Origin: Paraprevotella sp.
Lineage (GTDB): Bacteria > Bacteroidota > Bacteroidia > Bacteroidales > Bacteroidaceae
Length of the DNA stretch: 64,000 nucleotides
NCBI GenBank assembly: GCA_017937925.1
Contig: JAGBCQ010000023.1
Location: 1 to 64,000, forward strand
Reading direction: 5' to 3'
The position numbers and the translations under genes were made by a program. Positions 1 to 64,000 of this stretch are shown one piece after another (positions within the stretch are counted from its first letter, which is position 1; every line of letters starts with the position of its first letter). The notes below the pieces were generated by a model that worked only from the letters and a program-made list of their open reading frames with translations, had not been told where the DNA came from and ran no database searches.

Positions 1-308
1 CCGGGTTGAATAGTAATTTCTTGTGTTGTCTCAAACTTCGTAATACCGTTCTCAGTTGTTGCTATTAAATTGTTCAATGTGATGTTACCAACAGGCATTA
101 GGTCGTCTTCCGTGTACAAAATAAAATTGTCGAGCGAAAGGTTAAATGTGCCGTCCACGTTCTCTGTTACAAGGATTTCTGTCTGTTGCGGCTCAGTTGA
201 TTCGCCGTTGATAGTCACTGTCAAATCATCCGTGTAAGTGGTTGTAGTTTGTGCGAATCCGCAAAGAGCGAATGCAGCAAAAGCAATTGAGAGTAAAGTT
301 TTCTTCAT
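1..308 (-). CDS. Calycin-like secreted protein (partial, C-terminus off window)
   Basis: About 102 residues are visible before the left edge cuts the gene. The start ATG (minus strand, 306-308) opens a clear signal peptide (MKKTLLSIAFAAFALCGFAQ). A Thr-rich strand-forming stretch follows, including the pattern FNLSLDNFIL, which resembles the calycin-like beta-barrel proteins common in Bacteroides secretomes. No catalytic residues can be pointed to. It has its own promoter box at 352-359. The family call rests on recall of the N-terminal pattern only and could be wrong; that the protein is exported is well supported. Confidence 0.55.
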   Translation of the reverse strand, partial: MKKTLLSIAFAAFALCGFAQTTTTYTDDLTVTINGESTEPQQTEILVTENVDGTFNLSLDNFILYTEDDLMPVGNITLNNLIATTENGITKFETTQEITIQP

Positions 309-351
309 AAGCTTATAAATTTGATAAATGATTACATAGTTTTACTGAGTG

Positions 352-359
352 CAAAGGTA
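352..359 (-). promoter_or_regulatory. Bacteroidetes -7 box for the calycin-like gene
   Basis: The minus strand reads TACCTTTG, a perfect TAnnTTTG, 43 bases upstream of the start codon at 308. Confidence 0.6.
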
Positions 360-408
360 CGGAGAATTTTCCGATGGCGTTTTTATTTCGGTAGTTATTT
401 TGGTAGAG

Positions 409-483
409 GACTCTCCCCCGACCCTTCCGCAGAGACCCACCCCCTATCCCTTCACAGAGACCCTCCCCCGGCCCCTCCGCAAG
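409..483. repeat. Imperfect 25-bp tandem repeat, three units, C-rich
   Basis: Units are 409-433, 434-458 and 459-483. Each begins GA, has a run of C in the middle (for example CCCTCCCCCGG in unit 3) and ends with a CCTTCCGCAGA-like segment. The last unit continues into an inverted repeat, CCCCTCC (472-478) and GGAGGGG (484-490), with a 5-base loop. It lies between the 3' end of the beta-barrel gene and the promoter of the calycin-like gene. Confidence 0.75.
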
Positions 484-542
484 GGAGGGGAGAATTGAGA
501 TTGCTCCCTTTGGTTCGGAATGACGTTTGGTGTTGCTCCGTA

Positions 543-1367
543 TTAATAATAGTATGCCAATCCGATAGTGGCGTAGATGGGGAACATCTTGAAAGCGACT
601 GTTTCAAAATCGTCTTGGAACACGTCGCGAACGCCCCAGTCCAACAAGCCGAATACGTTGAGGTGCTTGGTGGCACGGAAGTCCACTCCAAACTCCACAC
701 CATACGACCAATCGTTAAGATTCTCGCTGAAATCGTAAATGGCAGGATTCTCCGATGAAATCGTTATTTTCTGTCCGGTAGGGTCGCCCTCGCGGAGATA
801 ACCGTTGAAGACGGAACCTTCAAAGTCTTTGTAGAACCATGAACTGAAATAGATACCAAGATTTAAGTTCCAACGTGCGCCAACACGGTAGGTCGCCATA
901 ACTGGGATGGTCAATCCTGCCATGCGGGTGTCGGTGATGTCGGTTCCTGTGAATCGTCCTTCAACCACATCTTCGCCCATAGTGATGGCCATGTTATAGT
1001 TTTTGACGTCTGCTCCGGTGTGCATACCTTGATAGAAGAAACGCAATCCTCCTGTCAATCCCCAACGGGTGTTGAAGTACTTGTAACCATCAACGCCGAT
1101 GCTCACACCGCCGAGAGGTTTGAACTCATTGATTTTGCGAATTTCCTTAGGGATGGGAAGCGGTGCCGTTCCACCGATGACATAACCCGCACGTACGATG
1201 AAACCTCTGTCGCCCTCGCGTGTAGGTCCCCATTTTTCGTAACGCTCAGTGCGGTCACTGCGTTTGTTGGCGAGGAACTTCTCGAAGTCCGTCGCATTCT
1301 CTGTTTGTTGTGCCTTAACAATCAGTGAGGCAAACAATAAAGGTAGGATATAGATGATTCTTTTCAT
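543..1367 (-). CDS. Outer-membrane beta-barrel protein
   Basis: A 274-residue protein with a signal peptide (residues 1-19, ending IVKAQ). It has alternating hydrophobic/aromatic strands and a C-terminus ending LAYYY, as expected for a barrel inserted by the BAM machinery. It resembles the PorT/OMP_b-brl family of small Bacteroidetes barrels (Pfam OMP_b-brl_2 type), which often serve structural or transport-accessory roles. It lies 21 bases behind the PCMD lipoprotein gene on the same strand, so the two are probably cotranscribed from the promoter at 2592-2599. No enzymatic motif was seen; the specific function is unknown. Confidence 0.75.
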   Translation of the reverse strand: MKRIIYILPLLFASLIVKAQQTENATDFEKFLANKRSDRTERYEKWGPTREGDRGFIVRAGYVIGGTAPLPIPKEIRKINEFKPLGGVSIGVDGYKYFNTRWGLTGGLRFFYQGMHTGADVKNYNMAITMGEDVVEGRFTGTDITDTRMAGLTIPVMATYRVGARWNLNLGIYFSSWFYKDFEGSVFNGYLREGDPTGQKITISSENPAIYDFSENLNDWSYGVEFGVDFRATKHLNVFGLLDWGVRDVFQDDFETVAFKMFPIYATIGLAYYY

Positions 1368-1388
1368 GTTCGTCAGTGTGTTTATGAT

Positions 1389-2561
1389 TTATTCCCAGAT
1401 TACTTTTACCTCGTCCACGTAAAGCGTACTACCCGGTGCGCCACAGAAAGTAGCACCTTCGATGCTGGACGTGAAGACAACAGTCAGGTTGTATCCGTAT
1501 GTGTCAAGGGTGTTCTTGTCCATATCGTTAAGATAATCGTAGGGAATGCTAAAGTAATGCCATTCGCCCAAGCCGTGACGGACGGTCTCGTGGTTGCGGA
1601 GGCGTGCCAATGCAACAATGTTGGGGTGTGTCAAGATGTCGTCACCTTTCAGAATGACAGCATTACCGTTTTCGTCCGTGTTCTTGTAGAATACAGAGTA
1701 GAGGTCCGGTTCGTCCACGCGTCCTACCACTTCTTTGCCTTTCTTGTCCTGGAATCTGTTGCCCGGAACGAATTGGTAATATCCCTCAAAGCGTACCGGT
1801 TTCTTATTGAACGGTTTGCCGAAGCGAGTCGCTTTCATGGCGTCCTTTAATGCGTTACTTACGTCGAATGTGCCGATGAACAGATTGCCGGCTGCAATAC
1901 GCATATTAACCATCGCACCGAATGCACCGGTTTCTCGTGTCTCTAACTTTACTGCGTTGCCGCTCACTGTGGCGAACTCGGCAGGAGTGACAGGTATGGT
2001 AGGGTATTCGCTGATTTCGGCAGAAGACTTACTGATTTTGTAACCGGGATTACCGCTAGCCCATTGGTAGTTGACAAATCCGTCGTCCAATACTTCAAAC
2101 CAATTGTAGTATTTAGGATTATTGGACTCTTCCAATTCGAAGTTTTCAAAGCAAAGAGTGGTTTCTATCGGTTCAACAGGAATAAATTGTACGTAATAGT
2201 TTCTGCTCCATTGCTTGTCTTCGGATGTTACGGTATAAGTAACTCTCTTTCTCTCGCTGAAGTCTTGTATGCTTCCATTCTGCGGGAAGATGGTAGCCCC
2301 TTTGGTAATAGCGAATTCAAGTGAAACTTCCTTGAGAAGATTGTCGTTGTTAAAATCTGCCGGAAGACGGAAAACAATTACCGAATCGGAAGATGCAATT
2401 TCTTTTTGACATTCTGTTGTGCTGTAAACCAGCGCTTCCTTGTTCTCGTTGGTGATTTTTGCCAACTCAATGTCGCACTCGCTGTTCATGGGCTCGTTCT
2501 GAATACAAGAGCCGAACATCACGCAAGAAAAAAGAAGGAGTCCTGAAAAAATCTTTTTCAT
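1389..2561 (-). CDS. PCMD-domain lipoprotein
   Basis: A 390-residue lipoprotein. The lipobox MFGSC gives lipidation at Cys19, followed by polar residues. Residues about 30-135 form an Ig-like/DUF4988-style N-terminal region, and residues about 136-390 match the PCMD (putative carbohydrate metabolism) domain, a jelly-roll fold ending in LYVDEVKVIWE. In this phylum such proteins usually sit on the cell surface or in the periplasm with a barrel partner; here the barrel gene follows by 21 bases, which suggests a two-protein envelope unit. The substrate is unknown. The start fits the signal peptide and the -7 box 31 bases upstream. Confidence 0.75.
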   Translation of the reverse strand: MKKIFSGLLLFSCVMFGSCIQNEPMNSECDIELAKITNENKEALVYSTTECQKEIASSDSVIVFRLPADFNNDNLLKEVSLEFAITKGATIFPQNGSIQDFSERKRVTYTVTSEDKQWSRNYYVQFIPVEPIETTLCFENFELEESNNPKYYNWFEVLDDGFVNYQWASGNPGYKISKSSAEISEYPTIPVTPAEFATVSGNAVKLETRETGAFGAMVNMRIAAGNLFIGTFDVSNALKDAMKATRFGKPFNKKPVRFEGYYQFVPGNRFQDKKGKEVVGRVDEPDLYSVFYKNTDENGNAVILKGDDILTHPNIVALARLRNHETVRHGLGEWHYFSIPYDYLNDMDKNTLDTYGYNLTVVFTSSIEGATFCGAPGSTLYVDEVKVIWE

Positions 2562-2591
2562 AAAAAATAGGAACTTTAGTTAAATCGGGCG

Positions 2592-2599
2592 CAAAGATA
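2592..2599 (-). promoter_or_regulatory. -7 box for the PCMD lipoprotein/barrel operon
   Basis: The minus strand reads TATCTTTG, 31 bases upstream of the lipoprotein start. Confidence 0.65.
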
Positions 2600-2791
2600 G
2601 TGAAAAATAAGCAACTAAATAAGAATATCGGTACAAAGAATGTCTTACCGTTATTTCAAGAGGTTTGCCAAGTTGTGAAGAGAGGTGCGCTGTAACCGAT
2701 GGAATGGGGAGATTCTGAGGGGGCGCGAGTTATTAACATTTTGTTGAAAATTATTTTATTATAATAAGGTGGAAGAACGTTTGAAATTTCG

Positions 2792-2799
2792 TATCTTTG
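2792..2799 (+). promoter_or_regulatory. -7 box at the head of the dcw cluster
   Basis: TATCTTTG ends 21 bases before the rsmH ATG at 2821. A transcript from here would exclude the in-frame upstream TTG at 2797, which supports the ATG at 2821. Confidence 0.7.
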
Positions 2800-2820
2800 A
2801 CCGACAAATCACTAAAGTTT

Positions 2821-3729
2821 ATGGAAGAGGCGGTGTATCATGTCCCCGTGCTGTTGAATGAATGTGTGGACGGTTTGTGTATAGACCCTGATGGGGTGTA
2901 TGCGGACGTGACATTTGGTGGTGGCGGACACAGTAAGGCTATCGTAAGTAAATTGGGCGAGAAGGGTCATTTGTACAGCTTCGATCAGGACGCAGACGCT
3001 GAGCGGAATGCCTTGGACGACGAACGTTTTACGTTTGTGCGTAGCAACTTTCGGTATCTGAAAAACTGGATGCGCTATTATGGCGTCGAGCAGTTGGATG
3101 GGTTGTTGGCGGACTTGGGAGTTTCCAGTCATCATTTTGATGATAGTGCGCGAGGTTTCTCTTTCCGCTTCGAAGGCAAATTGGATATGAGAATGAACCA
3201 GCGGGCGCAATTAACGGCGGCGGATGTGTTAAATAATTATTCCGATGATAGATTGGCAGATATTTTCTATCTATATGGAGAGATACGCAATGCTCGGAAG
3301 TTGGCGTCGCTGATAGTGAAAGCCCGAGCGCAAGCGAGGATAGAAACGATAGAGGATTTTATGACGGTCATCAAGCCTCTGTTTGGTCGCGAGCGCGAGA
3401 AGAAAGAATTGGCGAAGGTGTTTCAAGCGCTACGCATTGAAGTGAATCAGGAAATGGAGGCGCTGAAAGAAATGTTGACGGCAGCAGCCGAGCTGATTCG
3501 ACCGGGTGGCAGATTGGTGGTGCTGACCTATCACTCATTGGAGGATAGAATGGTAAAGAACCTGATAAAGACCGGCAATGTGGAGGGCAAGATGGAGCAA
3601 GACTTCTTTGGGAATATCAACTGTCCCCTTAGGGCGGTCAACAATAAAGTGATTGTAGCCAGCGAGGAGGAGCAAAGCAGGAATCCTCGCAGCAGAAGTG
3701 CAAAATTACGTGTGGCAGAAAAGAAATAA
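2821..3729 (+). CDS. rsmH: 16S rRNA m4C1402 methyltransferase RsmH (MraW)
   Basis: A 302-residue SAM-dependent methyltransferase that N4-methylates C1402 in the ribosomal P site. Visible motifs are the N-terminal YHVPVLLNECVDGL, the SAM loop DVTFGGGGHS, LLADLGVSSHHFD, and the C-terminal LTYHSLEDRMVK with a basic end. Length matches the family. The reading frame extends upstream to a TTG at 2797, but that codon lies in the predicted promoter, so ATG 2821 is chosen. First gene of the dcw run, 9 bases ahead of the FtsL-like gene. mraZ, the usual upstream neighbour, is not present here. Confidence 0.95.
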   Translation: MEEAVYHVPVLLNECVDGLCIDPDGVYADVTFGGGGHSKAIVSKLGEKGHLYSFDQDADAERNALDDERFTFVRSNFRYLKNWMRYYGVEQLDGLLADLGVSSHHFDDSARGFSFRFEGKLDMRMNQRAQLTAADVLNNYSDDRLADIFYLYGEIRNARKLASLIVKARAQARIETIEDFMTVIKPLFGREREKKELAKVFQALRIEVNQEMEALKEMLTAAAELIRPGGRLVVLTYHSLEDRMVKNLIKTGNVEGKMEQDFFGNINCPLRAVNNKVIVASEEEQSRNPRSRSAKLRVAEKK

Positions 3730-3738
3730 ACATAGGCA

Positions 3739-4212
3739 ATGAAGGAGCAAGACGAATTAAAACCTATCGAACAAGCTGCGGATGAAGTGGTAGAACTTCA
3801 GGCATCAATGGACGAAAAGCATACGGAAGGGGGACTGTCGCCCATAGAAGCCCTTACGGAGAATGAGGGCGTAGAGGAACGAACCAATGTCTCTCTGAAA
3901 GAAATTTTGGGTGGGGATATTTTGGCGACAGGTTGGTTGAGTCGTCAGATGGGATTGTTGTTGCTATGTGCATTCTTTGCCATTGTTTACATCACGAACC
4001 GTTATTCTGCTGAGCAAGAAATGATAGAGCTAGAAAGATTAAAGACGGAGTTGGAGGAAGTGAAATACCGTGCTTTGACACGCTCGGGCGAGTTGACAGT
4101 CAAGTCGCGTCAGAGTCAGATAGAACAAAGTCTGTCGCAAACATCCGACAGTTTGTTGAGCATACCTAAAGAACCGCCTTTCATCATAAATCTAAAGGAG
4201 GGTGAAGAATGA
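3739..4212 (+). CDS. ftsL: FtsL-like divisome protein
   Basis: A 157-residue bitopic membrane protein. A charged cytoplasmic N-terminus of about 70 residues is followed by one transmembrane helix (about 71-88, MGLLLLCAFFAIVYI). A heptad-rich coiled coil follows (about 90-130, MIELERLKTELEEVKYRAL), then a short tail. This topology, and the position between rsmH and ftsI, identify it as FtsL, a scaffold that with FtsB and FtsQ activates FtsWI. Sequence identity is not diagnostic in this family, so the call rests on topology and synteny. The long acidic N-terminal arm resembles Bacteroidetes FtsL proteins. Its stop overlaps the ftsI start by 4 bases (ATGA), which indicates translational coupling. 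Confidence 0.8.
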   Translation: MKEQDELKPIEQAADEVVELQASMDEKHTEGGLSPIEALTENEGVEERTNVSLKEILGGDILATGWLSRQMGLLLLCAFFAIVYITNRYSAEQEMIELERLKTELEEVKYRALTRSGELTVKSRQSQIEQSLSQTSDSLLSIPKEPPFIINLKEGEE

Positions 4213-6359
4213 ATTTTGACAACAAAAAGATAATGCCCCGTTTTAAAGTGCTGGTGATTGTAATGGCACTTTTCGGTTTGTATATATTGGGAAACGCAGC
4301 TTACTTGATGTTTGCCGAGAGAGATTATTGGACAGAAGTCAGCAAAAAGTTCGTGAAAGAGAATGTGCCAATTCCTGCCAAACGTGGTAATGTGTTCTCT
4401 GCGGATGGGCAACTCATGGCGAGTACGTTGCCGGAGTACAAAATATTTATGGACTTTGTGGCATACGACAGGAATCCGGAAGAACGTGCCAAGTTGCAAC
4501 ATTGGCGTGATACGATGTTGCTGAATAACATTGACTCCATTGCCGTAGGGTTGAACAAGATTTTCCCCGATAAGAGTGCGAAAGAGTTTAAAGCTCACTT
4601 GTTGAAAGGAAAGAAACATAAGAGGCGTAATTGGCTGGTCTATCCGAAACGCATTTCGTATATCCAGTATAAAGAATGTAAGAAGTTACCGTTATTCAAG
4701 GAGCGACCGTTCAAGGGCGGATTTTATTATGAGGAATTTAAGTTGCGTAAGAAGCCATACGGCTCGTTGGCGACACGAACACTCGGTGACTTATACGCAG
4801 GAAAAGATTCTGCCAAGAATGGCTTGGAACTGGCGTTTGATACTGTGTTGAGAGGAAAGCCGGGTATATCACACCGCTCTAAGGTGCGCAACAAGTGGTT
4901 GGATATCGTGGATGTTCAACCGGAAGATGGTTGCGATGTGATAGCTACCATTGATGTGGCTATGCAGGACGCTGCGGAAAAAGCGCTCGTCAGACAGCTG
5001 AAGAATATCGGTGCCGATGTTGGTGTCGTGGTGTTGATGGAAGTTGCAACGGGCGACGTGAAAGCCATTGTCAATATGAAAAAAGGCGACGATGGCGAAT
5101 ATTATGAGGTAATGAATAATGCCATTGCGGACTTGATGGAGCCGGGCTCGACATTTAAGACGGCATCAATCATGGTGGCATTGGAAGATGGCAAGATTAC
5201 GAAGAATGATTTTATAGAGACCGGTAATGGGCAGTGGCCGATGCATGGCAGAGTGATGAAAGACCATAACTGGCATCGTGGAGGTTATGGTACGATAAGT
5301 GTTCCGGAGGTGTTGATGTATTCTTCCAATGTCGGAGTGAGCCGTATTATTGATGAGAATTATACGGATTGTCCCGAAAAATACGTAGAGGGATTGTATC
5401 GGATGGGCGTGGGTATGCCTTTGGACCTACCTTTGGCGGGAAGTGCCAATCCGCGCGTAAAGCACCCGATAAAGAATAAGAATTTGTGGTGGAAAACGTC
5501 GTTGGCATGGATGAGTATCGGTTATGAGACTCAGTTGCCTCCTATTGCGACCTTGACATTCTATAATGCAATCGCTAATGACGGCAAAATGGTGAAACCG
5601 CGTTTTGTGACCGCAGTAAAGAAAAATGGCGAAGTGCTTTATGAATATCCGGTAGAGGTATTGAAAGAGCGCATCTGTTCTCCGAGTACGTTGGCAGACA
5701 TCCGGGAGATATTGGAGATGGTGGTGAGTAAAGGGTTAGGCAAGAAAGCCGGATGCAAGGACTTTAAAGTTTCCGGAAAGACAGGTACCGCTCAGGTGGC
5801 ACAAAAAGGAGGAGGCTATAAGTCCGGACGCACGAAATACCTTATCAGTTTCTGCGGATTTTATCCGTCCGAGCAACCCAAGTACAGTTGTATTGTAGCC
5901 ATTCAGAAGACAGGACTACCCGCATCAGGAGGAGGTCATTGTGGTCCGGTGTTCAGCGAGATAGCACAAAGCGTTATGGCAAAGGGCGTGTATCGTGATG
6001 TCAGCGAGGCTTCCGACAGTACGTCGGTATTCGTTCCCGATGTCCTTTATGGTAACATGAATGCAGCGCAGTACGTTCTTGAAGAATTGGACATACCTTA
6101 TCGTTCCAATCAAGATGAGTCGTCTTCAGTGTGGGGTGTAACAGAAAATAATGGTAATGCCGTAAAATTTACGGTTGATGACACACCGATGGATGTTGTC
6201 CCCGATGTGAGAGGCATGGGAGCAAAAGATGCAGTATATGCGCTTGAGAGCAGAGGATTGAAAGTGACACTGGAAGGAATGGGGAAGGTAGTAGGACAAA
6301 GTATTGCTCCTGATAGTGATTTCCAGGAAGGAGAAACGATACACATCAGATTAAAATGA
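4209..6359 (+). CDS. ftsI: Septal transpeptidase FtsI/PBP3 with PASTA domain
   Basis: A 716-residue class B penicillin-binding protein that crosslinks septal peptidoglycan. One N-terminal membrane helix (about 13-33) is followed by the PBP dimerisation domain (IPAKRGNVFSADG). The transpeptidase domain has the three active-site motifs S314-TF-K317, S372-S-N374 and K524-T-G526. A C-terminal PASTA domain (about 660-716, VVPDVRGMGAKDAVYAL) follows. The PASTA domain makes it longer than the E. coli enzyme but normal for this phylum. It overlaps ftsL by 4 bases and is followed by murE after 17 bases. Confidence 0.96.
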   Translation: MNFDNKKIMPRFKVLVIVMALFGLYILGNAAYLMFAERDYWTEVSKKFVKENVPIPAKRGNVFSADGQLMASTLPEYKIFMDFVAYDRNPEERAKLQHWRDTMLLNNIDSIAVGLNKIFPDKSAKEFKAHLLKGKKHKRRNWLVYPKRISYIQYKECKKLPLFKERPFKGGFYYEEFKLRKKPYGSLATRTLGDLYAGKDSAKNGLELAFDTVLRGKPGISHRSKVRNKWLDIVDVQPEDGCDVIATIDVAMQDAAEKALVRQLKNIGADVGVVVLMEVATGDVKAIVNMKKGDDGEYYEVMNNAIADLMEPGSTFKTASIMVALEDGKITKNDFIETGNGQWPMHGRVMKDHNWHRGGYGTISVPEVLMYSSNVGVSRIIDENYTDCPEKYVEGLYRMGVGMPLDLPLAGSANPRVKHPIKNKNLWWKTSLAWMSIGYETQLPPIATLTFYNAIANDGKMVKPRFVTAVKKNGEVLYEYPVEVLKERICSPSTLADIREILEMVVSKGLGKKAGCKDFKVSGKTGTAQVAQKGGGYKSGRTKYLISFCGFYPSEQPKYSCIVAIQKTGLPASGGGHCGPVFSEIAQSVMAKGVYRDVSEASDSTSVFVPDVLYGNMNAAQYVLEELDIPYRSNQDESSSVWGVTENNGNAVKFTVDDTPMDVVPDVRGMGAKDAVYALESRGLKVTLEGMGKVVGQSIAPDSDFQEGETIHIRLK

Positions 6360-6376
6360 TAAAGAGATAAGACGTT

Positions 6377-7828
6377 ATGAGATTAGAAAATCTTTTGAGG
6401 GATATATGCAAGGTGACGGTTATCGGTGATGAGAACAAGGAAATTACCGGTGTAAATATTGACTCCCGACAGGTGCAAGAAGGACATTTGTTTATTGCCG
6501 TAAAAGGAACGCAAACCGATGGACATTCGTATATCAATAAGGCTATAGAGAATGGCGCTGTCGCAGTTGTATGTCAGACATTACCGGAAGAGCGACATGA
6601 TGGTGTCACCTACGTGCAGGTAGAAGATTCCGAGCAGATAGTAGGACCTATAGCTACAACCTTTTATGGCAATCCGACGTCCAAGTTGCGCTTAGTAGGA
6701 GTGACCGGAACGAATGGAAAAACAACCATTGCCACCTTATTATATAAGATGTTCCGTATTTTCGGGTATAAATGCGGACTGTGTTCAACCGTATGTAACT
6801 ATATCAATGATGAACCGCTACCGACGGATCACACAACGCCTGACCCCATTACGTTGAACCGTTTGTTAGGACGTATGGCGGACGAGGGATGTGAATATGC
6901 TTTTATGGAAGTCAGTTCACATTCAGTGGCGCAACACCGTATTGGCGGTTTGAAGTTCGCAGGTGGAATCTTTACGAATCTGACACGTGACCATTTGGAC
7001 TATCACAAAACATTTGAGAATTATCGTGATGCCAAGAAAGCGTTCTTTGACGCTTTGCCCAAAGATGCTTTTGCAGTAACGAACGTAGACGACAAGAATG
7101 GTAAAGTGATGACGCAGAATACAAAAGCTGATATTAAAACCTATTCTCTACGTTCCGCTGCCGATTTTAAAGCAAAGGTATTGGAGGAGTCTTTTGAGGG
7201 AATGTGTTTGGATATCAATGGTAAGGAAGTGAGTGTGTCATTTATCGGGCGGTTTAATGTATCTAACCTTTTGGCTGTTTACAGTGCCGCCATCGCAATG
7301 GGGCGTCAACCCGAAGAGGTATTGGTGGCAATTAGTATGTTGCGTCCCGTTAACGGACGTTTCGAAACCATCCGTTCTGAGGAAGGCGTCACAGCGATTG
7401 TGGATTATGCTCATACACCCGACGCATTGGTGAATGTTTTGACAACCATCAACGAAATACTTAAAGGGCGCGGTGAGGTAATAACAGTTTGCGGCGCCGG
7501 AGGAAATCGGGATAAAGGAAAGCGCCCATTGATGGCACAAGAGGCAGTAAAGCATAGTGACAGAGTGATTATAACGAGTGACAATCCGCGTTTTGAAGAA
7601 CCGCAAGATATTATCAACGATATGTTGTCGGGCTTGGATAAGACACAGATGCGCAAGGTGGTGGCAGTGGTAGATCGTAAAGAAGCCATCCGTACAGCAT
7701 GTATGATGGCGCGTCCCGGTGATGCTGTCTTGGTTGCAGGTAAGGGGCATGAGGATTATCAAGACATCAAGGGCGTTAAGTTTCATTTTGATGACCATGA
7801 AGTGATAAGAGAAATTTTTGGAATGTAA
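6377..7828 (+). CDS. murE: UDP-MurNAc-L-Ala-D-Glu:meso-diaminopimelate ligase MurE
   Basis: A 483-residue cytoplasmic Mur ligase adding the third amino acid of the peptidoglycan stem. The ATP loop is [12 protein letters not shown]. The substrate-selecting motif is D402-N-P-R405, the signature of meso-diaminopimelate-adding enzymes (lysine-adding MurE differs here), so the wall is predicted to be A1-gamma type. All three Mur domains are present and the length is typical. It sits between ftsI and mraY, with 12 bases to mraY. Confidence 0.96.
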
Positions 7829-7840
7829 TTCAGTAAGAAT

Positions 7841-9106
7841 ATGTTATACTATCTTTTTAGGTTTTTAGGAGAGTATGGCGTGAGCGGTGCGCACATGTGG
7901 AGTTATATCTCGTTCCGTTCATTGTTGACGTTGATACTTTCGTTGGTGATTTCCGTTTGGTTCGGTCAGCATTTTATCAATTGGATGAAGCGTCATAATG
8001 TGAGTGAGGCGCAGCGCGATGCGAGTATCGATCCGTATGGTGTGGAGAAGAAGGGTGTACCGACGATGGGTGGTGTAATTATAATAGTATCCATTGTTGT
8101 TTCTTGTCTTCTCTTTGGTCGATTGAGAAACATTTATATGATCCTGATGCTGATAACTACAGTGTGGTTGGGCTTCTTGGGTTTCTTGGATGATTACATC
8201 AAGATGAAAAAGAATAAGGATGGTTTGCGCCCTATCTATAAATTAGCCGGACAAGCCGTTCTTGGACTATTTGTAGGATTGACATTGTGGCTGAGTCCGG
8301 ATGCCGTGATACGTGAGAATGTGACAAGTGAGAAAGTGGGGAATACAGAGGTGGTTGTTCATAAGAGTGAAAAAGTTAAGTCCACTAAGACGACTATCCC
8401 CTTTGTAAAGAATAACAACTTGGACTATGCGGAGATAATGAGTTTTTGTGGTAAGTACAAGAATGCAGCCGGATGGTTCCTCTTTGTCGTGATGACAACG
8501 TTGGTGGTGGTGTCTGTTTCCAATGGCGCTAACCTAAATGACGGTATGGATGGTATGACGGCGGGAAACTCTGCGATAATAGGTGTGGCGTTGGGCATAT
8601 TGGCTTATGTCTCCAGCCACATTTCGTTTGCAAGTTATTTTGACATCATGTATATTCCCGGATCGGAAGAACTTGTTATCTTTATTTGTGCCTTTATCGG
8701 TGCATTGGTAGGTTTTCTGTGGTATAATGCTTATCCGGCACAAATATTCATGGGCGACACCGGCAGTCTGACAATAGGTGGAATTATCGCTGTGACAGCC
8801 ATTATCATACATAAAGAACTATTGATTCCCTTGATGTGCTTCGTTTTCTTGATGGAAAGTCTGAGCGTGATGTTGCAGGTTCGGTATGCACAATGGGGTA
8901 ACAAGCGAGGATTAAAGTTGAGAGTCTTCAAACGGGCGCCGATTCATGATGCCTTCCGTGTAAAACCGGGACAATTACCTGCTGACATGAAAGTGCTTTG
9001 TAATTGGCCTAAAGGATGTTTCTTTGAATCAAAGATAACAGTACGTTTCTGGATAATCACAATCATTCTGGCGGCGTTGACAATTATTACGTTGAAAGTT
9101 AGATAA
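7841..9106 (+). CDS. mraY: Phospho-MurNAc-pentapeptide transferase MraY
   Basis: A 421-residue polytopic membrane enzyme that makes lipid I from UDP-MurNAc-pentapeptide and undecaprenyl phosphate. Seen are the FLDDYIKMKKNKDGL metal/substrate motif, NLNDGMDGM, and FMGDTGSLTIGG, with about ten membrane helices. A charged loop of about 55 residues (after LWLSPDAV, rich in K, E, S and T) makes it roughly 60 residues longer than E. coli MraY. Such an insertion is usual in Bacteroidetes homologues as far as I recall. Followed by murD after 9 bases. Confidence 0.95.
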   Translation: MLYYLFRFLGEYGVSGAHMWSYISFRSLLTLILSLVISVWFGQHFINWMKRHNVSEAQRDASIDPYGVEKKGVPTMGGVIIIVSIVVSCLLFGRLRNIYMILMLITTVWLGFLGFLDDYIKMKKNKDGLRPIYKLAGQAVLGLFVGLTLWLSPDAVIRENVTSEKVGNTEVVVHKSEKVKSTKTTIPFVKNNNLDYAEIMSFCGKYKNAAGWFLFVVMTTLVVVSVSNGANLNDGMDGMTAGNSAIIGVALGILAYVSSHISFASYFDIMYIPGSEELVIFICAFIGALVGFLWYNAYPAQIFMGDTGSLTIGGIIAVTAIIIHKELLIPLMCFVFLMESLSVMLQVRYAQWGNKRGLKLRVFKRAPIHDAFRVKPGQLPADMKVLCNWPKGCFFESKITVRFWIITIILAALTIITLKVR

Positions 9107-9115
9107 GGAGGAAGT

Positions 9116-10447
9116 ATGGCGAGAATAGTGATTTTGGGAGCAGCAGAAAGCGGAGTCGGTGCGGCAGTATTGGCGCAAAAGAAAGGGTTTGACGTCTTTG
9201 TATCCGATATGGGGAAGATTAAACCGCAATATGTCGAACTATTAGATAAGCATGGCATCAGTTGGGAGAGCGAACGGCATACGGAAAACTTGATTCTTAA
9301 CGCGGATGAAGTGATTAAGAGTCCCGGAATCCCCGATACGGCACCGATGGTTGTTAAGTTGAAAGGGCTGGGAGTACCTATCATTTCTGAGATTGAATTT
9401 GCCGCACGATATACTCAAGCCAAGATGGTTTGTATTACCGGAAGTAATGGTAAGACAACCACAACGTCGTTGGTTTACCACATCTTCAAAAAAGCCGGTT
9501 TCAACGTTGGATTGGCAGGAAATATAGGACATAGCTTGGCGTTACAAGTAGCAGAGAAAGATTACGATTGGTATGTGATAGAATTGAGTAGTTTTCAATT
9601 GGATAATATGTACGCATTTCGTGCGAATATTGCTATACTCTTGAATATTACTCCTGACCATTTGGATAGGTATGACTTCAAGATGCAGAATTACGTGGAT
9701 TCCAAAATGAGGATACTGCAAAACCAAACGTCCGATGATACCTTTATTTATTGGAATGACGATCCGATTGTTAAGGAAGAATTGAAGAAATATCCGATTC
9801 ATGCAAAGATGTGTCCGTTCTCCATTACATCAAAGGATGCGATGGCTGGTTATGTAGCAGAAGGAGAATATGTATTACAAGGTCAACCTCCATTCAGAAT
9901 GACACAAAGTGAGCTGTCACTATCGGGGAAACACAATATGTATAATTCGTTGGCTGCAGGTTTGGCGGCTCATGAGGCAGGAATATGTGACGAGGTTATC
10001 CGTGAAGGGCTGGCGACATTCAGAGGTGTAGAGCATCGTTTGGAGAAGGTGGCGACAATAAATGGAGTGCACTATATCAATGATTCAAAGGCGACGAACG
10101 TCGATGCGTGTTGGTTTGCTTTGGATAGTATGACCGGACCTACCATATTGATTATAGGCGGAAAGGATAAAGGGAACGATTACAATGCCATTACAGACCT
10201 CGTGAAGCAGAAGTGTAAAGCGTTAGTATTCTTAGGAGCGGACAATCAGAAACTGCATGAATCATTCGGTCATTTGGGAATTACTATAGTCGATACCCAT
10301 AGCATGAAAGATTGCATGGATGCGTGTGTAAGGTTGTCGGAATCAGGTGATACGGTGCTACTAAGTCCGTGTTGCGCAAGTTTTGACTTGTTCAAGAATA
10401 TGGAAGACCGTGGAGAACAATTTAAGGAATACGTGAGAAATTTATAA
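9116..10447 (+). CDS. murD: UDP-MurNAc-L-alanine:D-glutamate ligase MurD
   Basis: A 443-residue Mur ligase. The N-terminal Rossmann-like UDP-binding domain starts RIVILGAAESGVGAA. The ATP loop is GSNGKTTTTSLVYH, and the central-domain signature is HNMYNSLAAGLAAHEAG. The C-terminal domain ends with the LSPCCASFDLFKNMEDRG segment typical of MurD. Full length, in line with its neighbours and 9 bases ahead of ftsW. Confidence 0.95.
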   Translation: MARIVILGAAESGVGAAVLAQKKGFDVFVSDMGKIKPQYVELLDKHGISWESERHTENLILNADEVIKSPGIPDTAPMVVKLKGLGVPIISEIEFAARYTQAKMVCITGSNGKTTTTSLVYHIFKKAGFNVGLAGNIGHSLALQVAEKDYDWYVIELSSFQLDNMYAFRANIAILLNITPDHLDRYDFKMQNYVDSKMRILQNQTSDDTFIYWNDDPIVKEELKKYPIHAKMCPFSITSKDAMAGYVAEGEYVLQGQPPFRMTQSELSLSGKHNMYNSLAAGLAAHEAGICDEVIREGLATFRGVEHRLEKVATINGVHYINDSKATNVDACWFALDSMTGPTILIIGGKDKGNDYNAITDLVKQKCKALVFLGADNQKLHESFGHLGITIVDTHSMKDCMDACVRLSESGDTVLLSPCCASFDLFKNMEDRGEQFKEYVRNL

Positions 10448-10456
10448 AATAGGTAT

Positions 10457-11680
10457 ATGAATATGGAATTACCGGCAAATCCCATCAAGAAATGGAGATT
10501 GTTTGAAGGAGATAAAGTCATTTGGATGGTGTTGTTCTTTTTAGGAATGATTTCTATCATTGAAGTGTATAGCGCATCCAGTAATATGAGTTATAAGTCC
10601 GGAAACTTTTGGTGGCCCGTGTTGCAACATGGCTCATATTTCTTGGTTGGTGTCGGAGCAACAATTTTGATTCACAAACTTCATTGTAAATACTTTAAGT
10701 TGATACCCATCTTCGGTCTGCCATTGTCGTTGATTATGCTAGTCGTTGTGATGTTTATGCCGAAGGTAAACAATGCCAGCCGTTGGTTGTGGGGCTTTCA
10801 ACCTTCGGAGATTGCTAAAGGTGTCTTGATTGTGACAACTGCCATGATATTGTCGAGTATGCGCGATGAGAAGGGCGCAAAAAAGAGTGCTTTCAAGGTG
10901 GTGATGTGCATAACGGTGTTGATATGTGGACTTATTGCTCCTGAAAATTTCTCAACCGCAGGTATGACTTTTTTGGTTATTTTGATGATGATGTATGTAG
11001 GAAGGATTCCTGCCAAGCAGTTAGGAACTTTGGTAGGTGTGTTGGCGGTAGTAGGTTCAATGACTTATTGTTTTCTGCGTTTTACTCCGGAACCAACCAT
11101 ACGGTCAATTTCAGAACTGCCGGGGTTACATCGCGTAGAAACTTGGGCCAGCCGTTTGAGAGGAGGGGGTGACAAACCGGAAAATCCGGCAGACTATGAC
11201 ATTACTAAAAATCCGCAAGTGGCCCATGCGCAGATAGCAATAGCTACATGTAATGTGATAGGTAAAGGTCCTGGAAATTCGGTGGAACGGGACTTTTTGC
11301 CACAATCCTTCTCTGATTTTATTTATGCGATAGTCATTGAAGAACTGGGACTGTTTGGTGCGTTCATAGTGATGTTCCTTTATGTTGTGCTTCTTTTTAG
11401 GGCAGCGAGAATAGCATCGAGGTGTGAACGTAATTTCCCGGCATTTCTAGTTATGGGCATATCGTTGATGTTGGTGACGCAAGCCCTGATAAATATGGCA
11501 GTGGCAGTGGGAGTTTTCCCTGTTACCGGACAGCCGTTACCATTAATCAGTAAGGGAGGTACGTCAACGTTGATAAATTGTGCTTATCTTGGTGTAATCT
11601 TGAGTGTAAGTCGTTCTGCAAAGAAGAAAGAACCGGCTGCAGTTGTTGAAGAAGTAGAGCAAACGGCGGAAACTCTCTGA
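10457..11680 (+). CDS. ftsW: Septal peptidoglycan glycosyltransferase FtsW (SEDS)
   Basis: A 407-residue SEDS-family membrane protein with about ten helices that polymerises lipid II together with FtsI. Characteristic segments are NNASRWLWGFQPSEIAK and, near the C-terminus, PVTGQPLPLISKGGTS. The large extracytoplasmic loop carries R/D/E-rich sequence (about residues 215-255). The C-terminal tail is acidic (VVEEVEQTAETL). Two near-adjacent ATGs (10457 and 10463) are both possible starts. A 77-base gap with a promoter separates it from murG. Confidence 0.94.
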   Translation: MNMELPANPIKKWRLFEGDKVIWMVLFFLGMISIIEVYSASSNMSYKSGNFWWPVLQHGSYFLVGVGATILIHKLHCKYFKLIPIFGLPLSLIMLVVVMFMPKVNNASRWLWGFQPSEIAKGVLIVTTAMILSSMRDEKGAKKSAFKVVMCITVLICGLIAPENFSTAGMTFLVILMMMYVGRIPAKQLGTLVGVLAVVGSMTYCFLRFTPEPTIRSISELPGLHRVETWASRLRGGGDKPENPADYDITKNPQVAHAQIAIATCNVIGKGPGNSVERDFLPQSFSDFIYAIVIEELGLFGAFIVMFLYVVLLFRAARIASRCERNFPAFLVMGISLMLVTQALINMAVAVGVFPVTGQPLPLISKGGTSTLINCAYLGVILSVSRSAKKKEPAAVVEEVEQTAETL

Positions 11681-11731
11681 TTATTACAAAATAAATACGG
11701 GAGAAAATGTATTAAATATTATAATTATTCG

Positions 11732-11739
11732 TATTTTTG
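11732..11739 (+). promoter_or_regulatory. Internal dcw promoter -7 box before murG
   Basis: TATTTTTG lies 18 bases before the murG start, inside the only sizeable gap (77 bases) of the dcw run. It suggests that murG-murC-ftsQ-ftsA-ftsZ can be transcribed separately from the upstream genes. Confidence 0.55.
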
Positions 11740-11757
11740 CTGTCAAAATAGGTTGTT

Positions 11758-12888
11758 ATGAAACAGGAGTTAAGAGTCATCGTAAGCGGAGGAGGTACAG
11801 GTGGGCATATTTTCCCAGCTGTTTCGATTGCGAATGCCATCAAGAAACAACATCCTGAAGCCGATATTTTATTCGTCGGAGCCGAAGGACGTATGGAGAT
11901 GACGCGTGTCCCGGCAGCGGGTTATCCTATAAAAGGGTTGCCTATTTGTGGCTTTGATCGTAAGAATCTATTGAGAAATGTCAGTGTACTGTTTAAGATA
12001 CTAAAAAGTCGTCACCTTGCAAAGAAAATAATCAAGGATTTCCGCCCGATGGTTGCAGTGGGAGTCGGTGGTTATGCAAGCGGACCGACGTTGAATATGG
12101 CAGCGGCTATGGGCATTCCGACATTGATACAGGAACAGAACTCTTACGCAGGAGTGACCAATAAGATATTGGCAAAAAAAGCCGATAAGATATGTGTGGC
12201 GTATGACGGAATGGAACGTTTCTTCCCAAAGGACAAGATTATCATGACAGGCAATCCGGTACGTCAATCCTTGTTGAATGATAAGAAAATCCGTGAAGAG
12301 GCGGTAGCAGAGTTCGGATTAGACGCTCAAAAGAAGACCATTTTATTGATTGGTGGAAGTCTTGGGGCTGGGACCTTGAACGAAAGCGTTTTTGATAAAT
12401 TGTGTACAATAGCTGAAAATGAGAATGTTCAGTTTATCTGGCAGACAGGAGGGTATTATTACAAGGATATTCAGCAGCGTTTGAAGTTAGTTGGTCAACC
12501 GAAGAATTTGTATGTTACCGATTTTATTTCCAAAATGGAAGACGCTTATGCTGTCGCCGACTTGGTAATTTCTCGAGCCGGTGCTAGTAGTATTTCTGAA
12601 TTGTGTTTGTTAGGTAAACCGGTTATATTGGTACCGTCACCTAATGTGGCAGAAGATCATCAGACAAAGAACGCTTTGGCATTGGTAGAAAAAGATGCAG
12701 CTTTGTATGTGAAAGATGCGGAGGCAAAACAAAAGTTGATACCGTTGGCTTTAGAAGCAGTTACTGACGAAACACGTTTGGCGGAGTTGAGCAAAAATAT
12801 AAAGACATTGGCATTCACGGACTCAGCAGATAAGATCGCTGAGGAGGTTTATAAGTTGGCAATGACCTATAGTGAAAGGAAAAAATAA
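11758..12888 (+). CDS. murG: Lipid II-forming GlcNAc transferase MurG
   Basis: A 376-residue GT28 glycosyltransferase adding GlcNAc to lipid I at the inner face of the membrane. The N-terminal glycine-rich loop GGGTGGHIFPAVSIANA is intact. The acceptor-side motif GVGGYASGP and the C-terminal UDP-GlcNAc site (SRAGASSISELCLLGKPVILVPSP...AEDHQTKNA) are also present. Length is standard. The stop is 9 bases before the preferred murC ATG. Confidence 0.96.
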   Translation: MKQELRVIVSGGGTGGHIFPAVSIANAIKKQHPEADILFVGAEGRMEMTRVPAAGYPIKGLPICGFDRKNLLRNVSVLFKILKSRHLAKKIIKDFRPMVAVGVGGYASGPTLNMAAAMGIPTLIQEQNSYAGVTNKILAKKADKICVAYDGMERFFPKDKIIMTGNPVRQSLLNDKKIREEAVAEFGLDAQKKTILLIGGSLGAGTLNESVFDKLCTIAENENVQFIWQTGGYYYKDIQQRLKLVGQPKNLYVTDFISKMEDAYAVADLVISRAGASSISELCLLGKPVILVPSPNVAEDHQTKNALALVEKDAALYVKDAEAKQKLIPLALEAVTDETRLAELSKNIKTLAFTDSADKIAEEVYKLAMTYSERKK

Positions 12889-12897
12889 AGGGTGAGT

Positions 12898-14268
12898 ATG
12901 GAGAAGATTAAAGCAGTATATTTCGTAGGTATCGGTGGTATTGGTATGAGTGCCATTGCCCGATATTTTTTGAACGAAGGTATTGTTGTGGGTGGTTATG
13001 ACAAAACTCAAACGGATTTGACCCGTAAGTTGGAGGAAGAGGGAGCGCAGATACATTATGAAGAAAACGTGAACTTAATTCCTGAGGAATGTAAGGATAA
13101 AGATTCGTGTTTAGTAGTTTATACACCGGCCATTCCCGATTCGCATGAAGAATTGGTGTACTTTAAGCGTGAAGGTTTTGACATACAAAAACGCGCTCAG
13201 GTCCTCGGTTATTTGACTAAAGCCTATAAAGGTCTTTGTGTGGCGGGTACGCATGGCAAGACAACAACATCGTCAATGGCTGCGCATTTACTACACCAAA
13301 GTCATGTGGATTGTAATGCTTTTCTAGGTGGTATAACGAAGAATTATGGAACCAATTACATTCTCTCAAAGAAGAGTGAGTATGTAGTTGTTGAGGCAGA
13401 TGAGTTTGATCGCTCCTTCCATTGGTTGACACCTTTTGCTACCGTCATTACTGCAACGGATGCCGACCATCTAGATATTTATGGAACCAAAGAGGCTTAT
13501 TTGGAAAGTTTCACCAAATATACCTCATTGATTCGTCCTGACGGATTCTTAATTGTGCATGAAGGGTTAGAAATGGAGTCGGACGTTCAAGAAGGAGTAA
13601 CGGTATTTACATATAGTCGTGAAAAAGGAGATTTTCATGCGGAGAATGTTCGAATTGGCAATGGCGAGATTTTCTTTGATTTAATTTCACCGATTGAGTG
13701 CATTAAGGACATTCAGTTGGGTGTTCCCGTCAGTATCAATATTGATAATGGTATCGCAGCAATGGCTTTGGCGCAGTTGAGTGGAGTCTCTGCCGATGAA
13801 ATCAAGTCAGCGATGGCGTCATTTAAAGGTGTTGATAGGCGTTTTGATTTTCAATTAAAGAATGACAAGGTGGCGTTCTTGACAGATTATGCGCACCACC
13901 CTGAAGAAATCAGACAGAGTGTCAGTTCTGTATGTGAATTGTATAAAGGGCGTAAAATAATGGGAATATTTCAACCGCATTTATATACGCGAACAAGAGA
14001 TTTCTATAAGGAATTTGCTGAGAGTCTGTCGTTATTGGATGAAGTCGTGTTGGTCGATATATACCCGGCGCGTGAAGAACCTATTCCCGGCGTTACCAGC
14101 GAATTGATATATAATGAATTGGCGAATAGTGTAGTTAAAACAATGTGTCACAAGGAAGATTTACCGCAAGTAGTCCAAACTTCAGATGCGGACGTCTTTA
14201 TCCTATTGGGGGCCGGTGATGTTGAGGCTTGCGCTCCGCAAATAACAGAAATACTTAAGAAGAGATGA
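12898..14268 (+). CDS. murC: UDP-MurNAc:L-alanine ligase MurC
   Basis: A 456-residue Mur ligase adding the first stem residue. The N-terminal motif YFVGIGGIGMSAIA, ATP loop GTHGKTTTSSMAAH, and the EADEFDRSF and HHPEEI motifs are all present. A GTG at 12892 gives a two-residue longer form; ATG 12898 is preferred because the alignment-typical MEKIKAVYFVG start follows it directly. The stop overlaps the ftsQ ATG by 4 bases (14265-14268). Confidence 0.95.
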   Translation: MEKIKAVYFVGIGGIGMSAIARYFLNEGIVVGGYDKTQTDLTRKLEEEGAQIHYEENVNLIPEECKDKDSCLVVYTPAIPDSHEELVYFKREGFDIQKRAQVLGYLTKAYKGLCVAGTHGKTTTSSMAAHLLHQSHVDCNAFLGGITKNYGTNYILSKKSEYVVVEADEFDRSFHWLTPFATVITATDADHLDIYGTKEAYLESFTKYTSLIRPDGFLIVHEGLEMESDVQEGVTVFTYSREKGDFHAENVRIGNGEIFFDLISPIECIKDIQLGVPVSINIDNGIAAMALAQLSGVSADEIKSAMASFKGVDRRFDFQLKNDKVAFLTDYAHHPEEIRQSVSSVCELYKGRKIMGIFQPHLYTRTRDFYKEFAESLSLLDEVVLVDIYPAREEPIPGVTSELIYNELANSVVKTMCHKEDLPQVVQTSDADVFILLGAGDVEACAPQITEILKKR

Positions 14269-14996
14269 TTAAAAAAGTGTTCATATTGCTACTCTTAGTG
14301 TTGTTATCTTGCTACTTTGTCGTGGCGATAACCGTCTTGAACCGACCTCAAGAAGGAGTACTTTGTAGTGACGTGGAGGCTTTTATTGGAGATAGTGCTC
14401 AAATAGGTTTCATCAAGAAGGATGAGATTATAAACATTCTGACGCAAAATCAATGTAACCCTGTAGGGAAGAATTTAGATGAAATATCTCTTGTTAAGAT
14501 AGAAAAGACGTTGTTGAATAATCCATATATAAGCGATGTAACGGCATATAAAACGCCTAACGGGAAGGTGAATGTGATTGTCAAACAGTATATTCCAACT
14601 GTTTATGTGATGGCAGAAGGTGGTCAAAACTATTTCTTGGACCGTTCGGGGCGTGTGTTGCCGCATTTGTCGTATTTTGCGGATTTAGTCGTGGCGACAG
14701 GACATATTACACCGCAATTCGCAAAGCAAAGTTTAGCTCCTTTAGGTTGTTTGTTGCAAGACGATGCATTTTGGAGTAATCAGGTTCAGCAAATCAACAT
14801 AACGGAGAATGGTGAAGTGGAGTTAGTACCAAGGGTAGGTAATCATATTATCGCATTGGGACCTCCAACTAAATTAGAGGAGAAATTAACCCGCATGAAA
14901 GAGTTTTATACAGAGGGTTTGAACAAGGTGGGATGGAATAAGTATTCAAGGATAAGTTTGAAATACGACAATCAAATTGTTTGTAAGAAAAGATAA
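14265..14996 (+). CDS. ftsQ: FtsQ-like divisome protein
   Basis: A 243-residue bitopic protein. A short basic N-terminus and one transmembrane helix (about 3-25) are followed by an extracytoplasmic domain. That domain has a POTRA-like start (IEKTLLNNPYISDVTAYKTP, about residues 76-95) and a beta-rich FtsQ domain (LVPRVGNHIIALGPP). The call rests on this topology and on its place between murC and ftsA. It recruits and regulates the FtsL/FtsB/FtsWI complex. Followed by ftsA after 12 bases. Confidence 0.88.
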   Translation: MIKKVFILLLLVLLSCYFVVAITVLNRPQEGVLCSDVEAFIGDSAQIGFIKKDEIINILTQNQCNPVGKNLDEISLVKIEKTLLNNPYISDVTAYKTPNGKVNVIVKQYIPTVYVMAEGGQNYFLDRSGRVLPHLSYFADLVVATGHITPQFAKQSLAPLGCLLQDDAFWSNQVQQINITENGEVELVPRVGNHIIALGPPTKLEEKLTRMKEFYTEGLNKVGWNKYSRISLKYDNQIVCKKR

Positions 14997-15008
14997 GGAG
15001 AACAAATA

Positions 15009-16394
15009 ATGGCTATTGAAAGAAACGTAGTAGTTGCTTTAGAGTTCGGCTCTTCAAAAGTAAGAGGGATTGCCGGTAGTAAGAATTTGGATGGAAGCAT
15101 TCAAATCCTTGCGATGGAAGAGATGAACGCTCAGAACTGTATCCGTAAAGGGATGGTTTACAATATTGACAAGACGGTGATGTGCTTGAAAAATATTGTA
15201 GAAAAGATGGAGCAAACTTTAGGGATGCACATCACTCAGGTATTTGTTGGATTGGGCGGACAAGCTCTAAAGAGTAAAAAAAATGTGGTGTCCAAACAAT
15301 TGGACGCGAAAACCATAGTGACACAAGAAATGGTGGATGAGTTGCTTACAACAAATCTAGCATCTGTAAATAACGACTACGAAGTTCTAGAAGTTGTGCC
15401 ACAAGAATATAAGGTAGGAATGGATTCTGTGACAGATCCTGTCGGTATTCTTAGTGATAGTATTGAAGGAGTGTTCCTTAATATTATGATAAAAGCTGAA
15501 GCTAAAGAATACATATACAAATGTCTTGAGACCGTTGGGCTACGAGTGGCAGGAGCCTTTGTTGCTCCCAAAGTTTTGTCCGAATCTGTTTTGACGGACA
15601 CAGAGAAACGTATGGGATGTACGTTGGTTGACTTTGGTTTCGGAACCACCACTGTAGTCGTATATAAGAATAATATATTACGTCATGTAGCGGTTATTCC
15701 ATTGGGAGGAAACAACGTTACGGTTGATATCTGCGGGTTGCAAATAGAGGAAGAAGATGCGGAGAATTTAAAACTTAAACACGCATCAGCCTATTCCGAA
15801 CGTAAAGCAGACGAGTTGGAAAAGAACTTGTTGGTGAATAATGCTCGTACGATAGAGGAAAAATTGTTATTAGAAATTGTTGAGGCGCGTGAAGAAGAAA
15901 TTCTCAATAATGTGATGAACCAGATATGTATCAGTGGTTATCAAGATAGTTTGCTTACAGGTGTCATAGCGTCCGGTGGCGCTTCAAATATTAAGGACTT
16001 GGATAAGGCAATTAACGAACGTATCCGTCCTGATAAGATACGTTTTGCTAAATCAATTACCTCTCCGATTCATAAGAATGGAGCAGAATTGGTAGTTAAG
16101 GATGGTTCTTTAAATGTACTTCTGTCTATATTGTGTGAAGGCAATATGAATTGTCTGGAACCATTCCCGCAAGAATTGTTCGAGCAGCAACCTGAAGAGC
16201 AAGAAGAAACACCGGTAGAGGAAGAAGTACAAGAAGAAAAGAAAGAAGAGGTGATTGAACAGGTGGTAGAGGATGCAACGCAAGAACCTGAGGAAGAACC
16301 AGTAGATGAAAAACCACAACCGCAAAAGCCCAAAAAAGACAATGCATTAAAGCGATTCTTTAAGAAGGTACTTGATACCGTGTCAGAAGAGTAA
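15009..16394 (+). CDS. ftsA: Cell-division actin homologue FtsA
   Basis: A 461-residue actin-fold protein that tethers FtsZ filaments to the membrane. N-terminal VVALEFGSSKVRGIAG (phosphate 1 loop), TLVDFGFGTTTVVVYK (phosphate 2) and TGVIASGGASNIKDL (adenosine region) are seen. Residues about 390-440 are a Glu/Gln/Pro-rich disordered linker. The C-terminus (NALKRFFKKVLDTVSEE) is a predicted amphipathic membrane-targeting helix. The acidic linker lengthens the protein compared with E. coli FtsA (about 420). ftsZ starts 20 bases downstream. Confidence 0.94.
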   Translation: MAIERNVVVALEFGSSKVRGIAGSKNLDGSIQILAMEEMNAQNCIRKGMVYNIDKTVMCLKNIVEKMEQTLGMHITQVFVGLGGQALKSKKNVVSKQLDAKTIVTQEMVDELLTTNLASVNNDYEVLEVVPQEYKVGMDSVTDPVGILSDSIEGVFLNIMIKAEAKEYIYKCLETVGLRVAGAFVAPKVLSESVLTDTEKRMGCTLVDFGFGTTTVVVYKNNILRHVAVIPLGGNNVTVDICGLQIEEEDAENLKLKHASAYSERKADELEKNLLVNNARTIEEKLLLEIVEAREEEILNNVMNQICISGYQDSLLTGVIASGGASNIKDLDKAINERIRPDKIRFAKSITSPIHKNGAELVVKDGSLNVLLSILCEGNMNCLEPFPQELFEQQPEEQEETPVEEEVQEEKKEEVIEQVVEDATQEPEEEPVDEKPQPQKPKKDNALKRFFKKVLDTVSEE

Positions 16395-16414
16395 ATGAAA
16401 TAAAACATAAGAAT

Positions 16415-17728
16415 ATGCCAGACGGATTAGGAATACAGTTTAATTTACCTGCCAATAAGCCAACTATTATTAAGGTGGTCGGTGTAGGTGGTGGCGGTGG
16501 CAATGCTGTCAATCATATGTATAAAGAAGGTATCCACGACGTAAGTTTTGTGGTGTGTAATACCGATAGTCAGGCCTTGAACAATTCTCCAATACCTACG
16601 CGTTTGCAATTGGGTACTGAAGGATTGGGTGCCGGAAACCGTCCGCAACGCGCTCGTGAGGCAGCCATGAAAAGCATCGATGACATTAAGAATATGTTGA
16701 ATGATGGAACAAAAATGGTGTTTATCACGGCCGGAATGGGTGGTGGAACAGGAACTGGAGCTGCACCTGTTATCGCCCAATGCGCTAAGGATATGGGAAT
16801 CTTGACGGTTGGTATCGTTACCATACCGTTCCGCTTTGAAGGTTTGAGGAAGATTGACCAAGCGCTTGATGGAGTAGAAGAAATAGCTAAGCATGTGGAT
16901 GCATTGTTGGTAATTAACAATGAGCGTTTACGTGAGATATACCCTGAATTAACGGTCCTTAATGCATTCTCAAAGGCAGACGATACGTTGTGCATCGCAG
17001 CAAAGAGTATAGCTGAGATTATAACCGTTTATGGCTTGATAAATCTTGACTTTGAAGATGTGAAGACTGTCATGAAGAATGGCGGGGTCGCTATCATGAG
17101 TATGGGTTATGGCGAAGGGGAAGGACGAGTAAAGCAAGCTATTGATTCGGCATTACATTCTCCATTGTTGAATAATAAAGACATCTTTAAGTCCAAACGT
17201 CTTCTTCTAAATATATCATTTTCTGACAAGGATGAAAAGGAACAACTTACCATGGAAGAAGTCAATGAAATCCATGAGTTCATGAGTCATTTCCAAAGCG
17301 ATGTGGAAACGAAGTTCGGAATGGCAACAGATGCTACGTTAGGGAACAAGGTGAAGATAACTATTCTTGCTTCAGGTTTTGCCTTGGATACGACTACAGA
17401 TAAGCGCCTTCATGAGGATGAAAGAAAGCGAGTAGAGGACGAAGAGAACGAAAGAGTAAAAGCTGCGCTTCGTAGCAAATTCTATGCGAACGATAAGGAC
17501 CAAAAGGAAATCAAACGTCCTCGTCACCTGTATATTTTCAACGAAGAAGATTTGAATGATGATGACATCATCTCAATGATAGAAGATATACCGGCTTATA
17601 AGCGTACAAAGGAACAGTTAGAGAGTGTTAAGCGTAAATCGGCAACAAAGGATACCATTTCGGATGCTTCTAAGGGAGTAACAGAAGAGAATGACCCACC
17701 GATGGTATTGTTCAACGGAATTATTTAG
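16415..17728 (+). CDS. ftsZ: Cell-division tubulin homologue FtsZ
   Basis: A 437-residue GTPase that forms the Z ring. The tubulin signature GGGTGTGAAPVIA, the N-terminal GVGGGGGNAVNHM, and the T7-loop region NLDFEDVKTVMKNGG are intact. The conserved C-terminal peptide that binds FtsA appears as DIPAYKR at residues 391-397. It is followed by about 40 more residues, including a Ser/Thr/Lys-rich stretch and a hydrophobic end (MVLFNGII). In most bacteria the peptide is at or near the extreme C-terminus. The last division gene of the cluster. Confidence 0.96.
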   Translation: MPDGLGIQFNLPANKPTIIKVVGVGGGGGNAVNHMYKEGIHDVSFVVCNTDSQALNNSPIPTRLQLGTEGLGAGNRPQRAREAAMKSIDDIKNMLNDGTKMVFITAGMGGGTGTGAAPVIAQCAKDMGILTVGIVTIPFRFEGLRKIDQALDGVEEIAKHVDALLVINNERLREIYPELTVLNAFSKADDTLCIAAKSIAEIITVYGLINLDFEDVKTVMKNGGVAIMSMGYGEGEGRVKQAIDSALHSPLLNNKDIFKSKRLLLNISFSDKDEKEQLTMEEVNEIHEFMSHFQSDVETKFGMATDATLGNKVKITILASGFALDTTTDKRLHEDERKRVEDEENERVKAALRSKFYANDKDQKEIKRPRHLYIFNEEDLNDDDIISMIEDIPAYKRTKEQLESVKRKSATKDTISDASKGVTEENDPPMVLFNGII

Positions 17729-17753
17729 TAGATATATATAATAAGGTATAGAT

Positions 17754-18203
17754 ATGGCACTTTTTGAACAAGTAAGCAAAGATATCGTAGCAGCGATGAA
17801 AGCTAAGGATAAAGTAGCATTGGAAGCGTTGCGTAACATTAAGAAGTATTTCATTGAAGCCAAAACAGCTCCCGGAGCTGGTGATGAACTGTCCGACGAT
17901 GCAGCCATGAAGATTTTGGCAAAATTGGCAAAGCAAGGTAAAGATACTGCAGCTTTATATGTAGAGCAAGGACGTCAGGACTTGGCAGATGAAGAATTGG
18001 CTCAAGTGGAAGTTATCAGTCGTTATTTGCCAAAACAACTATCTGCCGAAGAGTTGGAGGAAGCAGTAAAAAATATCATTGAAAGCGTGGGTGCGACAAG
18101 TGCTAAGGATATGGGGAAAGTGATGGGGGCAGCCACCAAACAGTTGGCGGGTAAAGCCGACGGAAAGGCCATCAGTGCTTTAGTCAAGCAATTGTTAGCT
18201 TAA
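17754..18203 (+). CDS. GatB/Yqey domain protein
   Basis: A 149-residue helical protein of the stand-alone Yqey family, related to the tail domain of the amidotransferase subunit GatB. Typical segments are RNIKKYFIEAKTA near the N-terminus, ISRYLPKQLSAEEL in the middle, and KDMGKVMGAATKQLAGKADG near the end. The stand-alone proteins probably bind tRNA; their precise role is unsettled. It is the last gene before the terminator at 18228-18254 and is commonly found directly behind ftsZ in Bacteroidetes. Confidence 0.9.
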   Translation: MALFEQVSKDIVAAMKAKDKVALEALRNIKKYFIEAKTAPGAGDELSDDAAMKILAKLAKQGKDTAALYVEQGRQDLADEELAQVEVISRYLPKQLSAEELEEAVKNIIESVGATSAKDMGKVMGAATKQLAGKADGKAISALVKQLLA

Positions 18204-18227
18204 AAGCAAAACGGATATATAAAAGTG

Positions 18228-18254
18228 AAAAGAGGTGCACAACACCTCTTTTTT
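18228..18254 (+). terminator. Rho-independent terminator closing the dcw operon
   Basis: The stem AAAAGAGGTG (18228-18237) pairs with CACCTCTTTT (18243-18252) around a 5-base loop and runs into a T tract. Confidence 0.9.
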
Positions 18255-18354
18255 GTTTGCTCTGACGTTACGTTGACAGTTAGTTTTAAGAAAATTCTTG
18301 TCTAATATTTCTTAAATCTGTGTCTGTAAGCTTTACAGAGTGATAATTTAATCA

Positions 18355-18362
18355 TAAATTTG
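18355..18362 (+). promoter_or_regulatory. -7 box for the small secreted protein
   Basis: TAAATTTG lies 26 bases upstream of the ATG at 18389. Confidence 0.6.
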
Positions 18363-18388
18363 CAGAAACGAAGTTAAAATAACACTCA

Positions 18389-18751
18389 ATGTTCGGTTTT
18401 AGTATAAAAAAGGTAAGTCTTTTCTGTTTGGCGTTGATAAGTAGTCTGTCTGTTTATTCAGTAGCAGACAGTTTGGCTGTAAGCAATAGAATAGATACGT
18501 TTAAGACACAACGTGTATCAGAATTTAGCGATATCTATAAATTCAAACGTGTGTCATCTTCCTTTCCGGTTGAAATCGTCACAAAGGGACTGTCATTATT
18601 GGTGACAAGCAAACACAGTCAGGTTTTGCCTGTATATAAGTCGAACGGTGTGTTTTATGGTCTTTTTCGCTTGAATAAAGGTGTAAATTGGATAAGTGGT
18701 CTGCCGAAGGGGACTTACATCATCAATAATATTAAGTTTGAGCTTTCTTGA
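18389..18751 (+). CDS. Small secreted protein with a sorting-tail-like end
   Basis: A 120-residue protein with a signal peptide (about 1-26, ending near VYSVADS). No known domain was recognised. The C-terminal part (LPKGTYIINNIKFELS) closely resembles the final strands of Bacteroidetes C-terminal sorting tails (LPxGxYIxNxxK pattern), although the protein is far too short to be a usual cargo enzyme. It stands alone with its own promoter, between the dcw terminator and the acyltransferase genes. It could be a minimal secreted protein or a solitary sorting-domain-like module. Confidence 0.6.
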   Translation: MFGFSIKKVSLFCLALISSLSVYSVADSLAVSNRIDTFKTQRVSEFSDIYKFKRVSSSFPVEIVTKGLSLLVTSKHSQVLPVYKSNGVFYGLFRLNKGVNWISGLPKGTYIINNIKFELS

Positions 18752-18793
18752 ATCTTTTTGGAGATATTGTAGCGGATATTGGAAAAGATAGTT

Positions 18794-18801
18794 TATTTTT
18801 G
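18794..18801 (+). promoter_or_regulatory. -7 box for the glsA-glsB pair
   Basis: TATTTTTG lies 20 bases before the glsA start. Confidence 0.65.
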
Positions 18802-18821
18802 TAAACGAATATCAATACAAT

Positions 18822-19640
18822 ATGTCAAAGAAAGCAACAACGTTAATAGATGTAGAACAAATCGTGCGAAGTCGGGCGGGAAAGAAATCAAAATACATTC
18901 CCGGTTTTGTTATTGATTGGCTCAAACGTTTAATTCATCAGGATTTTATTAATGGATACCTTAAAGAAGGTTATGTTGGTGTGGACTTCTGCGAAAATTG
19001 TTTGCGTTATTTGGACGTGACAGTAGAAGTAGAAGGACTTGATAACCTTCCGAATGAGGATAAAAAATATACATTTGTTTCCAATCATCCTCTAGGCGCA
19101 ATTGATGGGGTGACGTTAGGAATGGTGCTAGGCCGTCGTTTTGATGGAAAAATCAAGTATTTGGTAAATGATTTGCTAATGAACCTTGAAGGACTTGCAC
19201 CCTTGTGCGTTCCTATCAATAAATTAGGAGCGCAGGCGCGTAATTTTCCACAAATGGTGGAGACCGCTTTTGCGTCGGACGATCATGTGATAATGTTCCC
19301 GGCAGGCATTTGTTCCCGTCGAATGGATGATGGAGAAATCAAGGACTTGGCTTGGAATAAAACGTTCATCACTAAAAGTGTTGCGTCGCAACGTGATGTA
19401 GTGCCCATTCATTTTATTGGTCAAAACTCAGATAGATTTTATAATATAGCTCGTTGGTGCAAACGTTTAGGGCTGAAATTTAATTTGGCCATGTTGTTTC
19501 TACCGGATGAGATGTACAAGAGTCAGCATGGTAAGTATAAGGTCATAATAGGTAAACCTATTCCATGGCAAACATTTGATAAGTCGAAGACGCCGAGTGT
19601 CTGGGCTCAAGAAGTTAAAGAACAAGTATATCAATTATAG
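18822..19640 (+). CDS. glsA: Glycine-lipid O-acyltransferase GlsA-like (PlsC superfamily)
   Basis: A 272-residue protein of the lysophosphatidate acyltransferase superfamily. The catalytic histidine is H89 in NHPLGAIDG; here the histidine-aspartate spacing is H-x5-D rather than the canonical H-x4-D. MFPAGICSRR is the second block and corresponds to the PEGTR-type substrate motif. The gene sits 2 bases before a hemolysin-type N-acyltransferase. That pairing matches the GlsA/GlsB pair that makes N-acyl-acyloxy-glycine lipids in Bacteroides: GlsB N-acylates glycine and GlsA esterifies the hydroxy fatty acid. The assignment rests on this arrangement and the motifs. Confidence 0.8.
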   Translation: MSKKATTLIDVEQIVRSRAGKKSKYIPGFVIDWLKRLIHQDFINGYLKEGYVGVDFCENCLRYLDVTVEVEGLDNLPNEDKKYTFVSNHPLGAIDGVTLGMVLGRRFDGKIKYLVNDLLMNLEGLAPLCVPINKLGAQARNFPQMVETAFASDDHVIMFPAGICSRRMDDGEIKDLAWNKTFITKSVASQRDVVPIHFIGQNSDRFYNIARWCKRLGLKFNLAMLFLPDEMYKSQHGKYKVIIGKPIPWQTFDKSKTPSVWAQEVKEQVYQL

Positions 19641-19642
19641 AT

Positions 19643-20581
19643 ATGATGAAAATGGAAGAAATAATAGCTCCAATCAGTAAGGACGTATTGAAAGCAGAGC
19701 TTACAGATGACAAGATATTGAGAGAAACCAACAAAAGTAACAATGTGATATATGTTGTTACTTGGCAGGATGCTCCAAATGTGGTGAGAGAGATAGGACG
19801 TTTACGTGAAATCGCCTTCAGAGCTGCCGGTGGCGGTACAGGAAAATCACTTGATTTGGACGACTTTGATACAATGGAGAACCCCTATAAGCAGTTGATT
19901 GTATGGGATCCCGATGCTGAAGAAATTTTAGGAGGTTATCGTTATCTTCTCCCCTCTGAGATTAAATTGGATGATAAAGGGCAACCTATTTTAGCCACTT
20001 CACACATGTTCCATTTTTCAGAGGAGTTTGTTCGTGATTATCTGCCTTATACGATAGAACTCGGACGCTCCTTTGTGACATTGGAATATCAAAGTACCCG
20101 TGCCGGAGCTAAAGGTTTGTTTGCATTAGATAATTTGTGGGACGGATTGGGTGCGCTCACCGTATTGAATCCTGACGTTCGTTATTTCTTTGGTAAGATG
20201 ACGATGTATCCATCATATCACCGTTATGGTCGTGATTTGATTCTTTACTTCCTTAAGAAGCACTTTGGAGATAAAGATAAACTGATTGCACCCATCAATC
20301 CTTTACGTTTGGAAGCCGACAAGAGTGAATTGGCTCAAATTTTAGTAGAATCGGACTTTAAGGATGATTATAAGATTTTGAACACAGAAGTGCGTAAGTT
20401 AGGTTATAACATTCCTCCATTGGTTAATGCTTATATGGGACTGTCTCATACGATGAAAATGTTTGGAACTGCTATCAATGACGAGTTTGGTGATGTAGAG
20501 GAGACAAGCATCTTGATAACTGTAGATGATATACGTGAAGAGAAACGAAAAAGACATATAGATACATTTACGGAGCAATAA
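19643..20581 (+). CDS. glsB: Glycine N-acyltransferase GlsB-like (hemolysin/OlsB-type GNAT)
   Basis: A 312-residue acyl-ACP-dependent N-acyltransferase family member. The N-terminal half carries REIGRLREIAFRAAGGGTGKSLDLDDFD, the block shared with OlsB and hemolysin-like GNAT proteins, here given as a range (about residues 48-76). This is followed by ELGRSFVTLEYQ and FFGKMTMYPSYHRYGRD. Together with the adjacent acyltransferase it is predicted to make glycine lipids in the membrane. Start ATG 19643 follows the upstream stop by 2 bases; a second in-frame Met lies two codons on. No separate promoter is seen. Confidence 0.82.
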   Translation: MMKMEEIIAPISKDVLKAELTDDKILRETNKSNNVIYVVTWQDAPNVVREIGRLREIAFRAAGGGTGKSLDLDDFDTMENPYKQLIVWDPDAEEILGGYRYLLPSEIKLDDKGQPILATSHMFHFSEEFVRDYLPYTIELGRSFVTLEYQSTRAGAKGLFALDNLWDGLGALTVLNPDVRYFFGKMTMYPSYHRYGRDLILYFLKKHFGDKDKLIAPINPLRLEADKSELAQILVESDFKDDYKILNTEVRKLGYNIPPLVNAYMGLSHTMKMFGTAINDEFGDVEETSILITVDDIREEKRKRHIDTFTEQ

Positions 20582-20611
20582 TTATTTAATCAAACGTTAA
20601 AACTAATATTT

Positions 20612-21586
20612 ATGAAGAAACTTAGTCTTTGGTATGTCTGCATGTTTTTGTTGACTATCGGTTTGGGATTTACGGCTTGCAGTGAAGACGGTGGAGATAA
20701 TGAAGGTGGTGGCGAAGGTGCCCCTGTTAATTTACCAACTCCGGCTTTTGTAGGTGTTAGCGCATTGTATGAGGTTCAAACAGAGAACTCCGGTATTCAA
20801 TCGGTTGAATTAACTGAGGGTGGTCAATATATTATAACAAAAGCACCATCGTCAACTTATCAAGTGATTCGTAAGAAAGGTCTTTTGCGTTCTACTCCTA
20901 CGATGCGTGTAGTAGAGGATGACAATTTGATTTCCGGAACTTACACAAAGGTGTCTAACGTTGAGTACGATTTAGAGGGATATGGTAAACTGAAAGTCAA
21001 TGTTTTTGAGGATGACGGAAAGTTTGCGACAATTACTCTTTTGCCGATAGATGGAGGTAGCATAGCCGTTGATGTCATGGCCAAGACACCGGTTTCTAAT
21101 TCGAATATGACTGCCAATCTTTGTCGTACATGGATTCCCGAAAGTTTAGAGGAGAAAGAATGGGAGAATGGTGTTTTGGTGTGGCACGCAGTATATGATT
21201 ATGCAACCAAACAAGTTTCTGTGAAAGTTGGCATAGATGGTGACAGAATAGAGGAGGATTGGTTAGAGAAGGTCATATTCTCTAAGGCCGGAACTTATAT
21301 ATGTTTTTATGATGACGATACTTTCGAGAAAAGCTATTGGGGATGGGAAGATGAGACTGCCGGTCTTTTGTCTTATTGGTACGATGATGTAGTCGGTGGG
21401 ATGCCGGATAGTGCTCCTGAGGTTGTACCAACCCCAATGGAAAAGAATTCAGGGGAAGAAGATTTTGATGTCGTATATATCTCTTTTTATGATAATAAGA
21501 TGGAGGGAGTTGAACATTGGAAAGATTCTTGGGACGATGTTGTCTATGAAGGCTCATATGCTTATGTGTTGCGTTCGGCAAACTGA
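20612..21586 (+). CDS. Surface lipoprotein of unknown function
   Basis: A 324-residue lipoprotein. The lipobox gives Cys23, followed by SEDGGDNEGGGEG, an acidic run like the Bacteroidetes lipoprotein export signal that sends lipoproteins to the cell surface. The rest is beta-rich and strongly acidic, with many Asp/Glu/Trp near the C-terminus (YDDDTFEKSYWGWEDE). No recognised domain or catalytic motif. It is 53 bases ahead of the large secreted glycosidase-like gene on the same strand and could be its surface partner; that is inference from position only. Confidence 0.7.
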   Translation: MKKLSLWYVCMFLLTIGLGFTACSEDGGDNEGGGEGAPVNLPTPAFVGVSALYEVQTENSGIQSVELTEGGQYIITKAPSSTYQVIRKKGLLRSTPTMRVVEDDNLISGTYTKVSNVEYDLEGYGKLKVNVFEDDGKFATITLLPIDGGSIAVDVMAKTPVSNSNMTANLCRTWIPESLEEKEWENGVLVWHAVYDYATKQVSVKVGIDGDRIEEDWLEKVIFSKAGTYICFYDDDTFEKSYWGWEDETAGLLSYWYDDVVGGMPDSAPEVVPTPMEKNSGEEDFDVVYISFYDNKMEGVEHWKDSWDDVVYEGSYAYVLRSAN

Positions 21587-21639
21587 TAAGGGATAAATAT
21601 TTGTATAGTTTCCACACATTATATATTAGATGAAAGATT

Positions 21640-24600
21640 ATGAAAAAACTAAATTTACTAGCAATGTATTTCTTATGTAGCAGTGTATTTGCTCAAAAGA
21701 ATATAGAGGGCCAACCAATACCTTACTCCTCTTCTTTTTTCAGTTGGGGTGATAGAAATGCCGTGAAAGTTACATTCAGTAGTACCGATGAGGGAACTCC
21801 AACTCCAATAAAGTGGGGAATGGATACAGCTTGGGATGATGAAGGTAATGTTCTGCGCGGAGTAAACTTTATTGGTAAAGATAATTTAACCTACGGAAGA
21901 GTCTCTTTCCAAGTCATGGACAAAGTAAATGCCGACGGCACTCTTTCTGACAGACAGATAGGTTATTTGCGTTCACGATTGCAGCACATTTCGCATAGCG
22001 CACCGGAGGGCATCCTGCTCAATAGTGACCCTGTTGATATCAACGTGGAAGCCTTTACCCATCATCCAGAGGAATGGTATAAAGTAATTAAAGCCACAGC
22101 GAAATACGTAATGGATTACGGCTTGAAAGTGGTTTCCATAGCACCGTTCAACGAACCCGATGTGACAGCAAGCAATCAAGGTACAAAAGATGATTTCAAG
22201 GCTGTGGCTAAACTGATAAAAGAAGACCCGTTCTTTGATGGTATACGTATATGTGCAGGAAATACTTGTAACAACGATGGAGCAATGGAATGGTACGACC
22301 ACATGAAACCGTATGTTGACGAGGGCAATACCCATCAGTTAGCTGGTGACTTCGACCACTATGCCGATTTCTACACTCACGTCAAAGCCGACGGTAACGT
22401 GGCTACTAACGACGAACTTCACAACGTGATGGAGGGTATTGTGGGTGCGCAATATGGCATGGAGAACGGTATTTGGTGGGGTTCCGCCGGCCCGACTCGT
22501 GGCGATTTCTGTATAGCAACCACTCCGGGCGGCTCGCGTTTAGGGTATGCGGAAAACAGAAACGCATGGACGGGTGCCGCTGTTTACCGAATGCCGGACG
22601 GTCGTATAAAGGGATTTGCTGGATCAAGTGAGCGTCAGGCTTTCCCTTGCACTTATGAATATGTGAGTACAAATAAACCGGTCTATTTCGATGGACATGG
22701 TCCTTTTTATTCTTATGAAGTGGAGTTGCCCGGAGGATTCCGTTATGGCGACGAGTATCAGCAGAGCGCGGAGAAAAACGTGCGAATTTGTCAAGGTGAG
22801 GATGTACCTGTATGTCCTTTGACAAACGGCAACTACATCATCGTTAATAAGAAGAGTCAAAAAGTGCTTACTATAGCCTCCGGTTCAACTGAAAACTCTG
22901 CACCAATCGTTCAATATACCGAAAGAAATTACAATTATCAGCAATGGACGCTTGAGGCCTTGACAGACAATGGAGGAGATTTGTCCGGTTATTACATTCA
23001 CAGTTTGAGAAGTGCCTTTATGAACATTGAAACCGGAGGTTTTCAAGTTAAAGAAGGAGCGACGGTAAGTGTATATACTACGACGAAAGGTGAAAATCAA
23101 AGATGGGCTTTTGAGTACGCAGGTGACGGATACTACAAGATTCGTAACTACCAATCAGGACTATATCTTGAGGTTGTTGACGGAAGCACTTCAAACAATG
23201 CCAATGTCAGATTATGTGCCAATGCAACAGAGGATCATCAATTGTGGAAGTTTTTACCTATTGACGCTGATTGCGAGAAAGTAGCGCCGGCGGTTCCTAC
23301 CGGTTTGAAGGCGACTCCTCAACAACATTCTGTTTTGCTCAAATGGGATGAAAATACTCAAGATAAGGATTTCAATGGTTTTATGGTACTTCGAGGTGTG
23401 AAGAACCAGAATGGAGAAGTTGAGTACGATGTGATAGGTCGTAACATTATGATGAACAGCTTTATTGACAATGATTGTCGTGAGAACACCACCTATTACT
23501 ATGCCGTTCAAAGTGTAGATTATTCTCAAAACCGTTCAGCGAAGTCTGAATCAGTCGTTGCTGCTGCAAGTGGTGACAAGGGTTTGGTTGCTTGGTATGA
23601 TTTCGAAAGGAATGCATCCGACCAATCAGAGAATATTCTTAACAGTGTTATAGCCGGCAATAGCAAATTTGTGTCCGGACGTTTCGGAAAATCAGCTCTA
23701 CAACTTGACGGCATATCAAACTATGTGCGTATCCCTGCTTCTGCAGTAAACCTATCGCAAATTACCATCGCAGTTTGGATATATAACTCAGGCATAATTA
23801 CAGAAAACAGTCATCTTTTTGACTTCGGTTCTGATGCGACGCGCAATGCTTATCTTTCATTGAATCAAGGTGGAGAAATCTTAATGACACTGAAGAACGG
23901 AGAACAAAAGCAGACTATCAGTGCAGGTGAATTATCTGAAGGGTGGCATCACATAGCGCTCACTATCGGTGCGGAAACTACGACAATTTATGTCGATGGT
24001 GAGGCTAAAGGCACGGCTACACCTACAGCAATACGTTTGTCTGACATCAAACCAGTATGTAACTATATGGGTTGTGGACAAGATAATAGCACACCACTCA
24101 TGAATGGATATGTAGATGATTTACGTATCTATAATTACGCGTTGACTGCTACTGAAATCAACGAGTTGATAGAAAGCGCGGGAACAGTGACCGAGGAAGA
24201 AGATGCATGGGTATCACCCGTTGCTCCCGGCAAAGCATTGCAAGAGTTAGGAACAACAGATGTATATCTATATAATGTGGATGCCGATGCTTTTGTTACA
24301 TATGGTATGGATTGGAATGCCAAGGCTTTGGCGCAACGTCTTTCTAAGGGCGATAAGAGCTTAGACAACCGTTTTAGAGTCAAAATACACAAACTCTCCG
24401 GTAACAAGATTCAACTTTCTATGGTAGATAAACCGAATGTATATATCGGCTGTATTCCTGACGCATGTAATGTATGGTGCGATCGGGCAGATCAATCAGA
24501 AGCGGTATTTACTTATCAAGAAGTGCCTACTCCTTCCGGGTATATATATGTATTAACATCGGAAGCACAAAACGATGTTCTTGACGTGACATACGCCTAT

Positions 24601-25920
24601 GGTGGACCACTTACTACACGTAATGGACGTGGATTTATCCATTGGGCATTCATCACACCTCAAGATATATATACCACTCAAGCCTATGCTAAATACAAAG
24701 AGAGAAAATGTCTATATGACATTCGTCAAGCTATAGTCAATTCAGATAAAGAAGCTGACTACGTAGTAGAGATACAAGAGGCGGGTTTGACCTACAATAA
24801 TCCTAATGCAACTACAAAAGAGTTGCGTGCGGCAGCCCGTAAACTGTTACTTGCTGTAGCAACAGACCTTAAAACGAGTGTTGACGCAACTATATTGTTT
24901 GACAACGCAGATATGCTTGGAAACAATACGACAGCAAATTGGACTAAAACTGCCACAACCATTGCAGATGGTGATATAGAAGTTTATCACAAACCGTTCA
25001 CGTTGACACAGACAAAAACAGACCTACCTAATGGTATATATGATGTAGTGTTCCATGCTTTCTATCGCAATGACGGTTCGGACAAAGCTCCCATAGTTTC
25101 GGCTACGACATCAGCAACTATCTCCGAAAACCTGATAGAGCGTAAAACTGTACACAATAGTGAGGTACTCATGAATACGAATGAAAATACAGCCGGTGCA
25201 GCACAAGTTCTCACAAGTGACAAAGCTCAGACCGTTCTAAAAGGCATTATTGTTGACAATCATGAAATGACTTTGTCGGTCGATGTGAGCAGTAGTTCGC
25301 AATGGGTAAACTTCCAAGGTTTTGAATTGGTTTACAGACAACCGCTTGTTGTTGTTGAAGTTCCGAACTCAGGATACACGACGTTCTATTATAGTAACCA
25401 AAGTTTCCTTCTTCCTGAGGGTATGGAGGCGTTTACTATAAAGGAAACAAGTGAAGGATTTTTAGTAAGTCAGCATTTTACAACGGCAGGTACAGTTCTT
25501 CAAGCCGGTCAAGCTGTGGTGTTGAAAGCCTCTCCCGGAAACTATACTATGATTCCGACAACAGAAAAGAAGGCTAAAGATACGCGCAATAAGTTGCGCG
25601 GTTCGGACGAGGATGAATTGACGCGAGGAGGAGATTACTATTATACATTGAGTGAGGATGGCAACGGACAGGCCGCTTGGAATTGGGTAGCAACTGATGG
25701 AGCTACATTCGTTAACCCGGCTCATAAAGCCTACCTTGTAGCAGATAAGGATATTCACTTGCCATCAATTTCTATTGATACAATAACATCCATAAGTATT
25801 ATCCAAGCAGAAGGAAAGCACAATCCTGATGCAATATACAATCTTGCCGGACAAAGAGTTGATGAGGCTTATCCTTTCATCAAAATAAAAGGTGGTAAGA
25901 AAATTCTTCCGAAAAAATAG
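21640..25920 (+). CDS. Large secreted multidomain glycosidase-like protein (clan GH-A type)
   Basis: A 1426-residue secreted protein. After a signal peptide (ending SVFAQ), residues about 20-385 look like a clan GH-A TIM barrel: APFNEPD places the likely acid/base at E172, and E265 (in HNVMEG) is a candidate nucleophile. A ricin-type lectin region follows (about 393-541, with QQW, NQRW and HQLW repeats). Then come a fibronectin III domain (about 549-641), a LamG/jelly-roll domain (about 647-842), a region of unknown fold, and a second beta-sandwich (about 1085-1240). A Prevotella-type sorting tail ends the protein (IYNLAGQRV...GGKKILPKK). The glycoside family and substrate are not identified. 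The protein at 41080-43845 is a paralogue over the first about 840 residues. A terminator follows at 25942-25990. Confidence 0.75.
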   Translation: MKKLNLLAMYFLCSSVFAQKNIEGQPIPYSSSFFSWGDRNAVKVTFSSTDEGTPTPIKWGMDTAWDDEGNVLRGVNFIGKDNLTYGRVSFQVMDKVNADGTLSDRQIGYLRSRLQHISHSAPEGILLNSDPVDINVEAFTHHPEEWYKVIKATAKYVMDYGLKVVSIAPFNEPDVTASNQGTKDDFKAVAKLIKEDPFFDGIRICAGNTCNNDGAMEWYDHMKPYVDEGNTHQLAGDFDHYADFYTHVKADGNVATNDELHNVMEGIVGAQYGMENGIWWGSAGPTRGDFCIATTPGGSRLGYAENRNAWTGAAVYRMPDGRIKGFAGSSERQAFPCTYEYVSTNKPVYFDGHGPFYSYEVELPGGFRYGDEYQQSAEKNVRICQGEDVPVCPLTNGNYIIVNKKSQKVLTIASGSTENSAPIVQYTERNYNYQQWTLEALTDNGGDLSGYYIHSLRSAFMNIETGGFQVKEGATVSVYTTTKGENQRWAFEYAGDGYYKIRNYQSGLYLEVVDGSTSNNANVRLCANATEDHQLWKFLPIDADCEKVAPAVPTGLKATPQQHSVLLKWDENTQDKDFNGFMVLRGVKNQNGEVEYDVIGRNIMMNSFIDNDCRENTTYYYAVQSVDYSQNRSAKSESVVAAASGDKGLVAWYDFERNASDQSENILNSVIAGNSKFVSGRFGKSALQLDGISNYVRIPASAVNLSQITIAVWIYNSGIITENSHLFDFGSDATRNAYLSLNQGGEILMTLKNGEQKQTISAGELSEGWHHIALTIGAETTTIYVDGEAKGTATPTAIRLSDIKPVCNYMGCGQDNSTPLMNGYVDDLRIYNYALTATEINELIESAGTVTEEEDAWVSPVAPGKALQELGTTDVYLYNVDADAFVTYGMDWNAKALAQRLSKGDKSLDNRFRVKIHKLSGNKIQLSMVDKPNVYIGCIPDACNVWCDRADQSEAVFTYQEVPTPSGYIYVLTSEAQNDVLDVTYAYGGPLTTRNGRGFIHWAFITPQDIYTTQAYAKYKERKCLYDIRQAIVNSDKEADYVVEIQEAGLTYNNPNATTKELRAAARKLLLAVATDLKTSVDATILFDNADMLGNNTTANWTKTATTIADGDIEVYHKPFTLTQTKTDLPNGIYDVVFHAFYRNDGSDKAPIVSATTSATISENLIERKTVHNSEVLMNTNENTAGAAQVLTSDKAQTVLKGIIVDNHEMTLSVDVSSSSQWVNFQGFELVYRQPLVVVEVPNSGYTTFYYSNQSFLLPEGMEAFTIKETSEGFLVSQHFTTAGTVLQAGQAVVLKASPGNYTMIPTTEKKAKDTRNKLRGSDEDELTRGGDYYYTLSEDGNGQAAWNWVATDGATFVNPAHKAYLVADKDIHLPSISIDTITSISIIQAEGKHNPDAIYNLAGQRVDEAYPFIKIKGGKKILPKK

Positions 25921-25941
25921 AAATAATAGCACTTTTAGAAT

Positions 25942-25990
25942 GGCGACTTGCAAGGGGACAAACGATACCCGCAAGTCGCCATTTTTTTTG
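25942..25990 (+). terminator. Rho-independent terminator after the large secreted gene
   Basis: GGCGACTTGC (25942-25951) pairs perfectly with GCAAGTCGCC (25971-25980), followed by a run of eight T. Confidence 0.9.
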
Positions 25991-26034
25991 TGGAATCGCT
26001 CAAAAGTACAGATTAAAAAGGAGCGGGATTTTTT

Positions 26035-26122
26035 TTCGGACTGAGGTCATGAAAATTCCGGACGTCCGGCGTCGCGACGACGGACGTCTTGCGTTTTGAT
26101 GACGGACGTCCGGAATTTTGAT
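26035..26122. repeat. 22-bp-period array with three GACGTC palindromes
   Basis: Four 22-base units (26035-26056 degenerate, 26057-26078, 26079-26100, 26101-26122) share CGGAC at the same offset. GACGTC palindromes are centred at 26063.5, 26085.5 and 26107.5, exactly 22 bases apart. The array is bounded by a perfect 17-base inverted repeat (26052-26068 and 26103-26119) whose dyad coincides with the central palindrome. It lies between the terminator of the large secreted gene and the 3' end of dgt. Confidence 0.85.
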
Positions 26123-26204
26123 AATCTAAGAAGGTTTTTTAAGCACTGAAATTCAGTGAGTTATAAAATGTCTTTTCCGGTGGAATTTGGCACGCTGTTT
26201 TTGC

Positions 26205-27560
26205 CTATACGTTCGGCAAACTCATACCGTTGATTTGCCTATATAAGTCGAGTGCATAAACGTCCGTCATACCCGAAATATAGTCCAAAACAGCCATGAT
26301 GCGGTCGTACAATCGTTCGGCAAGAATGTCGTATTGCGGTGAAACCCGATTGATAAGCAATTGCGAGTAGGTCTTCTCCGGATGGCAAACAGCTTCGACC
26401 ATTAAATCCAACAGGGTTGTCATAACTTGGAAACCTGCCAACTCGATATCTACTACATCTTTGCTTCTGTAGATTTTCTCAAAAGCCATTTCTTCACAAC
26501 GCTTATAAGCGTTGCGTGGAACGTCCGAGATGTGCTTGATAAGTGAACCGCAGAAAGTCCCGTTAAGAAGTTCTTCTTCATGCTCAATGAATGTTTTTAC
26601 ACATTCATTTTCCAAACATCCTATGACGGACGAACGGAGATAGACGATTTGTTCGTTTGTATCGCTTACATTAACAAGATTATCTAGGATTTGCTGTTTG
26701 CGTTCTTCGTCAAAGAAACCTAAAAGCAGTTCCTTGGTCTCCTCCAAACTGAGAATTTTAAGTTTGAACGCATCTTCAATATCCATGATTTCATAGCAAA
26801 TGTCATCGGCTGCCTCCACCAAATAGACAAAGGGATGGCGTACATAGTGTAGTGTGCCTTCTTCGCTCTCTAAGCGTGGAATGCCCAATTCGGTAGCAAT
26901 ACGTTGATAGTCCTCCGTTTCACTTTGGAAGAATCCGAATTTAGCATGATTGCCGGCTAGGTTTGAGGAAAAAGGATACTTTACGATGGATGCCAATGTC
27001 GTGTAGGTCATTACGAAACCACCTTCTCTACGTCCTTTGAAATGATGGGTGAGCAGACGGAAAGCGTTGGCATTGCCCTCAAAATGTATCAAATCGTTCC
27101 ATTCAGCTTCACTCAGTTTGTCGCCCGTTTTCGAGTCACAGTACGATTGTAACCATTTACCTTTTCCTTCGCTGAAGAAAGTGCCGATGGCCTTTTCTCC
27201 GGAATGTCCGAAAGGCGGATTGCCCAAGTCGTGCGCAAGGCAAGCTGCTGAAACAATGGCACCGGCTTCGGATATAAGCGTTTCTGATAATTCGGGATGT
27301 TTTTTAATAAGTTCCCTAGCTACGTCATTACCAAGCGAACGGCCTACACTGGAAACCTCCAAACTATGTGTCAGACGGTTGTGTACGAATATGCTACCCG
27401 GCAAAGGGAATACTTGTGTCTTATTCTGTAAGCGTCTGAATGGAGCGGAGAAGATAAGGCGGTCGTAGTCTCGTTGAAATTCAGTACGGTCGTCTCTTTT
27501 TACTTGATGATATTTCTCCAATCCAAGTCGTTTGTTCGATATGAGTTGTTTCCAGTTCAT
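26205..27560 (-). CDS. dgt: Deoxyguanosinetriphosphate triphosphohydrolase (dGTPase)
   Basis: A 451-residue HD-domain hydrolase converting dGTP to deoxyguanosine and triphosphate. Visible motifs are RLTHSLEVSSVGRS (first His), ACLAHDLGNPPFGHSGE (the HD pair and adjacent GHxGE), and EAADDICYEIMDIEDA (downstream Asp). The frame extends upstream to 27608, but the -7 box at 27584-27591 lies between that codon and 27560. The ATG at 27560 (MNWKQLISNKRLG) is therefore the start. Divergent from dut. Length fits the dGTPase subfamily of Bacteroidetes. Confidence 0.92.
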   Translation of the reverse strand: MNWKQLISNKRLGLEKYHQVKRDDRTEFQRDYDRLIFSAPFRRLQNKTQVFPLPGSIFVHNRLTHSLEVSSVGRSLGNDVARELIKKHPELSETLISEAGAIVSAACLAHDLGNPPFGHSGEKAIGTFFSEGKGKWLQSYCDSKTGDKLSEAEWNDLIHFEGNANAFRLLTHHFKGRREGGFVMTYTTLASIVKYPFSSNLAGNHAKFGFFQSETEDYQRIATELGIPRLESEEGTLHYVRHPFVYLVEAADDICYEIMDIEDAFKLKILSLEETKELLLGFFDEERKQQILDNLVNVSDTNEQIVYLRSSVIGCLENECVKTFIEHEEELLNGTFCGSLIKHISDVPRNAYKRCEEMAFEKIYRSKDVVDIELAGFQVMTTLLDLMVEAVCHPEKTYSQLLINRVSPQYDILAERLYDRIMAVLDYISGMTDVYALDLYRQINGMSLPNV

Positions 27561-27583
27561 GCCTGTTTCTTTAATATTTGACA

Positions 27584-27591
27584 CAAAAGTA
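27584..27591 (-). promoter_or_regulatory. -7 box for dgt
   Basis: The minus strand reads TACTTTTG, 23 bases upstream of the chosen start. Confidence 0.65.
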
Positions 27592-27654
27592 ATTAAAAAG
27601 GATGACATTCCGTCTTTTTAAGTAAAAATCAATGGTTGTATAAGGAGATTTGGT

Positions 27655-27662
27655 TATTTTTG
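27655..27662 (+). promoter_or_regulatory. -7 box for the dut-TPR-DUF4292-envC operon
   Basis: TATTTTTG, 29 bases upstream of the dut ATG at 27692. It makes the in-frame upstream start at 27650 unlikely. Confidence 0.65.
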
Positions 27663-27691
27663 TACTCATAATCAATTTAAATGAAACAAAG

Positions 27692-28126
27692 ATGAAAGTA
27701 CGTGTAATCAATAAGTCACATCATCCATTACCACAGTATGCAACGATAGATTCTGCAGGTATGGATTTGCGTGCCAATTTGGACGCACCCATAGTACTGA
27801 AACCAATGGAGCGTTGTTTGGTCCCTACCGGTTTATATATGGCATTGCCTCCCGGAACAGAGGCACAAGTACGTCCACGCAGTGGGTTAGCTATAAAAAA
27901 AGGAATCACGGTTTTGAATTCTCCCGGTACTATTGATGCGGATTATAGAGGAGAGGTTTGTGTGATTTTAATCAATCTGTCTGCCGAGCCGTTTGAGATA
28001 CAGGATGGCGAACGTATTGCTCAAATGGTGGTGGCCCGCTATGAACAAGCGCAATGGACGGAAGTGGAGAGTCTGGACGAGACGGAGAGAGGTGAAGGTG
28101 GTTTTGGTCATTCGGGAGAAAAATAA
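27692..28126 (+). CDS. dut: dUTP diphosphatase
   Basis: A 144-residue trimeric dUTPase hydrolysing dUTP to dUMP, limiting uracil in DNA. The five family motifs are visible: DSAGMDLRA (I), [11 protein letters not shown] (II), [11 protein letters not shown] (III), ERIAQMV (IV) and GFGHSGEK (V). Motif V has H where S or T is usual. ATG 27692 (MKVRVINK) is preferred because the promoter lies after the upstream in-frame start. First gene of a four-gene operon; the next gene begins 6 bases later. Confidence 0.94.
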
Positions 28127-28132
28127 AGTCCA

Positions 28133-29872
28133 GTGTTAAAACGATTGCCCTACATATATCTGTTGGTGGTAGCCGTATGTTGCTTTACATCGTGTAGAGC
28201 GACAAAGGAGGTTGGTGTAACGACGGAGGCACAGCGCAGATTTGATTATTATTATCTGGAGGCTACCAAACAAAAACTGGCAGGCAGATATGATGACGCG
28301 TTTGAATTGTATCGCCTCTGTTTGGATATCAATCCTAACGCCGGAGAAGTGCTATACGAATTAGGTCGTTATTATCTTTCTATGGACTTGCTTGAGGACG
28401 GAGAAAAATATTTGGTCCGTGCCGTAGAGAAGGAACCTAACAATATTTATTACAAGGAAGTGTTGGTGTCACATTATTTAAGACAGCGTGACAAGAAAGC
28501 GGCGGCACCAATACTGGAGGATATGGTAAGATGTAATCCGAGTAGGTCGGATGTACTCGCCCAACTTGTGAATATTTATTTGGAGCAAGGGGAAACCCGA
28601 AAAGCTATACAGGCTCTTGACCGTATAGAGACGCTTGAGGGACGAAATATGGGCGTCAGTATGGAAAAATTCCGTCTTTATAAAGAATTGAATGAGGAGG
28701 ATAAGGCATTTACCGAATTGGAGTTGCTGGCGGATGAAAATCCCAATGATTTGTCATTCAGGGTATTGATAGCCGATCAATACTTGATGGCGCAGCAAAC
28801 GGAGAAAGCGTTGTCCATATATAAAGACATACAAGAAAAAGAGCCTAACAATCAGGCGTTGCGCTTGTCTTTGTTGGAATATTACAAAACGTCCGGACAA
28901 GATTCGCTTTATGCTGTAATGTTGGACGATTTACTCTATGGGCATGCTGTTGAAGAACGCGCCAGAGTCATGTTGATGCGCAACTTTGTGGTAGAGAAAG
29001 AACAGGCGCATACCGATAGCACGGTGGTGTTGAATATGTTTGAGCGAGTGTTCTCTAATGTTCCTGAAACGGTGGATATGCTTACATTGTATGCTTCATA
29101 TTTACAGATGAAGCGGATGAATGGTGAGTTTGAACGCGCATTAGAGAGAATCTTGACCTTGGAACCCGATCATCATGCGGCTTTATTACAGTCATTACAG
29201 TTGGCAATTCAGTCAAATAACTATCCGAAAGTTTTAGACGTCTGCGAGCGTGGTATGGCACATCATCCCGATGAATTGCCCTATTACTTCTATTCCGGAT
29301 TTGCATATTATCAGATGGATAATGAACTAAAAGCATTAGATGTATTTAAGAAGGGAGTCAGACAAATAAAACCAGATACCGATAAAGGACTTGCGTCCGA
29401 TATGTATTCTATTATGGGTGACCTTTATTATGCGCATGGACAAAAGGATTCCGCTTATGCGGCCTACGATTCTTGTTTGGTATATAAACCCGACAATGTA
29501 GGTTGTCTGAATAATTACGCTTATTACCTCTCATTAGAAAATAGGGATTTGGATAAAGCGGAAGAAATGAGCCATCGGACAATTATTGCGGAACCTCGAA
29601 ATAAAACGTATTTGGATACGTATGCATGGATTCTTTTCATGAAGCAGAAATACACGGAAGCTAAGTTGTACATCGAGCGAGTTGTGGAGGGCGATATAGA
29701 TAATGATGAGGAGGTTTCAGGTGGTGTTCTGGAACATGCCGGCGATATATATGCGAAATGTGGAGAAATGGATAAGGCGGTGGAGTTTTGGCGTAAGGCT
29801 CGGGATAAAGGCGGCGACGTATCAACGGTTTTAGAACAAAAAATCAGACAGAAAAAATATATTGAGAAATGA
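28133..29872 (+). CDS. TPR-repeat lipoprotein
   Basis: A 579-residue lipoprotein with lipidation at Cys21 (CCFTSC). From about residue 35 to the end it consists of tetratricopeptide repeats (recurring A/Y-x3-G-x2-Y/E-x2-A patterns, for example LAGRYDDAFELYRLCLDINP and YTEAKLYIERVVEGD). These make protein-binding superhelices. The start is GTG at 28133; no closer ATG preserves the signal peptide. It ends in a 4-base overlap with the DUF4292 gene. The partner and role are unknown; position in an operon with DUF4292 and an EnvC-like protein suggests an envelope-assembly function. Confidence 0.88.
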   Translation: MLKRLPYIYLLVVAVCCFTSCRATKEVGVTTEAQRRFDYYYLEATKQKLAGRYDDAFELYRLCLDINPNAGEVLYELGRYYLSMDLLEDGEKYLVRAVEKEPNNIYYKEVLVSHYLRQRDKKAAAPILEDMVRCNPSRSDVLAQLVNIYLEQGETRKAIQALDRIETLEGRNMGVSMEKFRLYKELNEEDKAFTELELLADENPNDLSFRVLIADQYLMAQQTEKALSIYKDIQEKEPNNQALRLSLLEYYKTSGQDSLYAVMLDDLLYGHAVEERARVMLMRNFVVEKEQAHTDSTVVLNMFERVFSNVPETVDMLTLYASYLQMKRMNGEFERALERILTLEPDHHAALLQSLQLAIQSNNYPKVLDVCERGMAHHPDELPYYFYSGFAYYQMDNELKALDVFKKGVRQIKPDTDKGLASDMYSIMGDLYYAHGQKDSAYAAYDSCLVYKPDNVGCLNNYAYYLSLENRDLDKAEEMSHRTIIAEPRNKTYLDTYAWILFMKQKYTEAKLYIERVVEGDIDNDEEVSGGVLEHAGDIYAKCGEMDKAVEFWRKARDKGGDVSTVLEQKIRQKKYIEK

Positions 29873-30708
29873 GATACATCAAAAGAAAATGGCTCTTTTT
29901 GTTAGGAGTGTGCGTATTGATTTTGTCTTCTTGTCGTTCAAGCAAGCAAGTTGCGACAACGACTGATGATTTGAAAGCAAAGGAAGTTATGTGGACCCAA
30001 AAAGTGACTTCCGCAGTTGTGAATACCGGTACAGTAACTTCCAAAATGAATATAGAACTTTTCGTTGATGGGAAGAGAATATCTGTGGGTGGTAACTGTA
30101 ATTTGAAGAGAGACGAGGCTATCCAATTATCAGTCTCACTTTTGGGGTTTATGGAAGTGGGGCGGTTGGAGCTGACTCCCGATTATCTGCTTTTGATAAA
30201 TCGTGCTGAACGTCAGTATGTAAAGGTGAATTATTCAGATGTCCCTTATTTGCGACAAGTGGGCATTGATTTTTATTCTTTGCAAGCTTTGTTTTGGTCC
30301 GATTTGTTCGTTTTGGGCAAAGGAAATAAATGGAGTGAAAGTGACTTCGCAGTGACACGTGCAGGGGACAAGGTGGTATTGCAATCGGCAACAAACTCTT
30401 TGTTACAATGCAGTTTCTTGGTAAATGTCTTGTCCGGTTTAATTGAAAATTCATCGGTGACAGTATCCGGCAAAACTCGTCCGACAGGTTTAATATGGAA
30501 CTATGAACACTTTGCGGCATTAGGGGATAGACAATTCCCGGATAAAATGAAACTTGGAATTCTTGATTCCGGAAAGGAAACATCGGCAACGATTTCCTTG
30601 AGTAACGTAAAGTGGAATGCCAAGGACGTGGAATTGACCAAAGAGCCCGGAAGTAAATATAAAAAAGTGGATGCGAGTTCGCTCCTTAACAAGTTGATAA
30701 AACTATGA
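29869..30708 (+). CDS. DUF4292 lipoprotein
   Basis: A 279-residue lipoprotein (lipobox ILSSC, Cys22). Its beta-rich body has the DUF4292 pattern: MNIELFVDGKRISVGGNC, then IQLSVSLLGFMEVGRLELTPDY, and a C-terminal KMKLGILDSGKE. The fold resembles the LolA/LolB-type lipoprotein carriers, and related proteins may handle lipids or lipoproteins; that is inference. It overlaps both neighbours by 4 bases, so the three genes are translationally coupled. Confidence 0.85.
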   Translation: MRYIKRKWLFLLGVCVLILSSCRSSKQVATTTDDLKAKEVMWTQKVTSAVVNTGTVTSKMNIELFVDGKRISVGGNCNLKRDEAIQLSVSLLGFMEVGRLELTPDYLLLINRAERQYVKVNYSDVPYLRQVGIDFYSLQALFWSDLFVLGKGNKWSESDFAVTRAGDKVVLQSATNSLLQCSFLVNVLSGLIENSSVTVSGKTRPTGLIWNYEHFAALGDRQFPDKMKLGILDSGKETSATISLSNVKWNAKDVELTKEPGSKYKKVDASSLLNKLIKL

Positions 30709-32003
30709 TGAGAAGAAACGCATTGATAGTATTAATCCTATTGTTTGTCGCTGTTGTTGGTGTTGAGGCTCAGACCAATGGCAACATTAAGAAGTTACAG
30801 ACACAAAAGAAGGAATTGCAGAAAGGTTTGGATAAATCTCGCAAAGCCTTGAAAACGACAGACAAGAAAGTTAAAACAAAAATGCGTGACATCAACATGA
30901 TTGCCAATAAGTTGGAGAATCGGCAACGTTACATTGATACAATGGAAGCACAATTAAAGGTTGTGGAAAATGAAGTTGTCGGTTTGCAACGAAAGGTCAA
31001 CAAAACCCAACGTCAGCTATCCTCAAAGAAAGCCGACTATGCGAGGGCATTGCGTTATGCACGTGCGACAAAATCCATCAATAGTCCGTTGCTGTTTGTT
31101 CTCTCTACACAGTCTGTTCAACAAATGTATAGACGTTCGCGTTATGCCCGTGAATATGCCAATTATCAGCGCTCTTTAGCCGAGGAAATAACGAACAAAC
31201 GAAGTCAGTTGTTGGTTGAGAAGAGCAGTTTGCTAAAAGTAAAGGCAGAGAAAAACAAACTAATGAATGAATGTTTGGAACAGAAAGCCAAATTACAAAA
31301 GCAACAAGAAGCCGAGAAAAAGAATATGGCAGGTTTGAAAAAGAAACAGCAAACCTTAAAGAAAGAAGTTGAGAAGCAGAGTAAACAATTGGCGGCACTT
31401 GATAAGAAGATAGATCAACTGATAGCCTACGAAGTGGAGCAGGCACGAAAACGTGCTGAGGCTGAAGCAAAGAAACAGGCGGAGAGTAAACGAAAGACGA
31501 CAACTGGCAAACCCTCATCCGAAGGGAAACAATCAAAACAGTCGGGCATACCTTCAGAATACAAATGGATTACCCCGAAAGACCAAGCACTGAATTCAGA
31601 TTTTGTGCGCAATAAAGGAAGACTGCCGGTACCGATAAGTGGCAGTTATATGGTAGGTAGTCGTTTCGGGACTTATAATGTACCGGGGCTGAAAAATGTA
31701 AAGTTGGACAATAAAGGTACAAACTATGTCGGTCGTACAGGCGCGATGGCACGTTCTATCTTTGACGGGGAGGTTTCAGCTATCTTTCAATTTGGAGATA
31801 CGAAGAACGTGTTAGTTCGTCACGGTAGTTATATATCTGTTTACTGTAATCTTTCGTCAGTTCGCGTGTCGAAAGGACAAAAAGTAAAGGCACGTGATAT
31901 ATTGGGTAAAATCGATACCGATGATTCCGGCAATTGTGTATTGCACTTCCAATTAAGAAAGGAAACGACCAAATTGAATCCGGAACATTGGATTGGACGA
32001 TAA
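30705..32003 (+). CDS. EnvC-like murein hydrolase activator (degenerate LytM)
   Basis: A 432-residue secreted protein: signal peptide (about 1-22), a long coiled coil (about 25-265, Lys/Gln/Glu-rich), and a C-terminal LytM/M23 domain (about 315-432). The zinc-site motifs are degraded: the usual H-x3-D region reads DNKGTNYVG and the H-x-H motif appears as CVLHFQL with only one His. It therefore looks non-catalytic, like E. coli EnvC, which activates amidases at the septum. Last gene of the dut operon; its stop is 8 bases from the convergent M20 gene. Confidence 0.88.
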   Translation: MMRRNALIVLILLFVAVVGVEAQTNGNIKKLQTQKKELQKGLDKSRKALKTTDKKVKTKMRDINMIANKLENRQRYIDTMEAQLKVVENEVVGLQRKVNKTQRQLSSKKADYARALRYARATKSINSPLLFVLSTQSVQQMYRRSRYAREYANYQRSLAEEITNKRSQLLVEKSSLLKVKAEKNKLMNECLEQKAKLQKQQEAEKKNMAGLKKKQQTLKKEVEKQSKQLAALDKKIDQLIAYEVEQARKRAEAEAKKQAESKRKTTTGKPSSEGKQSKQSGIPSEYKWITPKDQALNSDFVRNKGRLPVPISGSYMVGSRFGTYNVPGLKNVKLDNKGTNYVGRTGAMARSIFDGEVSAIFQFGDTKNVLVRHGSYISVYCNLSSVRVSKGQKVKARDILGKIDTDDSGNCVLHFQLRKETTKLNPEHWIGR

Positions 32004-32011
32004 GAGTGAAC

Positions 32012-33076
32012 TTACATAATGTGCAAACCGTCCAATAGATTGATGTAAAACTCTATGGCCTCCTTAATTTCTGGTATAGTGATATATTCGTCTGCAGTGT
32101 GAGAGCGAGAGGAATTGCCCGGTCCAATTTTGAGTGATGGGAAGTGCATCAGTGCTTGGTCGGACAAAGTAGGTGAACCAAATACGGTTTTGCCATATTC
32201 TTTTGCTTTTTGAACAATAGGGTGACACTCGGATATGCGAGAAGAATTCAGACGGAATGAACGAGCCTTAACTTCGCTTGTCACGTTGGAACAAACAATA
32301 TCGTAAATTTCTTCGTTGGAATAGTTTTCGTTGCTTCTTACATCCACAGTAAACGTACATTTATCCGGAATGACGTTGTGTTGCGTACCGGCATTGATAA
32401 TAGTCACAGTCATTTTGACCTCGCCTAATAAGGGTGATGATTTGTCAAAGTGATATGATTTGAACCATGTTATATCCTTGATGGCTTCGTAAATGGCATT
32501 TACTCCTTCAGTGCGAGCGGCATGACCAGATTTCCCGTGAGTGGTAACATCCAAAACCATCAATCCCTTTTCTGCAATTGCCGGTTGCATGTTCGTCGGC
32601 TCTCCTACAATAGCGACATCTATACGTGGAAGTAGTGGAAGTATGGACTCAATGCCATTTTTGCCGGAAACTTCTTCTTCGCATGATGCTAAAAAGATAA
32701 GATTGTATGGTTGAGGTTTAGAACTTAATACTTTGAATGTTTGAAGTAATGATACTAGGCTTGCGCCATCATCGTTGGTCCCAAGTCCATATATTTTATC
32801 GCCTTCGACTGTTGCATCAAAAGGGGGACGAGTCCAACTATCGGTAGGTTTTACTGTATCAATATGCGCATTGAGTAGAAGTGTGGGACTCTCTATATTA
32901 TAATAAGGTGAGATACACCATAAATTGTTGCCCATTCTATTAGGGCACATGGACTGTTGAGTCAGATAATCTTCGAGATAGTCCGCCAAATCTTTCTCCT
33001 CTCTGCTGATAGAGGGGATGCTGACCATCATTTTTAATAAGCTTATAGCTTCGTTTGTCAGTTCATTTATGTTCAT
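32012..33076 (-). CDS. M20-family deacylase (ArgE/DapE type)
   Basis: A 354-residue zinc-dependent M20 hydrolase. Metal-site segments are NAHIDTVKP (His and Asp), GLGTNDDGASLVSLL, and SCEEEVSGKNGIES (catalytic Glu-Glu); the C-terminal His is in SSRSHTADEYI. The set of residues fits N-acyl-ornithine or -citrulline deacetylases used in the Bacteroides arginine pathway, but a DapE-like or dipeptidase role cannot be excluded. Start ATG 33076 follows a -7 box at 33098-33105. Divergent from the acyl-CoA ligase. Confidence 0.82.
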   Translation of the reverse strand: MNINELTNEAISLLKMMVSIPSISREEKDLADYLEDYLTQQSMCPNRMGNNLWCISPYYNIESPTLLLNAHIDTVKPTDSWTRPPFDATVEGDKIYGLGTNDDGASLVSLLQTFKVLSSKPQPYNLIFLASCEEEVSGKNGIESILPLLPRIDVAIVGEPTNMQPAIAEKGLMVLDVTTHGKSGHAARTEGVNAIYEAIKDITWFKSYHFDKSSPLLGEVKMTVTIINAGTQHNVIPDKCTFTVDVRSNENYSNEEIYDIVCSNVTSEVKARSFRLNSSRISECHPIVQKAKEYGKTVFGSPTLSDQALMHFPSLKIGPGNSSRSHTADEYITIPEIKEAIEFYINLLDGLHIM

Positions 33077-33097
33077 ATCTCTCTACTTCTTGAGAAA

Positions 33098-33105
33098 CAA
33101 AGTTA
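33098..33105 (-). promoter_or_regulatory. -7 box for the M20 deacylase
   Basis: The minus strand reads TAACTTTG, 21 bases upstream of the start. Confidence 0.6.
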
Positions 33106-33169
33106 AGGCTTTTTTCAAGAAAAATTAAAGATTTTATGGAAAAAGTATAGATAGTTTCATTTAAAACTA

Positions 33170-33177
33170 TATCTTTG
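33170..33177 (+). promoter_or_regulatory. -7 box for the acyl-CoA ligase
   Basis: TATCTTTG, 22 bases before the ATG at 33200. Confidence 0.65.
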
Positions 33178-33199
33178 TACTTGCTTAAATATCATTATT

Positions 33200-35008
33200 A
33201 TGCAGAATGTACAATACCTTACTGTTCTTGTGCACGAGCAAGCAAAGCAATATGGCGACAAGACAGTTATGACTTATCGAGATTACGATAAGAATGAATG
33301 GCTCCCAATTTCATGGAATGAATTTTCAGCCAATGTAAGGAAGGTTTCTAATGCCCTGTTGTCATTGGGAGTGAGTGTTCAAGAGAACGTCGCAACATTC
33401 TCTCAGAACAAACCTGAGTGTCTGTTTGTGGCTTTCGGTGCGTATGGTATTCGCGCTGTGACCGTTCCTTTCTATGCCACGAGTTCAGAAGCGCAGATAT
33501 CATACATGATTAACGATGCGAATATCAAATATGTATTTGTAGGAGAACAATATCAGTACGATACGGCTTATCGTGTCTTTTCTCTTTGTCCTACACTACA
33601 AAAGTTAATTATATTTGATAAGTCGGTTAAGAAGAATCCGCAAGACACAGTTTCTATATACTTTGATGAATTTTTAGAGTTGGGTGAAGGAACATCCTAT
33701 GAAGCGGAAATTGAAGCGCGCTTGGAAAACTTCAATCCTGATGAGTTGGCTGACATACTTTATACTTCCGGAACAACAGGAGTCAGCAAAGGAGTAAAGT
33801 TGACTCATCGTATGTATTACGACGCGTTAATAGCGAACGATGCAGTGTTGCCGTTGAGCGAAAAAGACGTTGCACTGGACTTCTTACCTTTTACTCACGT
33901 ATTTGAACGCGCTTGGTCATATTTGATTTTAACTGAAGGTGCACAATTGGCAGTCAATTTACGCCCAACTGAAATAACGAAGTCATTATGTGAAGTCCGT
34001 CCAACTTGTATGTGCGTGGTGCCTCGTTTCTGGGAGAAGGTTTATGCAGGTGTGACCGAGAAGATTAACTCAAGTAGTCCAATACAGCGTAAACTGATGT
34101 TAGAAGCCATCAAGGTTGGTAAAGAATATAATGTGGATTACAAACTTCGCGGATTATTGCCTCCATTAGGTTTGCGTTTGCGTTACGCATTCTTTGAAAA
34201 GACCATCATTGCATTGCTGAAAAAGACATTAGGTATGGAAAATGGCAATTTCTTCCCGACAGCAGGAGCTGCTATACCACCGGCAATAGAAGAATTTATC
34301 CATGCAGTAGGCATTAATATGTGTGCCGGATATGGACTGACAGAGTCAACGGCTACAGTTTCGTGTGATTGGATAGACAAACCGCGTTCTATAGGTTCCG
34401 TTGGGCGTATTATTCCGGGTGTGGAAGTTAAGATTGGCGAAAATGACGAAGTCTTGTTACGTGGTACTGCCATCACACCGGGATATTATCAAAAAGAGGA
34501 GATAACCCGTGAGACAATAGATGAAGATGGTTGGTTCCATACCGGTGATGCCGGTTATATAAAGAACGGAGAATTGTACCTGACTGAACGTATCAAGGAT
34601 TTGTTCAAGACCTCAAATGGTAAGTACATAGCTCCGCAGATGATAGAATCCAAACTTGTAGTGGACCGTTTCATTGATCAAATTGTGGTTATCGCTGATG
34701 AACGGAAGTTTGTTTCGGCTTTGATTGTGCCTAATTATCCTTTGATGGAAGAGTTCGCAAAGAAGTATAAAATGGAGTATAAGGACATGGCAGATCTATG
34801 TCAGAATCCGGATATGGTAAAGATGGTTCATTTTAGAATAGAAACTTTGCAGCAGGAATTTGCTCACTATGAGCAAGTGAAGCGTATTACCTTGTTACCG
34901 GAACCATTCAGTATGGAGAAGGGTGAATTGACCAATACGCTGAAGATTAAACGTCCTGTCGTAAATAAGAATTATGCGGCAGAGATTGAAGCGATGTATG
35001 CGGAGTAG
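33200..35008 (+). CDS. Long-chain fatty acid-CoA ligase (AMP-binding)
   Basis: A 602-residue adenylate-forming enzyme activating long-chain fatty acids with ATP and CoA. The AMP-binding signature DILYTSGTTGVSKGVKLTH is complete. The A5-like motif is GYGLTESTA, the A7/A8 region is GWFHTGDAGYIKNGELYLTERIKDLF, and a lysine-rich C-terminal subdomain follows. Length is typical of the FadD/FAA1-like group that lacks membrane helices. Monocistronic, with its own promoter and a terminator at 35043-35076. Confidence 0.92.
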   Translation: MQNVQYLTVLVHEQAKQYGDKTVMTYRDYDKNEWLPISWNEFSANVRKVSNALLSLGVSVQENVATFSQNKPECLFVAFGAYGIRAVTVPFYATSSEAQISYMINDANIKYVFVGEQYQYDTAYRVFSLCPTLQKLIIFDKSVKKNPQDTVSIYFDEFLELGEGTSYEAEIEARLENFNPDELADILYTSGTTGVSKGVKLTHRMYYDALIANDAVLPLSEKDVALDFLPFTHVFERAWSYLILTEGAQLAVNLRPTEITKSLCEVRPTCMCVVPRFWEKVYAGVTEKINSSSPIQRKLMLEAIKVGKEYNVDYKLRGLLPPLGLRLRYAFFEKTIIALLKKTLGMENGNFFPTAGAAIPPAIEEFIHAVGINMCAGYGLTESTATVSCDWIDKPRSIGSVGRIIPGVEVKIGENDEVLLRGTAITPGYYQKEEITRETIDEDGWFHTGDAGYIKNGELYLTERIKDLFKTSNGKYIAPQMIESKLVVDRFIDQIVVIADERKFVSALIVPNYPLMEEFAKKYKMEYKDMADLCQNPDMVKMVHFRIETLQQEFAHYEQVKRITLLPEPFSMEKGELTNTLKIKRPVVNKNYAAEIEAMYAE

Positions 35009-35042
35009 TCAGAGTTAGATTTATATAAGAAAAATAGATGTG

Positions 35043-35076
35043 TGGTGAAGTCGGAATGTTCCGGCTTCACTTTTTT
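35043..35076 (+). terminator. Rho-independent terminator after the acyl-CoA ligase
   Basis: GTGAAGTCGG (35045-35054) pairs with CCGGCTTCAC (35061-35070) with one internal mismatch, followed by six T. Confidence 0.85.
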
Positions 35077-35109
35077 AATGTAAAAATCCCCGATTGTCGT
35101 TTTTATGCC

Positions 35110-35117
35110 TATCTTTG
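35110..35117 (+). promoter_or_regulatory. -7 box for prfB
   Basis: TATCTTTG, 20 bases before the ATG at 35138; it excludes an upstream in-frame start at 35105. Confidence 0.65.
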
Positions 35118-35137
35118 TATGCAGAAAGGATAGATTT

Positions 35138-36250
35138 ATGATAACCATAGAACAACTGAAAGACGTAAAGAATAGAACAGAGGCTCTTTATCGCTATTTG
35201 GATATTGAGAATAAGAAAATTCAAGTAGAAGAGGAGCAGCTCCGCACACAAGCTCCCGGCTTTTGGGATGACGCAAAGGCAGCTGAAGAGCAAATGAAAA
35301 AAGTGAAGGGATTGCAAAAATGGCTTGACGGATATAAAGAAGTCAAGACCATGTGCGATGAATTGGAGCTGGCTTTTGATTTCTACAAAGAAGAGATGGT
35401 GACGGAAGAAGAGGTGGATGCGCAGTATGAGAAAACATTGATTGCGTTAGAAGATTTGGAATTACGTAACATGTTGCGTCAGGAGGAAGACCCAATGGAT
35501 GCGGTTTTGAAAATCAATTCCGGAGCAGGAGGAACAGAAAGTCAGGATTGGGCCTCAATGTTGATGCGTATGTATATGCGGTGGGCAGAAGCCAATGGTT
35601 ATAAATGTACGGTAAGTAACTATCAAGATGGTGACGAAGCCGGAATAAAAACCGTTACGATGCAGATAGAAGGGGAGTTTGCTTATGGTTATTTAAAATC
35701 CGAAAACGGAGTACATCGATTGGTTCGCGTATCACCGTATAATGCTCAGGGGAAGCGCATGACTTCTTTTGCTTCGGTTTTCGTTACACCATTGGTGGAC
35801 GATTCTATTGAAGTGTATGTGGATCCATCAAAAATTTCTTGGGATTTGTTCCGCTCAGGAGGTGCCGGAGGGCAGAATGTCAATAAGGTTGAAACAGGTG
35901 TACGTTTGCGTTATCAATATAAGGACCCTGATACCGGTGAAGAGGAAGAAATCTTGATAGAAAACACAGAAAGTCGTAAGCAATTAGAAAATCGTGAGAA
36001 TGCCATGAGATTGCTGAAATCTCAACTTTATGATAGGGCGCTTCAAAAGCGAAAGGCAAAGCAGGCAGAAATAGAAGCCGGTAAGAAAAAGATAGAGTGG
36101 GGAAGTCAGATACGCAGTTATGTATTTGATGACAGACGCGTAAAAGACCATAGGACAAATTACCAAACATCCGATGTGAACGGTGTGATGGATGGAAAGT
36201 TGGATGGTTTTATCAAATCGTACTTAATGGAATTCTCTGACGGAGAATAA
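35138..36250 (+). CDS. prfB: Peptide chain release factor 2 (no frameshift site)
   Basis: A 370-residue class I release factor for UGA/UAA. The catalytic GGQ is in SGGAGGQNVNKVETGV, and SGAGGTESQDW marks domain 2. The stop-codon recognition tripeptide is SPY (HRLVRVSPYN) instead of the E. coli SPF. Many bacteria regulate RF2 by a programmed +1 frameshift at an in-frame UGA near codon 26. Here the equivalent place reads Y20-L21-D22 as TAT TTG GAT and the gene is one continuous frame. The small membrane-protein gene follows 25 bases on. Confidence 0.94.
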   Translation: MITIEQLKDVKNRTEALYRYLDIENKKIQVEEEQLRTQAPGFWDDAKAAEEQMKKVKGLQKWLDGYKEVKTMCDELELAFDFYKEEMVTEEEVDAQYEKTLIALEDLELRNMLRQEEDPMDAVLKINSGAGGTESQDWASMLMRMYMRWAEANGYKCTVSNYQDGDEAGIKTVTMQIEGEFAYGYLKSENGVHRLVRVSPYNAQGKRMTSFASVFVTPLVDDSIEVYVDPSKISWDLFRSGGAGGQNVNKVETGVRLRYQYKDPDTGEEEEILIENTESRKQLENRENAMRLLKSQLYDRALQKRKAKQAEIEAGKKKIEWGSQIRSYVFDDRRVKDHRTNYQTSDVNGVMDGKLDGFIKSYLMEFSDGE

Positions 36251-36275
36251 TGAACACTTTTAATATAACAAAACT

Positions 36276-36425
36276 ATGAGTGAGAAGAAGAAATTGAGAA
36301 AAGCAGCACGCGAAGCACGTGAGAAAAAGCAAATGGAACGTGTCATCAAAATATTGATGGGCGCATTGGCCGTTTTGATAATAATCAGTGTTGTAGCTTT
36401 TACAATGTTGGGTTATGCCGCTTGA
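36276..36425 (+). CDS. 49-residue single-pass membrane protein
   Basis: ATG 36276 to TGA 36423-36425. The N-terminal half is highly basic (MSEKKKLRKAAREAREKKQ), and residues about 25-46 form one transmembrane helix (ILMGALAVLIIISVVAF). It lies between prfB and the CYTH gene, and its last 11 bases overlap the CYTH start (ATG 36415), so the two are probably translationally coupled. No family was recognised. The clear reading frame, charge pattern and tight packing support a real gene. Confidence 0.7.
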   Translation: MSEKKKLRKAAREAREKKQMERVIKILMGALAVLIIISVVAFTMLGYAA

Positions 36426-36888
36426 GATAGAGCGCAAGTTTTTGGTGACGGGTGACTTTAAGTCGCAAGCATATTCCAGTAGTCGGATTATGCAAGGATA
36501 TATCAGTTCCGGTAATGGTAAAACTGTAAGAATACGTATCCGAGACGAGAAGGGCTTTTTAACAATAAAAGGACCTGCCGGAAAAGAAGGATTGTCGCGG
36601 TATGAATTTGAGACTGAAGTTGCCTTAAAAGACGCTTTGGATTTGATGAAGTTATGTGAGCCGGGAATCATAGACAAGACACGTTACCTTGTGAAGTCAG
36701 GAAAGCATATTTTTGAAGTTGATGAGTTCTACGGACCAAATGAAGGTTTGATTATAGCCGAAGTAGAGCTTTCAGATGAGAATGAGACCTTTGAGAAACC
36801 GGATTTCATAGGAAAGGAAGTAACAGGCGATCGTCGTTATTATAACTCGCACTTACGTAAGAATCCTTACTGTCTTTGGCGCGGATAA
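36415..36888 (+). CDS. CYTH-domain triphosphate tunnel enzyme
   Basis: A 157-residue CYTH protein. The N-terminal ExExK signature is present (E4-I-E6-R-K8). Alternating basic and acidic strands (RIRIRDEKGFLTIKGP, FEVDEFYGPNEGLIIAEVEL) build the tunnel that binds inorganic or nucleoside triphosphates. Stand-alone bacterial members are usually triphosphatases, less often adenylate cyclases; this cannot be decided here. Its 3' end overlaps the convergent VanZ gene by 22 bases. Confidence 0.9.
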   Translation: MPLEIERKFLVTGDFKSQAYSSSRIMQGYISSGNGKTVRIRIRDEKGFLTIKGPAGKEGLSRYEFETEVALKDALDLMKLCEPGIIDKTRYLVKSGKHIFEVDEFYGPNEGLIIAEVELSDENETFEKPDFIGKEVTGDRRYYNSHLRKNPYCLWRG

Positions 36889-37253
36889 ATGAATAGTCCT
36901 ATAGTAATCCCGATGCCGCAACCAATGACATTGGCGATAAAGTCTAGCCAATCGCCACTTCTGTCAGTTGTACAGTAGTGTTGTATTAGCTCCATAGCTC
37001 CTCCGTAAGCGCATGGTAAAAGAAACAATAGAATGTAGGGATACAAACGTTGTTGTGAGTGTGAACGTTTGTATTCTATCAAAACCGACATTTCTAATAT
37101 AAGGTACATTATAATGTGTGCCCATTTGTCAGAGAGGGCTACTTGTTCAAGTTCTACTTTGGGGGGAGTGAACAGAGAAAGATAACCTATAAGAATTGTA
37201 ATAATTAAACTGAAGGGGTATCTTTTAATACAAATTGTTAGTTTATCTCTCAT
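36867..37253 (-). CDS. VanZ-family membrane protein
   Basis: A 128-residue protein with four predicted helices. The VanZ-like signature includes DKWAHIIMYLILEM, GGAMELIQHY and SGDWLDFIANVIGCGIGI. VanZ family members influence glycopeptide susceptibility in some Gram-positives, but most bacterial members have no assigned role. Transcribed from 37273-37280, divergent from the sodium symporter, and overlapping the CYTH gene tail by 22 bases on the other strand. Confidence 0.88.
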   Translation of the reverse strand: MRDKLTICIKRYPFSLIITILIGYLSLFTPPKVELEQVALSDKWAHIIMYLILEMSVLIEYKRSHSQQRLYPYILLFLLPCAYGGAMELIQHYCTTDRSGDWLDFIANVIGCGIGITIGLFIYPRQRQ

Positions 37254-37272
37254 GTTAATAACAGATTTCTCG

Positions 37273-37280
37273 CAAAGATA
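37273..37280 (-). promoter_or_regulatory. -7 box for the VanZ-family gene
   Basis: The minus strand reads TATCTTTG, 19 bases upstream of the start and only 12 bases from the divergent box at 37293-37300. Confidence 0.6.
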
Positions 37281-37292
37281 AATCTTTTTTTG

Positions 37293-37300
37293 TACTTTTG
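37293..37300 (+). promoter_or_regulatory. -7 box for the sodium symporter
   Basis: TACTTTTG, 42 bases before the ATG at 37343. Confidence 0.55.
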
Positions 37301-37342
37301 TCGTTCATTCAAAGAATAATCGTAAACTCTATTTAGTTAAAG

Positions 37343-38695
37343 ATGAGCGAAAGAGCGAACTTCGGGAGTAAAATGGGAGTCATTTTGGCAGCATCTGGTT
37401 CTGCCGTTGGCTTAGGAAATATTTGGCGTTTTCCGTGCATGGTCGGAGAGAATGGCGGTGCGGCTTTTATCTTAGTATATATTCTCTGTGTGATGTTTTT
37501 GGGAGTGCCGGTTATGGTCTCCGAATTCTTGATTGGACGTAGAGCAAAAACGAATGCGATAGAGGCATATTCAAAGTTAGCTCCCGGCACGCCATGGATA
37601 TGGATTGGTATCACCGGAGTTGCCGCTGCATTCTTGATTCTAAGTTATTATGGAGTTGTTGCAGGGTGGACTTTAGAGTACACTGTGGCGTCGGCAGTAG
37701 GCGAACTGTCCGGAGCAAAGGATTATACGGCGTTTTTTAACGATTTTGTAAGCAATCCATGGAAGCCTGTTCTTTATATGGCGGTTTTTATCTTATTGAC
37801 GCATATAGTCGTTGTGCGAGGAGTAAGAGAAGGTATAGAGAAGTTTTCAAAGATAATGATGCCTCTGCTTTTGCTTATTATATGTGTGTTAGTAGGTTGC
37901 TCTTTTTCTCTTTCAGGGTTTGAGGAGGGAGCTGCATTCCTCTTGCGACCAGACTTTAGTAAGGTGACCAATAAAGTGATATTGGACGCCATGGGGCAAG
38001 CTTTCTTTTCAATGAGCATCGGTATGGGATGCCTTTGTACTTATGCGTCGTATTTTTCTAAGGATACGGATTTGATGAAAACGGCAGGAAGCGTAGCGAC
38101 AATTGACACGTTGGTCGCATTGTTGGGAGGTTTTATTATATTCCCGGCCGTATTTTCAGTTCCCGGTTTGTCGGCAGATGCGGGAGCTGGTTTGGTTTTC
38201 ATTACATTGCCTAATGTTTTTCATTTGATTTTTCAAAATGTCCCATGGTTAGGTTACATCTTTTCGTTGATGTTTTATGTTCTGTTGATGTTAGCAGCTT
38301 TGACTTCGACAATCTCTTTACATGAGGTTTCAACGGCCTATATCCATGAGCGTTTGAAGTGGTCTAGAAAAAAGGCAGCATGGGCAGTAACAGCAGGATG
38401 TATATTCTTGGGAGTTTTTTGTGCGTTATCTTTCGGCGTCTTATCAGAGATTAAACTCTTTGATTTGACAATCTTTGATTTGTTTGACTTTGTTACGGCC
38501 AAGTTGATTATGCCGTTGGGTGGTATGTTTATCTCAATATTTACCGGATGGTATCTTGAACGTAGTATTGTGAAGGCAGAGGTAACGAATGAAGGCAAAC
38601 TTAAAATACCTTTCTTTAAATTTTATATATTCCTTTTGAAATTCGTAGCACCTGTGTGTATCGGACTGATATTTATTAACGAATTGTTTAAATAG
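37343..38695 (+). CDS. Neurotransmitter:sodium symporter family transporter
   Basis: A 450-residue, eleven- or twelve-helix Na+-dependent transporter of the SNF/NSS (LeuT-like) family. The first helix carries the unwound substrate-site motif ASGSAVGLGNIWRFPCMVGENGG. The Na+-site region of TM6-8 is seen in QAFFSMSIGMGC and AALTSTISLHEV. Prokaryotic members import amino acids; the substrate is not predictable here. It is 6 bases ahead of the HhH gene and probably cotranscribed with it. Confidence 0.92.
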   Translation: MSERANFGSKMGVILAASGSAVGLGNIWRFPCMVGENGGAAFILVYILCVMFLGVPVMVSEFLIGRRAKTNAIEAYSKLAPGTPWIWIGITGVAAAFLILSYYGVVAGWTLEYTVASAVGELSGAKDYTAFFNDFVSNPWKPVLYMAVFILLTHIVVVRGVREGIEKFSKIMMPLLLLIICVLVGCSFSLSGFEEGAAFLLRPDFSKVTNKVILDAMGQAFFSMSIGMGCLCTYASYFSKDTDLMKTAGSVATIDTLVALLGGFIIFPAVFSVPGLSADAGAGLVFITLPNVFHLIFQNVPWLGYIFSLMFYVLLMLAALTSTISLHEVSTAYIHERLKWSRKKAAWAVTAGCIFLGVFCALSFGVLSEIKLFDLTIFDLFDFVTAKLIMPLGGMFISIFTGWYLERSIVKAEVTNEGKLKIPFFKFYIFLLKFVAPVCIGLIFINELFK

Positions 38696-38701
38696 GCCCC
38701 A

Positions 38702-39628
38702 ATGAAGCATAGTTGGAAAGATTTGTTCTATTTTTCCAAAGCAGACCGTACAGTTCTGATGTTTTTGGTGGGAGTGTTGACGGGTGTGGCTTTGTGTGTG
38801 TTGTTGATGCCACGTTCCGAGAATGTGACTGCTATAGATGAAAGTCAAACTACGCATGACCTAACCGATATGGCGGTCGTTAAGCAACAAGACACTTTAA
38901 ATAATAAGCAAAAAGCGTTTTATTATCAGCAAGAGCAAAGGCGAGTTGAAACGTTCGAGTTCGACCCAAATACAGCAGATTCAACACAATTGTTAAGGTT
39001 GGGATTGCAGCCTTGGCAAGTAAGAAATATCTATAAATACCGTGCCAAAGGAGGACGCTACCATCGGCCTGAAGATTTTTCAAAGTTATACGGATTGACA
39101 AAAGGCGATTACGACCGATTGTTACCATTTATTAAGATTGCGGATGAATATAAATTGATGTCCGATATACCTCAGGTAAAAGTAGCAAAGAATGATACCG
39201 TTGCCAAGGGATTATACCAAGAGAAGTTGAAAGAAGGCGAAACAGTTAATCTTAATAAAGCAGACACGACGTTTCTAAAGAAAGTGCCCGGCATAGGTTC
39301 GTATTATGCCCGAAGGATTGTTGAATATCGTAAGCGTTTAGGCGGATTTGTATCTGTTGGTCAACTCTCCGAATTGAAAGATTTTCCGGAAGGACTTGAG
39401 CGTTGGTTTGTAGTCAGTAGCATTGAACTAGAACCGATTTATATCAATAAGCTTTCAATAGACGCTCTTCGTCGTCATCCATATTTGAATTTCTATCAAG
39501 CTAAAGTGATAGTAGAGCATAGACGCAAATATGGACCAATAAAAAAGTTGCAATCGCTGTCTTTGTATGAGGAGTTCTCATCTTCTGACTTGGAACGATT
39601 GCAACAATATGTTAATTACGACGAATAG
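38702..39628 (+). CDS. Helix-hairpin-helix (ComEA-like) membrane-anchored protein
   Basis: A 308-residue protein with an N-terminal membrane helix (about 18-37) and repeated helix-hairpin-helix DNA-binding motifs. Among them are FDPNTADSTQLLRLGLQPWQ, VNLNKADTTFLKKVPGIG, and a third at IYINKLSIDALRRHPYLNF. ComEA-type proteins bind incoming DNA outside the cytoplasmic membrane during uptake. Bacteroidetes carry such multi-HhH proteins widely, and a competence role is not established for them. Convergent with the alkaline phosphatase gene (20 bases apart). Confidence 0.85.
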   Translation: MKHSWKDLFYFSKADRTVLMFLVGVLTGVALCVLLMPRSENVTAIDESQTTHDLTDMAVVKQQDTLNNKQKAFYYQQEQRRVETFEFDPNTADSTQLLRLGLQPWQVRNIYKYRAKGGRYHRPEDFSKLYGLTKGDYDRLLPFIKIADEYKLMSDIPQVKVAKNDTVAKGLYQEKLKEGETVNLNKADTTFLKKVPGIGSYYARRIVEYRKRLGGFVSVGQLSELKDFPEGLERWFVVSSIELEPIYINKLSIDALRRHPYLNFYQAKVIVEHRRKYGPIKKLQSLSLYEEFSSSDLERLQQYVNYDE

Positions 39629-39648
39629 TAGATAATTGTCGGCTAAGG

Positions 39649-41058
39649 TTATTGGGCGTATTCTGCTACTTTGGCAATTTTCTTGGGAATGTCTGTATTG
39701 TCGATTCGGCCGGTAAACTCCTTCGCACCATTTCCAATAGCGAATACCGGTACGTAGCCATTTGAATGTCCTCCACTTGTCCAACCAATCATCGCCTTTT
39801 GTGCCATAATCTTACGTGCTGTTGAGGCTATGATATTTTCACTTTCGTATAAAGTTCTGGTGTCCTTTGCCACACCTTCACAAAAGTCCTTATATGCCTT
39901 TTGGAGTCGTTCGGTTTCTCGGTTGTTTAGCGGAACGTTTGTCCAAAAGCCAAAGTTCTCTTGAAGTTGTTGACGGACAAATTCCCATGAAAAGTCCTTG
40001 CCTTTTGTTTGGTGCAGTTGAGCTATCGTTTTACTGAATGCACCGGCACTTTGTTTTTGATACTTTAGATAATCAGTATGCAACTCGTATGCTCCGGTTC
40101 CTAAAGCGATACCGCCGGTTTCATGGTCGGCAGTCACAACAATTAGTGTTTCATCGGGATGTTGTTCGTAAAACTCATAAGCGACCTTTACCGCCTCGTC
40201 TAAATCAATCACTTCCTTAAATAGGGTAGCGGCATCATTGCTATGGCATGCCCAATCTATTTTTCCTCCTTCAATCATGAAGAAGAATCCATTGCCATTT
40301 CTACTTAAAATATTGATTCCTGCTCGTGTAATATCTTGTAGTGTTAACGCACCTTTCGGTCGGTCTATGGCATAAGGTATGCTAGTCCTATCCTCTTTAT
40401 TTGCTGTGTCTTTTTGCAGAAGGATGACTTTGTCTGCCTTTTTAGATTTCTTGCGGAAATCATCATAACCTTTAGCGATGACATAGCCGGCGTCCTTACA
40501 TTGACTGTATAAGTCTTTGCTGTCGTTCGTGTTTTTGCTTTCAGGTTTAAGGAAGTCGGACCCTGCGTAAAAGTCAAAATTCGCTTCAATCAGCTCCTTC
40601 CCGATTTGATGATACATACCGCGATCTTTTACATGAGCGTAGAATGAAGAGGGCGTTGCATGGTCAACAGAGACACTTGTTGCAATCCCCACTGCATATC
40701 CTTTTTCTTTTGCTTCTTCTGCAATGCTTTTTATCTCTGTTGTATGACCTTTATCCATTCCGATGGTGCCATTTTTTGTTTTCTGACCAACAGCCAATGC
40801 CGTACCTCCGGCTGCTGAATCCGTAACGCCGTTGGTCGCAGAGAATGTCGTTACCAACCCGGTATAAGGGAACTGTCCAAAACAAAGTGGAGTCGTTCCA
40901 ATCCGTCCTTCCAATGCTGCTAAATAGGTTTCTGTCCCGTTGACTTGATTGACTCCCATGCCATCGCCAATAAAGTAAAAAACGTATTTTGCTCTTCCTT
41001 GCGCAAAGGTAAGGCATGAAAGAAATAATAGTAAATATGTGAAAAACGACCTTTTCAT
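39649..41058 (-). CDS. Alkaline phosphatase (PhoA family)
   Basis: A 469-residue exported phosphatase: signal peptide (about 1-20, LTFAQ), metal site IGDGMG (D32), and nucleophile S81 in TDSAAGGTA. HSNDAATLF, TADHETGGIALG and SGGHSNGYVPVFAIG supply further zinc ligands. It releases phosphate from monoesters in the periplasm or outside. The gene starts 21 bases behind the secreted glycosidase-like gene on the same strand, so it is probably transcribed with it, which hints at a phosphorylated substrate or coordinated nutrient scavenging. Confidence 0.93.
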   Translation of the reverse strand: MKRSFFTYLLLFLSCLTFAQGRAKYVFYFIGDGMGVNQVNGTETYLAALEGRIGTTPLCFGQFPYTGLVTTFSATNGVTDSAAGGTALAVGQKTKNGTIGMDKGHTTEIKSIAEEAKEKGYAVGIATSVSVDHATPSSFYAHVKDRGMYHQIGKELIEANFDFYAGSDFLKPESKNTNDSKDLYSQCKDAGYVIAKGYDDFRKKSKKADKVILLQKDTANKEDRTSIPYAIDRPKGALTLQDITRAGINILSRNGNGFFFMIEGGKIDWACHSNDAATLFKEVIDLDEAVKVAYEFYEQHPDETLIVVTADHETGGIALGTGAYELHTDYLKYQKQSAGAFSKTIAQLHQTKGKDFSWEFVRQQLQENFGFWTNVPLNNRETERLQKAYKDFCEGVAKDTRTLYESENIIASTARKIMAQKAMIGWTSGGHSNGYVPVFAIGNGAKEFTGRIDNTDIPKKIAKVAEYAQ

Positions 41059-41079
41059 ATTGCAATTGTTTACGATTTC

Positions 41080-43845
41080 TTATCTATGTTGTATTACGAA
41101 TTTCCGTGTGCCGGTCTCTTTCCCTGAAGCGGCTTTCAGTATGTATAATCCCGCCGGGTAGGTGCCGGTATCAATACGTACTGTCTCTTGACTTGTAGCG
41201 TTGATGTTTTGCATCAGAACACCTTGGGTATTATATATTTGTAAAGTGACCATGTCGGTACTGTTGCTTGTTGTGAAATCTACGACAAGTTCTTTGTCAA
41301 TCAGCGAAGTCTTAAAGTTTATGCCAAGTTCCTTTTTGGTAGGTTCGTTAATGCTTGTTACTTCATTAACCAATTTCTTAACCTCATCGTTCGTTAAGGC
41401 ATAATTATAAATTCTGAAGTCGTCTATATAGCCTTTGAATAGAGGGTCTGCAGCAAATTGACTACGTCCGATGTAGTTCATGAATGGTTTGAAATCGGCC
41501 GGGCGTATGGTAATTTCTTTTGATGAACCGATAAGCTTACCATCCAAGTAGATAGCCACACTGTCTTCGCCCATGCTGAGCGCTAAATGTGCCCATTTGT
41601 TGCGAGAAGTTGTCATCGTTACGTCTGCCGTCAATGTCTGTTCTTCTCCACCATTCTTAATAGCGAATCTCACTTTGTTTCCCTCGTTGGAGCGAACGGT
41701 TAGGAACATGTATTCATTCTCGTCGTTACCGAAATCAAAAACACGTTGCCATGTGTCGCCACCGCGCCAATAAACCCATGTGGAAATGGTCAGGTTCTTT
41801 AAGTTGGCAATCTCCGTAGGCAGTTGAATGAAGTTGGATGTTCCATTCAATTCAAAAGAGTAGTTCCCGGAGTTTCCTATGGTGTAGGTCTCGGTTAGCG
41901 CTGCCGCATTATTGATGTTTTCTGTTGTGTCTTTAGTGGTTTCTTCAAACTCATATCTTGCCACCAATGCTTTCCCGTCGGTAGGTGTCGCAGATACAGA
42001 TTCTGAAACGGGCGAGGTGTTATAGAACATATCAATCATTTTGACGCAATAATGATAGGTCTTTCCTGCCTGAACTTTATTATCTACGAACACGGTATCC
42101 GTAATGTTTCTTCCAATGGTTTCATAATCTCCGTCGGCAACTTCCGAACGCAATACGGTGTATGTCGGGGTATAACCGTCTGCTTGGTTCCATTTTAGTC
42201 GTATTGATGCCGGTTTAGCCTCTGCTTGAAGTCCGGTTGGGGCGGCGAAACTGCGAAGTTTTGGGCGTGTGCCGACAGGGACGAATCGCCATAACTGTCC
42301 GTCATTTCCGTCTTTTACTCCTTGAACGACATTGTTGCTGTACAATTCAAGGCAATGTGAACTGTGTCTGTGGCGGATATAGAACCATCCGTCGCTTTCG
42401 TATTCCAAATACCATTGTTGGTTGGCGCTGCTGCTATCTGTTCCCCATATAATCACATCCGCATTGTCCTCCAACGACCAGTTTTGAACGTCCAATGATT
42501 GTTTGGTGCTTGCGGACATGATGTAATGATAACTGAAATCGCTGTTCTTCAATGGGTCAACGGGATTGACATACCATTGTTGGGTCTTGAGCGCTTTGTT
42601 ATAAGAGTTTACTTGCAGATTACCATTGACGATATCCATTACCTTTGTCGGTTGGAACTTGTTGACCAGCATGTATGTACCGTCAATAACCGGTTGGATG
42701 TCATCGCCCCATGTGATATTTACGACACATTCGGCATTGGTTTGTCCGACTTGATAGCCCGTACCTCCCGGAAGGTCGATGATATATTCACGTTGTGGCC
42801 CGTGTCCGTTGAAGAATACGTCGCGCTCTTTCGAAATGAATTTATAGCTTGTGGCTGCCGCTTGTCGCTCGGATGTGCCGGCAAAGGCCTGAACTTTCCC
42901 GTCGGGAGCGCGGTAAACAGATGCTGCAGTCCAATTGTCGCGGTGCTCGGCGTATGCCAAACGTTCGCCGTGGCTTGCTTTGCAGAATTCGCCACGTGCG
43001 TATTCGGCAGGTCCCCACCAGATGCCCGTTTGCAGTCCGTATTCCAAGCCGACCATAGCCTCCATGACATTGTGCATCTCATCATCCGTGGCGTGATTGC
43101 CATCTTGACGAACCTTAGTGAAGAAGTTGGCAAAATTGTTGAAAGAACCGGCTAATTGGTGTGTATTACCCTCGTCTAAGTATTCTTTAAGGGTATTATA
43201 CCAATAATATGCCTGGTCGCAGTTCAAGGTATTGCCTCCACATATTCTGATGGTGTCGAAGCGACTGTTTTTTCTTAACTCGGCAGCGATGTTGTAAAAG
43301 TCGGTAATCGTGCCTTGTCCTGTGGCGGAATAATCCGGTTCATTGAAGGGAGCGACAGAAACGACTCTGTAGCCTGCCTCTTGAAAATATTTTGTGGTAA
43401 CGTCGATGAGTTCCGCCCAGTTCTTGGCATTGCCCACGTAAGAAGCATCAACCGAAGGATGGTCGCAATTGAGCATTAACTTGACGTCAGGCTTGCAGTA
43501 TTTAAGTAGTCTTAAACGCTGGTTTAAGTAGTTTTTTTGTTGTCTTTGCAGGTCCCCGTCAATAAGTGGGTAGGTGGGTTGGAACGAACCGCGCGCTATT
43601 GATACATTGTCCTGTCCCATGAACAAGATGCAACGTCGGAAGTTTTGTTCATGTATCCATGCCAAATCGGCACCCCATTCAACTTCTCTGACGATGCCCT
43701 TTTCGGACAATTTGAATGGAACTATTCTGTCAGTAAGTGGTTCCACTTTTAAATTGCTGCTTGAGCTGAATCCTTGAGCGATAGCAGTATAAGAGCAGGC
43801 TGTTAGGAGTAATGTCGCTAATAACTTTGATGCATAGTTCTTCAT
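41080..43845 (-). CDS. Secreted multidomain glycosidase-like protein with T9SS type A tail
   Basis: A 921-residue paralogue of the 21640-25920 protein. Signal peptide (about 1-24), GH-A-like domain (about 25-385) with E169 in APFNEPD and E262 in HNVMEA, ricin-type lectin (about 386-555), fibronectin III (about 560-620), LamG (about 625-820). A canonical type IX secretion sorting domain follows (about 841-921, LQIYNTQGVLMQ...YPAGLYILKA...KFVIQHR). An upstream in-frame start at 43905 exists, but ATG 43845 directly precedes the signal peptide. The family and substrate are unidentified. It lies between a rhamnosidase and an alkaline phosphatase, suggesting polysaccharide or glycoprotein breakdown. 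Confidence 0.78.
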   Translation of the reverse strand: MKNYASKLLATLLLTACSYTAIAQGFSSSSNLKVEPLTDRIVPFKLSEKGIVREVEWGADLAWIHEQNFRRCILFMGQDNVSIARGSFQPTYPLIDGDLQRQQKNYLNQRLRLLKYCKPDVKLMLNCDHPSVDASYVGNAKNWAELIDVTTKYFQEAGYRVVSVAPFNEPDYSATGQGTITDFYNIAAELRKNSRFDTIRICGGNTLNCDQAYYWYNTLKEYLDEGNTHQLAGSFNNFANFFTKVRQDGNHATDDEMHNVMEAMVGLEYGLQTGIWWGPAEYARGEFCKASHGERLAYAEHRDNWTAASVYRAPDGKVQAFAGTSERQAAATSYKFISKERDVFFNGHGPQREYIIDLPGGTGYQVGQTNAECVVNITWGDDIQPVIDGTYMLVNKFQPTKVMDIVNGNLQVNSYNKALKTQQWYVNPVDPLKNSDFSYHYIMSASTKQSLDVQNWSLEDNADVIIWGTDSSSANQQWYLEYESDGWFYIRHRHSSHCLELYSNNVVQGVKDGNDGQLWRFVPVGTRPKLRSFAAPTGLQAEAKPASIRLKWNQADGYTPTYTVLRSEVADGDYETIGRNITDTVFVDNKVQAGKTYHYCVKMIDMFYNTSPVSESVSATPTDGKALVARYEFEETTKDTTENINNAAALTETYTIGNSGNYSFELNGTSNFIQLPTEIANLKNLTISTWVYWRGGDTWQRVFDFGNDENEYMFLTVRSNEGNKVRFAIKNGGEEQTLTADVTMTTSRNKWAHLALSMGEDSVAIYLDGKLIGSSKEITIRPADFKPFMNYIGRSQFAADPLFKGYIDDFRIYNYALTNDEVKKLVNEVTSINEPTKKELGINFKTSLIDKELVVDFTTSNSTDMVTLQIYNTQGVLMQNINATSQETVRIDTGTYPAGLYILKAASGKETGTRKFVIQHR

Positions 43846-43945
43846 AATAGTAGTTAAATATTTAGTTATATATTGCAAAGTAAATGTTTTTACTTGGTTT
43901 TTCAAATATTTAGGCTGTAAACTTTACTTTTTTGTAAGGTTGCAA

Positions 43946-44039
43946 TTGTCGTGTGGCATTTGCATCACGCACGTGTAGCATTTGCATCACGCACGTGCGG
44001 CATTTGCTTCACACACGTGTAGCATTTGCTTCACGACAA
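43946..44039. repeat. 22-bp tandem array with three CACGTG palindromes
   Basis: Four near-identical 22-base units (43951-43972, 43973-43994, 43995-44016, 44017-44038), each beginning GTG, with GCATTTGC in the middle and CAC or CA at the end. Unit junctions create CACGTG palindromes at 43970-43975, 43992-43997 and 44014-44019, spaced exactly 22 bases. TTGTCGTG (43946-43953) and CACGACAA (44032-44039) flank the array as an inverted repeat. It occupies the gap between the rhamnosidase gene and the glycosidase-like gene. Confidence 0.9.
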
Positions 44040-44117
44040 AAAGGTGCTTTGAGAAAAAGAAAAAGGTATGCTCAGAGGAACATACCTTGTGGGAGTAATA
44101 ATGTTGAAATCAGCGAT

Positions 44118-47100
44118 TTATCTTCTTAGCACTTTCTTGACGGATTGCCCCTCCTTAACAATGACGAAACCATCGTTTGGAAGTTCGGGCAATTCGATAC
44201 CGGAAAGAGAAAAATATCGGGCAGTCCGGTCCGTATGGCTCATGGGAGAGTCAATGACGGAATTGTTACCGCCTAATGCATACAATCGGACATTGTCCAC
44301 TTGAAATCCGCCTAACGCTGATGCGTTTCCTTGTGGGCAGTCGAAACCGATGGTCACGGTGTTGTCATTGGAAACCGTGAAGTTCAGAGCCAATGTGCGC
44401 CAATTCCCTTGATTCTCATTGTCGTTGTTGTTAATGTTGACGCTTCCATCCGCATTATAAGGGTCGGAAAAAATGCTGCTGCTGTTCACTGCATCGCTCC
44501 CGATGGTGGCGAAAAGGCGTTGTTCCCCTGTTATGGCGGCATTATCTACGCATCGCATATCTGCGTAAAGGGCGTAGTCGCCGGTAGGTATGTTATGAAT
44601 GGTCTGGAAAAGTCTGACAGATACATAACCGCTATTATACCATATATGCCAATCGAAAGCGCCTTCTGTTGGATTGATGTTACGTTGGTCGCTGGTGCTC
44701 AAACTCCCGTAATTGCCATTTGTGTCCGGGAAGTCAAGGGTCCAACTGGTTGGTCGCCACGGTATCGCGTTGGTGTCCTTACTTTCAAATCCATGGTTCA
44801 GGATATATTTATCGGTAACGTCCTCGCCGTCCAAATCCGTGTTGTTGTCATCATCCTTTTCGGTAAGTGTACTGCCTGCCATTGTAAATTCATAATTTCC
44901 GCTGCCAAGTTTGAAACAAGCAAGGGTGTCGGTGTATTCCACGTCACTTACTGAGGCAATTGTGCTTAATTCATGCTTGTCTTCATATAGTTTCAAACCT
45001 TTAATGATGGGCAAACGGACTTCCGCAGTAGCTCCGACGGGTACGCAAATGGTATAAACCGTATTGTTGTTATTTCTATTCCAGCCCATTTTTACTTCCC
45101 CTCGTGGCGACAGAACGCTGATGTCCGCCACAGCCATATCCGCAGGAATCCATGGGCGAATAGCTATTCTTTCGTAGGCTTCGCCGATGTTATTGATACC
45201 GCCGAGTTCGGCGAAGAACCACTCTTCGATATGGTCCATCATGCAGTGATTTTGGCTCAGCGACATGTCCCAATACTCCAATGAGGTGGTAGCTCCTTGT
45301 GTCACCCAATAACCATAACTCGGATAGGTGGTTTTGTTTGCCATGCGATATACCACTTCGTTATAACCGTTGGCGGCTAATGCCATGATGGTCGGTCGTA
45401 AACCAATCTCACCGGTCTTTATGCTATAATTGCTGGCTTCCACCGCATCAGCCAATGCCTTTGCCACTGCCGGAATGTTCTCGCTATCAACCAAACCATA
45501 ATAAAGAGCCATGCCGTAATTCGCTTGGTTGCCGTGTTCGTACACACCATTTTTGAAAAAACGGTTGTTAAAGGCTGTTTTAACATCCTCAGCTTGCTTG
45601 AGCCATCCTTCTGCATCGGCAGTGTAACCTAATTCTATCGCCATTTCAGCCATAGCGCCTAAGAAATAATAGTAAGAACAGGTTGACGTAAACGAAGTAC
45701 TTGTATGATTTGCCAAACCACTGGTTTCCTGTCCCCAATCGGAAAGCACGCTGTAGTTGTTGCGAATGACGCCCCCTTCAAGAAGAGTACCATAATAGGT
45801 GATGAGGCGCTTCATCTCGTCATAGTATTGTGTCATAAGCGTCTTGTCGCCATATTGTTTGAAATTACGCCATGGAATGGTGATGCCGGCTCCTCCCCAA
45901 TTAAGGTCGTCATCGTAAACTCTCATAAAATGTGGTACGGTACTTGGAACATAACCGGATGCGCCTTGCGAGTCAAAAGCGTCCATAACGACCTTGCCTA
46001 ACAATGACTTAACGTTGAAGTTATACGAGAGTGATTGATACATCATGTTGGGGACATCCAACCAACCTAGTTTCTCACGATGCGGGCAGTCTGTCACGGT
46101 GTTGTATAATTGGCTTTGTATGCCATTGTAACAGATGCGGTGTATATCATTCAATAAAGTATTGCTCGTCTTGAATTGTCCCACTGTTTCCAGATTGGAG
46201 CGGATGCGCTTGGCAGTAAAGTCGCTTGCTTGAGGCATTTCCGTAAGTCCGCTGATTTCAAGATAGCGGAATCCGTGATACATAAATTCAGGTCCCCAAG
46301 TCTCGCCGTTTTGGTCTCCTTTGAAAGTGTAGGTGTCAAGGGTCTTGTTGGTAGCCCCGTTGGGCTGATACATATATTCGAAAAGGCACGCGTTGTTCGA
46401 CTGAAGTTCTGAGTCGTAAATGGTTATTGTAGTCCCTTCCGGTGCTTTTAGGTTGAAAGAATACGTACCTGCGAAATTTTGTCCGAAATCAACGAGATAA
46501 TTTCCTGCTGAATTTTTCACGACACTGACGGCAGGCCAAGTCTCAACTATGCGTAAAGGCTCGTATTCTCTGGCTCTCATTTCTCCAACAGGCAGAACAG
46601 ATGAAGATACGCTCGGAGCACAAAAAGTAGGATTCACTTCTTCGCACTTTTGCCAAATGCCGACATCAAAGTTCGGCGATTTGATGCCGTTGAGTTCAAG
46701 TCGGGCGTCGTAATCTTCTCCGCCATACCAATTACTGCCGGTAGTGGGAGATTTGTGTGTTCCCCATTCATTATTGGTGTTGATACAGTCGGTACTTCCA
46801 TCTGTATAAGTGATATAAAGCATGGCTCTAAGCGATGTGGTAGCAGCGTTGCTTGCCAATTCATGCTTTACAAAACGGTCGCTCATTGCGCTCATGTTGA
46901 CAATGCCTCCAGCCACTTGTGCTATTAACGTGTTTTTCCCCGACACGAGTAGTGGTGTAACATCGTATGTGCTATAAAGAATGTGTTTGTCGTATGCGCT
47001 TTCACCCGGCTCTAAGACGTTGTCGGTAACTTTCTCTCCATTTAATTGCATCGTGAAAACACCTAATGCAGATGCGTATAATCTAGCCGACGCCACCGTC

Positions 47101-48083
47101 TTGTCTTGTGGAATCTCGAAATTCCGACCCATATAAGGTATATTGTTGGTGTTATCGTATGAGGGTGCCTCTGCGTCTTCAATTTGGTATTGTACGGTAT
47201 AAGGCGTGTCTGTGTCCTTAGTTTCTACTGTGTAACTGCTTGGGAAATTCGCAGCTTTGTTCGGTTGGTTGATAGCCGGTGCGTCTTGACGTGGGTATAG
47301 GACGATGCGAGTAATCTCTTGTGAGCTTTCTAATTTCGCAATGATGGTGGTCGTCGTCATGTTTTGCGTAGTTGTAAAACCATTAGTGCCACCGCCTGAA
47401 ATGATTCCGTCATTGATGTATTTGATACTCCACCCATAATCGCCGAGTTCCCATCCGTTTGAAGCAGTGAATGTAGCATCCTTTCCGATGTTCACACCTT
47501 CCTTATTATATATTTCTATTTCGGCAATCTGCACAAAACCATAATTAGGGTCGCTGGCTGCACGTAAACCGCTTTCCGTTACGTTTAATTTTATATATTT
47601 GGATTTGACGGCCCCGTCTTTGGGGTAAATTTCCACGATGGCTCTATAGGGTGATTCTTTAGGCGCAATCCATTTTGCATTATCCCACTCCGATTGAGAG
47701 AGTATTCCGGTTTCAAAATAACTTTCTGCGACTTCAGATGCAGTCCCATTTTGGTCGTAGGTTACAACCGTCCATTTGTATTTTGAACGGCTTTTAAGCG
47801 TATTCCCTTCGTAAGGAATATCTGTTTGCTTACTGCTCGCCATCTTTCCGCTGTTCCACATAGTAACTCCGGTGGAGTCCTCAACAACGATTTCGTAAGC
47901 ACTTTGTTTGATACCGCGTTCGTTTGAAACCATTTTCCAACTAAACGATGGATTGCTCTCAATGCCAATGGGTGCCTTTAGCCCTAATGTCCGCAAATCA
48001 ATGACTTCATGCAGACTAAATGACGACAAGGATAGTAGTGTCGCAAAACAAAGGCAGAAATACTTTTTGCTCATAAACTTCAT
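44118..48083 (-). CDS. GH78 alpha-L-rhamnosidase with extra binding domains
   Basis: A 1321-residue secreted enzyme predicted to remove terminal alpha-L-rhamnose. Signal peptide (about 1-27), N-terminal Ig-like domain (about 28-150), inserted F5/8 type C (discoidin-like) domain (about 155-300), and the rhamnosidase jelly-roll domains. The (alpha/alpha)6 barrel follows, with the signature DCPHREKLGW; E670 is the likely general acid. Residues about 960-1060 are the C-terminal beta domain, about 1100-1265 a carbohydrate-binding-like beta-sandwich, and about 1280-1321 a Prevotella-type sorting tail (YFSLSGIELP...SVKKVLRR). Two inserted domains make it longer than the usual 800-1000. Start 48083; a second ATG is 9 bases on. 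Divergent from the regulator at 48252. Confidence 0.88.
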   Translation of the reverse strand: MKFMSKKYFCLCFATLLSLSSFSLHEVIDLRTLGLKAPIGIESNPSFSWKMVSNERGIKQSAYEIVVEDSTGVTMWNSGKMASSKQTDIPYEGNTLKSRSKYKWTVVTYDQNGTASEVAESYFETGILSQSEWDNAKWIAPKESPYRAIVEIYPKDGAVKSKYIKLNVTESGLRAASDPNYGFVQIAEIEIYNKEGVNIGKDATFTASNGWELGDYGWSIKYINDGIISGGGTNGFTTTQNMTTTTIIAKLESSQEITRIVLYPRQDAPAINQPNKAANFPSSYTVETKDTDTPYTVQYQIEDAEAPSYDNTNNIPYMGRNFEIPQDKTVASARLYASALGVFTMQLNGEKVTDNVLEPGESAYDKHILYSTYDVTPLLVSGKNTLIAQVAGGIVNMSAMSDRFVKHELASNAATTSLRAMLYITYTDGSTDCINTNNEWGTHKSPTTGSNWYGGEDYDARLELNGIKSPNFDVGIWQKCEEVNPTFCAPSVSSSVLPVGEMRAREYEPLRIVETWPAVSVVKNSAGNYLVDFGQNFAGTYSFNLKAPEGTTITIYDSELQSNNACLFEYMYQPNGATNKTLDTYTFKGDQNGETWGPEFMYHGFRYLEISGLTEMPQASDFTAKRIRSNLETVGQFKTSNTLLNDIHRICYNGIQSQLYNTVTDCPHREKLGWLDVPNMMYQSLSYNFNVKSLLGKVVMDAFDSQGASGYVPSTVPHFMRVYDDDLNWGGAGITIPWRNFKQYGDKTLMTQYYDEMKRLITYYGTLLEGGVIRNNYSVLSDWGQETSGLANHTSTSFTSTCSYYYFLGAMAEMAIELGYTADAEGWLKQAEDVKTAFNNRFFKNGVYEHGNQANYGMALYYGLVDSENIPAVAKALADAVEASNYSIKTGEIGLRPTIMALAANGYNEVVYRMANKTTYPSYGYWVTQGATTSLEYWDMSLSQNHCMMDHIEEWFFAELGGINNIGEAYERIAIRPWIPADMAVADISVLSPRGEVKMGWNRNNNNTVYTICVPVGATAEVRLPIIKGLKLYEDKHELSTIASVSDVEYTDTLACFKLGSGNYEFTMAGSTLTEKDDDNNTDLDGEDVTDKYILNHGFESKDTNAIPWRPTSWTLDFPDTNGNYGSLSTSDQRNINPTEGAFDWHIWYNSGYVSVRLFQTIHNIPTGDYALYADMRCVDNAAITGEQRLFATIGSDAVNSSSIFSDPYNADGSVNINNNDNENQGNWRTLALNFTVSNDNTVTIGFDCPQGNASALGGFQVDNVRLYALGGNNSVIDSPMSHTDRTARYFSLSGIELPELPNDGFVIVKEGQSVKKVLRR

Positions 48084-48251
48084 TCGATTTAATCTTATAC
48101 TTGTTTTCCTTTTGCAAAGAAATAACGGAATTGAATCACTACCATGATATATTAGTTCAAAAAAGTCAAAAATAAGTTCATTGTATGATTTTGAGATATT
48201 TTAGGGGGTAGTTACAAACTTATTTTTAACTAAAATCCTTAAATTTACGCC

Positions 48252-51203
48252 ATGAATATGATAATCCGTTTACTGATGGTGTTGATAGCTTGGACATACG
48301 TTAGTGCAACCCAAGCAAAAGAAGGATGGCAACATATTAAAGGGTTGCCTTGTGAGGAAACGTCATCAGTCATTCAGGACAATGAAGGATATATATGGGT
48401 CGGCACCCGATTAGGTCTTGTCAGATATGACGGTTTTAACAAGAACTTTTATCGCAACGACATGGCTCATCCTCACGCGTTCAGCTCGTCGGATATCAAA
48501 TGTTTATCATGTAGCGCGGATGGAAGAATCTTCGCAGGTTCTTTCTTTGGTTTGAATATATTTGACAAGAGAACGCATGACGTCCGATTTGAGCATTTTG
48601 AGAGGAACGATTATGTAAGAACCGTTCATTACGACCAAAAGGGACGATTGTGGATTGGTACAGATGATGGATTGTACTTACAAGAAGGAGGGCATGAGAG
48701 TCATTTGTATAAACAGATTCCACAGGATTTGATACAACATATCGAAGAAAGTGCGGAGGGGGAAATTATTATTGCTACGAGAAGTCATGGTTTATTTATT
48801 ATAGATGAACATGAGCAGTGTCTTGCAGTCAAGGGTACAGAGAGTATATCGCCTACTGTGACGCTTTCACTCGATGATGGTACTATTTGGGTAGGAACAC
48901 ATAGCAAGGGACTTTACTCATTAAAAAATCATCAAATTGATTTTCATAAAGTTTTTGATGATTTCGTTATCAATGATTTGTTGTTATTGCCTTCAAATAA
49001 GGGGCAGCTTCTAGTTGCGACAAATTCAGGCATTATAAGCAATCCTTTTAATGAATCAGAGGCCTCATTAAATGGCAAGAATGTGCAAAGTCTATGTTTG
49101 GACCGAGATGGGAATGTTTGGGCAGCGACAGAGAATCAAGGTGTATATTTATTGCAGAACCATAAGGAGCAATTTACAATAATCAACCACCCGTTCACAC
49201 ATCGGACAACACCTATCATCTCACAATTTGACGTGCGGCATTTGGCTGATACTGTGATATGGAAAACGCTGAATCATATCAATGCTGTTTATGAATCTCC
49301 CGATGGAATGGTCTATATTGGAACATGGGACAAAGGATTGTATGTGACGAAAGGTGGCGTGATGAAGCAACATATTACGAAACAAAATCATACATGGCTT
49401 CAAGATAACTCTATCTATAATATCAGTACGCTAGGAAAAGATGAAGTCCTTATCAGTACATGGCATGGATTATATTTAATGGATAGTCGCTATAACGGAA
49501 CATATATAGAACATATAGGAAAGAGTGATGTACGAGGGATGCATGTATTGTCGGCTACGATTCCGAATGAAAAGGAAGCATGGTTAGGACTCGTAGGCGG
49601 TATTGCCCACATAAAAGGAAACTTACGGAATGCAGAAACTTCGGAAATAACCATCTATAGTCATGTTGATAGACGTGGCACGTTGAATCCTTTGAGCGTC
49701 AGTCAACTTATAGACCACCATGATGATGCAGGGAACTATCAGTTGGGAGGTATATTCAGAATCATAAAAGATAGCAAAGGTCGTGTTTGGGCTTGCACAA
49801 GTGAGCCGGGCTTGTTACTTTATGATGAGCAAGACGATTGTTTCCGTTGTGTCAGTCAACAATTAGGTATTCAAGGTGATAATGTTCATAGCTTGGATAT
49901 TGACCGGCATGGTAATTTCTGGATGACTACAAATTATGGCATATTGCAGATGTCGCTTAATGATGACGGCGAATCAACAAAGCAACAACTTTATTCATTG
50001 AATGACGGACTGCCTACAAGTTATTATGGAAGTTCTATGAGTACGCTTCTGGAGGATGGCCGGTTGTGTATCCTCAATCAAGAACAAATCATAACCGTTC
50101 ATCCCGCCGATAAATTTGGTATGAGTAATGAGAAGAAAACCTATGTGTCTGACATCTTTATCAATAATATACCACTTGTAGATGGGGATTTCAGTTTTGA
50201 CCAAGCGCCTCCATATACGCAATATGTAGAGTTGCCACATAATCAGAATAATATTACATTCCGTTTCTCAATGCTTTCGTTCGGTCATGAGCCCTCCATG
50301 CGTTTTAGTTACAAGATGGAAGGCGTGGACAATGGTACTCAGCAAACAGAAATGGGAATCAATCAAGTGCGGTATAATCAATTGGCACCGGGTACATACC
50401 GGCTTTATTATTCTGTTTACGATAATGGAAAGGATAATGGGGTTGGAGGACAATACTTAACTATTAGAATTAAAGAACCGTTATGGTGGTGCTGGTGGTC
50501 GAAGATGCTTTACGTTGCAATCTTCTTACTGATAGGTTATATGATTATTCATACTATCATTGACAAGAATAGGAGGCGTCAACAGTTGAGGTTCCTTGAA
50601 TTGGAGCGGGATAAGCAAGAAGAGTTTTATAAGAAGAGGATGAACTTTTATCAAAAAGCTTTGCATGAATTCCTGACGCCTCTTACTTTAATGAGTGAAA
50701 TGATTCATGGTCTGCATGAAAAAGTTCGCCCATCGTTGCAAGCCAGTCTTTATATGCTTTCTAATCAAACTGACAGACTTGTAGATGCCCTGAATAATTT
50801 GGTGGATGTCAAAGAGGATTCCGCAGCGCGTGATGTTTTGAAGAAGGCTCAGGAAATGACACAGGTTGACAGCGACTTTTTACGCAAATGTACAGAGTCC
50901 GTCAATAATCATATTTCTGATGTTAATTATTCGCACAAAATAATGATGCGTGAAGTAGGAGCTTCGCATGCTACGCTTTACCGGAAATTGAAGTTGTTGA
51001 CGGGAATGGATGCAACTTCCTTTATAAGAAGTATTCGCATGAAGGCGGCATGCCAGATTTTAACCTATGAACCGAACATTCGTGTTAAAGAACTTTCGGA
51101 GCGTGTCGGATACAACAATCCGGGTTATTTCTCTACCTGTTTCAAGAATGAGTTAGGGATGACCCCGAAAGAGTTTGTACGTGATGAGCACGAAACGATA
51201 TAG
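48252..51203 (+). CDS. Membrane sensor-AraC regulator: shortened hybrid two-component system
   Basis: A 983-residue protein built like the hybrid two-component regulators of Bacteroidetes polysaccharide loci but incomplete. Signal peptide (about 1-22), two seven-bladed-propeller halves of Reg_prop repeats (about 30-620, GYIWVGTRLGLVRYDG), Y_Y_Y domain (about 630-745), one membrane helix (about 750-770). A HisKA-like helical pair follows (about 785-855) with the phosphoacceptor His805 in HEFLTPLTL. Only about 18 residues then separate it from the AraC linker and HTH (about 873-983, LYRKLKLLTG...GYFSTCFKNELGMTPKEFV). The HATPase_c and receiver domains, about 250 residues, are absent. It probably senses a glycan product and regulates the divergent rhamnosidase operon. 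Confidence 0.88.
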   Translation: MNMIIRLLMVLIAWTYVSATQAKEGWQHIKGLPCEETSSVIQDNEGYIWVGTRLGLVRYDGFNKNFYRNDMAHPHAFSSSDIKCLSCSADGRIFAGSFFGLNIFDKRTHDVRFEHFERNDYVRTVHYDQKGRLWIGTDDGLYLQEGGHESHLYKQIPQDLIQHIEESAEGEIIIATRSHGLFIIDEHEQCLAVKGTESISPTVTLSLDDGTIWVGTHSKGLYSLKNHQIDFHKVFDDFVINDLLLLPSNKGQLLVATNSGIISNPFNESEASLNGKNVQSLCLDRDGNVWAATENQGVYLLQNHKEQFTIINHPFTHRTTPIISQFDVRHLADTVIWKTLNHINAVYESPDGMVYIGTWDKGLYVTKGGVMKQHITKQNHTWLQDNSIYNISTLGKDEVLISTWHGLYLMDSRYNGTYIEHIGKSDVRGMHVLSATIPNEKEAWLGLVGGIAHIKGNLRNAETSEITIYSHVDRRGTLNPLSVSQLIDHHDDAGNYQLGGIFRIIKDSKGRVWACTSEPGLLLYDEQDDCFRCVSQQLGIQGDNVHSLDIDRHGNFWMTTNYGILQMSLNDDGESTKQQLYSLNDGLPTSYYGSSMSTLLEDGRLCILNQEQIITVHPADKFGMSNEKKTYVSDIFINNIPLVDGDFSFDQAPPYTQYVELPHNQNNITFRFSMLSFGHEPSMRFSYKMEGVDNGTQQTEMGINQVRYNQLAPGTYRLYYSVYDNGKDNGVGGQYLTIRIKEPLWWCWWSKMLYVAIFLLIGYMIIHTIIDKNRRRQQLRFLELERDKQEEFYKKRMNFYQKALHEFLTPLTLMSEMIHGLHEKVRPSLQASLYMLSNQTDRLVDALNNLVDVKEDSAARDVLKKAQEMTQVDSDFLRKCTESVNNHISDVNYSHKIMMREVGASHATLYRKLKLLTGMDATSFIRSIRMKAACQILTYEPNIRVKELSERVGYNNPGYFSTCFKNELGMTPKEFVRDEHETI

Positions 51204-51263
51204 ATTATGTATATGAACGGTTAAACGGTTAGGTTAATCCGTTTGCGGGAACATTAGAGATAG

Positions 51264-51304
51264 AAAAAGCGAGTGTATTCGATTTAAATACACTCGCTTT
51301 AATT
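51264..51304. terminator. Bidirectional terminator between the regulator and malic enzyme genes
   Basis: AAAGCGAGTGTATT (51266-51279) pairs perfectly with AATACACTCGCTTT (51287-51300) around a 7-base loop; A- and T-rich flanks on both sides suit either strand. Confidence 0.9.
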
Positions 51305-51315
51305 TGTGTGACATA

Positions 51316-53604
51316 CTATTGCTGTTTCCTTTTCATGACAATGGCATCAATTGCAGCTACAGCTGTAAGGTTTACAATGTCACGAACCGAACTTTCGAAG
51401 TCGGTGAAATGAATGGGCTTGTTCAATCCCATTTGGATTGGACCAATCATTTCAAAATCATCTCCATTCATAGATTGCAGCATTTGGTAAGCAGCATTTG
51501 CTGAGCTTAAGTTCGGAAATACAATCGTATTGACCTCTTTTCCAAACAATCGTGTGAAAGGATATTTGCGGTCTCGTAATTCGTTGTTTATGGCAAATTT
51601 CACCTGCATCTCTCCATCGATGGCCAAATCGGGATAATCGGTTTGCATGATTTCAACAGCTTTGTGAATATTTGCCGGACTTCCTGTTGTGTCAGAACCA
51701 AAGTTAGAGTATGACACCATGGCAATCACCGGTTCGTGATTGAAAAAACGTACCGTTTGATCGGATAGGCGGGCTATGTCCACTATTGTTTCTGTATCCG
51801 GATGACGGTTAATAAGTGTATCAGCCAAGAAGTATGTTCCCTTTTTGGAGTTTACGATATGCATAGTTCCGAAGTGGTTGTATTCGGGACGGATACCAAT
51901 AACCTCTTTCGCCACTTTGATGGTATTGGAGTACTTTGTGTAAAGTCCTGTAATGAAAGCATCGGCCTCTCCGGTTTCAACCATCATCATTCCGAAGTAG
52001 TTCCGTTCAAACATCTTGTCGTTGGCTTCTTCAAATGTGTATCCTTCTCTTGCTTTTTTGTCAGCTAGAATTTGAGCGAATCGCTCTCTGCGTTCAGCCT
52101 CTCGGTCGTGACGAAGGTTAATGATTTCTATGCCGTCTAAATTCAGTTCTAATTCTTTTGCTAGTTTGATGATGCGTTCATCGTTACCCAAAAGGATTGG
52201 GTGGCAGATACCTTCAGCCTTTGCTTCAACAGCGGCTTTAAGCATATTGGGATGAATACCTTCGGCGAATACAACACGCTGTGGTTCCCGACGGGCGGTT
52301 TCACGAAGTTGTCGAGTCAGTTTTGATTCGTAACCCATTAGTTCTTTCAAACGCAATGCGTATGCGTCCCAATCGTTAATAGGTTTACGTGCTACACCAC
52401 TTTCCATCGCAGCTTTTGCTACAGCCATTGATACTTCTGTGATAAGACGGGGGTCAACCGGCTTCGGGATGAAATATGTAGGACCGAAAGTTAGATTGTT
52501 GACATGATAAGCTTCATTTACAACATCAGGAACAGGCTTCTTTGCAATGCCGGCAATTGCTCGGACGGCTGCCAATTTCATTTCCTCATTGATGGCTGTT
52601 GCGCCCGTATCCAAGGCTCCGCGGAAGATGTATGGGAACCCAATTACGTTGTTAATCTGGTTGGGATAGTCAGAACGTCCGGTAGCTATTAGAACGTCCG
52701 GGCGTGAGACCATAGCATCTTCATAAGAAATTTCCGGAACAGGGTTCGCCAAAGCAAATACAATAGGATAGTCGGCCATGCTGCGAATCATGTCTTGACT
52801 CAGAACGTTGCCACGAGAGAGGCCCAAAAATACGTCAGCCCCCTTGATAGCTTCCTCTAAAGTATGAATATCAGTACGATCGGTTGCGAAGTAGCGCTTT
52901 TGTTCGTTTAAATCTGTTCGAGATTTAGAGATAACGCCCTTACTATCGAGCATTACGATATTTTCAAGTCGCGCACCAAGTGAGACATATAGTTTAGTAC
53001 ATGAAACGGCTGAGGCACCCGCACCATTTACAACGATGCGTACGTCTTCTATCTTCTTTCCTGCTACTTCTAATGCGTTCAATAATCCGGCACTTGAGAT
53101 GATTGCAGTCCCGTGCTGGTCATCGTGCATAACAGGAATATCCAATTCTTCTTTTAAACGGCGTTCTATCTCAAAACATTCCGGAGCTTTGATATCTTCC
53201 AAATTGATACCACCGAAAGTTGGTGCTATCGCTTTGACGGCTTGAATGAACTTTTCGGGATCTTTCTCATTGATTTCAATATCGAAAACGTCAATGCCGG
53301 AATAGATTTTAAAAAGCAATCCCTTTCCTTCCATCACTGGTTTTCCGGCTAATGCACCGATGTCACCGAGACCGAGTACGGCTGTACCATTAGATATTAC
53401 TGCTACGAGGTTGCCTTTCGCAGTATAACGATAGGCATCGTCCGGATTCTTCTCTATTTCAAGACAAGGTTCTGCCACTCCGGGAGAGTACGCCAAAGAT
53501 AAATCTGTTTGTGTGGTATAAGGTTTGGTGGGAACAACTTCAATTTTCCCCGGCTTGCCTTGCTCATGGTAACGCAAAGCCATTTCCTTAGTAATCTTTG
53601 CCAT
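51316..53604 (-). CDS. maeB: NADP-dependent malic enzyme with phosphotransacetylase-like domain
   Basis: A 762-residue two-part protein. Residues about 1-430 are malic enzyme ([13 protein letters not shown], metal-site [11 protein letters not shown], Rossmann loop [12 protein letters not shown]), converting malate to pyruvate and CO2. Residues about 435-762 resemble phosphate acetyltransferase ([41 protein letters not shown]). In MaeB enzymes this second domain is regulatory, binding acetyl-CoA. The architecture and length match the family. A -7 box lies 41 bases upstream of the start; convergent with the regulator gene across a shared terminator. Confidence 0.94.
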
Positions 53605-53645
53605 TGTTCTTATGTTTTGTGTGTGTTATGTTGTAAAATCACGGG

Positions 53646-53653
53646 CAAAGTTA
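53646..53653 (-). promoter_or_regulatory. -7 box for maeB
   Basis: The minus strand reads TAACTTTG, 41 bases upstream of the start. Confidence 0.6.
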
Positions 53654-53721
53654 CGAAAAAAATGCGTTCTATGTTGATTTTATATTCTTTTAAATCTTCT
53701 TGAAAGAATAAAAGAAAATGA

Positions 53722-53729
53722 TACCTTTG
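53722..53729 (+). promoter_or_regulatory. -7 box for the Sua5-like gene
   Basis: TACCTTTG lies 24 bases before ATG 53754 and downstream of the in-frame ATG at 53718, which argues against that longer start. Confidence 0.65.
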
Positions 53730-53753
53730 CGAGTAGAACTAATGAAAGAAGTC

Positions 53754-54362
53754 ATGCTGATAAAGATTTATCCGGAAAATCCGAATCCCCGTGAGGTGTC
53801 AAAGGTTGTGAATTTATTAAAGGATGGTGCGTTAATAGTATATCCTACAGATACTGTTTATGCAATAGGATGCGATGCTTTGAATGTACGGGCAGTTGAA
53901 AAATTATGTGCGCTTAAAGGTGTCAATCCGCTGAAGTCAAATCTTTCCATCGTTTGTTTTGATTTGTCTGACATCAGTGAGTATGCGCAAGTTAGTAACC
54001 GAACGTTTAAACTGCTAAAGAAGAATTTGCCTGGGCCGTTTACTTTCATTTTGCCGACAAGTAGCAAATTACCCAAGATTTATAAAAATAGGAAAGAGGT
54101 TGGTATTCGTGTGCCGGATAATACAATAGCCCGTGTATTAGTTGAAGAATTAGGTAATCCGATACTAAGTATGTCCGTTCATGACAAGGATGAAATGGTG
54201 GAATATTCTACCGACCCGGAATTGATACATGAGAAATATGGTGAAGATGTAGCAGTCGTGATTGATGGCGGATATGGTGAAGACATACCATCAACGGTGG
54301 TAACATGTTTGGATGATGAGTTTGAAATATTGAGACAAGGTAAAGGTGACTTGTCAATATAG
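53754..54362 (+). CDS. Sua5/YciO/YrdC threonylcarbamoyl-AMP synthase family protein
   Basis: A 202-residue YrdC-fold protein, the enzyme type that makes threonylcarbamoyl-AMP for the tRNA t6A37 modification. Signature segments are GALIVYPTDTVYAIGCDA, LCALKGVNPLKSNLS, and GPFTFILPTSSKLPK, with an ATP-site VGIRVPDN. It lacks the extra C-terminal Sua5 domain, so it is a YrdC/YciO-type form; YciO paralogues may not make t6A. Two more upstream ATGs exist (53718, 53742); 53754 (MLIKIYPENP) is chosen from the promoter position and homologue-like start. Confidence 0.86.
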   Translation: MLIKIYPENPNPREVSKVVNLLKDGALIVYPTDTVYAIGCDALNVRAVEKLCALKGVNPLKSNLSIVCFDLSDISEYAQVSNRTFKLLKKNLPGPFTFILPTSSKLPKIYKNRKEVGIRVPDNTIARVLVEELGNPILSMSVHDKDEMVEYSTDPELIHEKYGEDVAVVIDGGYGEDIPSTVVTCLDDEFEILRQGKGDLSI

Positions 54363-54370
54363 TAAATAAG

Positions 54371-54415
54371 AAAAAAGAGCGATTGGACGTAGAAGTTTTT
54401 CCAATCACTCTTTTT
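54371..54415. terminator. Bidirectional terminator between the Sua5-like gene and META gene
   Basis: AAAAGAGCGATTGGA (about 54373-54387) pairs with TCCAATCACTCTTTT (about 54400-54414) with one mismatch; T run on the plus side and A run on the other. Confidence 0.85.
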
Positions 54416-54436
54416 ATGTCTAGTATTTGTTTATGC

Positions 54437-55219
54437 TTACTTTACCAACGTAAGGGCATTATTTCCATTAGCGTCGTTTAATATAATGCGTTTCTCGTTT
54501 TCAAAAGTAAAACCGCTCACCTGGTTGATAGCTTCCATGATTTTTGATTCTACTGCCATACCAATGCCGGACTTCATGGTTGAAATCATCTGATTGAACT
54601 TTAGAGATGTTTTTGCGCCTTCTGTTTGTTCAACCACACCATTGATGATGTTGCATCCTGCGTTTCCATGAACAGTTTTCTTGTCTGTGTCAAACTCAAG
54701 GAATGGCTTGTTCTCAACTTCTCCCAGTTCGTCAATGGAAATACCATATACGTGAGTGATGTTCCATTTGCCTTTCAATGATTCTAACGAAATCTCCGGG
54801 CGTTTTACAAGTGTTAGTAACGCGTTTCCTTTCGCGTCGGTCAAGATGACTTCGTTTTCTGTCCCTTCATATCCCTTTACTTTATTTAATGCTTCTAATA
54901 TGGCTGTCTCAGTTGCCATATTATTACAAAGCATACGGGTAGAACCGATTTGTCCGAAAGAAATCTTACCGGTTTCATTTTCGTTGACCTCTATTTGTCC
55001 GTTGATGCGGTTGCAACCGGCACAGCCATAAATCTCTTTGTCCTGAAGATTCAGTTTTAAGTATGGTTGTTTGTCGGCAGTTGCTTGTTGTCCGTTTACG
55101 GTTGCAATATTCCAATCACCGTTGAGCGCATTGACTTCTAACGCGGTTTTGCTACTTCCGCAGCCGGTCATTATAATTCCACTTAATAGAATCGTTCCTA
55201 ATAAACTTCTTTTCTTCAT
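54437..55219 (-). CDS. Lipoprotein with two META domains
   Basis: A 260-residue lipoprotein (lipobox MTGC, Cys20). Two META/HslJ-like domains lie in tandem, about 30-140 and 145-258. Each starts with a GxWN/KWNI segment and contains a CxxxNG or GNAGCNxxNG block (YGCAGCNRINGQIEV, HGNAGCNIINGVVEQ). Each ends with a NALLTLVK or NALTLVK strand, so the two halves are internal duplicates. META domains occur in heat-shock and stress-related lipoproteins, but function is unsettled. ATG 55219 begins the signal peptide; the upstream in-frame start at 55258 overlaps the -7 box. Confidence 0.88.
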   Translation of the reverse strand: MKKRSLLGTILLSGIIMTGCGSSKTALEVNALNGDWNIATVNGQQATADKQPYLKLNLQDKEIYGCAGCNRINGQIEVNENETGKISFGQIGSTRMLCNNMATETAILEALNKVKGYEGTENEVILTDAKGNALLTLVKRPEISLESLKGKWNITHVYGISIDELGEVENKPFLEFDTDKKTVHGNAGCNIINGVVEQTEGAKTSLKFNQMISTMKSGIGMAVESKIMEAINQVSGFTFENEKRIILNDANGNNALTLVK

Positions 55220-55255
55220 CTTGTTATTATTTTTATTTAGTAATATGTGAATGTA

Positions 55256-55263
55256 CAAAGATA
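55256..55263 (-). promoter_or_regulatory. -7 box for the META lipoprotein
   Basis: The minus strand reads TATCTTTG, 36 bases upstream of the start at 55219. Confidence 0.65.
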
Positions 55264-55401
55264 CTTATTTTTTGGTAATAACGCCGTTAATTAAGTAGTT
55301 TTAGGCTTTCCTAGGACTTCTTATGGTTATATAAGATAGGAGAGGAAAATTAAATCTGAGCGTTTCGGAAGGAAAAGTATCTCGTATCACCGAAAAAATA
55401 T

Positions 55402-55409
55402 TACCTTTG
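55402..55409 (+). promoter_or_regulatory. -7 box for the nucleotidyltransferase-fold gene
   Basis: TACCTTTG, 37 bases before the ATG at 55447. Confidence 0.6.
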
Positions 55410-55446
55410 CTTTTAAGAATCCAAAGCAACAGTAAACTTTAAGCAG

Positions 55447-56574
55447 ATGAATCAAGAACAGTCGCGCCTTATGACACCACAGGATGCTTTCTTTAAGTTG
55501 ATAAAGTTAGCGTTAGGGACTTGTGATGATGAGAACGTTTTATTAGACGAGTCCGGTTGGAAAACAGTCTATGACATGGCTTGTAAACAAGCATTGGCTG
55601 GTATTGTAATAGATGGTGTGGAACGTTTGCCTATGGAGCAAAAACCGTCCTATGATGTTTTGATGCCTTGGATTGGTTTGGTTGCCAAGTTGGAAGAACG
55701 TAATAAACGAATGAATCAACTCACTGTAATGGTGTGCGACAAATTTGAGGATGTCGGAATGGGAGCGGTTGTTCTTAAAGGACAAGGAAATTCCATTTTT
55801 TATCCGCGTCCGTTTCATCGAACTCCTGGAGATATTGATTTATGGATGATGGTTGGTAGGCGACAAGTTGTTGATTATGTTCGTCAACTTTTCCCGAAGA
55901 TGGAGGCAGTTTATCATCACATGGATTTCCCTGTTATTAAAGATACAGGAATAGAATTGCATTTCACGCCATCGTGGATGAACTGCTGGTCAACAAACCG
56001 CCGATTACAAAAGTACTTCAGTAAAATGAAACAAAGTCAGTGGCAACACAAGGTTGAGTTGCCCGGACGTATAGGAAGCGTTGCGGTACCCACATTGGAG
56101 TTAAATCGTGTTTACTTGTTAGTTCATATTTACCGCCATTTGTTTGATGAAGGCGTGGGGTTACGTCAGTTGATGGACTACTTTTTTGTGCTGAAACAAG
56201 GCTTTACTGCGGACGAACGTACCGAAACGGTATCTATGTTGAAAGAACTTCGGATGACGCGCTTTGCTGCTGCCGTCATGTACGTGTTACAGGAAGTTTT
56301 CGGGTTGGAAGAACAATATTTCCTACTACCTCCATCCGAAGAGTACGGCCGGAAATTGTTAAGAGAAATTATGTTGGCGGGAAACTTTGGTAAGTACGAT
56401 GAACGAATCAGTCGCAGTCAGAATGAAAGTGTATTCCATCGTTTCTGTCGCAAGGTATTCCGAAATGGCGATTTTATGGCGGATTATCCGAGCGAAGTTA
56501 TATGGTCGCCGCTTTTCAAGATGTGGCATTATGTATGGCGATTAAAAAATGGTTATTTACCTCGCAAGAGTTGA
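55447..56574 (+). CDS. Nucleotidyltransferase-fold protein (NTP_transf_5 type)
   Basis: A 375-residue soluble protein. The core motif is GAVVLKGQGNSIFYP followed by HRTPGDIDLWM, where G-D-I-D supplies the metal-binding aspartate pair. A third acidic residue follows in GIELHFTPSW. This pattern fits the uncharacterised nucleotidyltransferase family found near capsule and surface-polysaccharide genes in Bacteroides. Substrate unknown. It is convergent with the cytidylyltransferase gene (21 bases apart) and has its own promoter. Confidence 0.8.
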   Translation: MNQEQSRLMTPQDAFFKLIKLALGTCDDENVLLDESGWKTVYDMACKQALAGIVIDGVERLPMEQKPSYDVLMPWIGLVAKLEERNKRMNQLTVMVCDKFEDVGMGAVVLKGQGNSIFYPRPFHRTPGDIDLWMMVGRRQVVDYVRQLFPKMEAVYHHMDFPVIKDTGIELHFTPSWMNCWSTNRRLQKYFSKMKQSQWQHKVELPGRIGSVAVPTLELNRVYLLVHIYRHLFDEGVGLRQLMDYFFVLKQGFTADERTETVSMLKELRMTRFAAAVMYVLQEVFGLEEQYFLLPPSEEYGRKLLREIMLAGNFGKYDERISRSQNESVFHRFCRKVFRNGDFMADYPSEVIWSPLFKMWHYVWRLKNGYLPRKS

Positions 56575-56595
56575 ATAATGTTTGGGTGAGGTGAA

Positions 56596-57324
56596 TCACT
56601 TCTTATGGTGTTGATAGCTGATGATGGCTTTCAACGTCTCGATATCTTCCGGATGTGTTATTTTGAAATTCAGTTCACTGCCGAGTGATATGTAAAGTTC
56701 TCTTTCCGGGCAAACTTCACGAACTAAGGTAAAAAGAGATTGTGAAGTTTTTATATTCTTTTCGTCGGCTGCTCGGAACATGTTGTTCAGTTCATCAAGC
56801 GAAAATGTTTGTGGGGTTTGTGCTTTGTATAACGTCTCACGGGGCAAACTCTTATTGGATGAGATGCCATCGCTACTTTCCATGTATGCCTCGTTGCTGC
56901 GAGTGGCGGTAATGGCGTTACCATAAGTTTGGAAGGTATGCAGGTTGCGGCTGATAATATTGGAGTCTATCAAAGGACGGACAGCTTCGTGAACTATAAC
57001 AGTCGGATTTTCATCGTTCTTAAATATAGCATTCAATCCTTTTATGCCATTCTGCAAAGAGTTAAAACTAGTCTCTCCGGCCGAGAACGTTCCCGCGAAT
57101 TTGGTAATCTTGCCGGACAGTGTACAAGCGACCACAAAATCTTTCCACTCCGGAGCGCACACTACATATATATCGTCAATCGCAGTATGCTCCTGAAAGG
57201 CTCTCATAGTGTGTAAAATGACAGGGACTCCGTCAATTTCCATAAATTGCTTAGGGCAGTCGCTGTGCATCCGTTGCCCACATCCTCCGGCAAGTAGCAG
57301 TACTATGTTTTTGACTTTACTCAT
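56596..57324 (-). CDS. IspD/TarI-type cytidylyltransferase
   Basis: A 242-residue CTP-dependent transferase. The N-terminal loop LLAGGCGQRMHSDCPKQF is intact, as is TRSNEAY, and ETLYKAQTPQTF is typical. The signature usually written HDAARP in IspD reads HEAVRP here, with Glu replacing the metal-site Asp. Candidates are methylerythritol-phosphate cytidylyltransferase (IspD) or a polyol-phosphate enzyme (TarI-like). The 8-base overlap with a CDP-alcohol transferase gene favours supply of a CDP-alcohol to that enzyme. The evidence does not decide, so no symbol is given. Confidence 0.8.
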   Translation of the reverse strand: MSKVKNIVLLLAGGCGQRMHSDCPKQFMEIDGVPVILHTMRAFQEHTAIDDIYVVCAPEWKDFVVACTLSGKITKFAGTFSAGETSFNSLQNGIKGLNAIFKNDENPTVIVHEAVRPLIDSNIISRNLHTFQTYGNAITATRSNEAYMESSDGISSNKSLPRETLYKAQTPQTFSLDELNNMFRAADEKNIKTSQSLFTLVREVCPERELYISLGSELNFKITHPEDIETLKAIISYQHHKK

Positions 57325-58261
57325 GCTTTATTTCACGGGCGAATTGTTCGCAGAAAGATTCATGTTTGTTTATGGTATAATAACGCAGTGGCTCAAGAAT
57401 AAGTATTTCGAAAGCGAAAAATAACCATGGCATATCCAAGAAAAGAGATAGGAACAGCACACCGACACGGGTGTCAAAAGTCAGGATGTTAGTATATTTC
57501 ATAAGTGGCAAACTAGCCGTTCTGAAACGTTCTCTAAACTCTTGTGGTGGCACTCCGTCTTTAAATGTTTCTTGTAATAATTGATAGAGTTTTTGGAATT
57601 TGGGAGTCATCTTCTCCTGACTATGTGTATAACCGATGTAAAAGAATAGATAGATTTTGTGGAACCATTCTTTTTTGTTCCATGGGAGCGATAGCATTAA
57701 GGCGCGTTCGTGGTCATAGCGCGTCAGTTCGCTTCCTTCTTCTCCTTTTAAGAAATAAAGATGGATGTTGCGGTAGTAGTCAGCAATGGCACATTGCTTG
57801 GAGTGACAATAAAAACCAGAGAATGCAGCAATTAACCAAATCCAAACACCCCATGGCGTGCCCCAAGGTGCAATTTCATTAGTCAGGCGCAGGCAGATAA
57901 AAAAGTAGATGGAGAAGAACCATACATCACCGGCAAATCCGTCAAGAATACGTCCGATAAGTGTTTTCTTACCGGTCATGCGTGCTAATTGTCCGTCTGC
58001 ACAGTCGTACCAATTGGCCCAAATAAGTAGGAACATACCTACAAGATTCATGTATATGTCTTTTTGCCAAAAGAAAAAACCCGCCAATGCTCCAATGACA
58101 ATGGAAAGGAGTGTCACCGCGATGGGATGTATATGTAATTTTTTAAAAAACAAAGCCCACAAGTAACCGGGAGTGCGGGTCACGTATAACTCGAAAGCCC
58201 CTTCTGTATCTTCCGACTTCAATGTGGCTAGAACACGTTCTTTAAGTGTAGATAATTTCAT
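57317..58261 (-). CDS. CDP-alcohol phosphotransferase-family membrane protein
   Basis: A 314-residue membrane enzyme with about six helices that moves a phosphoalcohol from a CDP carrier to an acceptor. The family motif reads D-C-A-DG-Q-L-AR, eight residues, G-R-I-L-D, then GFA-G-D. The last Asp is therefore one residue later than in the usual G-x3-D-x3-D. Followed by the cytidylyltransferase with an 8-base overlap and preceded by an LtaS-like enzyme gene 137 bases away, all on the same strand. Start 58261 (MKLSTLKERV) is preferred; 58291 is an alternative. Substrate and acceptor unknown. Confidence 0.8.
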   Translation of the reverse strand: MKLSTLKERVLATLKSEDTEGAFELYVTRTPGYLWALFFKKLHIHPIAVTLLSIVIGALAGFFFWQKDIYMNLVGMFLLIWANWYDCADGQLARMTGKKTLIGRILDGFAGDVWFFSIYFFICLRLTNEIAPWGTPWGVWIWLIAAFSGFYCHSKQCAIADYYRNIHLYFLKGEEGSELTRYDHERALMLSLPWNKKEWFHKIYLFFYIGYTHSQEKMTPKFQKLYQLLQETFKDGVPPQEFRERFRTASLPLMKYTNILTFDTRVGVLFLSLFLDMPWLFFAFEILILEPLRYYTINKHESFCEQFAREIKHE

Positions 58262-58398
58262 CTGTTCTTCTTTATTCTTAATTCTTACCATTGTAAAGCA
58301 ATGCAATATTCGTAAAAAAAAGTGAGACCTGCAAGACGGAGTTGCCTAAAAAGGATAGTTCATGCGCCAAACGGGCCTGTTCTTGAAGGCGCTCGTCC

Positions 58399-60231
58399 TT
58401 ACATTTGATCTAGTATGTCATACGATGTTTGGAGCAAAGCTTTTCCCTTTTCTTCTCTGATGCTATCGGGTGACGGTGAGTTGATGACAGCTTTTTGTGC
58501 GGCATTGTCATACACGGTTGTTCCCGTAGAGTCCTTGAACATAAAACCGTCGTTATAGGTTGTATAGACATACGGATACGTATATCCTGTGGACAAAACA
58601 TTCCTGCTATAAACGAACTCGTCGTGGGCGATTCCTAATTGTGCCAATAATGTGGCAGGCATATCGCTCTGGTTCATCAATGTGTCAATCACTTTTGGCT
58701 CTTTTACGGCACCGCCTATCCAAAGCATCGGGATGTGGTAGAAAGAAGGTGCCGACGGATTGAATGACGCAGAACTGCCATGATCGGGGATACAAACGAT
58801 GAGGAGATTCTCCCAGCATGGTAGTTTTTTGACTTGTTCTATGAAATTGCCCAAGCAATGGTCTGTGTATGCGAACGAGTTAGCTCGTTTGTCATCAAAT
58901 TTGCTGAAGGGGACTTCAAACGGTTCATGACTGCTTAATGTCAGGAAACCGGTATGCCATAAAGTGTTTGCCGGTCGTGTGGCAATCATGTCATACAACT
59001 TCTTGAAACCATATTCGTCGTGGGCGCCCCATGATGACGAGGTCCGTTCGGATAGACTGAAGTCCGTATCGCTTGTTAAGTGCTGATAACCTGTTGACGT
59101 GAAATAACTTCTCATATTGGTGAAGTTGATGTCGCCGGCATATAAGAAGTCTGTTTGGTAACCTTCTCTTGAAAGCGATTTGGCAATACCCGGCAATTTC
59201 CCGGATTTGGCCGGAATCTTCATGATGCTAGTCGTTGGGTAGCTGATATGACCGCTGAGGGCACTGACCAATCCCCTGTCAGTTCGGAAACTGTTGGCAT
59301 ATACGTTGTTGAAGAATATGCCTTCTTTGATAAGACGCTCTATATTAGGTGCAACACCGGCTGCTCCTCCTAAACTCTCAACCCAATCAGCACCAAACCC
59401 TTCAAGTACGATAATCAAGACATTGGGGCGTTCGTTGTTTAATAAACAGACCGATGTACTGTCATTAGTGCTTGATGTAAGTTCAGCATACAAGTAGGCA
59501 CGTCGTTCTTCATTTAAATAGTTGTATTTATCTGAAAAGTTATCAGCCTTTCTCCATGAATAAATCAAACTGAACGCCGGATTGACTGCAGCATGATTCA
59601 AAAAGGTGTTCTCACTGTAATAGGCGTTTCCGATGTTCATCGTTGAACGTCCCACACCGCCTCGGATAGCTAAAAAGATAAGTCCGCCAATTAAGATGTG
59701 AATGAGGTTGTAAGCAACTATTTTGTAGTTTAGAGGTATTGGCGCAAATTTTTGCGGTTTAATGCGGATGAGGCACCATGAGAAGAGTATGGAAAAACAG
59801 ACTCCCCAAATGATTCGCCAGAGGATGTAACCATACGACACACTCGCCATGGCTTGTTTCGGGTTGTCTATGTAATTGAAAATCGTGGCGTCCAACTTGA
59901 ATTTCCAAAAACCGTAAAGCGACGTATCTGTTACGCAAATGACAGAAAGGATAACGGCAATAGTGATGTAGTAAGGCTTTAATATCTTTTTGTGGTTGAT
60001 GCGTTTAATCCAAGCCGTAAGCCAAATAATGAGCCATGGGAAGATGATGAGATAGCCGGTCGTGGACATATCAAGTCCTAATCCGTGTGTAAGGACGTTC
60101 CACAGGTCGGATATGGACAGTGCGGTGTCGGACAAACCATAGTTGACGTAAAAGAATAGAATTTTTTGTAATGCGAAGAACAAAAGAAAAGCGATGAAAA
60201 GTCGGATTAGATAGAGAATACGTGTTTTCAT
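58399..60231 (-). CDS. LtaS-like membrane sulfatase/phosphotransferase
   Basis: A 610-residue protein. About five N-terminal membrane helices (1-190) precede an extracytoplasmic alkaline-phosphatase-superfamily domain (about 260-560). Active-site segments are NVLIIVLEGFGADW (metal-site Glu), FRTDRGLVSALSGH with the Thr nucleophile, and CIPDHGSSA (metal His/Asp). This organisation is shared by lipoteichoic acid synthases and by phosphoethanolamine or phosphoglycerol transferases; in a Gram-negative the product would be a modified glycan or lipid. It lies 27 bases behind rnhA and upstream of the CDP-alcohol and cytidylyltransferase genes. Confidence 0.85.
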   Translation of the reverse strand: MKTRILYLIRLFIAFLLFFALQKILFFYVNYGLSDTALSISDLWNVLTHGLGLDMSTTGYLIIFPWLIIWLTAWIKRINHKKILKPYYITIAVILSVICVTDTSLYGFWKFKLDATIFNYIDNPKQAMASVSYGYILWRIIWGVCFSILFSWCLIRIKPQKFAPIPLNYKIVAYNLIHILIGGLIFLAIRGGVGRSTMNIGNAYYSENTFLNHAAVNPAFSLIYSWRKADNFSDKYNYLNEERRAYLYAELTSSTNDSTSVCLLNNERPNVLIIVLEGFGADWVESLGGAAGVAPNIERLIKEGIFFNNVYANSFRTDRGLVSALSGHISYPTTSIMKIPAKSGKLPGIAKSLSREGYQTDFLYAGDINFTNMRSYFTSTGYQHLTSDTDFSLSERTSSSWGAHDEYGFKKLYDMIATRPANTLWHTGFLTLSSHEPFEVPFSKFDDKRANSFAYTDHCLGNFIEQVKKLPCWENLLIVCIPDHGSSASFNPSAPSFYHIPMLWIGGAVKEPKVIDTLMNQSDMPATLLAQLGIAHDEFVYSRNVLSTGYTYPYVYTTYNDGFMFKDSTGTTVYDNAAQKAVINSPSPDSIREEKGKALLQTSYDILDQM

Positions 60232-60258
60232 TTGTTTCTTGTTTATGTGAGTAAAAAG

Positions 60259-60930
60259 TTACTTTCTTCCAAAATCTGCCGGAATTTCACCCCAACGTTC
60301 GGTTTCCCATTTTATGATAGGGGTGTTGTGAGCGTTGTTTTTCAACCAACGTTCGGCGCGTTCAATGATTTTGTACAACTCCTCAGTTTTGTCGTTCCGC
60401 TCAAGTTTTGTCTTGCAACACTTTTTTTGTACCCACCCTATAGCGTTACGGCTATCAGAGTAGATAGGCATTCGGATGTTTTTTTGTTTCATCAAGGATA
60501 AAGCGTGAACGATGGCCAAAAATTCGCCGATATTGTTGGTTCCATAGACCGGCCCGTAGTGGAATATGACTTCTCCGGTTCGGAGGTAAACGCCACGGTA
60601 TTCCATAGGTCCGGGATTTCCACTACAAGCGGCATCTACTGCGATGGCTTCTGCTTGTACTTCAAGAGGGAGCGGAAGAACGGTGTCTGTACGATTGTAA
60701 GGAATGTCCTTGACGCTTTCACTGCTCGCGTTGGAGTGTTCAGCGCTTTTATTCCTATTTATATATATATAAGGAGAGGAATTATATGCTTTCTCTGCTT
60801 CTTCCTCACTATCGAAAGATTTGTAAATGGCACCCTCAAATCCGTTGATTTGTAGTTTGCAGTCAATCCAGGAAGTGTATATCCCCGGATTGACGCCATG
60901 CCATACTACATAATATTTCTTTTTTGCCAT
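60259..60930 (-). CDS. rnhA: Ribonuclease H with N-terminal viroplasmin domain
   Basis: A 223-residue nuclease that cuts RNA in RNA-DNA hybrids. Residues about 1-50 form the viroplasmin-like hybrid-binding domain (KYYVVWHGVNPGIYTSW). The catalytic domain (about 85-223) shows AVDAACSGNPGPMEYRG (first Asp), NIGEFLAIVHAL (Glu) and IYSDSRNAIGWV (second Asp). Start ATG 60930 (MAKKKYYVVW) gives the standard N-terminus; an upstream in-frame ATG at 60969 overlaps argS. It is 16 bases behind argS and probably cotranscribed. Confidence 0.92.
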   Translation of the reverse strand: MAKKKYYVVWHGVNPGIYTSWIDCKLQINGFEGAIYKSFDSEEEAEKAYNSSPYIYINRNKSAEHSNASSESVKDIPYNRTDTVLPLPLEVQAEAIAVDAACSGNPGPMEYRGVYLRTGEVIFHYGPVYGTNNIGEFLAIVHALSLMKQKNIRMPIYSDSRNAIGWVQKKCCKTKLERNDKTEELYKIIERAERWLKNNAHNTPIIKWETERWGEIPADFGRK

Positions 60931-60946
60931 GATGAGAAATGGCTGA

Positions 60947-62746
60947 TTACATACGCTCAGGAACTTCAATACCTAACAATCCCATACCGGTGCGTATGAT
61001 ATTGCTGATGCTTTCCGAGAGGATGAGGCGGAATAATTTTTTGTTTTCGTTCTCTTCTCGTAAGATACTGAAGTCGTGATAGAATTGATTGTATTCTTTT
61101 ACCAACTCGTAGCAATAGTTCGCAATGCAACTTGGGTTGTAGTCGTTGCCGGCTTGCTTGACAACTGTTGGGAACTCAGCCAACATTTGAATCAAACTGA
61201 TTTCCTTTTCGCTGATTTCTGTCGGCTCGTTCAATGTCTTGGGTACGACAATGTTTGCTTCTGCCGCTTTGCGGAGAATAGAGCGAATACGAGCGTAGGT
61301 GTATTGAATGAATGGGCCGGTATTTCCGTTAAAATCGATACTTTCTTCAGGGTTGAACAGCATATTCTTGCGGGCATCAACCTTAAGGATAAAGTATTTC
61401 AACGCTCCAAGTCCGACGATGCGTGCGATTTCTTTTGCTTCCTCCTCTGAAATGTCTGTCAGTTTGTTGATTTTGTCTTCCGACATGGTTCTAGCGCTGT
61501 TGATCATTTCAGCCACTAAGTCGTCGGCGTCAACAACCGTACCTTCGCGGCTCTTCATTTTGCCGTTAGGAAGTTCTACCATTCCGTATGAGAAGTGAAC
61601 GAGACTTTTGCCCCATTCGAAACCGAGTTTGTCTAATAAGATGGATAATACTTGGAAATGATAATTCTGCTCGTTGCCTACAACGTAAATCATCTTGTCG
61701 ATGGGAAAATCGTTGAAGCGCAACTTGGCAGTACCAATGTCTTGTGTCATATAAACGGAAGTACCGTCTGAACGAAGTAGCAACTTTTCGTCAAGTCCCT
61801 CTGCGGTTAAATCAGCCCACACAGAACCATCCTCTTTGCGGAAAAAGAATCCTTTGTCAAGTCCTTCCATGACTTTTTCTTTTCCTTCAAGGTATGTGTC
61901 TGACTCATAGTATATCTTGTCAAACCCGACGCCCAAAGCTTTGTAGGTCTCATCAAAACCGGCATATACCCATTCGTTCATTTGCTTCCACAAACCTCTG
62001 ATCTCAGGGTCGTTTTGTTCCCATTTTACAAGCATCTCACGCGCCTCTTTTATAAGTGGGGCTTCGTTCTTGGCTTCGTCTTCGCTCATGCCTTTAGCCA
62101 TCAACTCGTTGACTTGCTCTTTGTAGTGTTTGTCAAATGCTACATAATAGTCGCCGACAAGATGGTCGCCCTTGATGCCGGTGCTTTCCGGTGTTGCGCC
62201 ATTTCCGTATTTTAACCAAGCCAACATACTCTTACAAATATGTATGCCTCTGTCGTTGACGATGTTGGTTTTTACCACGCGGTTACCATTGGCTGCCATT
62301 ACATTGGACAGTGCGCATCCTAACAAATTGTTACGAACGTGTCCTAAGTGTAGGGGCTTGTTAGTGTTGGGAGATGAGTATTCTATCATGACAAGCGGAG
62401 ACTTGTCTGTTACAGGTTGTATGCCAAATTGCTCCTCTTGATGGATTTGACACAAAAGTTCGGTCCAACTTTCTGACGAAATGACAAGGTTAAGGAAACC
62501 TTTTACAACATTGAAGTCGGCAATGACTGTCGGCATCTCTTGCTTTAGGAAATTACCGATGTCTTGTGCTGTGTCTTCCGGTTTCTTCCGAGAGATTTTA
62601 AGAAAAGGGAAAACAACGAGGGTCAAATGACCTGCAAACTCCTTTTTCGTTTTTTGAAGTTGAATGTTTTGGGTCGGCATTTCAGCTCCGTATAATACGT
62701 TTAAAGCTTTAACAACGCCGTTAATGAGTTTTTTTTCTACTTCCAT
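60947..62746 (-). CDS. argS: Arginyl-tRNA synthetase
   Basis: A 599-residue class I synthetase charging tRNA-Arg. The HIGH-type motif is NKPLHLGHVRNNLLG and the KMSKS-like site appears as KMKSREGTVV. An N-terminal tRNA-binding domain (about 1-110) and C-terminal DALR anticodon domain (ending GMGLLGIEVPERM) are present. Length is normal for the phylum. The -7 box at 62776-62783 starts a minus-strand transcription unit that may run through rnhA to the cytidylyltransferase. Confidence 0.96.
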   Translation of the reverse strand: MEVEKKLINGVVKALNVLYGAEMPTQNIQLQKTKKEFAGHLTLVVFPFLKISRKKPEDTAQDIGNFLKQEMPTVIADFNVVKGFLNLVISSESWTELLCQIHQEEQFGIQPVTDKSPLVMIEYSSPNTNKPLHLGHVRNNLLGCALSNVMAANGNRVVKTNIVNDRGIHICKSMLAWLKYGNGATPESTGIKGDHLVGDYYVAFDKHYKEQVNELMAKGMSEDEAKNEAPLIKEAREMLVKWEQNDPEIRGLWKQMNEWVYAGFDETYKALGVGFDKIYYESDTYLEGKEKVMEGLDKGFFFRKEDGSVWADLTAEGLDEKLLLRSDGTSVYMTQDIGTAKLRFNDFPIDKMIYVVGNEQNYHFQVLSILLDKLGFEWGKSLVHFSYGMVELPNGKMKSREGTVVDADDLVAEMINSARTMSEDKINKLTDISEEEAKEIARIVGLGALKYFILKVDARKNMLFNPEESIDFNGNTGPFIQYTYARIRSILRKAAEANIVVPKTLNEPTEISEKEISLIQMLAEFPTVVKQAGNDYNPSCIANYCYELVKEYNQFYHDFSILREENENKKLFRLILSESISNIIRTGMGLLGIEVPERM

Positions 62747-62775
62747 AACCTTGTCTTTATCAATGTTTGAGGGTG

Positions 62776-62783
62776 CAAAGATA
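62776..62783 (-). promoter_or_regulatory. -7 box for argS
   Basis: The minus strand reads TATCTTTG, 29 bases upstream of the start. Confidence 0.65.
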
Positions 62784-62788
62784 CATAA

Positions 62789-62826
62789 TAAAAGGGAGAC
62801 GTAAAAGATTACATCTCCCTTTTTTG
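62789..62826. terminator. Terminator after the HU gene
   Basis: AAAGGGAGA (62791-62799) pairs with TCTCCCTTT (62814-62822), with an inner GTAA/TTAC extension. The minus side runs into TTTTATTAT, so it most likely ends the HU transcript; a T run on the plus strand makes it possibly bidirectional. Confidence 0.75.
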
Positions 62827-62844
62827 TCTTTATTTACTAATCAA

Positions 62845-63114
62845 TTAAAGAGCTTCAGCCAATTCTGAACCTGCTTTGAACTTAGCAACTTTCTTTGCTG
62901 CGATAGAAATTTGCTCCTTAGTTCTTGGGTTGATACCTGTACGAGCTGGTCTTTCAGCTACTGAGAATGTACCGAAACCGATAAGAGCAACCTTATCACC
63001 TTTCTTTAATGCTTCTGCAATTGCGCATACTGTTGCGTCAAGAGCCTTCTTTGAATCTGCTTTGGTCAAGCCTGCTTTCTCAGCAATGGCATTGATAAGT
63101 TCTGTTTTGTTCAT
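62845..63114 (-). CDS. HU-type DNA-binding protein
   Basis: An 89-residue histone-like protein of the HU/IHF family that bends and compacts DNA. The N-terminal helices start NKTELINAIAEKAGLTKADSKKAL, followed by the beta-arm signature GFGTFSVAERPARTGINPRT. Standard length. A well-formed promoter at 63170-63200 and a terminator make it monocistronic. HU versus IHF cannot be separated by eye; the RTGINPRT arm fits HU. Confidence 0.95.
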   Translation of the reverse strand: MNKTELINAIAEKAGLTKADSKKALDATVCAIAEALKKGDKVALIGFGTFSVAERPARTGINPRTKEQISIAAKKVAKFKAGSELAEAL

Positions 63115-63169
63115 TTGTAGAATAGTTTAAAAAATAAATAAAAGTAAAATTGTTATCTAACTTCTTCTG

Positions 63170-63200
63170 CAAATGTATGTAAATAGATAATTAAAACAAA
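63170..63200 (-). promoter_or_regulatory. Complete Bacteroidetes promoter for HU
   Basis: On the minus strand a TTTG -33 element (plus positions 63197-63200) is followed by exactly 19 bases and a TACATTTG -7 box (63170-63177). This is the best complete promoter match in the window, as expected for an abundant protein. Confidence 0.8.
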
Positions 63201-63281
63201 CTTTTTATGAAAAAAATCTTTCTTTTTATGAAAAAAAATAAGCAAGACCGCAAAGAATAAAGTAAAATAGAATAAAATTCG

Positions 63282-63289
63282 TACTTTTG
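63282..63289 (+). promoter_or_regulatory. -7 box for the rhomboid gene
   Basis: TACTTTTG, 29 bases before the start at 63319. Confidence 0.6.
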
Positions 63290-63318
63290 CGCAGTTTAAA
63301 TCAAAACAATGTAAGGAT

Positions 63319-64000
63319 ATGATGAACATGCCTCCTATAACGAAACATCTGATAATTATCAATCTTTTGTGCTATTTGGCGAAGATTGTAGCCGTGCGTT
63401 ATGGTATAGATTTGGATGGTATACTGGGATTACACTTCTTTCTGGCTTCCGATTTCCATTTTTATCAACTCTTCACCTATATGTTCATGCACGCCAATCT
63501 GCAACATATCTTCTTCAATATGTTTGCGCTATGGATGTTCGGTCGGGTGATGGAGTCGTATTGGGGAGGTCGCCGTTTCCTTATATATTATATAGTGTGC
63601 GGTGTCGGTGCTGGTTTGGTCCAAGAGATAAGTCAATGCGGAGCTTATTGGTGGCAGGGTCTAGATACCTTCGAAATGGTGCGAACGAATAGTGGCCTTA
63701 TTCCGATGGGCGAGTTCCTAAACTATTGGACGACGGTCGGTGCCTCCGGTGCCGTTTATGGCATCTTGTTGGCTTTTGGAATGATGTTCCCCGAAGAACG
63801 AATGTTTATTTTCCCTCTGCCGATGCCGATCCGTGCGAAGTTCTTTGTCGTGGGTTATGCCGCTATTGAGTTGTTGATGGCTTTGGGTAGTAGTGGTGAT
63901 GGAGTGGCACATTTTGCTCATTTAGGCGGTATGATATTCGGCTTCCTTCTTATTCGGTATTGGCGCCGAAATGGAGGGGGAGGTTCCTATTATAGGAGTC
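63319..64000 (+). CDS. Rhomboid intramembrane serine protease (partial, C-terminus off window)
   Basis: 227 residues are visible before the right edge. Rhomboid features are present: the first-helix/L1-loop region with FMHANLQHIFFNMFALWMFG, the nucleophile S143 in TVGASGAVYG, and the catalytic H201 in HFAHLGG. It cleaves transmembrane proteins within the membrane. Three in-frame ATGs (63319, 63322, 63328) are possible starts. In many Bacteroidetes two rhomboid genes are adjacent behind hup; whether a second follows lies beyond the window. Confidence 0.93.
   Translation, partial: MMNMPPITKHLIIINLLCYLAKIVAVRYGIDLDGILGLHFFLASDFHFYQLFTYMFMHANLQHIFFNMFALWMFGRVMESYWGGRRFLIYYIVCGVGAGLVQEISQCGAYWWQGLDTFEMVRTNSGLIPMGEFLNYWTTVGASGAVYGILLAFGMMFPEERMFIFPLPMPIRAKFFVVGYAAIELLMALGSSGDGVAHFAHLGGMIFGFLLIRYWRRNGGGGSYYRS

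Follow-up and report, generated by a model that had tools for sequence, protein, structure and literature searches.

All hybrid two-component systems (HTCSs) identified in section 5 of PMC3878776 carry a kinase and a receiver in one chain. A gene in the window, the 64,000-nucleotide stretch of DNA analysed here from the gut bacterium Paraprevotella sp., raises the question of how such a regulator could work once both are gone, and why it would keep the helix that bears the phospho-accepting histidine. The gene (48252..51203, + strand) encodes a transmembrane regulator of 983 aa without internal stop, so the intact frame given in the preliminary description was confirmed, as were the parts that it listed as kept (propeller, Y_Y_Y domain, membrane helix, HisKA-like helix pair and AraC HTH). 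We placed periplasmic Reg_prop propeller repeats at residues 26-640 (48327..50171, +; PF07494, 92.3 bits in 4 stretches, with the limits of the region set by hand), a Y_Y_Y domain at residues 683-731 (50298..50444, +; Pfam 28.4 bits, cut-off 26.6), a membrane helix at residues 752-770 (50505..50561, +; the peak of mean hydropathy across seven orthologues within residues 743-884), a HisKA/DHp stub at residues 799-852 (50646..50807, +) and an AraC-type HTH_18 at residues 900-977 (50949..51182, +; Pfam 60.7 bits, cut-off 33.6). Reg_prop, Y_Y_Y and HTH_18 all score above the curated Pfam cut-offs. Like the Bacteroides HTCSs (BT4663, BT1754, BT4124 and others), the protein has a Reg_prop/Y_Y_Y sensor, a membrane helix, a DHp with its His as putative phospho-acceptor and an AraC HTH but, unlike them, it has neither HATPase_c nor receiver, the site of these domains being occupied by a junction at residues 853-872 (50808..50867, +). 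With membrane helix and DNA-binding domain on one chain, it also has the makings of a transmembrane transcription regulator (TTR). This composition suggests that a membrane-bound putative sugar sensor and a DNA-binding domain are joined in it, with the phosphate-relay machinery lost.

Recognition of the stub as a core two-component domain is a matter of sensitivity, succeeding with sensitive profiles and failing at the Pfam cut-off. Pfam HisKA matched residues 799-852 with 17.0 bits (E 0.0062; cut-off 26.9), while a custom HMM gave E 4e-10 and hhalign, covering profile positions 2-68 of 75, matched the seven-orthologue profile with an HTCS HisKA profile at 98.3% (E 2.6e-14). Taken alone, the latter half of the stub was unrecognisable as DHp (hhalign 1.1-1.4%; receiver profile 4.7%), and the identity of helix 2 therefore rests on the joint match of the whole stub. 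Single-sequence HMM comparisons of this half favoured DHp in 4 of the 7 orthologues and the receiver profile in 3, mostly weakly: the window sequence reached E 0.011 against DHp, the strongest receiver score was E 0.023 (L093), and the sole score that was not weak, E 0.0004 in L045, went to DHp. One MAFFT alignment had presented the half as a receiver remnant, which is less likely given that the whole stub matches HisKA at 98.3% and the receiver at no more than 2.2%. Profile searches for the missing domains returned no HATPase_c and no Response_reg Pfam match in the regulator at E<=1, and hhalign gave 0.1% for the orthologue profile against HATPase_c, in line with the absence first described. 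The size of the loss, put there at roughly 250 residues, was too low an estimate: the distance from His to the start of the HTH is 395-426 residues in seven full-length relatives vs 76 in the regulator, which leaves about 320-350 residues missing.

An assembly error or a decaying pseudogene could give the same appearance, and the genome of the window is a 33-contig draft, 78.6% complete. The seven orthologues, however, comprise the window and six other MAGs (49-55% identity, one pair at 91%); all share the architecture, HATPase_c and receiver are absent in 7/7, and the six other assemblies have open frames of 977-1006 aa. An assembly artefact is ruled out by these six orthologues, decay is opposed by purifying selection on the stub, and we consider this explanation as a whole extremely improbable. 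Neither a deletion artefact nor a set of close homologues that all carry the full domains, the two findings that had been named as fatal to the description, appeared in the data examined.

The phylogeny bears on how this form arose. The first set of 161 rows contained two genes twice, and counts and tree were redone on the 152 rows left after removing duplicates and close copies. The orthologues group as a single clade (SH-aLRT 99). After the reduction, their six rows fall within a 15-row set (99) whose remaining members are 8 full HTCSs and 1 further kinase-less row, and the nearest rows outside the group are full HTCSs. Since the clade is nested among full HTCSs, the ATPase and the receiver were, as far as the tree indicates, probably lost from a full HTCS ancestor. 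Such loss does not make the regulator the oddity that it had seemed, because kinase loss is common in its class: HATPase_c is absent from 22 of 51 Y_Y_Y-AraC proteins in six related genomes, and 16 of the 51 show no DHp match, which indicates that the class can manage without kinase chemistry. Kinase-less Y_Y_Y-AraC proteins (25 rows without DHp, HATPase or REC match) have the same kind of sensor and HTH, with 54-132 residues between the Y_Y_Y and HTH matches but, unlike the regulator, no DHp match at the threshold used; in two of them (L031 and L084), a His-less DHp remnant is visible by eye. A His-bearing DHp kept alone, without ATPase and receiver, was found only in the orthologue group of the regulator in the data examined. 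A scan of genome contigs with the single protein and a scan of viral contigs were unproductive.

The gene that such a regulator might control lies next to it. A GH78-type alpha-L-rhamnosidase gene (44118..48083, - strand; PF17389, E 2.7e-81) is the divergent partner at 7/7 orthologous loci, and the 168-bp intergenic region (48084..48251) contains a putative operator, a direct repeat of AGTTCA with the copies 21 bp apart (48154..48180, +; half-sites at 48154-48159 and 48175-48180), together with a third half-site copy, inverted and imperfect (48215..48230, -). In 7/7 intergenic regions GTTC recurs at 21 bp, with nearly constant distances to both candidate promoters: the regulator ATG is 97 nt away in six regions and 96 nt away in the seventh, and towards GH78 a CAAA lies at 40-41 nt in all seven, while the distance to the GH78 ATG ranges between 71 and 114. 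The -7 promoter element has the consensus TAnnTTTG; the CAAA (48115..48118, -; TTTG on the GH78 strand) may be a piece of the GH78 -7 element, and TAAATTTA (48240..48247, +), directly upstream of the ATG and with 1 mismatch to the consensus, is a possible -7 element of the regulator. The operator pattern was picked after viewing the alignment, and in loose form it is not rare within the window (2 found vs 0.66 expected); a second site with 0-1 mismatches was not found in any of the 5 genomes searched. The predicted geometry is of HTCS type, the operators of Bacteroides HTCSs being direct repeats that lie 21 bp apart on average (PMC3878776).

The retained stub is, from the substitution pattern, under strong constraint and purifying selection. 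In the sole close pair, from which all dN/dS figures come, it has 0 nonsynonymous vs 15 synonymous changes (Fisher p 0.003 vs the other regions compared), and mean pairwise identity is 0.60 and 0.69 for its two halves, 0.51 for the propeller and 0.48 for the membrane helix. His805 (codon 50664..50666, +) stands in LHEFLTPL exactly where it had been reported and is invariant in 7/7 orthologues, as are Thr-Pro at +4/+5 and the His-to-HTH spacing, which is exactly 76 residues. The 236 alignment columns that start at the membrane helix and finish with the HTH contain no gap, compared with 10 gap runs in the preceding 719 columns, although such a stretch is unusual only to a modest degree (of 720 windows of equal length, 20 are gap-free). 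Some other membrane-bound transcription factors are set free by proteolysis, and a signal-triggered protease might release the DNA-binding part here too, but the fixed membrane-to-HTH length favours an intact tether and makes such release very unlikely. The sensor is constrained as well, with dN/dS in the close pair of 0.16 (propeller) and 0.03 (Y_Y_Y) and invariant columns over the seven orthologues of 26% and 24%, respectively. In most full HTCSs the receiver keeps the DNA-binding domain inactive (PMC11253607), so with this inhibition gone the regulator could be blind to signals, its tethered AraC pair always on DNA and GH78 expression fixed; propeller and Y_Y_Y would be needless in an unused sensor, and their constrained retention makes this reading unlikely. 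The Asp and Lys by which the receiver is held in full HTCSs, mapped by their spacing of 39 in PMC11253607, are still present in 7/7 orthologues, so the DNA-binding domain carries no trace of the lost partner; with D in 103 and K in 119 of 123 full rows (two rows repeat a gene), and D in 22 and K in 20 of 31 other HATPase-less rows, their retention is not informative.

The preliminary description had offered two mechanisms, a HisKA-like pair that passes on a conformational change and a partner kinase acting on His805; the first is now the better supported, and the second has found little support. In the latter, the ATPase of another sensor would phosphorylate His805 in trans within a mixed dimer, and the phospho-DHp or an outside receiver would be the output. 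The invariant His and Thr-Pro and the constraint on the stub speak for this possibility, as does a genome with 2 full HTCSs among 6 Y_Y_Y proteins and 9 HATPase_c matches in total, but none of these 9 lies on the regulator's contig in this incomplete genome, and the chain has no receiver. The residues flanking the His also argue against it: the Glu that follows is replaced by His in 1/7 orthologues (L094, His-His), and the residue that precedes is L/F in 7/7, unlike in the Bacteroides HTCSs, vs S/T/A/G in 114/114 non-redundant full HTCSs. L/M at +3 was considered as a further mark of lost catalysis and discarded, being present in 44 of the same 114. We regard phosphorylation in trans as unlikely, and slightly more so its form in which another HTCS phosphorylates His805 and the phosphohistidine alone, without a receiver, alters the AraC pair; if true, such a switch would let one sensor gate another sensor's regulon. 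An invariant His with Thr-Pro is also the pattern of a working phospho-acceptor, an observation that counts against a phosphate-free reading.

The reading that we consider probable is that an HTCS turned into a phosphorylation-independent, transmembrane one-component regulator of the GH78 gene and of itself. The lack of ATPase and receiver in 7/7, the gap-free alignment from membrane to HTH and the HTCS-type geometry of the predicted operator are all in keeping with one-component action. A rhamnose-containing oligosaccharide would bind the periplasmic sensor dimer, and the resulting change would travel via the membrane helix into a dimeric DHp bundle, which might serve as rigid dimer clamp and lever, setting where the pair of AraC domains sits on the 48154-48180 direct repeat; the pair so placed would turn on the GH78 gene and tune the regulator's own promoter. 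Under this scheme, His805 was most likely retained because the DHp fold was kept, and not as a phosphate carrier.

Among known systems, the regulator resembles TTRs and hybrid TTRs (PMC10269533) in combining a sensor, a membrane helix and a DNA-binding domain within a single chain. The hybrids, of which the PilS-PilR chimera Rsp of Neisseria is an example, retain one core two-component domain, and so does the regulator when judged by sensitive profiles, though not at the Pfam cut-off. That study gives domain counts, and its main-text passages mention no orthologous group of AraC proteins that has DHp alone and an operator. SusR of Bacteroides is likewise a membrane-bound one-component activator of glycan genes, set apart by the description of its DNA-binding domain as unlike other known factors, that of the regulator being AraC-type, and by a predicted motif spacing of 67 or 77 bp vs 21 bp (PMC3878776). 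No description of a DHp-only HTCS was found in the literature searched, which covered few subscription papers and included passages of PMC10766802, PMC11784079 and PMC8002723.

That the relay helices are under strong selection in related species though the relay machinery is lost suggests that the neighbouring gene for a rhamnose-releasing enzyme may be switched by mechanical movement and not by phosphorylation. The orthologue group would naturally separate two roles of DHp, catalysis and mechanical transmission, and an operator of its own and a single target are predicted for it, so that the driving of DNA-binding domains by a DHp bundle without phosphate becomes directly testable in it. Phosphorylation-dependent control is thus not safe to assume for every propeller-AraC regulator.

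The preliminary description had read 48252-51203 (+) as an intact frame of 983 residues without HATPase_c or receiver, and this was borne out by translation, Pfam and custom HMMs. The frame is open with no internal stop; Reg_prop, Y_Y_Y and HTH_18 exceeded the Pfam cut-offs, HisKA scored below its own (17.0 bits vs 26.9 required), and HATPase_c and Response_reg were absent at E<=1. Custom HMMs made from full-length hybrid two-component systems (HTCSs) matched HisKA (E 4e-10 at 792-862 of the stop-to-stop frame, equal to protein numbering +3) and the HTH (E 2e-31), with no match for HATPase or receiver (REC) at E<=10. Among solved sequences, those nearest were HTCS sensor domains (3v9f, 3ott, 4a2l) and DNA-binding parts of HTCSs or response regulators (12aw, 6swi).

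A deletion artefact of the assembly was dismissed on finding the same form in orthologues from other genomes. Searching 399 genomes of the family (a subset of a larger group) and scoring no more than two candidates in each gave five full-length members, the window protein included, in three genus groups. A genome_contigs scan with the members' alignment, keyed on two propeller sequence patterns so that members varying there may be missed, placed six full-length members (50-55% identity) among its best 77 loci; four sat on contigs as long as those of members already found, and two were new, L093 from the Bacteroidales MAG RUG13652, whose prefix we take to denote rumen, and L094 from a yak-rumen Prevotella MAG. 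This brought the distinct orthologues to seven, with pairwise identities of 49-55% except for a single 91% pair (L073/L075), and four of the six records name sheep or yak gut as source. Pfam on five orthologues (E<=1) recovered Y_Y_Y and HTH_18 in all, HisKA in three, and HATPase_c and Response_reg in none.

What remains of the kinase is recognisable as HisKA. The seven-sequence stub profile, which begins 40 residues upstream of the His and ends where the HTH part starts, matched the HTCS HisKA profile at 98.3% (E 2.6e-14, positions 2-68 of 75), with receiver, HATPase and HTH profiles at 2.2% or less; the second half of the stub by itself was unrecognisable, with a weak preference for DHp in some members and for receiver in others. 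From His to HTH start there are 76 residues in every orthologue vs 395-426 in the seven full-length relatives measured. His, Thr+4 and Pro+5 are invariant, and Glu+1 is kept in 6/7; in the yak-rumen Prevotella orthologue (L094:5956-8862) His-His replaces His-Glu at the former phospho-acceptor motif. The residue preceding His is L/F in 7/7 orthologues vs S/T/A/G in 114/114 non-redundant full systems, which makes this change specific to the DHp-only orthologous group. L/M at +3 was ruled out as a second such mark, being present also in 44/114 full systems.

Several measures point to constraint on this remnant. Mean pairwise identity among the seven was lowest in the membrane helix (0.48) and propeller (0.51), higher in the two stub halves (0.60 and 0.69) and highest in the HTH (0.75). 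In a comparison confined to the pair L073/L075, the stub showed 15 synonymous and 0 nonsynonymous differences vs roughly 162 and 87 (rounded) in the other five regions (Fisher p 0.003). The alignment of the seven has zero gaps at residues 743-978 vs 10 gap runs in 26-742, which lends modest support because 20 of 720 windows of equal size are also gap-free.

In an unrooted ML tree, built quickly from the Y_Y_Y and HTH columns of 161 Y_Y_Y-AraC rows, the seven orthologues formed a single clade (SH-aLRT 99) within a 17-row set (99), with 60 of 158 inner branches weak (below 80). These rows, collected with the window protein and orthologues as queries and not a random sample, comprised 122 full systems, one with HATPase and REC and no HisKA match, 25 HTH-only, eight DHp-only, three DHp-REC and two REC without HATPase. 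Removing two duplicated genes and close copies left 152 rows (114 full, 25 HTH-only, seven DHp-only, three DHp-REC, two REC without HATPase and one that matches HATPase and REC, not HisKA), 43 of which, two of them HATPase-less, run past an end of the fetched sequence. The seven DHp-only rows are six of the orthologous group plus L078, which carries Gln at the His position. Here the six remaining orthologues again formed a clade of their own (99), nested in a set of 15 rows (99) that holds nine others, eight full HTCSs and a single kinase-less protein. HATPase state calls for 14 or more changes on the 161-row tree, and the count is the same on the smaller one; repeated HATPase loss across Y_Y_Y-AraC proteins would be the simplest reading.

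A census of six genomes (the window's own, three congeners and two picked for carrying the orthologue) classified all 51 Y_Y_Y matches, by our own HMM thresholds, into 29 full, 16 HTH-only, three DHp-HTH, two DHp-REC-HTH and one REC-HTH; all three DHp-HTH proteins belong to the orthologous group. HATPase_c was missing from 22/51 overall and from 4/6 in the window's own genome. By eye, a His-less DHp remnant is visible in two HTH-only proteins (genes of L031/L201 and L084). In the Y_Y_Y-AraC protein L126:5821-8805 of Paraprevotella clara YIT 11840, the membrane helix is followed directly by the latter half of a receiver, and this by the HTH, another internal loss with an open frame, here in a named species. 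Two further proteins, L241:148-4191 (G249) and L080:742-3897 (G031), give no HATPase_c match, keep the His and a receiver that by eye has its usual acidic and lysine residues, and are candidates for phosphorylation in trans. The window's own genome also holds L013:2904-6035, a kinase-less relative with Arg at the His position of its DHp plus a receiver, and two more kinase-less Y_Y_Y-AraC regulators (L011, L012), each adjoining genes that by eye resemble carbohydrate-active enzymes.

A GH78-type gene (44118-48083 (-) in the window) is divergent from the regulator in 7/7 loci. Pfam backs GH78 in two (window, L072); in the other five the call comes from an N-terminal sequence motif alone, with ORFs of 1328-1356 aa in three. 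No other neighbour common to the seven was noticed by eye. Elsewhere in the window, the 41080-43905 protein combines ricin-type lectin and LamG domains with a T9SS sorting tail; Pfam matched nothing at E<=1 in its first 400 residues, and by eye it resembles an unassigned glycoside hydrolase.

The seven intergenic regions (168-211 bp; 48084-48251 in the window) share the motif AGTTCA-n5-GT-n2-AAAATAAGTTC, with 0 mismatches in five and 1 in two, as a putative operator (48154-48180). GTTC is repeated at 21 bp in all seven, a pattern chosen after the fact with a shuffle probability of 0.0015-0.0055 per region (dinucleotide, 2000 shuffles each). With start codons chosen by hand, the regulator ATG is 97 nt away from the first GTTC in six regions and 96 nt away in one, and a GH78-side CAAA is 40-41 nt from that GTTC in 7/7 (strict CAAAnnTA in 4/7; an extra, more distant CAAA in two), whereas the GH78 ATG is at a variable distance (71 to 114). 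Across five genomes, 11 sites matched the pattern when up to 3 mismatches were allowed, vs 8 with the reversed control; those with 0-1 mismatches were only the five intergenic sites that had yielded the pattern, so an equally good second target was not observed there. The loose form GTTCA-N16-GTTC was not significant within the window (2 found vs 0.66 expected). In 5/7 orthologues TAnnTTTG stands at position -12 relative to the regulator ATG (48240-48251, TAAATTTA in the window) and, if a promoter element, would imply an almost leaderless regulator mRNA; among the 39 window genes checked, which include the regulator, 12 have exact TAnnTTTG within 100 nt upstream, at -26 to -91, and the copy at -91 falls inside the operator. 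Predicted HTCS motifs are described as direct repeats that lie 21 bp apart on average, and every HTCS identified in that account has kinase and receiver (PMC3878776).

In most full HTCSs, as PMC11253607 describes them, the receiver keeps the DNA-binding domain inactive until phosphorylated. The same source states that dimerization domains fused to AraC DNA-binding domains activate transcription, and that the HTCS BT4236 has Gln in place of His, suggesting phosphorylation-independent control. With the receiver missing, control in the window protein must come from the DHp dimer, come from another protein, or not exist. As for another protein, the absence of a partner kinase from the window genome is little proof, since that genome is 78.6% complete. 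The one-component action put forward earlier is retained as the most likely option, and we consider it distinctly probable that the DHp dimer itself would control the DNA-binding domains, because the DHp is constrained, the membrane-to-HTH length is fixed, the sensor is kept and the predicted operator geometry is unchanged. For such DHp-dimer control, we infer the ligand, the dimer state, the direction of regulation and phosphate-free action.

In the open-licence literature, our searches turned up no previous account of an HTCS derivative reduced to the DHp. Transmembrane transcription regulators (TTRs) are reported in PMC10269533 as widespread, those with two-component domains being termed hybrid TTRs; that source raises the possibility that these regulators arose from two-component systems, and it names Neisseria Rsp, a PilS-PilR chimera. 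Unlike an HTCS, the regulator lacks both HATPase_c and receiver, each of which was tested, and by membership it is therefore not one; it would work like a TTR and probably descended from an HTCS.
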